From: a virus
DNA: 20,962 nucleotides
IMG/VR virus record: IMGVR_UViG_3300032238_000275
Span: 1 to 20,962 of that record
Reading direction: 5' to 3' (one strand)
In this document: positions 1 through 20,962 of the stretch, one piece after another
Numbering within the stretch: position 1 is the first letter of the stretch
Layout: every line of letters begins with the position of its first letter
Notes under the pieces: generated by a model
What the model saw: the letters and a program-made list of their open reading frames with translations, nothing else
What the model was told of the DNA's origin: nothing
Databases searched by the model: none
Position numbers and translations under genes: made by a program

Positions 1-81
1 AACGGCAAGCACGACGATGCCAGCTAATGCTTCCTGACGTACGCCGCGCCAAAACCCCGGTTGTAACTCAGGGGTTGACAC
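1..81 (-). CDS. Possible small membrane protein, C-terminus beyond window
   Basis: This is a 27-codon open stretch that starts at GTG (bases 81-79) and stays open to the left edge, so the 3' part is missing. It begins about 30 bases after the stop of the gene at 110-424 and is in the same orientation. The start of the translation is polar and proline-rich (STPELQPGFW), then becomes FWRGVRQEALAGIVVLAV, which looks like the beginning of a transmembrane helix. A small membrane protein such as a holin would fit just after the fibre genes, but nothing visible identifies one. No Shine-Dalgarno sequence is seen, and an upstream in-frame stop leaves GTG as the only usable start. It could be a chance open stretch. 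Confidence 0.4.
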   Translation of the reverse strand, partial: MSTPELQPGFWRGVRQEALAGIVVLAV

Positions 82-109
82 GGCGCCGCATTTACTGCAT
101 GTATTTTAG

Positions 110-424
110 CTATGCGGCAGTCCAAGGCACGCCAGCAGCCTGCGTTGGGTTGCGCTGTTGGTCGAGTTGGTTTTGCAGGGCAGCTTCCACCTCGTCAACC
201 TTGTCGGCGCCCAGCGCATCCTTCACCCAGCCGATCACTTCGTCTTCGGTGAGATCGGCGTAGGGGATCAGATTCTCGGGACGCTCGAAACCGATGCTGC
301 CGTATGCAGATGAGGCGTAAGCATCGTCTTTTGCGTTGACGGTGTAGTGGCTCAAGAAAACGAAACCGTCAGCAGTTTCTCTTTCAAGTTGAGCAATGGC
401 CCAAGTAAAAGTGGTGTCAGCCAT
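110..424 (-). CDS. Conserved small phage protein, function unknown
   Basis: The product is 104 residues, acidic and without a signal peptide or membrane segment. It starts with a beta-rich segment (TFTWAIAQLERE), followed by YTVNAKDDAYASSAYGS and a helical C-terminal half containing the phrase LTEDEVIGWVKDALGADKVDEVEAAL. From memory, proteins of this size with a TYTW..AQLE start and an E.VIGWVK segment are widespread in cyanophages and other tailed phages next to tail fibre genes, annotated only as hypothetical. No function can be assigned. It lies downstream of the fibre genes in the same orientation, separated from the next minus-strand gene by the plus-strand endonuclease. The ATG at 424 is the only good start. 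Confidence 0.85.
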   Translation of the reverse strand: MADTTFTWAIAQLERETADGFVFLSHYTVNAKDDAYASSAYGSIGFERPENLIPYADLTEDEVIGWVKDALGADKVDEVEAALQNQLDQQRNPTQAAGVPWTAA

Positions 425-451
425 TGGATTGAAGGTGTTTGAGGCTATAGT
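424..451 (+). promoter_or_regulatory. Candidate sigma-70-type promoter for the HNH endonuclease
   Basis: TTGGAT at 424-429 and TATAGT at 446-451 are separated by 16 bases, a plausible -35/-10 pair upstream of the only plus-strand gene. It overlaps the start codon of the divergent minus-strand gene. Two near-consensus hexamers in an AT-containing gap can occur by chance, so this is weak. Confidence 0.3.
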
Positions 452-455
452 AGTG

Positions 456-482
456 TCCCCAGCGTGTTAGCGCACCTGGGGG
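456..482 (+). promoter_or_regulatory. Strong hairpin in the endonuclease leader
   Basis: TCCCCAG (456-462) pairs with CTGGGGG (476-482). The stem continues inward as GTG (464-466) with CAC (473-475) after a one-base bulge, leaving a six-base loop. No T-run follows on either strand, so it is not an ordinary terminator. On the plus strand it would sit in the mRNA leader of the endonuclease gene and hold the only G-rich segment there. Hairpins that hide translation signals are known for phage homing endonucleases such as I-TevI; a similar role here is inference. Confidence 0.5.
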
Positions 483-507
483 ATGACCGACCCATCGCAG
501 TGGACCG

Positions 508-1017
508 ATGCAACAGTTTAAGGCATTGCCGTCATGTTCCAGGATTCTGGAAGTTTTTGATTTTAATCCGCTAAATGGTTTTTTCTACAGAAAATCAAGC
601 AAGTATTGCCCGTGGTTAAACGGGCAAAGATCTGGATCAGTTGGACCAAAAGGATACAGATTGTTACATTTAGATGGCAAGTACTACATGGAACATAGAT
701 TGGCCTGGATTGTTCATTATGGACCAATTCCATACGGCATGACAATTGATCATGTAAATGGAAATACCAGTGACAACCGTATAAACAATTTAAGACTAGC
801 TAGTGATTCTGAAAATAGTTATCACAGAAAACGTCGGTCAGACAACAAGACTGGGTATAAAGGTGTGTATCAGCGTGAAAACGGAAAATACAGAGCCTGT
901 ATAACAGTGAGAAGGCAAAAAGTTAATTTGGGTACTTTTGAAACATCCGAGGAAGCCTACGCTGCCTACTGTGAGGCTGCACGCAGGCTTCATGGTGATT
1001 TTGCCAGGCTTGAATAA
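508..1017 (+). CDS. HNH homing-type endonuclease with AP2 DNA-binding domain
   Basis: The product is 169 residues and is the only convincing plus-strand gene in the window. Residues about 60-107 form an HNH_3-type nuclease: MEHRLAW (His63), a G-I-P-G turn, then IDHVNGNTSDNRINNLR carrying His82, Asn90 and Asn94. Residues about 114-169 form an AP2-type DNA-binding domain, with the GYKGVY start, YRACITV strand, LGTFETSEEAYAAY helix and a final AARRLHG. This HNH-AP2 pairing is typical of free-standing phage homing endonucleases. Bases are visibly more AT-rich than in neighbouring genes, and orientation is opposite to the operon, both suggesting recent acquisition. An in-frame TGA at 484-486 makes the ATG at 508 the first start. 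Its stop lies one base from the stop of the convergent gene at 1019. It does not obviously interrupt a gene. Confidence 0.93.
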   Translation: MQQFKALPSCSRILEVFDFNPLNGFFYRKSSKYCPWLNGQRSGSVGPKGYRLLHLDGKYYMEHRLAWIVHYGPIPYGMTIDHVNGNTSDNRINNLRLASDSENSYHRKRRSDNKTGYKGVYQRENGKYRACITVRRQKVNLGTFETSEEAYAAYCEAARRLHGDFARLE

Positions 1018-1018
1018 C

Positions 1019-1222
1019 TTATTCAGCCCACGCAGCAGTAGCCACAGCCGCTACCTTGGGGTCTTCGTTGGTCAGGTCTGCATCCTTTTCCAATACGTGA
1101 CGGTGGTAGGAAGTGGATAGCACTTCGCCGTCTTCTAGGATGCGGGTGGCCTGACGAACCTGGATTGCGCCAGACTCCAGGACTTCGATTTTGTCGATGA
1201 CGACTTCTTTAACGAGTGCCAT
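1019..1222 (-). CDS. Conserved small phage protein, function unknown
   Basis: The 67-residue product begins MALVKEVVIDKIEVLESGAIQVR and contains ILEDGEVLSTSYHRHVL, a short beta-rich pattern. I recall the same pattern (VKE.VIDKIEVL.tG.iqVR, ..G.e.s.s.hRhv) in many small hypothetical proteins beside phage tail fibres, especially in cyanobacterial phages. No catalytic motif or membrane segment is present, so no function is proposed. It is the first gene after the large fibre, 72 bases beyond the fibre stop. Its start is ATG at 1222 with no clear ribosome binding site. Its end abuts the convergent endonuclease gene with only one base between the stop codons, so read-through from that gene would make antisense RNA across it. 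Confidence 0.85.
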   Translation of the reverse strand: MALVKEVVIDKIEVLESGAIQVRQATRILEDGEVLSTSYHRHVLEKDADLTNEDPKVAAVATAAWAE

Positions 1223-1294
1223 GTTTAGGAACTGCCGACTGGCAGCAACGGGTTTAGATGGGTCGTAGTTTTAAGCCGAGTTGCGGGCTAGGGG

Positions 1295-4200
1295 TTAGAC
1301 GGTATAAGAGCCAGAAAGAGTTAACGCAGCATTAGCATCATATGCAACATCGGTTGCAGTACCTCCTCCAACAGGACTTTGCTTTAAGCGAACTGTGTTA
1401 GCGTTATTATCCACTTGAGCTGTGGCGTAATTGTTTGCCGAAAGTGCTACGTCACTTATGAAACCGATATTTACTCCAGGGTAGGTCTGCGTATTGCTCG
1501 AAGTAAAGGGAAGCCCGGTGATTTGTAGATTCCCGGTGCCAGTTCCCGCGCTCCAGTTTATATATATCTCAAAATGCACGACTCGGCCAATTTTGCTATA
1601 TCGAGCACTTTGAACTGCATAGGTTGCAGTTCCTACAGTAGAACTTCCTGCAACTGTCGGCGTAAACGTCCCCTCTTCGTAGTCGTCGAGCGTGTTCGGG
1701 TCGGCGCTGGCAACCTGCGTGGCGGGAAAGGTGATGCCGTCTACAGTTTGTAGCTTGGCGCCGGATGTGTTGGCGGTGGCAGTGCCGACTAAGACACGGC
1801 CAGCACTATCAATCCGCATCCGCTCCGTAGAAGTAGCAGCGCCACTTGCCGTGGTACTAAACACCAGCCGCCCTGCCATAGACGTGCTGCTAGGTGTGCC
1901 ACCATCTTGATTACAGGATATTGCTGCCGCAGGAACAAAAGCAGATGCCGCTGAACCATGGAACGAAACTTCTCCTAAATTTTCTCCGACTGAAACTGTA
2001 CCTAAGGCCGTTGAACCACTTCTATTTTTAGCAAGCATCAACGAAGGCCCTCTGCCTATGCCGCCTTGGTTGCAATGAACAATTGCAAAACTTGCTGTTT
2101 CATCATTTCCAAGTCCAACAAGTTGCTGCTGTGAAATTCCAGTATTTGGAGATATGTTCTTAAAAGTAAATCCAGACGTCGCGCCAACTAACACCCTGCC
2201 GCTAGAGTCAATCCGCATCCGCTCTGTTGGAACAGCAGCGCCATCAGCTGTGGTGGAAAAGACCAACCGCCCTGGATAACTAGAGCCTGCTGTCCAGGTG
2301 CCACCGTCTCTAGCTGTTGTAATAACGGCGCCGCGTTCTGAGTTGGAAGATGAAAAATCAATGCGCCCAAGTTCATCACCATTGGCGGGGACAGCTGCAC
2401 CTCTTTTAAGTTCAAGTAAGCCAACACCTGTACTTCCACCTGAATAGCCTTGTACTTGAAGCAATGCAACAGCACCACCAGTTGTTGCACTTGTCCCAAC
2501 CAGCAGCCTGCCGCTGGAGTCGATGCGGGCGCGTTCGGTGCCACCATATTCAAAAAATAATCCACTTGTAGAGGCTTGAATTTTAGAGGTAACTGTTGTT
2601 CCGTTATTAGATGCAAATCTAATTCCACCTGCCCAATTATTATCTGCTGCCGGACCAAAACAGTTAATTGTTGGAACAGTTTGCGCGGCACCGCCGACGT
2701 CTAGTACGTAGCCAGGGCTACTCGTCCCAATGCCGACGTTGCCAGTATGATCAATGGTCATCCGTGTAGTCGCTGTCAGACCACCGGCAGGGCAGGTGCC
2801 AAAACGAAGTCCCGATGCAGCTGTCGATGCCCCCCATGTATCAGCAACGTAGGCAGAAATACTTACTGGACCTTCCCTTCCTGCAAACCCATCACCACAT
2901 CGTATAGTTGAAAAAACATAACCAACAGTATTTGTTGCTGGAAAATTATGTGTTAGAGATAATACCGATGGAGCACCTCCTACAGTTAAAGTAGTGGTTG
3001 GCGCACTGGTCCCAATGCCTACGTTGCCAGCGGAGGTAATGCGCAGTTTTTCAGTATTGTTAGTACCAAAAGTAATTGGAGCAGCTTTGGTATTATAAAT
3101 ATCAAGAGATGCTACACTTCCATAAACATATGAAGCTGCGGTATTATCTGAATTTGAAAGCAATAACGCGCCGCCATAAGTGGTATTGTCTGCTTTTATT
3201 TCTAGACGTTTTGCTGTCGCCCACGTGCTAAATGAACCTGGAGTAGAGGTGCCTACACCGATATTGCCAGTAGCACTGACAAAAAATTGTGTTGTTCCGC
3301 CCGTACTGATCGCAAGTTGGTCAGCGCCTGGACTGTAGATGCCGGTGTTAAGGTCACCAGTAAATGCAAATGATGGTGCTGCTGCTGATCCAAGACCGTG
3401 GGCACCTACACCATTAACAGTTAATAATGCGTCAGGCGCACTGGTACCGATGCCAACTTTGCCAGTGCTATCAATTCGCATTGTTTCTGCCGCATTATTC
3501 TCTTGCCAGATATGATTTCCACTCCAGGTCCGGTAAATAATATTGGTGCCAGTTCCATTCCCAACAAATGAAATATGACCTGAGTTGCCTCCAAATGCAC
3601 CACTGGTAACGGTGTAACCAATGCTTCGAGTTGTGGCTGCATCTCTAAAGCCAAACGATATGTTTCCATTGACATGCAGAGCGTTATCAGGCGCACTAGT
3701 CCCAATGCCGACGAGTCCTGCGGCTGTAATTGTTAGACGTTCTTGGCCTGCTGTATCAGCAGCTTGACTGGTATTTGTATAAAAACGCAAAACACCATTA
3801 TTGTCATAGTAGACCGCTGAAATGTTGCCCGTTGAATCGTGCTTGACGCCAGTTGCAAACTTGACATTGTAACCACCAACAAAACCACCACTTCCGTTGC
3901 TGTGAGCAATGCGGCTAAAACTATCATTGTTAAGCCTAAAATCAGATCCAGCCGTAACAGTTGTGCTAGATCTGATCGTTCCTACAACATCTAGAGGCAA
4001 GCTAGGCGCACTCGTCCCAATGCCGACGCGGCCAGCACTGTCAATCCGCATCCGCTCTGTTGGCAGAGTTCCGCCGGATGCTGTTGTACCAAAGATAAGG
4101 CGGCCTGGCTGACTATTTAGACCTGGGGTGCCATCTACTTCTGCATTTATCCAAGCACCGTAAAGATAGCTGGAACCGTCATAACCAGCAAATCGAAGAC

Positions 4201-5785
4201 TGCCAAGTTTACTGGCTGATGTAACTGTTCCACTGTTGCCAAGTACAGCAATCGCGTCATTATTTGCCTTAAGTATAGAAATGCCAATTGCCGTATCTAC
4301 AATCTGAACTTTGGCTTCTAAGGTGTAAATAGTGGTACTTGCAGTGGCACCAACTAACAGCCTGCCAGAACTGTCGATGCGCATCCGCTCGGAAACACTG
4401 TCTTCAAATGCCAAGCTGTTGCCCTTGGCTCCAATGTAATAGGTAGAACCTGAGTTATCAAATTGTATGTAATTATTGGCATTTGATGTTGTTAGCCGAA
4501 ACGGTACATTTTCGGTAGTTGTTACATGTAATGGTCTTGCTGGCGCACTCGTCCCAATGCCAAGGTAGCCTGCGGAGGTGATGCGGAGGCGTTCAGTTAA
4601 AGCGTTAACACTTGTCCCAGATCCTCCTGCGCTTGCCGTGCTAAATAAAATACTGCCGCCGGTTCCTGTTCCGGTGCTTTGGCCACCAGCAATTATTAAG
4701 TTAGGGCCTGCTATGTTTGTTCCGCTTGCCGGAGCAGTAGTAAATGTTCCAGTTCCAATAGTTGTATTTCCAACTTCAAAACGCCCTTGAGCTGCATTGA
4801 AACCTAGGTTCAAATTACCTGAATCGTCCTGCCACGTCAAACCTTTTTGATAAGATCCTGAAGCACTTGAAATAGTTGCTCTTAATCTTTCAACGCTATC
4901 ACCACCGGAAGCTGGACCGATGGTTTGATATAATGCAAGACCAGCGCTGCTATTGCTAGTTTTCCATGATGAATGAAGATTAATTCCTGAATAACGGGCA
5001 AGTGTAATAGACTGACCAGCAATAATTGAAGTACTGCCATTCACGCCAAATGTAACATTTCCACTTGCATCAATAAACAGGCAGCCCGCGCCTCCGGTGC
5101 TAATGGCGAGTTGGTCGGCGCCTAGTGAGTAGATGCCGGTGTTTGCGTCGCCTGAAACCGCCAGCCCAGGGAGTGCAGCAGTGCCAGCGGGGACCAACAA
5201 TGGACCCGTCATCGTATCGCCAGCCTTCAATACGTTGGAAGAAGCTGCACCAGTTAACGCTGCTGTAATTGTTCCGGCAGAAAAATTACCGGATCCGTCA
5301 CGCGCAACAATGGCAGATGCTGTGTTGGCGTTTGTTGCAGTAGTGGCACTGTTGCTTACTTTGCCTGCTGTTGCAATAGTTGCAAGTTTTGTGTCAACAA
5401 TACCAGCATTTGCATTGATGTCTTCATTAAGGATGGTCCCATCAAGGATCATCGTGCTAGTAACAGTCCCAGTATCACCAACACTTACAACGTTATTGCC
5501 ACCTTCGGTTAGATTGCCAACTACGTTAATTGTTCCATCTGATGCAATGGAAAGTCTTTGAACACCACCCGTACTAAATGACAAGTTGTCAGCACTAGGA
5601 TTATAAATTCCGGTATTAGGATCGGATATAAAACTTATGCCTGGTGCCGCAGCAGTGCCACTAGCAGCCGCAGCTACAGTGCCCGTCGCGCCTTGCGGGC
5701 CAGCGGTCGTTACTGTTACAACGGTAGTATCACCCTCGACAACGGTGACAGTGTTGGTAACGGAGGTAACGTTTACGCTGGTCAT
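1295..5785 (-). CDS. Large modular tail fibre / receptor-binding protein
   Basis: The product is 1496 residues, the largest in the window. The N-terminus (VTSVTNTVTVVEGDTTVV, then GPQGATG) resembles cyanophage fibre N-termini that attach to the tail, with a short collagen-like stretch. The shaft is a chain of cassettes. I count 13 copies of a beta motif of the form ERMRIDSSGRVGIGTSAP, three of an NTGIY..GADQLAISTGG motif and four of a GRLVFSTTASG..TERMRIDS motif. Such repeats are typical of trimeric phage fibres. The last 125 or so residues, from about 1370 (DDYEEGTFTPTV.GSST, RYSKIGRVVHFEIYINW, LQITGLPF), form a C-terminal head domain common in phage fibres and probably contacting the host. 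No S74 chaperone is present at the C-terminus. It overlaps the gene at 5782 by ATGA, so translation is coupled. Host receptor is unknown. Confidence 0.9.
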   Translation of the reverse strand: MTSVNVTSVTNTVTVVEGDTTVVTVTTAGPQGATGTVAAAASGTAAAPGISFISDPNTGIYNPSADNLSFSTGGVQRLSIASDGTINVVGNLTEGGNNVVSVGDTGTVTSTMILDGTILNEDINANAGIVDTKLATIATAGKVSNSATTATNANTASAIVARDGSGNFSAGTITAALTGAASSNVLKAGDTMTGPLLVPAGTAALPGLAVSGDANTGIYSLGADQLAISTGGAGCLFIDASGNVTFGVNGSTSIIAGQSITLARYSGINLHSSWKTSNSSAGLALYQTIGPASGGDSVERLRATISSASGSYQKGLTWQDDSGNLNLGFNAAQGRFEVGNTTIGTGTFTTAPASGTNIAGPNLIIAGGQSTGTGTGGSILFSTASAGGSGTSVNALTERLRITSAGYLGIGTSAPARPLHVTTTENVPFRLTTSNANNYIQFDNSGSTYYIGAKGNSLAFEDSVSERMRIDSSGRLLVGATASTTIYTLEAKVQIVDTAIGISILKANNDAIAVLGNSGTVTSASKLGSLRFAGYDGSSYLYGAWINAEVDGTPGLNSQPGRLIFGTTASGGTLPTERMRIDSAGRVGIGTSAPSLPLDVVGTIRSSTTVTAGSDFRLNNDSFSRIAHSNGSGGFVGGYNVKFATGVKHDSTGNISAVYYDNNGVLRFYTNTSQAADTAGQERLTITAAGLVGIGTSAPDNALHVNGNISFGFRDAATTRSIGYTVTSGAFGGNSGHISFVGNGTGTNIIYRTWSGNHIWQENNAAETMRIDSTGKVGIGTSAPDALLTVNGVGAHGLGSAAAPSFAFTGDLNTGIYSPGADQLAISTGGTTQFFVSATGNIGVGTSTPGSFSTWATAKRLEIKADNTTYGGALLLSNSDNTAASYVYGSVASLDIYNTKAAPITFGTNNTEKLRITSAGNVGIGTSAPTTTLTVGGAPSVLSLTHNFPATNTVGYVFSTIRCGDGFAGREGPVSISAYVADTWGASTAASGLRFGTCPAGGLTATTRMTIDHTGNVGIGTSSPGYVLDVGGAAQTVPTINCFGPAADNNWAGGIRFASNNGTTVTSKIQASTSGLFFEYGGTERARIDSSGRLLVGTSATTGGAVALLQVQGYSGGSTGVGLLELKRGAAVPANGDELGRIDFSSSNSERGAVITTARDGGTWTAGSSYPGRLVFSTTADGAAVPTERMRIDSSGRVLVGATSGFTFKNISPNTGISQQQLVGLGNDETASFAIVHCNQGGIGRGPSLMLAKNRSGSTALGTVSVGENLGEVSFHGSAASAFVPAAAISCNQDGGTPSSTSMAGRLVFSTTASGAATSTERMRIDSAGRVLVGTATANTSGAKLQTVDGITFPATQVASADPNTLDDYEEGTFTPTVAGSSTVGTATYAVQSARYSKIGRVVHFEIYINWSAGTGTGNLQITGLPFTSSNTQTYPGVNIGFISDVALSANNYATAQVDNNANTVRLKQSPVGGGTATDVAYDANAALTLSGSYTV
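1690..5640. repeat. Degenerate repeat cassettes within the large fibre gene
   Basis: Short near-identical DNA blocks recur inside the fibre gene. One encodes the MRIDS..R motif: GTCAATCCGCATCCGCTCTG is found at about 2208 and 4038, with close variants at 1808 and 4374. Another encodes the GIGTSAP motif: GGCGCACT(C/G/A)GT(C/A)CC(A/G)ATGCC occurs at about 3002, 3438, 3691, 4007 and 4541, with related forms near 2725 in this gene and near 7096 in the neighbouring S74 fibre. The spacers between blocks differ in sequence and base composition. The repeats could promote recombination between cassettes and between fibre genes. They are protein-coding and not a CRISPR array. Confidence 0.75.
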
Positions 5786-6120
5786 GCTGTGTATCCTTCG
5801 CTGATGTAAACAATGCCTTCCAGATAATACTCCTTGAGTCCGGCGCCATTGGTCAGTAGCACGTCGTAATACGCCTCATTGGGAAACAGAGTTGTTTGCG
5901 TATCGGTCAGTGCAATATCAACCGTTCCGGTGACACGGTTTGTGTAGGTAACGGTGAAATCAGCGTATTTGGTGCTGCGGCCTTGATTCCACACCTGCGC
6001 TTCAACCGTCCAGCCGGTCAGGTTGATATTGGCGCCAGTGCTGTCTTTGAATTGCAGCGTGATGCTGTAATCGGCCCGGCGTTGCAGGCTGATGTTATAA
6101 GTGCCGGGTGCTATAGCCAT
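5782..6120 (-). CDS. Small beta-sandwich protein between two fibre genes
   Basis: The 112-residue product starts MAIAPGTYNISLQRRADYSITLQF and continues with NLTGWTVEAQVWNQG, VTGTVDIALTDTQTTLFPNEAYYDVLLTNG and LKEYYLEGIVYI. This alternation of strands looks like the immunoglobulin-like N-terminal domain of BppU-type baseplate and fibre-linking proteins. Small proteins with the NLTGWTVEAQV...G phrase are common beside cyanophage and other phage fibres. I infer a structural role linking or decorating a fibre. It lies 9 bases after the S74 fibre gene and overlaps the large fibre gene by ATGA, so all three are probably translated from one mRNA. No catalytic residues are apparent. Confidence 0.7.
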   Translation of the reverse strand: MAIAPGTYNISLQRRADYSITLQFKDSTGANINLTGWTVEAQVWNQGRSTKYADFTVTYTNRVTGTVDIALTDTQTTLFPNEAYYDVLLTNGAGLKEYYLEGIVYISEGYTA

Positions 6121-6129
6121 GGTGACAGT

Positions 6130-7269
6130 CTAGCCTTGCGCCACTTGAGCTTCAAGTGCTTCGACCTTGGCGATCAATTTTTGGATGGTGCCGTACATGG
6201 CAGCATACAACTGATCAGCGTTTAGGTCACGGCAATCTTCAATGACATCTTCGCTGACCAGTTCGCCATCCTCAAAAACTTGGTTGTATTTGAATTCATG
6301 TGTACCAACAGCCTTGGGAAAAACTGCTTCAACGTCTTGAGCAATCCAGCCAATTTTGTGGCGATCTGCAACCTGTTCCTCTGTATAAACATCATCTTTC
6401 CATTTATAGCGCTTCAATGGAATGTTTTTAACGGCTTCATAGCACATATCTAGATCTGCAAGTTCAATATCTTCTTTAATGCGCTCGTCTGAAACTACTG
6501 TCCAAGTGTTGGTTGATGGTTTACCAGCAGAATCTGTGGCAAGTTGTAACCGATAACTTGGACTTCCAATTCCTATGCCGACGTTGCCCCCATTGGGATT
6601 TAAGACAAGTGGTGTGAAAACAGTTCCCCAGTGAACAGATTGAATATACGCATTGTTATCAGTATTATGATACCCAAAGTATAATTGCTTGCCAGTGGAA
6701 AGACTGGGGTCGCCTACGTTCAAGAAGCTTGTTGTATATGAAGACGCACTGGCTTGCACCGATAGTGGGGCTGTTGGTGAAGATGTTCCAATCCCAACAT
6801 TGCCATTGCTCGCAACGCGAAAGCGCTCGGCACTTTGAGTTGCAATAATTACCGATCCAGCATCTTCCGCCATTATGTTCAAATCCCCGGTGCCACGATG
6901 GGTTAGAACTGAACTTGTATTCGCGCCGCTATTATTACGGATCAACCGCAACCCATAATCGCTGTATGTGGTGTCGCCAACTAGGTCAAGAAAAGCGTAT
7001 TGATTGCCTGTTGCACCACTTCCGATTTCTAACGCACTGCCACCGCCACCTGCATAAATTCTTGCGTTGCCTCCTTGGACGTCAAGTCGATACTCTGGGG
7101 AACTGGTCCCAATGCCGACGCTGACAGGAATACCTTGAAACAAATTTTGAATTGTAATTTTTTTGTTTTTATCGGCTGCCGTAACTTCGCTAATGTCAAC
7201 AATAGGCAGGACATCACCCGCTGCCGGTGCTGTTAGCGCTGTCAGATCAGTGATTTTGCGGTTAGCCAT
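6130..7269 (-). CDS. Tail fibre with C-terminal S74 intramolecular chaperone
   Basis: The product is 379 residues. The N-terminal 45 residues (KITDLTALTAPAAGDVLPIVD..., KKITIQNLF) match a common cyanophage fibre attachment segment. Residues 50-250 hold three VGIGTSSP-type beta repeats and short shaft modules like those in the large fibre. Residues about 258-379 are a peptidase S74 / intramolecular chaperone domain: VVSDERIKEDI, then YKWKDD, HKIGWIAQDVEAVFP and a C-terminal coiled coil (IQKLIAKVEALEAQVAQ). In this family the domain helps trimer folding and then releases itself just before the conserved serine. Ser260 and Lys265 have the spacing of the endosialidase dyad and are intact, so self-cleavage is expected. 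The ATG has a good site (AGGA six bases upstream). It stands apart from the preceding small gene by 23 bases. Confidence 0.9.
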   Translation of the reverse strand: MANRKITDLTALTAPAAGDVLPIVDISEVTAADKNKKITIQNLFQGIPVSVGIGTSSPEYRLDVQGGNARIYAGGGGSALEIGSGATGNQYAFLDLVGDTTYSDYGLRLIRNNSGANTSSVLTHRGTGDLNIMAEDAGSVIIATQSAERFRVASNGNVGIGTSSPTAPLSVQASASSYTTSFLNVGDPSLSTGKQLYFGYHNTDNNAYIQSVHWGTVFTPLVLNPNGGNVGIGIGSPSYRLQLATDSAGKPSTNTWTVVSDERIKEDIELADLDMCYEAVKNIPLKRYKWKDDVYTEEQVADRHKIGWIAQDVEAVFPKAVGTHEFKYNQVFEDGELVSEDVIEDCRDLNADQLYAAMYGTIQKLIAKVEALEAQVAQG

Positions 7270-7292
7270 AACAGTTCCTGCGTGTTAGTAGT

Positions 7293-7430
7293 TTAACCTT
7301 TTCCCTGACCGCGCAACTTCTTTCGGCCATGGTTAGGGCGTGATCGCTTGCCTTGACCTTGGTTGGTCAATTTGGGTGGACCCGCTTGGTGCTCAACTTT
7401 GGATGCACCAGCTTTTGCGCGGACTGCCAT
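7293..7430 (-). CDS. 45-residue very basic conserved-looking protein
   Basis: A 46-codon frame, stop included, runs from ATG at 7430 to TAA at 7293. The product is MAVRAKAGASKVEHQAGPP, a middle KLTNQGQGKRSRPNH and a final GRKKLRGQGKG: 45 residues, rich in Lys, Arg, Gly and Gln and without hydrophobic segments. The start overlaps the previous stop as TAATG, the same coupling used at many junctions in this operon. The next gene starts 23 bases later. I recall similar short basic proteins with a KAGA.K..HQ.GPP start and an RGQGK end in marine cyanophage genomes, annotated as hypothetical. Possible roles are nucleic acid binding or a virion-associated basic peptide; neither is shown. The coupling and the family-like ends make it very likely real. 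Confidence 0.75.
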   Translation of the reverse strand: MAVRAKAGASKVEHQAGPPKLTNQGQGKRSRPNHGRKKLRGQGKG

Positions 7431-7624
7431 TACTCAGTTACCTCGGGTACTGGTGGTGCGATGAACTCACCATCAACGTAAGTCCAGCCGATGCCAGCAC
7501 TACTGCCCTCTGGAATGACAACAGCAATTTGACCATCTTCTGGTTCCCAAGGCGGCTGGCCATCCCAGATGACAATGTTGACCACAACGGTGGTAACAGT
7601 GTCAATCAGTGCGTAGTTTTTCAT
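7430..7624 (-). CDS. Small fibre-associated protein, function unknown
   Basis: The 64-residue product begins MKNYALIDTVTTVVVNIVIWDGQPPWEPEDG and ends GWTYVDGEFIAPPVPEVTE. I chose the ATG at 7624 rather than 7636 because MKNYALID is the usual start of this widespread phage family, where a short beta-sheet phrase (V.N.I.WDG) is followed by a G.GWTYDG.F motif. Members are found beside tail fibre genes, and in some phages resemble the N-terminal part of tail fibre assembly proteins. Its exact role is unknown; accessory to the adhesin is my inference. It is five bases beyond the stop of the glycine-rich adhesin, and its stop overlaps the basic small gene as TAATG. Confidence 0.8.
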   Translation of the reverse strand: MKNYALIDTVTTVVVNIVIWDGQPPWEPEDGQIAVVIPEGSSAGIGWTYVDGEFIAPPVPEVTE

Positions 7625-7629
7625 TTCAG

Positions 7630-8565
7630 TTACCACTCAAGAATGAAGCACAGACCTTGAATACCTGCATTGCCAGGGCCGTTTGCTGCGGCAACCGGAC
7701 CGTTGCCACCTCTGCCATAACCACCACCCCAAAAAGATGCTCCACCTACTGATCTGCTGTTGTTAGCAGACTGGCCTTGTCCACCTTCTAACCCAAAACC
7801 AGCTGCACCGCTGACACCACCGCCAGTACCACCTATCTGACCATTACCTCCAACAACACCACCGCCACCAGTAGCAGTCATACTGCCTCCAGTTCCAGAG
7901 CACGTAAAAGAACTGCTACCGCCTGTGCTACTTGTCCACCCACTACCCAAACTTCCACCAGCACCACCAGCACCAATACTGACAGTGGCAGATGCGCCCA
8001 TTTCTGTTGTGTTGTACAAACGAATTGCTGTTCCCGCAGCACCACCAGCAGCTGGATTGGTAGCAGTAGGACCGTTTCCGCCAGAACCACCGCCGCCGCC
8101 AGTAAGAACTACCAAAAATGTAGTCTTGCCTGTTGTTGGTGTGTAGGTAACACTGCTGCCAAATACCTGATATGACGCACCAGATGCAACAACACCCCAA
8201 GACGCAAGGCTGCCACTGGTGACCAATGCTTTGCCAGCGTTACCACCTTGACTGGGTAGTAGTGCGGCTAATGCTGCTGCTGCTGTCGTTGCACCCGTGC
8301 CACCGTTGGCAATTGCAGTAATACCACCAGCATTGAAACCAGCAGGATCCAACACGCCAACCGTGATCCAGGCGGTATTGGATCCATTGCGTACCTTCCA
8401 GACTGGTGGGCTGCTGCTGGTATCAACCCAAGGCTGGAATGCAACCGTTACGGTTGGTGCACTGTTGCCGCTGCTTTGGCTGTAAAGCGCCGCCAAGTTG
8501 TCATTGATGTCCGCACGAACGCTTGGGAACGTTGCGTTTTGGACTACTTGATCAGATTGAGCCAT
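7630..8565 (-). CDS. Glycine-rich tail adhesin / fibre protein
   Basis: The product is 311 residues. Residues 1-85 are a tail-attachment domain (QVVQNATFPSVRADINDNL, then FQPWVDTSSSPPVWKVRNGS.TAWI). A linker with the common phage phrase IANGGTGATTAAAALAALLP follows. From about residue 130 (YQVFGSSVTYTP) the chain is a beta strand domain, then glycine runs (GGGGGSGGNG, GGAGG, GGGGVVGGNG, GGTGGG) and an end AGIQGLCFILEW that matches the usual closing phrase of glycine-rich phage tail proteins. Similar glycine-rich folds in the adhesin Gp38 of T-even-type phages form polyglycine-II sandwiches whose loops contact the receptor. I infer a host-recognition role. It starts at TAATG overlapping the hub gene, which suggests direct attachment to the tip and matched expression. 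Confidence 0.82.
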   Translation of the reverse strand: MAQSDQVVQNATFPSVRADINDNLAALYSQSSGNSAPTVTVAFQPWVDTSSSPPVWKVRNGSNTAWITVGVLDPAGFNAGGITAIANGGTGATTAAAALAALLPSQGGNAGKALVTSGSLASWGVVASGASYQVFGSSVTYTPTTGKTTFLVVLTGGGGGSGGNGPTATNPAAGGAAGTAIRLYNTTEMGASATVSIGAGGAGGSLGSGWTSSTGGSSSFTCSGTGGSMTATGGGGVVGGNGQIGGTGGGVSGAAGFGLEGGQGQSANNSRSVGGASFWGGGYGRGGNGPVAAANGPGNAGIQGLCFILEW

Positions 8566-11500
8566 TAGAAGGCGCGACCGTAGCCAACGGCATTGTAGGT
8601 GAAGTCTACCACTTGCCTACTGCCGCCTTGTAAGAACTCAACATTGAACCCAGTGCGGCTGATATTTGTCACATGCGTTGTCACGTTGCTGCCCAAGGCC
8701 AAACCTGTAACACCAACACTAGGTAGCAAGGTGTAGTAAGGATCGCCAACAGTGACTGCTTTATAAAAGGCGTTGGGGAATGTGATGGTGGTAACGGCGC
8801 TGCTGCTACTGGTTTGAGTAGTCAAACTGGTCGTTACCCGCCTGGTCAATTCAAGAATTGCGCCAAGCTCGTCAATAGCAACACCGATCAATTCTGTTTG
8901 CGTGGTGGCAATAGCTTTGACCTGAACACCACGGCCACGGATCATGCCGCTGGCAAATTCAGTCCATGGCCCCCATGTTGGTGACCCAGATGGATTATCA
9001 AGCGTGGTGCGAACGTAAGTCGTGACGTTAATTTGGTCAGCTACGGTGCCATCAAAAAATCCAGACTGTGCGTCAAAGTCTCCACTTACGGCATCAAATA
9101 ATGTGGAGAATACCAATGGCCGACTGACGATATAACGGCGAATCCTGAAGTCATACACGTCGCCAAGGTCAAAGGTGTCTTGGAATTGATACTCGGCCCC
9201 GCAATCACCTGCGCAATAAATTGTTTCCCAGTAATCAGGCGAAACATAAATGTTTGGTGTCAGCACCAGTGCTGTTTCGCCAGCATCGTACGCACAGTTG
9301 GTTTTTGTTCCGTTAAATGGTGTGGTAAGGCTTTGTTCCGCCCATTCTTTTGCAATGATGCGGGATTCTGGTTGTGGCAGTGTTACTTCAATACCTGTTG
9401 CAATTGTTGAACGGTTACCCAAGAAATCTTCAAACTTCAAGAAATATGTGCCAGGTAGTAATGGCACTTGCTTTTGCGTGGAACTACCGGCAACAGCCTG
9501 CACCACATCATTGCTGCTGTTCCAATCAGCGCCAGCCAGTGCCCGTGGGTCATGGCGAATGATGACGCGGCCACCAACCCGCACGTCAAGTTCAGGTGCC
9601 TGTTGCCAGGTGAGAATAAGCATCTCCTCACTGGTGGCAATGGCACTGACATTTTGTACATTTGATGGTGGTGCACCAAGACCAGCGACGGTGTACTCAG
9701 CAAGCGCTGGTTCGCTAAACAAAAGATTGGTTGAACTGACGCTACTTACCTGAATTTGGTAGCTGCCAGTCTTGGCGTCGAGGATGTCAAACGTGGTGCC
9801 CTGAACTGTGACCGTGGTGAAGTTGTCATCTTCATGCCGATATTTAACCCGGAATTTTTTGATGCCTTGTGGCGCATACCAGCCAAACGTGATTTTGACG
9901 GCGATGCGTCCATTCAATTCGTACTGAACTTCTGGACTTGTTCCACCGCCAATTTGAGGCGTACTGATAATCGCAAGCTCACTTGGCTGCGCGGGGATCT
10001 CGTTTAGATTTGTGGTATCCCTAAATTCAAGTTGTGTGCCATCTTCAATGTATCCATATTTGCTTTCATTGTGTGAAATAGCCGTGATGCCATAGTTGAT
10101 GCCATCTTGTTCATTGATACTGATTACGCGCCAAGTGGATGCTTGAAGTGATGGACTTTCAAGGATCCAGACGCTGTTGACATTGGGAACGGCATCCAGT
10201 GCAGCCTGAAGGGTGATTACGTTGCCTACAACGGTTGAAATTTCACGTTGATTAACGCTGCCATCAGGCAGGATGACGCTCAACAATGAACCACCTTCAA
10301 TACTGAGATCTGTCTCGGCAGAATCATCAACTGTGATTGCTGTGGTGGTTGCTGCTGCAATCCGGCCAGCGCGACGTGACCCAGCACGCACTGGATCTGA
10401 AATCAGGATGATTTGGCCAGGTCGCACCTGCTGACCGGCTTCAAGACTTGACGCAAAGGTGCATACTTCTTTTTCGTAACGCTCGGAGAACAGCAACCAT
10501 TTGCCAATTCTGTTGGCCTGTCCCCTGCTGGTGCACGCAAAGGCGCTGATCTCGGACTTGACCACGCCGTACTTGGCAATGGAGTCGGTGTCCTCGACCA
10601 CCTCGTAAGCAGTGTCGCGTAGGTTCAAATCGAGGTAGCTGACCACCGCCACGTTGGGCCTGATCTTCAGGCTGCTGCCGCTGTACGAAAAACCCTCGGG
10701 CGTTACGTTCGCTTGATTGAACAGGTAAACCGGATCTGATGGTGCGTCCTGCGCGATGGTCAGACTGCCGGTGCTCCAGTACGCCTGGCAACGCATGACT
10801 GACAGTAAATCGTTGACCAGCTTGTACGCCTCCTCGGCGGTTTGAATCGAAGTGTTGCAACTGAACCGCGCTTCTTGGCCGCCAAAACCGTCATCGACTA
10901 AAGCATTGGAATATTTGCTTGCGGCGAAGAATGCCCACTTATCAAGCTGTGATGCAGCAATATGATTGCCGAATCCATAGCGGCTGCTGGTAAGCAAGTC
11001 CCACAAAATCCACGCAGGACATGAGGTCCAAGTAGCCGCCGAAAAAGTGCCATTCCATACAAAGTTAGCTGGGTAAATGATTCGGCCAGTTGCCGGATTT
11101 ACCGTTACACCACTTGGAATTTGAACCTTGATACCCTTGACCAAATAACTACGCGCTGGAATGCTGCTGAACTGTTCAGCATCAACCCGAAGGCCAACTA
11201 ATGCGCTGTTTGGATAAGTTAATTTTGCCCAAACAATCTCGGTGTAACTGCTCCACTGGAACGCATTAGTCAGCAATGAATCAGTGCTGTCATCTGTAAT
11301 GCGGGTTACCTTGATATCAACAATGTTGGCGGGATTTGGACGTGTCAACGTAATCATGTAATCTTTGCGATACTCATCTGCTGTACGACCGCTAATGGTG
11401 TCATCGATGACAGTTGTATAGCCACCACCTTGATACTGCACAGCAATTTGCAAGCGCACATTTGTGCCAAGCGTGTCGCCATTGGTGCTATTGATTTTCT

Positions 11501-11894
11501 GAAGTGATGGGATAGCAATGGTGACGCGGACGGCATCAACATCGACATCGGTGATGGTGCGGACCTGTGGGACAGCCTTGACAACCGTGATGCCAACAGG
11601 TTTTTCGTCTTCAACACCACCATTCAATGGAATGAAAGACTGATTCTGTGTACCGTTGCGGGTATAGATCTGAACATCTTGAAAGTTATAACTGCCGTCT
11701 GGATTTTGGAGGGCGGTGTTATTAAGGAAGATTGATTGAAATCCATTCGCCAGACCTTCAATCTCGCCTTCAGAGATCAGATCAATGACGTTGGCATATT
11801 GCCTTGAATCAAGGCTGTCTTTGGCCGTTGTTGGCGTGCGGCTACTGCCGCCACCACCCTTACCGCCACCACCCATTGCGCCAATAATCGTCAT
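8565..11894 (-). CDS. Lambda J-like central tail hub / host specificity protein
   Basis: The product is 1109 residues, close to lambda gpJ (1132). The N-terminus is glycine-rich (GAMGGGGKGGGG) and leads into the hallmark YANVIDLISEGEIEGLANGFQSIFLN. The hub continues through YRKDYMITLTRPNP and WILWDLLTSSRYGFG, which are typical of the family. Two fibronectin-III-like domains are visible at about 630-735 and 735-840 (PPSNVQNVSAI.TSEEMLILTW). The last 250 residues are beta-rich and not recognised; in this family that region often decides receptor specificity. The protein closes the tail tip and carries fibres. It overlaps the I-like gene by ATGA and the glycine-rich adhesin by TAATG, so tip and adhesin are probably made together. 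Confidence 0.95.
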   Translation of the reverse strand: MTIIGAMGGGGKGGGGSSRTPTTAKDSLDSRQYANVIDLISEGEIEGLANGFQSIFLNNTALQNPDGSYNFQDVQIYTRNGTQNQSFIPLNGGVEDEKPVGITVVKAVPQVRTITDVDVDAVRVTIAIPSLQKINSTNGDTLGTNVRLQIAVQYQGGGYTTVIDDTISGRTADEYRKDYMITLTRPNPANIVDIKVTRITDDSTDSLLTNAFQWSSYTEIVWAKLTYPNSALVGLRVDAEQFSSIPARSYLVKGIKVQIPSGVTVNPATGRIIYPANFVWNGTFSAATWTSCPAWILWDLLTSSRYGFGNHIAASQLDKWAFFAASKYSNALVDDGFGGQEARFSCNTSIQTAEEAYKLVNDLLSVMRCQAYWSTGSLTIAQDAPSDPVYLFNQANVTPEGFSYSGSSLKIRPNVAVVSYLDLNLRDTAYEVVEDTDSIAKYGVVKSEISAFACTSRGQANRIGKWLLFSERYEKEVCTFASSLEAGQQVRPGQIILISDPVRAGSRRAGRIAAATTTAITVDDSAETDLSIEGGSLLSVILPDGSVNQREISTVVGNVITLQAALDAVPNVNSVWILESPSLQASTWRVISINEQDGINYGITAISHNESKYGYIEDGTQLEFRDTTNLNEIPAQPSELAIISTPQIGGGTSPEVQYELNGRIAVKITFGWYAPQGIKKFRVKYRHEDDNFTTVTVQGTTFDILDAKTGSYQIQVSSVSSTNLLFSEPALAEYTVAGLGAPPSNVQNVSAIATSEEMLILTWQQAPELDVRVGGRVIIRHDPRALAGADWNSSNDVVQAVAGSSTQKQVPLLPGTYFLKFEDFLGNRSTIATGIEVTLPQPESRIIAKEWAEQSLTTPFNGTKTNCAYDAGETALVLTPNIYVSPDYWETIYCAGDCGAEYQFQDTFDLGDVYDFRIRRYIVSRPLVFSTLFDAVSGDFDAQSGFFDGTVADQINVTTYVRTTLDNPSGSPTWGPWTEFASGMIRGRGVQVKAIATTQTELIGVAIDELGAILELTRRVTTSLTTQTSSSSAVTTITFPNAFYKAVTVGDPYYTLLPSVGVTGLALGSNVTTHVTNISRTGFNVEFLQGGSRQVVDFTYNAVGYGRAF

Positions 11895-12499
11895 GCCGTC
11901 ACCTGCACGGTGTCAGTGCCAGCGGAGATCACCACGCTGCCGACCAACGTAAGGCCATAGACACAAGGTACGGGCACACCTTGCCGTGATGTTTGTTGGA
12001 TGCCGGAGAAGTTATAAGTTTTGCGTGGATCGTTGTCACTACCTGAACCTTGTGGAACTTTGGGAACAGGTGTTATAAGTTGTGCGACGCCAGTAAGAGC
12101 AAGACTAGCGCCAAGCGTTAGCAGAATCTTGCCTGCGGCTGTAAAACCTGCGGCTGCTTGTCCTGCAACTGTTGACAAGCCAATACCAAAACCTGGGATA
12201 AATGCCAAAGCGATTAAGGCAATGCCCAGAATTATTTTTCCTGCACCTCCACCAGCACCAGCAACTACTGGTGCAATCTTGATGTCTTGCTGTCCAGTTG
12301 GATCGTGAATTTCATCCAGCGCCAAATCGTAGGTGCCAACCGTCACGCGGTAATGCTGATCGGCCATATGCTGTTCCAAGGCCGGAAAATTGGCTACCAG
12401 CATTCGTACTGCTTCAGCCGCAGTAGCCACATCGGCTTCGAGCACACGTCTGCCAACAAACTTGGCCAACTGCCCGTAGAGCTTGATCTTACGGAGCAT
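11891..12499 (-). CDS. Lambda I-like tail assembly protein
   Basis: The product is 202 residues; lambda gpI is about 220. The N-terminal 80 residues have the family's ubiquitin-like pattern ([36 protein letters not shown], then HYRVTVG). A hydrophobic middle of about 90 residues follows ([47 protein letters not shown]), and the C-terminal part [21 protein letters not shown] is the usual ending. Lambda gpI acts in tail-tip assembly before the tape measure is added and is not abundant in the virion. The gene overlaps the K-like gene by 11 bases and the hub gene by ATGA, the order K-I-J being the same as in lambda. Confidence 0.93.
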
Positions 12500-13190
12500 G
12501 ACGCAACCTCCTTCCGGTTACTTTAGCCAACCATCCACCATACATGTCCCTACTGCTAAGGCGACCTTGGATGTGATGTAGCACCATACCGTCACCAACG
12601 TAGACCGCACAGTGATTCAAACCTGGTGCGTTGATTGACATCAGCAGTAAGTCACCACGTTCCAAGTCCTCGTCTTCTTTCAGTTCACGGAATCCAGTTG
12701 CAGCCCAGCAATCATCAAACATGGGTGCAGCTAAAAAGTCGGCTGGATCTAATGGCCGTTCCCAGTCGCGCAGCATGATGCCGTTCTCCCTGTACCAATC
12801 ACGCGCCAATGTCCAGCAATCTTGTACAGCCCATACCCATTGGCGGCCAAGCAATCTGGAACGGTAACCGCATGGCGTGTAGGTGCCCCATGATTTGGTC
12901 TTGGGATTGATAATGTGCCATGGCAACTTGCTGGCCTCTGCTGCCACCTTGTCAGCCTCGCTGGCAATGGCTGGCGATATTGGATGACTGTGGACAATGG
13001 CCGTAATTTCACCAGCATCCTCGGCTGCAGCATAGTCCTCGGGATTCAGCACAAACATTTGCTCTGGATGCGTCGCCAGGTTGCGACATGGCCAGTAACG
13101 TTCGCGGCCTTTGATGACAACCAGTACACCGCACGCCTCGCGCGGATCCTCAGTCACAGCATGTTCCAGTGCAGCGTTACGCCAGGTCAT
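12489..13190 (-). CDS. Lambda K-like tail tip protein: JAMM plus NlpC/P60 domains
   Basis: The product is 233 residues. Residues 1-105 carry a JAB/MPN domain with an intact zinc-binding JAMM set: Glu18 and the motif H-x-H-x7-S-x2-D at His67, His69, Ser77 and Asp80. Residues about 115-230 are an NlpC/P60 cysteine peptidase with Cys125 ([12 protein letters not shown]), His193 ([11 protein letters not shown]) and a following polar His205 or His206. In lambda the equivalent is gpK, a tail-tip protein; the NlpC/P60 part is thought to cut cell-wall peptides during DNA entry. All catalytic residues are present, so both enzymes could be active. It overlaps the L-like gene by ATGA and the I-like gene by 11 bases. 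Confidence 0.94.
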
Positions 13191-13981
13191 GCAAAGTACG
13201 TACCAATGCCAGGAAATCCTCCGTGGGGCAAAGCAGCGCCTTGGCCAAATCTCACTGTGCAGCTATTAATCCGTTTGCCGCAAACGTCTTGGCTTGCGTT
13301 AGGAACAGAAACATCATCTTTATTGAAATAATTGGTGCCGGTGTAGCTGCATTCAGCTGAGCGGTAAACCCACTGGCAACGAGTGATGCACTGTCGCTTG
13401 GGTGCTCTGATTCCCGCCATGTCAAATGCACTGGCAAGTTCAAACTCAACAACGTCGCGGTTTTCTGCTGACTTGCGATCTACAAAATAAATTTCCCGTG
13501 GAAATTCAGCGGTTGGATCGGGTACATAAGGACCACTAATTTCTTGATAGATAAACGTGTTATCTTCGTATAAAAGTGAAAAAGCATCTTCCGTTAATAA
13601 ATACTCAACGCCTGGACCAAAGTTGTTGCTATCAAGAAATCGTCCCAGCGTTCTAATGCGAATCAGTTTTGCACCTTCCAAACCTTCGGGCAGTGTAGAA
13701 ATTAACGCTGTAATTGTTCCAAGTATGTTGCTAATCCGCAACTTAGGACGTGGCAAACTTCCCTGACCACTGTATTCAAAGCCTTCTACCTCAATCGGCA
13801 AGGCCATATAGGGTTGACTATTCCAGTATATTTCTCCGTTATTGTTTAAACTTGTACCGTCGTGAAAATAATACGTTTCGTTTACGCCGTGCTGTGTTAC
13901 ATTCAATTCAAGTTGAAATAACTCTATTAACGCACCAGGGGCAATTCCCTGAATAGCACTTGTAATAACAGCGTTGGCCAT
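13187..13981 (-). CDS. Lambda L-like tail tip protein with iron-sulfur ligands
   Basis: The product is 264 residues, near the lambda gpL length (232). The N-terminal part ([60 protein letters not shown]) is the typical hub-wall domain. The C-terminal part holds five cysteines. Those at about 202, 211, 234 and 241 are separated by 9, 23 and 7 residues, the spacing I recall for the four ligands of the [4Fe-4S] cluster in lambda gpL; a fifth is at 198. A redox-active or structural cluster at the tail tip is therefore expected. The gene lies three bases from the small fibre-like gene and overlaps the K-like gene by ATGA. Confidence 0.93.
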
Positions 13982-13984
13982 TGA

Positions 13985-14407
13985 TTATGCAGTCACAGCT
14001 TTGATTACTGCAAAACCAATCACAATGGCTTCAGCCAATGCACCTGCTGTTACGTTGCGGACGTTGATGGAAGCGGACCCGGCTCCTGCTTGAGCATTCA
14101 GCAAGTACGAACCAGCGGTGCCGCCGCTTACGTGATTAAGCACCAGCAGATCGGTTGCTGCGATGGTGCTATTGGTCAGCGTAAAGCTGACGGTGGTAGC
14201 CGCTGCTAACGATGCGGCGTTCATTGTGATCTGACCGCATTTCTTGCTAAGTGTTACCGCCGTTGCCTTGCTGGTGGCCTGCGTAACCGTGCCGCCTTCG
14301 CCAGTGATGTAGCCAGCCTTATCGGTGTTGAGGTTGGTGAAATTGGCATCAACTTCAGTGTGGGTCAGCGGGCTACCCTTGCCTGCACGGGTGACAATGG
14401 TGCTCAT
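13985..14407 (-). CDS. Small fibre-like beta protein inserted between M and L genes
   Basis: The product is 140 residues. The first 30 (STIVTRAGKGSPLTHTEVDANFTNLNTDK) are a segment I recognise from the N-termini of many cyanophage and other fibres. Residues about 57-140 form a small beta domain (KCGQITMNAASLAAATTVSFTLTN, LLVLNHVSGGTAGSYLLN, SINVRNVTAGALAEAIVIGFAVIKA) that is widely scattered in phage structural proteins. It probably decorates the tail tip; the exact site is unknown. In lambda the M and L genes are adjacent, so this gene is an insertion into a conserved order. It overlaps the M-like gene by ATGA, which keeps translation coupled despite the insertion. Confidence 0.75.
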   Translation of the reverse strand: MSTIVTRAGKGSPLTHTEVDANFTNLNTDKAGYITGEGGTVTQATSKATAVTLSKKCGQITMNAASLAAATTVSFTLTNSTIAATDLLVLNHVSGGTAGSYLLNAQAGAGSASINVRNVTAGALAEAIVIGFAVIKAVTA

Positions 14408-14751
14408 GGCGTCGGCTCAAAAACTTGTGTAAATGATGCTTGTATTGTGGCACGGTTCAGGTAAGGAATCGACTTAGACCAGTCGTAGCAGATCCATTGA
14501 TAAGCTGTCGCGCTATCCGGTGGGGTCCATGTAAACGATGCACCATCAGCAGCCCGTGCATCAAGAAATGTTTCGATGGTGTCAGCATTGGTTTCCGATA
14601 CCTCCCATGTAAGGCTCCAGACCTTGGGGTTCTGGTTCAGTCCTACCGTTAGCCGTTGGGAATAGCCATCGCCGAACTGCACCTGCCGCACCTTGGGCTG
14701 GCTGGTCTTCTGGGCGCCATAGGTTGGCGTGATGCTAGGGAAGGTGGCCAT
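14404..14751 (-). CDS. Lambda M-like minor tail protein
   Basis: The product is 115 residues, close to lambda gpM (109). Family marks are TYGAQKTSQPKVRQVQFGDGYSQRL near the N-terminus, KVWSLTWEVSETNADTIETFLDARA in the middle and FTWTPPDSATAYQWICYDW before a final beta segment. In lambda, gpM has a tail-tube-like fold, forms a ring at the distal end of the tube and joins it to the gpL-containing tip. It starts at TAATG overlapping the second tail-tube-like gene and overlaps the next gene by ATGA. Confidence 0.93.
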   Translation of the reverse strand: MATFPSITPTYGAQKTSQPKVRQVQFGDGYSQRLTVGLNQNPKVWSLTWEVSETNADTIETFLDARAADGASFTWTPPDSATAYQWICYDWSKSIPYLNRATIQASFTQVFEPTP

Positions 14752-15155
14752 TAGAGATCCAGGGTGATAGTGCCGTTAGTGACAAAATCGCAACTCATCT
14801 TGGATACGTCATCGACTGCCGCGCTGTACGAGGCGTTGGTGATGATGCCATTAAAAACAATACGTTTTGTATCAGCCTGGGATAAATACAGCTCAAATAG
14901 GGCTGTTCCAGCGTCAGACGAGGTGTTGACGGCCTCGATAAAAGTGTTGTTGTCACCTGTGTAGATCAGGTTGACGGTGCCAGAGCCAGAGATCAGGCCG
15001 CCAACTTTTTTTGAGTAGGTGTCGTTGATTTGGGTGGTTTCGTACACCTGTTTTTCGACGCTCATGCTCCAGTCCGTGATTTGCACAAGGGTGGCAGCCG
15101 CGCCACCTGTGCTGTTGAATTTGACGGAGCCTTGATAGCCGTAGTAATAAGCCAT
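14751..15155 (-). CDS. Second tail-tube-fold protein, downstream of tape measure
   Basis: The product is 134 residues. Its pattern follows the second half of the major tail protein in this window: TDWSMSVEK matches RDWSFDISR, GSGTVNLIY matches GTGSCTVYM, GTALFELYL matches GAAFKLYTN, and RIVFNGIITNASYS matches SIALDAILTSASIS. It therefore looks like a tail-tube-fold protein lacking the N-terminal inserted domain. Because it lies between the tape measure and M-like genes, I infer that it forms a ring or tube-initiation layer at the distal end of the tail instead of the tube itself; this is not shown. The ATG sits in TAATG, whose TAA is in the third frame and not in the tape measure frame. The gene overlaps the 3' end of the tape measure frame by about 200 bases. 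Confidence 0.85.
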   Translation of the reverse strand: MAYYYGYQGSVKFNSTGGAAATLVQITDWSMSVEKQVYETTQINDTYSKKVGGLISGSGTVNLIYTGDNNTFIEAVNTSSDAGTALFELYLSQADTKRIVFNGIITNASYSAAVDDVSKMSCDFVTNGTITLDL

Positions 15156-17739
15156 TAGCGTCGGGTACAGCCAAGAGGCCGCCAGGGCGTTGTTGTTTTA
15201 CTAATTCTGCCTGAACTGCGGCAGAAACGACAACTCCGAGTTGTTTAGCCTGGGCCTGGTCGCCTTGAATATTGGAGTTGCCGCTGGCATCCACGTTAAC
15301 CACGACACTGGTGCTACCACCACCCCAAGCGTTGTTAGGAATCACAGTGCCACTGCGGCCAGGCATGAATAGTTCGGGGCCTTTTTCGCCCACAATGTAA
15401 GGAGTGTTAGCGGTAGCTGGACCGCCAGAGGCTAGATAACCTCCAAAATTATTATTTACTGAGAATTGACTAGAACCTAAACCACCTGCTCCACCGAATG
15501 CCCCTGAGTAATCGGGTGCTCCACCGGCTCCAAAAATACCTCCTGTAATGGGTAAAAACTTTTGAGCTAAACCAATAATTTGCATTTTTATATATTGTGT
15601 GATCATTTGCGCAGCCATGTCTGCAAAATTACTAGCAACACTCTGGAAGAAACCAGCGAGTGCTTCTTGCGCAGTCATAGAACCGTCAATCAACCCTTTA
15701 AATGAGTTACTAAATGCTGTACCAATACCTTCAGCTACTGTAATAACTTGATTAGCAGGATCTAGTAGTCTTTGTAGTTGTTGTTCAATTGCCCCGTATT
15801 CTTCACCAAGTTTTCCACCTGTTAAACCAGGCATTAGATTCATGTCAGTCCTAAATGTTCCAGTGCCTGAAGTTCCCATAAATCCAGCGGCTAGCGTTCC
15901 TTGGAACTTTTTACCAAGGACATCTGCTAGTCCGATTTGTGTGTACAAATCAGCAGTTTGTTTAGCAATAAGTTTTTGTTTGTCTTTTTCGTATTGATTA
16001 TTATCCGCTAAAATTGTACTTAGTTGAGCACTTGCTATTAACTCGCGTTCTTTTTGAGATAAAGCTGCTTTCTGCAGATCACGGAATTTAAGTCGGTGTT
16101 CCAAGGACACTCTGTTAAATTCAGCTTCTAGTGTTTCTTCTTCTGTCATAGATACTTGAATTTCTAAGCGTGCATTAGCTAGCTCGTTTAACTTATACGC
16201 ATCATCTAGTTGTTTTTTAGTTTGCTCAGCAAGACGCTTAGCTTCATTTGCAGCTTTGTTAGCAGCACTACTGCTTCCGCCAGTGGTAGGTGCTTGTCCC
16301 GGTGCTTCGATAGACCCAATTTTTGTAGGTTTAATTGATTTTTTCTGTTCTTCTTGCTGGAGTACATTTAGACGTGCCTGTTGAGCAGGTGTTAAGTATC
16401 TAGTACCAGTAGATGGACCTCCTTCAGCGGCTAGACGTTTACGTGCTCGTGCATTTGCTACAACTGTTTGAGCATTACCTCCGCTGAGTAATGTTGCTAC
16501 TGTTTGTATTCCTTGTGCAGCAGCGTTAATAATTACTGCTAACTGTTTGGCTAACCAGTTAAAAGCAGGAGTCAGCAATCGTACAATTGCGCTTGCTAGA
16601 TCACCTATCGCGGACATTAAACTTTTAATGCCCTTGTTAAATTGATCAAAGCCTGATACTGGTTTATTAACTGCTATTACGCCTTTATTGCCCATATCAA
16701 CTAAAGTATCTGTTAATTCTTGTGTTGAAATCTTGCCGTCTTTTGCCATTTTAAGGATGGCATCACGACTAACTTTGTATTTATCCGCTAAAGCTTGTTG
16801 AATTGGTATCCCTTGACTTGTTAGTTGATTTAATGTTGCTTGCGTAACTTTGCCAGACTCTAGTGCTGATGTAAATGCGTTAGTTACTTTATCAATTTGA
16901 CCGCCATACTTTTCAGTAAGTGTACTTACAAGATTTATAGCATCTGCTTGATCGTTAATAGATAGACTTAAACCTCGGATATTCTGTACAGCAAGACCAA
17001 ACTTATCAAACTCTGCTCCTGCCTGTTTGAACGCATCCGCAAGTAGTTTTGTTTGCTCTGTTGAGAATCCAATATCTGCTGCAAGCTCTTTGATTTGGCT
17101 ACCTTGACCTACTTTTTCACCGATAATTGTTCCGATCAGTGAACCCGCAAATCCCCCTGCTCCACCTAAAAATGAACCAGCAATACCGCCTAAAGCGCCG
17201 CCAGCTGCCGCTGCTCCACTTTGCCCAAATAGCAAGGGAAAAGCGCCACCGATTGCAGCGTTGCTAACTACGCCGCTGATACCTTTACCGATACCTGGTC
17301 CTGCTCTCTTTGGTGTTGTTGGAGGTAGAGCTGGACCAAACTGGCCGAAGCCCGCATTACGCATTGACGGTGGAACAGCCGGACCTTGCTGTCCAAATCC
17401 GGCATTCATTGTTGCTTGTACTCTGCGTCTATTTGCAATCTCTTGTTCAATTAAATAGTTTTGACGCGCACGAGCTGTATTGGCTTGTCCCAGGGCTGTT
17501 ACGTATTCACGTATTGCCTTGGTTTCTGCTTGTGAACCCATTATTACATTATCTATTGCTCTACTGGCTCTATTTAATTGATTTGTGTAGTTATCTAAAC
17601 TTTGTATTAAACCTCCGCGTGAAACTGCAATGCGATTTAAACTTTCAAATGCTGTTGTTGTTTGTGTAATAAGTGAACGTAACTGTTCAAGTTGGCGAGT
17701 GCCCCTTACGCCTATTTCAATATCGGCTCTGTAAGCCAC
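14953..17739 (-). CDS. Tape measure protein
   Basis: The frame encodes 928 residues. The N-terminus starts at GTG (VAYRADIEIGVRG). A helical region to about 110 is followed by a tandem NAGFGQxGPA repeat (112-139) and a Gly/Ala-rich hydrophobic stretch (about 150-208) likely to interact with membranes. A tape-measure core (about 225-375, LTSQGIPIQQALADKYKVS), a hydrophobic segment (380-420) and a coiled coil (495-600) come next. The last conserved part has the lambda H-type phrases GLIDGSMTAQEALAGFFQSV, PYIVGEKGPELFMPG and QRPGGLL (to about 857). The protein sets tail length and helps DNA entry; 857 residues at about 0.15 nm each would give a tail of about 130 nm. The final 71 residues are read inside the next gene in another frame and look like non-coding shadow. 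Most of the gene is AT-richer than its neighbours. Confidence 0.93.
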   Translation of the reverse strand: MAYRADIEIGVRGTRQLEQLRSLITQTTTAFESLNRIAVSRGGLIQSLDNYTNQLNRASRAIDNVIMGSQAETKAIREYVTALGQANTARARQNYLIEQEIANRRRVQATMNAGFGQQGPAVPPSMRNAGFGQFGPALPPTTPKRAGPGIGKGISGVVSNAAIGGAFPLLFGQSGAAAAGGALGGIAGSFLGGAGGFAGSLIGTIIGEKVGQGSQIKELAADIGFSTEQTKLLADAFKQAGAEFDKFGLAVQNIRGLSLSINDQADAINLVSTLTEKYGGQIDKVTNAFTSALESGKVTQATLNQLTSQGIPIQQALADKYKVSRDAILKMAKDGKISTQELTDTLVDMGNKGVIAVNKPVSGFDQFNKGIKSLMSAIGDLASAIVRLLTPAFNWLAKQLAVIINAAAQGIQTVATLLSGGNAQTVVANARARKRLAAEGGPSTGTRYLTPAQQARLNVLQQEEQKKSIKPTKIGSIEAPGQAPTTGGSSSAANKAANEAKRLAEQTKKQLDDAYKLNELANARLEIQVSMTEEETLEAEFNRVSLEHRLKFRDLQKAALSQKERELIASAQLSTILADNNQYEKDKQKLIAKQTADLYTQIGLADVLGKKFQGTLAAGFMGTSGTGTFRTDMNLMPGLTGGKLGEEYGAIEQQLQRLLDPANQVITVAEGIGTAFSNSFKGLIDGSMTAQEALAGFFQSVASNFADMAAQMITQYIKMQIIGLAQKFLPITGGIFGAGGAPDYSGAFGGAGGLGSSQFSVNNNFGGYLASGGPATANTPYIVGEKGPELFMPGRSGTVIPNNAWGGGSTSVVVNVDASGNSNIQGDQAQAKQLGVVVSAAVQAELVKQQRPGGLLAVPDANGLLLRLSRLRQIQQHRWRGCHPCANHGLEHERRKTGVRNHPNQRHLLKKSWRPDLWLWHRQPDLHR

Positions 17740-17773
17740 GGCGCCGCTACTATCTGGTACCTTAGTTTACCCA

Positions 17774-17801
17774 ATAAAAAGCCGCCGTGGTTAGCGGCGA
17801 C
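17774..17801 (-). terminator. Intrinsic terminator at the end of the G-T gene
   Basis: On the minus strand GTCGCCG (17801-17795) pairs with CGGCGGC (17787-17781) around a seven-base loop, followed directly by TTTTTATT. The stem has one G-T pair. The G-T stop codon (17793-17791) falls in the loop, so ribosomes finishing G-T could affect folding. It lies just before the tape measure gene, which would then depend on read-through or its own promoter. Confidence 0.75.
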
Positions 17802-18323
17802 GTTTTGCCTGTTCGATTGCCTTTTCTTGGTCTTCGTTCAGGATGCAAAAATAAGCGCTCCAACCGAGGAGTTCTTCGGCTGTCATCGTGGACCGGACTT
17901 CGGAAAGGGTTAGGCCCAGCTCCTTGGCAACGCCAAATTGGAGCATGAGCCAGCTGTCCTTACGGAGTTCGGCGCTTAGGATTTTGGGTCGATGGGCTCG
18001 CTATCGTCAGTCAAGATTGCCAGCATCAACGACTGCAGATCGCGGTCCTTGACTTCGTTCTTGAGAACATCGATTTCACCAGTGCTGAATAGCTTGGCGC
18101 CGTTTTCGTCGCAAGCTTTCTGAATCAGAAGCTGCAATGCAAACGCATTGGCGTCATCGGACTTGGCGTTTTTCTGGGCGCGTTCACGCTCAGCCATGGT
18201 AAGTGGTGCCATCCACATTTCAAAAATGCTGCCATCACTTAGCTCGACCTCTTTTTTAGTAGGTTCTAGGTTGGCGGCTTTACGTAGACGGTCGATTGCG
18301 CGAACCGGAATCGAAGCGGGCAT
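17791..18323 (-). CDS. G-T type tail assembly chaperone (-1 frameshift product)
   Basis: A second product is predicted from the G start, with a -1 slip at CCCAAAA (17982-17988). The ribosome would read through Lys114 of G, then continue in the -1 frame with ILSAELRKDSW, LQFGVAKELGLTLSEV and MTAEELLGWSAYFCILNEDQ, ending QAKRRR before TAA at 17793-17791. The fusion has 177 residues. The -1 frame stays open exactly from the slip to that stop, and its TAEELLGWSAYF phrase is a family hallmark of T-domain sequences, so it is coding. In lambda the G-T protein binds the tape measure through G and recruits tube subunits through T; it does not stay in the virion. The segment has no start codon of its own at a sensible place. 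Confidence 0.92.
17976..18323 (-). CDS. G-type tail assembly chaperone
   Basis: The product is 115 residues, mainly helical after a short beta start (EVELSDGSIFEMWMAPLTMAERERAQKNA). Residues 55-113 are helices (DANAFALQLLIQKACDENG, LFSTGEIDVLKNEVKDRD, LQSLMLAILTDD), ending SEPIDPKS. This helical arrangement and its place between the major tail protein and the tape measure identify it as the lambda gpG equivalent, which coats the tape measure during tail assembly. It is made in excess of the G-T fusion because slipping is infrequent. The start is ATG with no evident Shine-Dalgarno sequence, and the cistron lies between two terminators. Confidence 0.92.
   Translation of the reverse strand: MPASIPVRAIDRLRKAANLEPTKKEVELSDGSIFEMWMAPLTMAERERAQKNAKSDDANAFALQLLIQKACDENGAKLFSTGEIDVLKNEVKDRDLQSLMLAILTDDSEPIDPKS
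17982..17988 (-). promoter_or_regulatory. Slippery heptamer for -1 programmed frameshift
   Basis: On the minus strand the zero-frame codons are GAC CCA AAA TCC TAA. The heptamer C CCA AAA fits the X XXY YYZ rule with the P- and A-site codons CCA and AAA slipping to CCC and AAA. It lies one codon before the G stop (17978-17976). A pairing of AGCGCC with GGCGTT about 40 bases further on might stimulate slipping but is speculative. Confidence 0.9.
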
Positions 18324-18365
18324 ACACTTGTCGGGGGTGTTGTTTTACTGTAGCGCAATAGCCAT

Positions 18366-18394
18366 AAAAAAGCCCCAGCGGTGAGGCTGGGGCT
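18366..18394 (-). terminator. Strong intrinsic terminator after the major tail gene
   Basis: On the minus strand AGCCCCAGC (18394-18386) pairs perfectly with GCTGGGGCT (18379-18371) around a six-base loop and leads straight into a run of T. It lies about 20 bases beyond the major tail protein stop and about 45 bases before the G start, so most transcripts should end here. Confidence 0.88.
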
Positions 18395-18415
18395 CAGTTC
18401 CCGACTGTCTGATTA

Positions 18416-19189
18416 TCAGGCAGTGGTCAGGAAGTCGAAGGTGGGGGTGGATGCGGGGCGGAAGTTGATCGCAATGGTCTGAGCGTTGTCAGGATCCACC
18501 GAGATGGAGGCGCTGGTCAAGATTGCGTCGAGAGCAATCGAGCGGCTCTTGGTGTCATCAACAGTGGTGCCGCTACTGATAATGCGGTTGGTGTAGAGCT
18601 TGAAGGCTGCACCACCCTGTTGACGTTGGAGCACGTCCTCAATCATGCGGTTGGCGATTGCAAAATCGTCGTCCGACATGTAAACCGTGCAAGAACCAGT
18701 GCCATCACCAAAACCGGCGATGTAGTTCTTGAAGGGGACGTACTGACCAGGGGTTTGACCGATTGTGGTGACGTCGATTTCAGCGCGGCTGATGTCGAAG
18801 CTCCAGTCGCGTGTTTGACCGACAACAACATAGTCAGAATAGTAAGCCTCAAATTTGTTGGGGCTTACGGCAGTACCTTGGGTGGTGATCGTGATGACGG
18901 AACCGCCGAGGGTGGCGGAAACAGTCAGAGCACCAGTCGCTGCGTTGTAGCCGATAACGTAGTAGACCGTGCCAGCCGTGATGCCAGAGGGCAGGGTACC
19001 AGTAGCGGTGCCGCCAGCTTGGTTGACGACGCGGAATTTGACAGGATCGCCTACTTTGAAGTTGAAGTAGGAGCCGACGTTCAGGATGGCACCAGCAACG
19101 GTGACGTCAGCGGGAGCAAAACTGGCGGTCGTACCAGCGGGCTTGTAGTACAGGGCGCCGGACGTGCCGGACAGAACAGTAGTGGCCAT
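18416..19189 (-). CDS. Major tail (tube) protein with inserted beta domain
   Basis: The product is 257 residues. Residues 1-21 and about 113-257 form the tube fold: FEAYYSDYVVVGQTRDWSFDISRAEIDVTTIGQTPGQYVPFKNY, GTGSCTVYMSDD, GGAAFKLYTN and SIALDAILTSASISVD. Residues about 22-112 are an inserted beta domain of a kind seen in many phage structural proteins (VGDPVKFRVVNQAGG, LPSGITAGTVYYVIGYNAATGALTVSATLGG). Insertions in tube proteins generally project outward and may touch the host or surroundings; that is inference here. The subunit forms the tail tube and should be the most abundant tail protein. A leader with stem-loops precedes the gene and a strong terminator follows it. Confidence 0.92.
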   Translation of the reverse strand: MATTVLSGTSGALYYKPAGTTASFAPADVTVAGAILNVGSYFNFKVGDPVKFRVVNQAGGTATGTLPSGITAGTVYYVIGYNAATGALTVSATLGGSVITITTQGTAVSPNKFEAYYSDYVVVGQTRDWSFDISRAEIDVTTIGQTPGQYVPFKNYIAGFGDGTGSCTVYMSDDDFAIANRMIEDVLQRQQGGAAFKLYTNRIISSGTTVDDTKSRSIALDAILTSASISVDPDNAQTIAINFRPASTPTFDFLTTA

Positions 19190-19200
19190 GGGGCGTACTT

Positions 19201-19261
19201 AGAAGGGACTAGCAGTGAACGGGCACTGCCCGGCTTCTAATAGGTTAGCGCGTATCTAACC
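19201..19261 (-). promoter_or_regulatory. Stem-loops in the leader of the major tail gene
   Basis: Two perfect inverted repeats lie between the tail terminator stop and the major tail ATG: GGTTAG/CTAACC (19243-19248 with 19256-19261, seven-base loop) and GCAGTG/CACTGC (19212-19217 with 19224-19229, six-base loop). The second can be extended by AGAAG/CTTCT (19201-19205 with 19234-19238) across an internal loop. Neither has a T-run. They may shield the 5' end of the major tail mRNA or set translation. Confidence 0.5.
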
Positions 19262-19692
19262 TAAGTTAAAACCGTGGCAGTAAACGATGTTTCAATGCGC
19301 CCCATAAACAGAGGCGCGTCTTCTGTTGATGAAAATGTTGGGCCGTTCAGTGAACCAACGCGGAAAAATACTCCTGTTGAAAACTTGGCAGTGTCGTTAA
19401 GCATTTCTAGTACGTTTACAGCGGTTGTCAAAAGAGTTTGATTGCGGGCAGGGCCTTTACCTTTTTCTGTGAAAATGCGGATGACGATTGCTCCACGCGC
19501 ATTGTCTACGCTGCTGGTAAGCGTAGGATCGTTGGTTAGACCGAAAGTGATGTTGACGCGGACGTACTCGGTAGTTGTGTTAGCTGGAACAGCTGTAATG
19601 TTGTCAAAATAAACTGGTACGGCGGGTACCAAGGCACCGAAAGCCGTTAGGAGTGGGTTTTCGACAGCGGCGCGGATGGCTTGGTAGTTCAT
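19261..19692 (-). CDS. Tail terminator protein
   Basis: The product is 143 residues. The pattern RAAVENPLLTAFGALVPAVPVYFDNI, then TEYVRVNITFG, GAIVIRIFTEKGKG and a C-terminal SFTATVL is that of DUF4128-type tail terminators, the counterpart of lambda gpU. The protein caps the tail tube and joins it to the neck. It overlaps the neck gene by ATGA and stops next to an inverted repeat that begins the leader of the major tail gene. Its position between neck and major tail genes is the standard one. Confidence 0.88.
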   Translation of the reverse strand: MNYQAIRAAVENPLLTAFGALVPAVPVYFDNITAVPANTTTEYVRVNITFGLTNDPTLTSSVDNARGAIVIRIFTEKGKGPARNQTLLTTAVNVLEMLNDTAKFSTGVFFRVGSLNGPTFSSTEDAPLFMGRIETSFTATVLT

Positions 19693-20279
19693 GAGAAGCG
19701 GCGTTGGAAGGCAGAATCCATTTCAATTTGAATTGCGCGATCTAGTTTTGCGCTTGCGTAAGTTGCAAACCAGTCTAAAGGTGCGGTGCGACTGGAATCG
19801 CTGCCTTCTTTACCGCCACCTGTTTGACCTCGATATGAACTATCTGCACGTGGACCTTCTTTTTGCCATTTGCTTAGACCTAGTTGTGTTGTTGGTTCTG
19901 CTGTTAAACGTCGTGCGTAATACGAACGATCATGTTGTACAGCATCTATTGCCTCTAAAGCATGAGGAGAAAAGTTGGAAATTGTAAATACCACGCTGTT
20001 TTTACTTACAAAACTTCTTGAAACTTCACGTCCACGGAGGGAAGGTGTAGTAAGTGGTCGAGGTTCTCCAGGTTGACCTGTACCTTTGACGAGTCGTGTC
20101 GGTGTTTGAATTTGCCAGGAATTTGAGAATGCTCCACTCCAGCTGGGTCCGGCCTGCTGAAGTTCACTGACGATCCGTTCGGCAGCACGTTTGGGACCGT
20201 TATAAATGGTTGTTGCGGCAATACGATCCAGTTCGTCAAGTAGATTCATGCCGCGCTGAAAGAAACCTTTTTTGGCCAT
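19689..20279 (-). CDS. HK97 gp10-like neck / head-tail joining protein
   Basis: The product is 196 residues. A helical N-terminus (FFQRGMNLLDELDRIAATTIYNGPKRAAERIVSEL) leads to SWSGAFSNSWQIQTPTR, a motif common in HK97 gp10-like proteins. Then follow VVFTISNFSPHALEAIDAVQHDRS, a Gly/Ser-rich low-complexity part and a C-terminal helix (DWFATYASAKLDRAIQIEMDSAF). It is longer than typical gp10-like proteins (about 110-150 residues) because of an insertion in the middle. I assign it by motif and by position between closure and terminator genes. It starts at TAATG overlapping the closure gene, and its codons are noticeably more AT-rich than those of the neighbours. Confidence 0.78.
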   Translation of the reverse strand: MAKKGFFQRGMNLLDELDRIAATTIYNGPKRAAERIVSELQQAGPSWSGAFSNSWQIQTPTRLVKGTGQPGEPRPLTTPSLRGREVSRSFVSKNSVVFTISNFSPHALEAIDAVQHDRSYYARRLTAEPTTQLGLSKWQKEGPRADSSYRGQTGGGKEGSDSSRTAPLDWFATYASAKLDRAIQIEMDSAFQRRFS

Positions 20280-20656
20280 TATTGGGGCCTCGCAATGACG
20301 GTGTGGAGGACTGGATTGTCGCCACGGTAGCTGCGGATTGAAATTATCTTTGCCTCTCGGGTGATGCCGTCTTGTACATATCGGATACGGTCTTCCTCAG
20401 TTGGGTAATACGCTCCTAGTTCTGCGGTGCCAAAGATTACCTTGATGTCGGTGGATTGGTATAGCCCTTCGGATTCGCGGGAATTTACGGGGCTGATGAC
20501 TGCTTTTATGGTTACAGCAGTGTCATACCCGGAAACTGCTCCTGTGTTTGGGTTATACGTGCGGGATTGACTGGTTTTGAGGTAGGTGACGTCGTGGCCC
20601 CACTTGGCCAGAATCGGAGCTGGAATACCAGCAAAAGTGGAGTCAATTAGCGACAT
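20279..20656 (-). CDS. Head closure / head-tail joining protein
   Basis: The product is 125 residues, beta-rich, with ILAKWGHDVTYLKTS near the N-terminus, a loop TYNPNTGAVSGYDT, then TIKAVISPVNSRESEGLYQSTDIKVIFGTAEL and a final IISIRSYRGDNPVLHTVIARPQ. This size, the SH3-like strand pattern and the place after the connector suit the lambda gpFII / HK97 gp7 class of head closure proteins. The protein would seal the connector after packaging and bind the tail. The ATG is preceded by GAGAGG at a good distance, one of the clearer ribosome binding sites in the window. Confidence 0.8.
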   Translation of the reverse strand: MSLIDSTFAGIPAPILAKWGHDVTYLKTSQSRTYNPNTGAVSGYDTAVTIKAVISPVNSRESEGLYQSTDIKVIFGTAELGAYYPTEEDRIRYVQDGITREAKIISIRSYRGDNPVLHTVIARPQ

Positions 20657-20657
20657 A

Positions 20658-20962
20658 TCAGCCTCTCACTAGGGCAATTTGGTAATTACCAGAACCACCT
20701 TGGCAGTAAGGACCGAGATATGCCTGGAGCCAGGGGTAGACGTCGAAAACGTTGTTGATTGTTCCAGCAGACTGACTGTTTTTGTTGTACTTTACTTTGA
20801 GGTCGCCTAGTTCAACTTGCTCGTAGAGGCCGGTGCCAGTGGAGTTGATGATGGCGCTGGTGTCGTTAGCTAGGGCCCGTGCCAGCTCGTAGGTGGCGTT
20901 TTTGATGGGTGTTGGGATCAATGTGCAGGCGAGATCCACGCCGTCCACTGTGAAGGTGTCAC
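20658..20962 (-). CDS. Head-tail connector protein, N-terminal part beyond window
   Basis: The frame is open to the right edge (upstream codons read DTFTVDGVDLACTLIP), so the true start lies outside and the internal GTG at 20948 is probably not used. The visible 100 or so residues include IPTPIKNATYELARALANDTSAI, then LYEQVELGDLKVKYN and YPWLQAYLGPYC. The phrase IP..IKNATYELA in this setting marks the C-terminal half of head-tail connector or adaptor proteins, often annotated as DnaT-like ssDNA binding proteins by fold resemblance. It would sit below the portal. The next gene starts one base beyond its stop. Confidence 0.8.
   Translation of the reverse strand, partial: DTFTVDGVDLACTLIPTPIKNATYELARALANDTSAIINSTGTGLYEQVELGDLKVKYNKNSQSAGTINNVFDVYPWLQAYLGPYCQGGSGNYQIALVRG

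Follow-up and report, generated by a model that had tools for sequence, protein, structure and literature searches.

The question raised by the tail gene locus of this cyanophage-like virus is whether its structural proteins are supplied from one transcript or from several. The tail genes of siphophages are commonly regarded as a single late operon in which protein ratios are adjusted by translation and frameshifting. In phage lambda, the tail genes are carried on one late transcript and their ratios are set by translation. The DNA analysed here, referred to as the window, is a 20,962-base virus record that has its tail genes on the minus strand in the order tail terminator, major tail, G, -1 extension and tape measure (Table 1). 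An initial annotation of this DNA proposed that two terminators flank the chaperone gene G/G-T, one after the major tail gene (T1) and one at the G-T stop (T2), and that they create falling steps of expression along a single operon. Our analysis bears out both terminators. However, each is followed, 11-18 nt past its stem, by a conserved TANANT hexamer that had been overlooked (P1 and P2, respectively). We consider it quite probable that the tail region constitutes a relay of terminator-promoter pairs that would give separate transcription units rather than one fading operon.

Table 1. Positions of the tail genes and of the predicted transcription signals in the window
Feature	Position	Strand	Description
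Tail terminator gene		-	phrog_179
Major tail protein gene	18416..19189	-	ORF between the tail terminator and chaperone genes; phrog_1407 major tail protein, E 0.0027 (weak match)
T1, predicted intrinsic terminator	18366..18395	-	10-bp stem 18395-18370; T-run 18371-18366 (six T)
P1, -10-like hexamer	18347..18352	-	TACAGT within conserved block CTATTGCGCTACAGTA; 29 nt before G ATG; no -35 consensus
G, tail assembly chaperone short form	17976..18323	-	115 aa; phrog_344 tail assembly chaperone, E 2e-5; phrog_20784, E 7e-34
Slippery heptamer for -1 frameshift	17982..17988	-	C CCA AAA, just 5' of the G stop; from sequence
T part of G-T	17791..17979	-	-1 frame, to TAA 17793-17791; 185-nt extension in near relatives; phrog_337 and phrog_14766 tail protein
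T2, predicted intrinsic terminator	17776..17801	-	Over the G-T stop; 7-bp stem 17801-17781; T5 17780-17776
P2, -10-like hexamer	17764..17769	-	TAAACT; 30 nt before tape measure GTG
Tape measure protein gene	14953..17739	-	GTG start 17739; phrog_1538 tail length tape measure protein, E 2.5e-16

Identification of the chaperone came from PHROGs; a Pfam search of G and T returned no matches. G/G-T combines a -1 overlapping ORF, a slippery heptamer and a PHROG relation to tail assembly chaperones, and on these features it can be classed as a lambda-type frameshifted tail assembly chaperone, in agreement with the initial annotation. The likeness to lambda lies in the order major tail, G, G-T and tape measure, in the heptamer just before the G stop and in the PHROG match, while the difference lies in the terminators and promoter-like elements found here between tail cistrons. 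The -1 extension is exactly 185 nt long in every near relative that reaches the G-T end, which matches the earlier estimate that ribosomes translating only G stop about 180 bases before those that frameshift. Near relatives carry CCCAAAA, CCCAAAG or CCCCAAG as the heptamer, and distant relatives carry AAAAAAC and others. Additionally, there is a set of relatives (L139-L141, L145, L162, L163, L166, L172, L174, L177-L180 and L182) with no open -1 frame across the T part. Their G has a conserved ATGAAAAGCNNTAAAGGCTGA-like motif at its end, and it is a +1 or -2 shift that fits the frame downstream. This family may therefore have switched its direction of frameshifting.

Among cultured phages the nearest match is to KBS-S-2A, a phage of Synechococcus WH7803, and by this relationship the host of the window would be a picocyanobacterium. 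A scan of genome contigs for a host gave a single match, to a metagenome bin labelled Gammaproteobacteria, which is not informative. At the far end of the tail region, the tape measure ORF overruns by about 200 nt (15155-14953, minus strand) into the next gene, which is in another frame. The tape measure ORF of a close relative, G003 (L088, 16947), ends where the next gene starts, and just before that point the window is one base shorter than G003. Either an error in sequencing or assembly or genuine variation may account for the missing base, and the true end of the tape measure gene is probably near 15155. The gene directly after it (15155-14751, minus strand) is a second one that matches major tail proteins (phrog_10528, E 9e-16), with relatives in several other contigs.

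T1 folds as RNA with a minimum free energy of -20.0 kcal/mol (z -4.4), and none of 200 shuffled sequences folds as well. It is present in all 80 near loci that have the flank, KBS-S-2A included, where it occurs in 39 distinct versions. Among 25 distinct sequences four pairs have changed on both sides, giving 15 two-sided cells versus 4.0 in shuffles (none of 500 reached this count), and pairing falls when the pairing partner is slid along the alignment. T1 is thus a GC-rich hairpin with a U-tract at a gene end that is stabler than chance and has undergone compensatory change, as is typical of an intrinsic terminator. We also analysed 80 more distant relatives that contain 61 distinct T1-type junctions and 55 distinct G-T ends, and T1 occurs in 46 of these 61 junctions. 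Cyanophage S-2L has a related chaperone, but there 4 nt separate the major tail gene from G and T1 is absent. Our best reading is that T1 would be an old insulator and that its pairing with P1 would be old as well.

T2 likewise consists of a GC-rich hairpin followed by a U-tract, with a minimum free energy of -12.0 kcal/mol (z -2.6; equalled or bettered by 3 of 200 shuffles). Its 5' arm is formed by the last G-T codons, CGT CGC CGC, and its loop contains the stop codon, so that the overlap of the terminator with the coding end described in the initial annotation is confirmed. T2 occurs in 53 of the 55 distinct junctions of the near clade and in none of the 55 distinct distant G-T ends. It is also missing from KBS-S-2A, where G-T ends CGG CGG CGG TAA ACT. 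Conservation of both hairpins in relatives, which had been suggested as a check, therefore reaches distant relatives for T1 and only the near clade for T2. The T2 stem is nearly invariant with no two-sided change seen, and its conservation could come in part from relatedness and coding. Where the last three G-T residues are arginine, 89-98% of near-clade sequences use CGC (95-98% at codons -3 and -2), as compared to 54% for the most common codon at two other well-conserved arginines of the extension. This bias supports selection on the hairpin without proving it. T2 was probably gained in the clade of the window as a clade-specific insulator.

Under a strict rule T1 and T2 are the only terminators in the window, and each is located at a gene end. 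Looser terminator-like matches number 26 versus 21.5 expected by chance (sd 5.1) and are not enriched. Window-wide enrichment was consequently rejected as a line of evidence, with only the strict class and conservation being informative. The reality of T1 and T2 is settled by their conservation (80/80 and 53/55) and not by the number of matches in the window.

The position of T2 over the G-T end had led to the proposal that the rate of frameshifting influences read-through into the tape measure gene, with ribosomes translating G-T covering the 5' arm of T2. The geometry fits this proposal, as the G-T stop is in the T2 loop while G-only ribosomes stop well upstream, and the overlap is kept in every relative that bears T2. 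However, both KBS-S-2A and the 55 distant G-T ends lack T2 even though the frameshift overlap is kept, so conservation of the terminator overlap does not go along with that of the frameshift as it should for a translation-coupled attenuator. Moreover, any effect would be limited to the frameshifting minority of ribosomes, and among these to ribosomes that follow the polymerase closely, while P2 provides a candidate promoter for the tape measure gene, with a start after T2. There is also a simpler origin for the overlap, since a GC-rich arm is already provided by the arginine codons CGC CGC CGC, and relatives without the hairpin have an arginine-rich tail too. Frameshift-coupled read-through as the main control is unsupported given that T2 is absent where the overlap is kept, and we judge such attenuation to be highly improbable.

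The hexamers that follow the terminators are strongly conserved. The core of the P1 block, TACA.TA, is invariant in 25 distinct relatives, and TANANT is present at all 50 distinct near T1 junctions. The P2 core, TA.A.T, is invariant in 19 aligned relatives (alignment A3), and in 76 of the 80 loci of the near clade the hexamer follows the G-T stop at offset +23 to +25. P2 is retained even where the N-terminus of the tape measure protein has been replaced by an unrelated one. Both elements thus have the A2 and T6 expected of a -10 element, lie at a constant distance from a gene start and are conserved. There is no conserved TTGACA-like block 16-18 nt upstream of P1 or P2, and a consensus sigma-70 scan does not list either element because they lack a -35, which makes that scan no guide here. 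The missing -35 weakens the case for a classic sigma-70 promoter but not for a cyanobacterial one, since cyanobacterial promoters often have no -35; promoter mapping in Synechococcus elongatus gave Ta-aaT as the -10 motif, while a -35 motif could not be detected (PMC3219970). The phage elements share with those promoters a Ta-aaT-like hexamer and the lack of a detectable -35, and differ from them in having the core TA[ACG]A[CGT]T and in often sharing bases with the stop codon of the phage gene before them. We infer that P1 and P2 are -10-only promoters read by the sigma factor of a cyanobacterial host. As each is a short hexamer alone, they are to be taken as predicted promoters. A further TAAACT occurs at 7295-7290 (minus strand), 26 nt before the gene at 7269-6130 (MANRKITDL...), without a terminator.

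Comparison with the distant relatives indicates how the hexamer and the terminators relate to each other. TANANT is present in 41 of the 61 distinct T1-type junctions, and 15 more have the looser form TANNNT. Taken with the terminator, 30 junctions have T1 and TANANT, 15 have T1 and TANNNT, 11 have the hexamer without T1, and a single one has T1 with neither form of the hexamer. At the G-T end, the stop codon itself starts the hexamer (TAAACT, TAGACT, TAAAGT or TAGAAT) in 46 of the 55 distinct distant cases, all of them without T2, whereas a stop-formed TA[AG]A[ACG]T is found at a background of 18 of 569 genes. KBS-S-2A keeps TAAACT at its G-T stop despite having no T2, and its hexamer before G reads TAAAGT. 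In the clade of the window, the P2 hexamer is located 23-25 nt past the stop rather than overlapping it. The stop codon of the preceding gene also forms a hexamer (for example TAG ACT) before the major tail gene in many distant relatives. Since the hexamer is kept where T2 or T1 is absent, it is the more constant and probably the older element.

The hexamer is not confined to the tail genes. In 10 of 10 genomes or contigs, the interval 24-40 nt ahead of start codons holds an excess of TA[ACG]A[CG]T (p 0.014 to 3e-10) when compared with nine others around the same starts. The starts in this comparison are longest-ORF calls, as are the gene calls outside KBS-S-2A in general, and they add noise. 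The deposited KBS-S-2A annotation gives the same hexamer peak before starts. Furthermore, the KBS-S-2A terminators that precede the portal gene and gene 5663 have a hexamer just downstream, with a chance of 3-5% per segment. These distributions bear on a different explanation, in which the hairpins serve mainly as 3' ends that shield the major tail and G/G-T messages against exonucleases, with the conserved blocks being processing sites or sites bound by a phage regulator. Hairpins at mRNA 3' ends are often stabilising, and the near-clade P1 block, TAnTsCGyTACAnTA, is more conserved than a plain -10 needs. However, the core common to P1, P2 and other gene starts is TANANT only, on both strands and 24-40 nt before starts as a -10 predicts, and the upstream TAnTsCG is not common to distant relatives. 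We regard this explanation as quite improbable.

If the hexamers are -10 elements, they could be read by a phage-encoded sigma factor and not by that of the host. KBS-S-2A does encode an RpoD-like sigma factor, CPKG_00011 (L082, 7779-8708, minus strand; PMC3751600). However, 15 other contigs of 27-45 kb with the same elements, which may be incomplete, have no Sigma70_r2 match. A phage sigma factor as the general reader was rejected with KBS-S-2A as its only carrier among 16 records, and we hold this variant of the relay to be rather unlikely.

The sequences themselves thus display two hairpins, their conservation, the covariation of T1, and a hexamer that is fixed in position and conserved even without T2. 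On this basis, RNA polymerase coming from the major tail gene would be released at T1, after which a new polymerase would start at P1, with the start expected near 18340 and a leader of about 17 nt. G/G-T would form its own transcript of about 560 nt with release at T2, and another polymerase would start at P2, near 17757, to transcribe the tape measure gene behind a leader of about 18 nt. Dose would then be set separately for each cistron. That the hairpins actually terminate transcription is likewise predicted from their structure and conservation. Cyanobacteria lack Rho (PMC13289151, PMC3219970), so the 185 nt past the G stop, which most ribosomes leave untranslated, should cause no Rho-dependent polarity, and hairpins would therefore be a natural means of ending these transcripts.

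The stepped expression proposed initially would instead have one long late transcript on which T1 and T2 act as partial terminators that step down expression from major tail to chaperone to tape measure. Both terminators are genuine and conserved, and the order of the steps is that in which siphophage tail copy numbers fall, with major tail exceeding chaperone and chaperone exceeding tape measure. There is also a precedent in the phycocyanin (cpc) operon of Synechococcus elongatus, where a partial terminator between co-oriented genes sets subunit stoichiometry (PMC3219970). However, the downstream genes of the cpc operon need read-through, whereas here a promoter-like element follows the terminator. 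What is not supported in the stepped scheme is that the downstream genes live on residual read-through only, as a conserved -10-like element is found directly past each terminator. The absence of T2 from all 55 distinct distant G-T ends further indicates that a step here is not generally required. The initial annotation named a strong promoter mapped within 17740-17775 as a finding that would refute the steps. The predicted P2 (17769-17764) is inside this interval and, being a predicted promoter, argues strongly against the steps without disproving them. Stepping along a single transcript is in our estimation unlikely, although, by analogy with the phycocyanin operon (PMC3219970), the new promoters of the relay could still be supplemented by a step from partial termination at T1 and T2.

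Hairpin terminators, -10-only promoters and frameshifted chaperones are each already known. A literature search turned up no description of the present terminators or promoters or of the way they are arranged, nor did we find transcript maps for uncultured cyanophages in the literature. T1 and T2 resemble other cyanobacterial and phage intrinsic terminators in being GC-rich hairpins with a T-run at gene ends in hosts without Rho (PMC13289151, PMC3219970). They differ in having a -10-like element within about 11-18 nt and, for T2, in being placed over a coding end that is reached only by frameshifted ribosomes. With its own predicted promoter and terminator, G/G-T is also reminiscent of a phage moron cassette; predicted autonomous genes of the moron kind, together with predicted promoters, terminators and sigma factors, have been described for cyanosiphovirus P-SS2 (PMC2784084). 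In contrast to a moron, G/G-T belongs to the core structural genes and keeps a fixed position, and is not an inserted extra.

A relay of this type would mean that abundant cyanobacterial viruses set their tail protein ratios via separate transcription starts, and it would supply a simple motif for promoter mapping in uncultured cyanophages. We see about an even chance that the arrangement is broader still, with major tail, chaperone and tape measure genes each having their own -10-only promoter across a large group of cyanophage-like siphoviruses. Under this wider reading, the promoters would often be formed by the preceding stop codon (TAG ACT, TAA ACT), terminators would have been added as insulators, and the proportions of tail proteins would be set by independent transcription starts instead of by one late operon and translation. 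What counts against the relay is that the near clade has no TANANT close upstream of the major tail gene, though a long conserved block is present there. At about 19260-19190 (minus strand), near relatives share with the window a GGCGCTAACCTGTATTAAGCCGGGCAGTGCCCG-like block and a small hairpin, CGGGC AGT GCCCG, which may represent another promoter and a leader stem-loop for the major tail gene.
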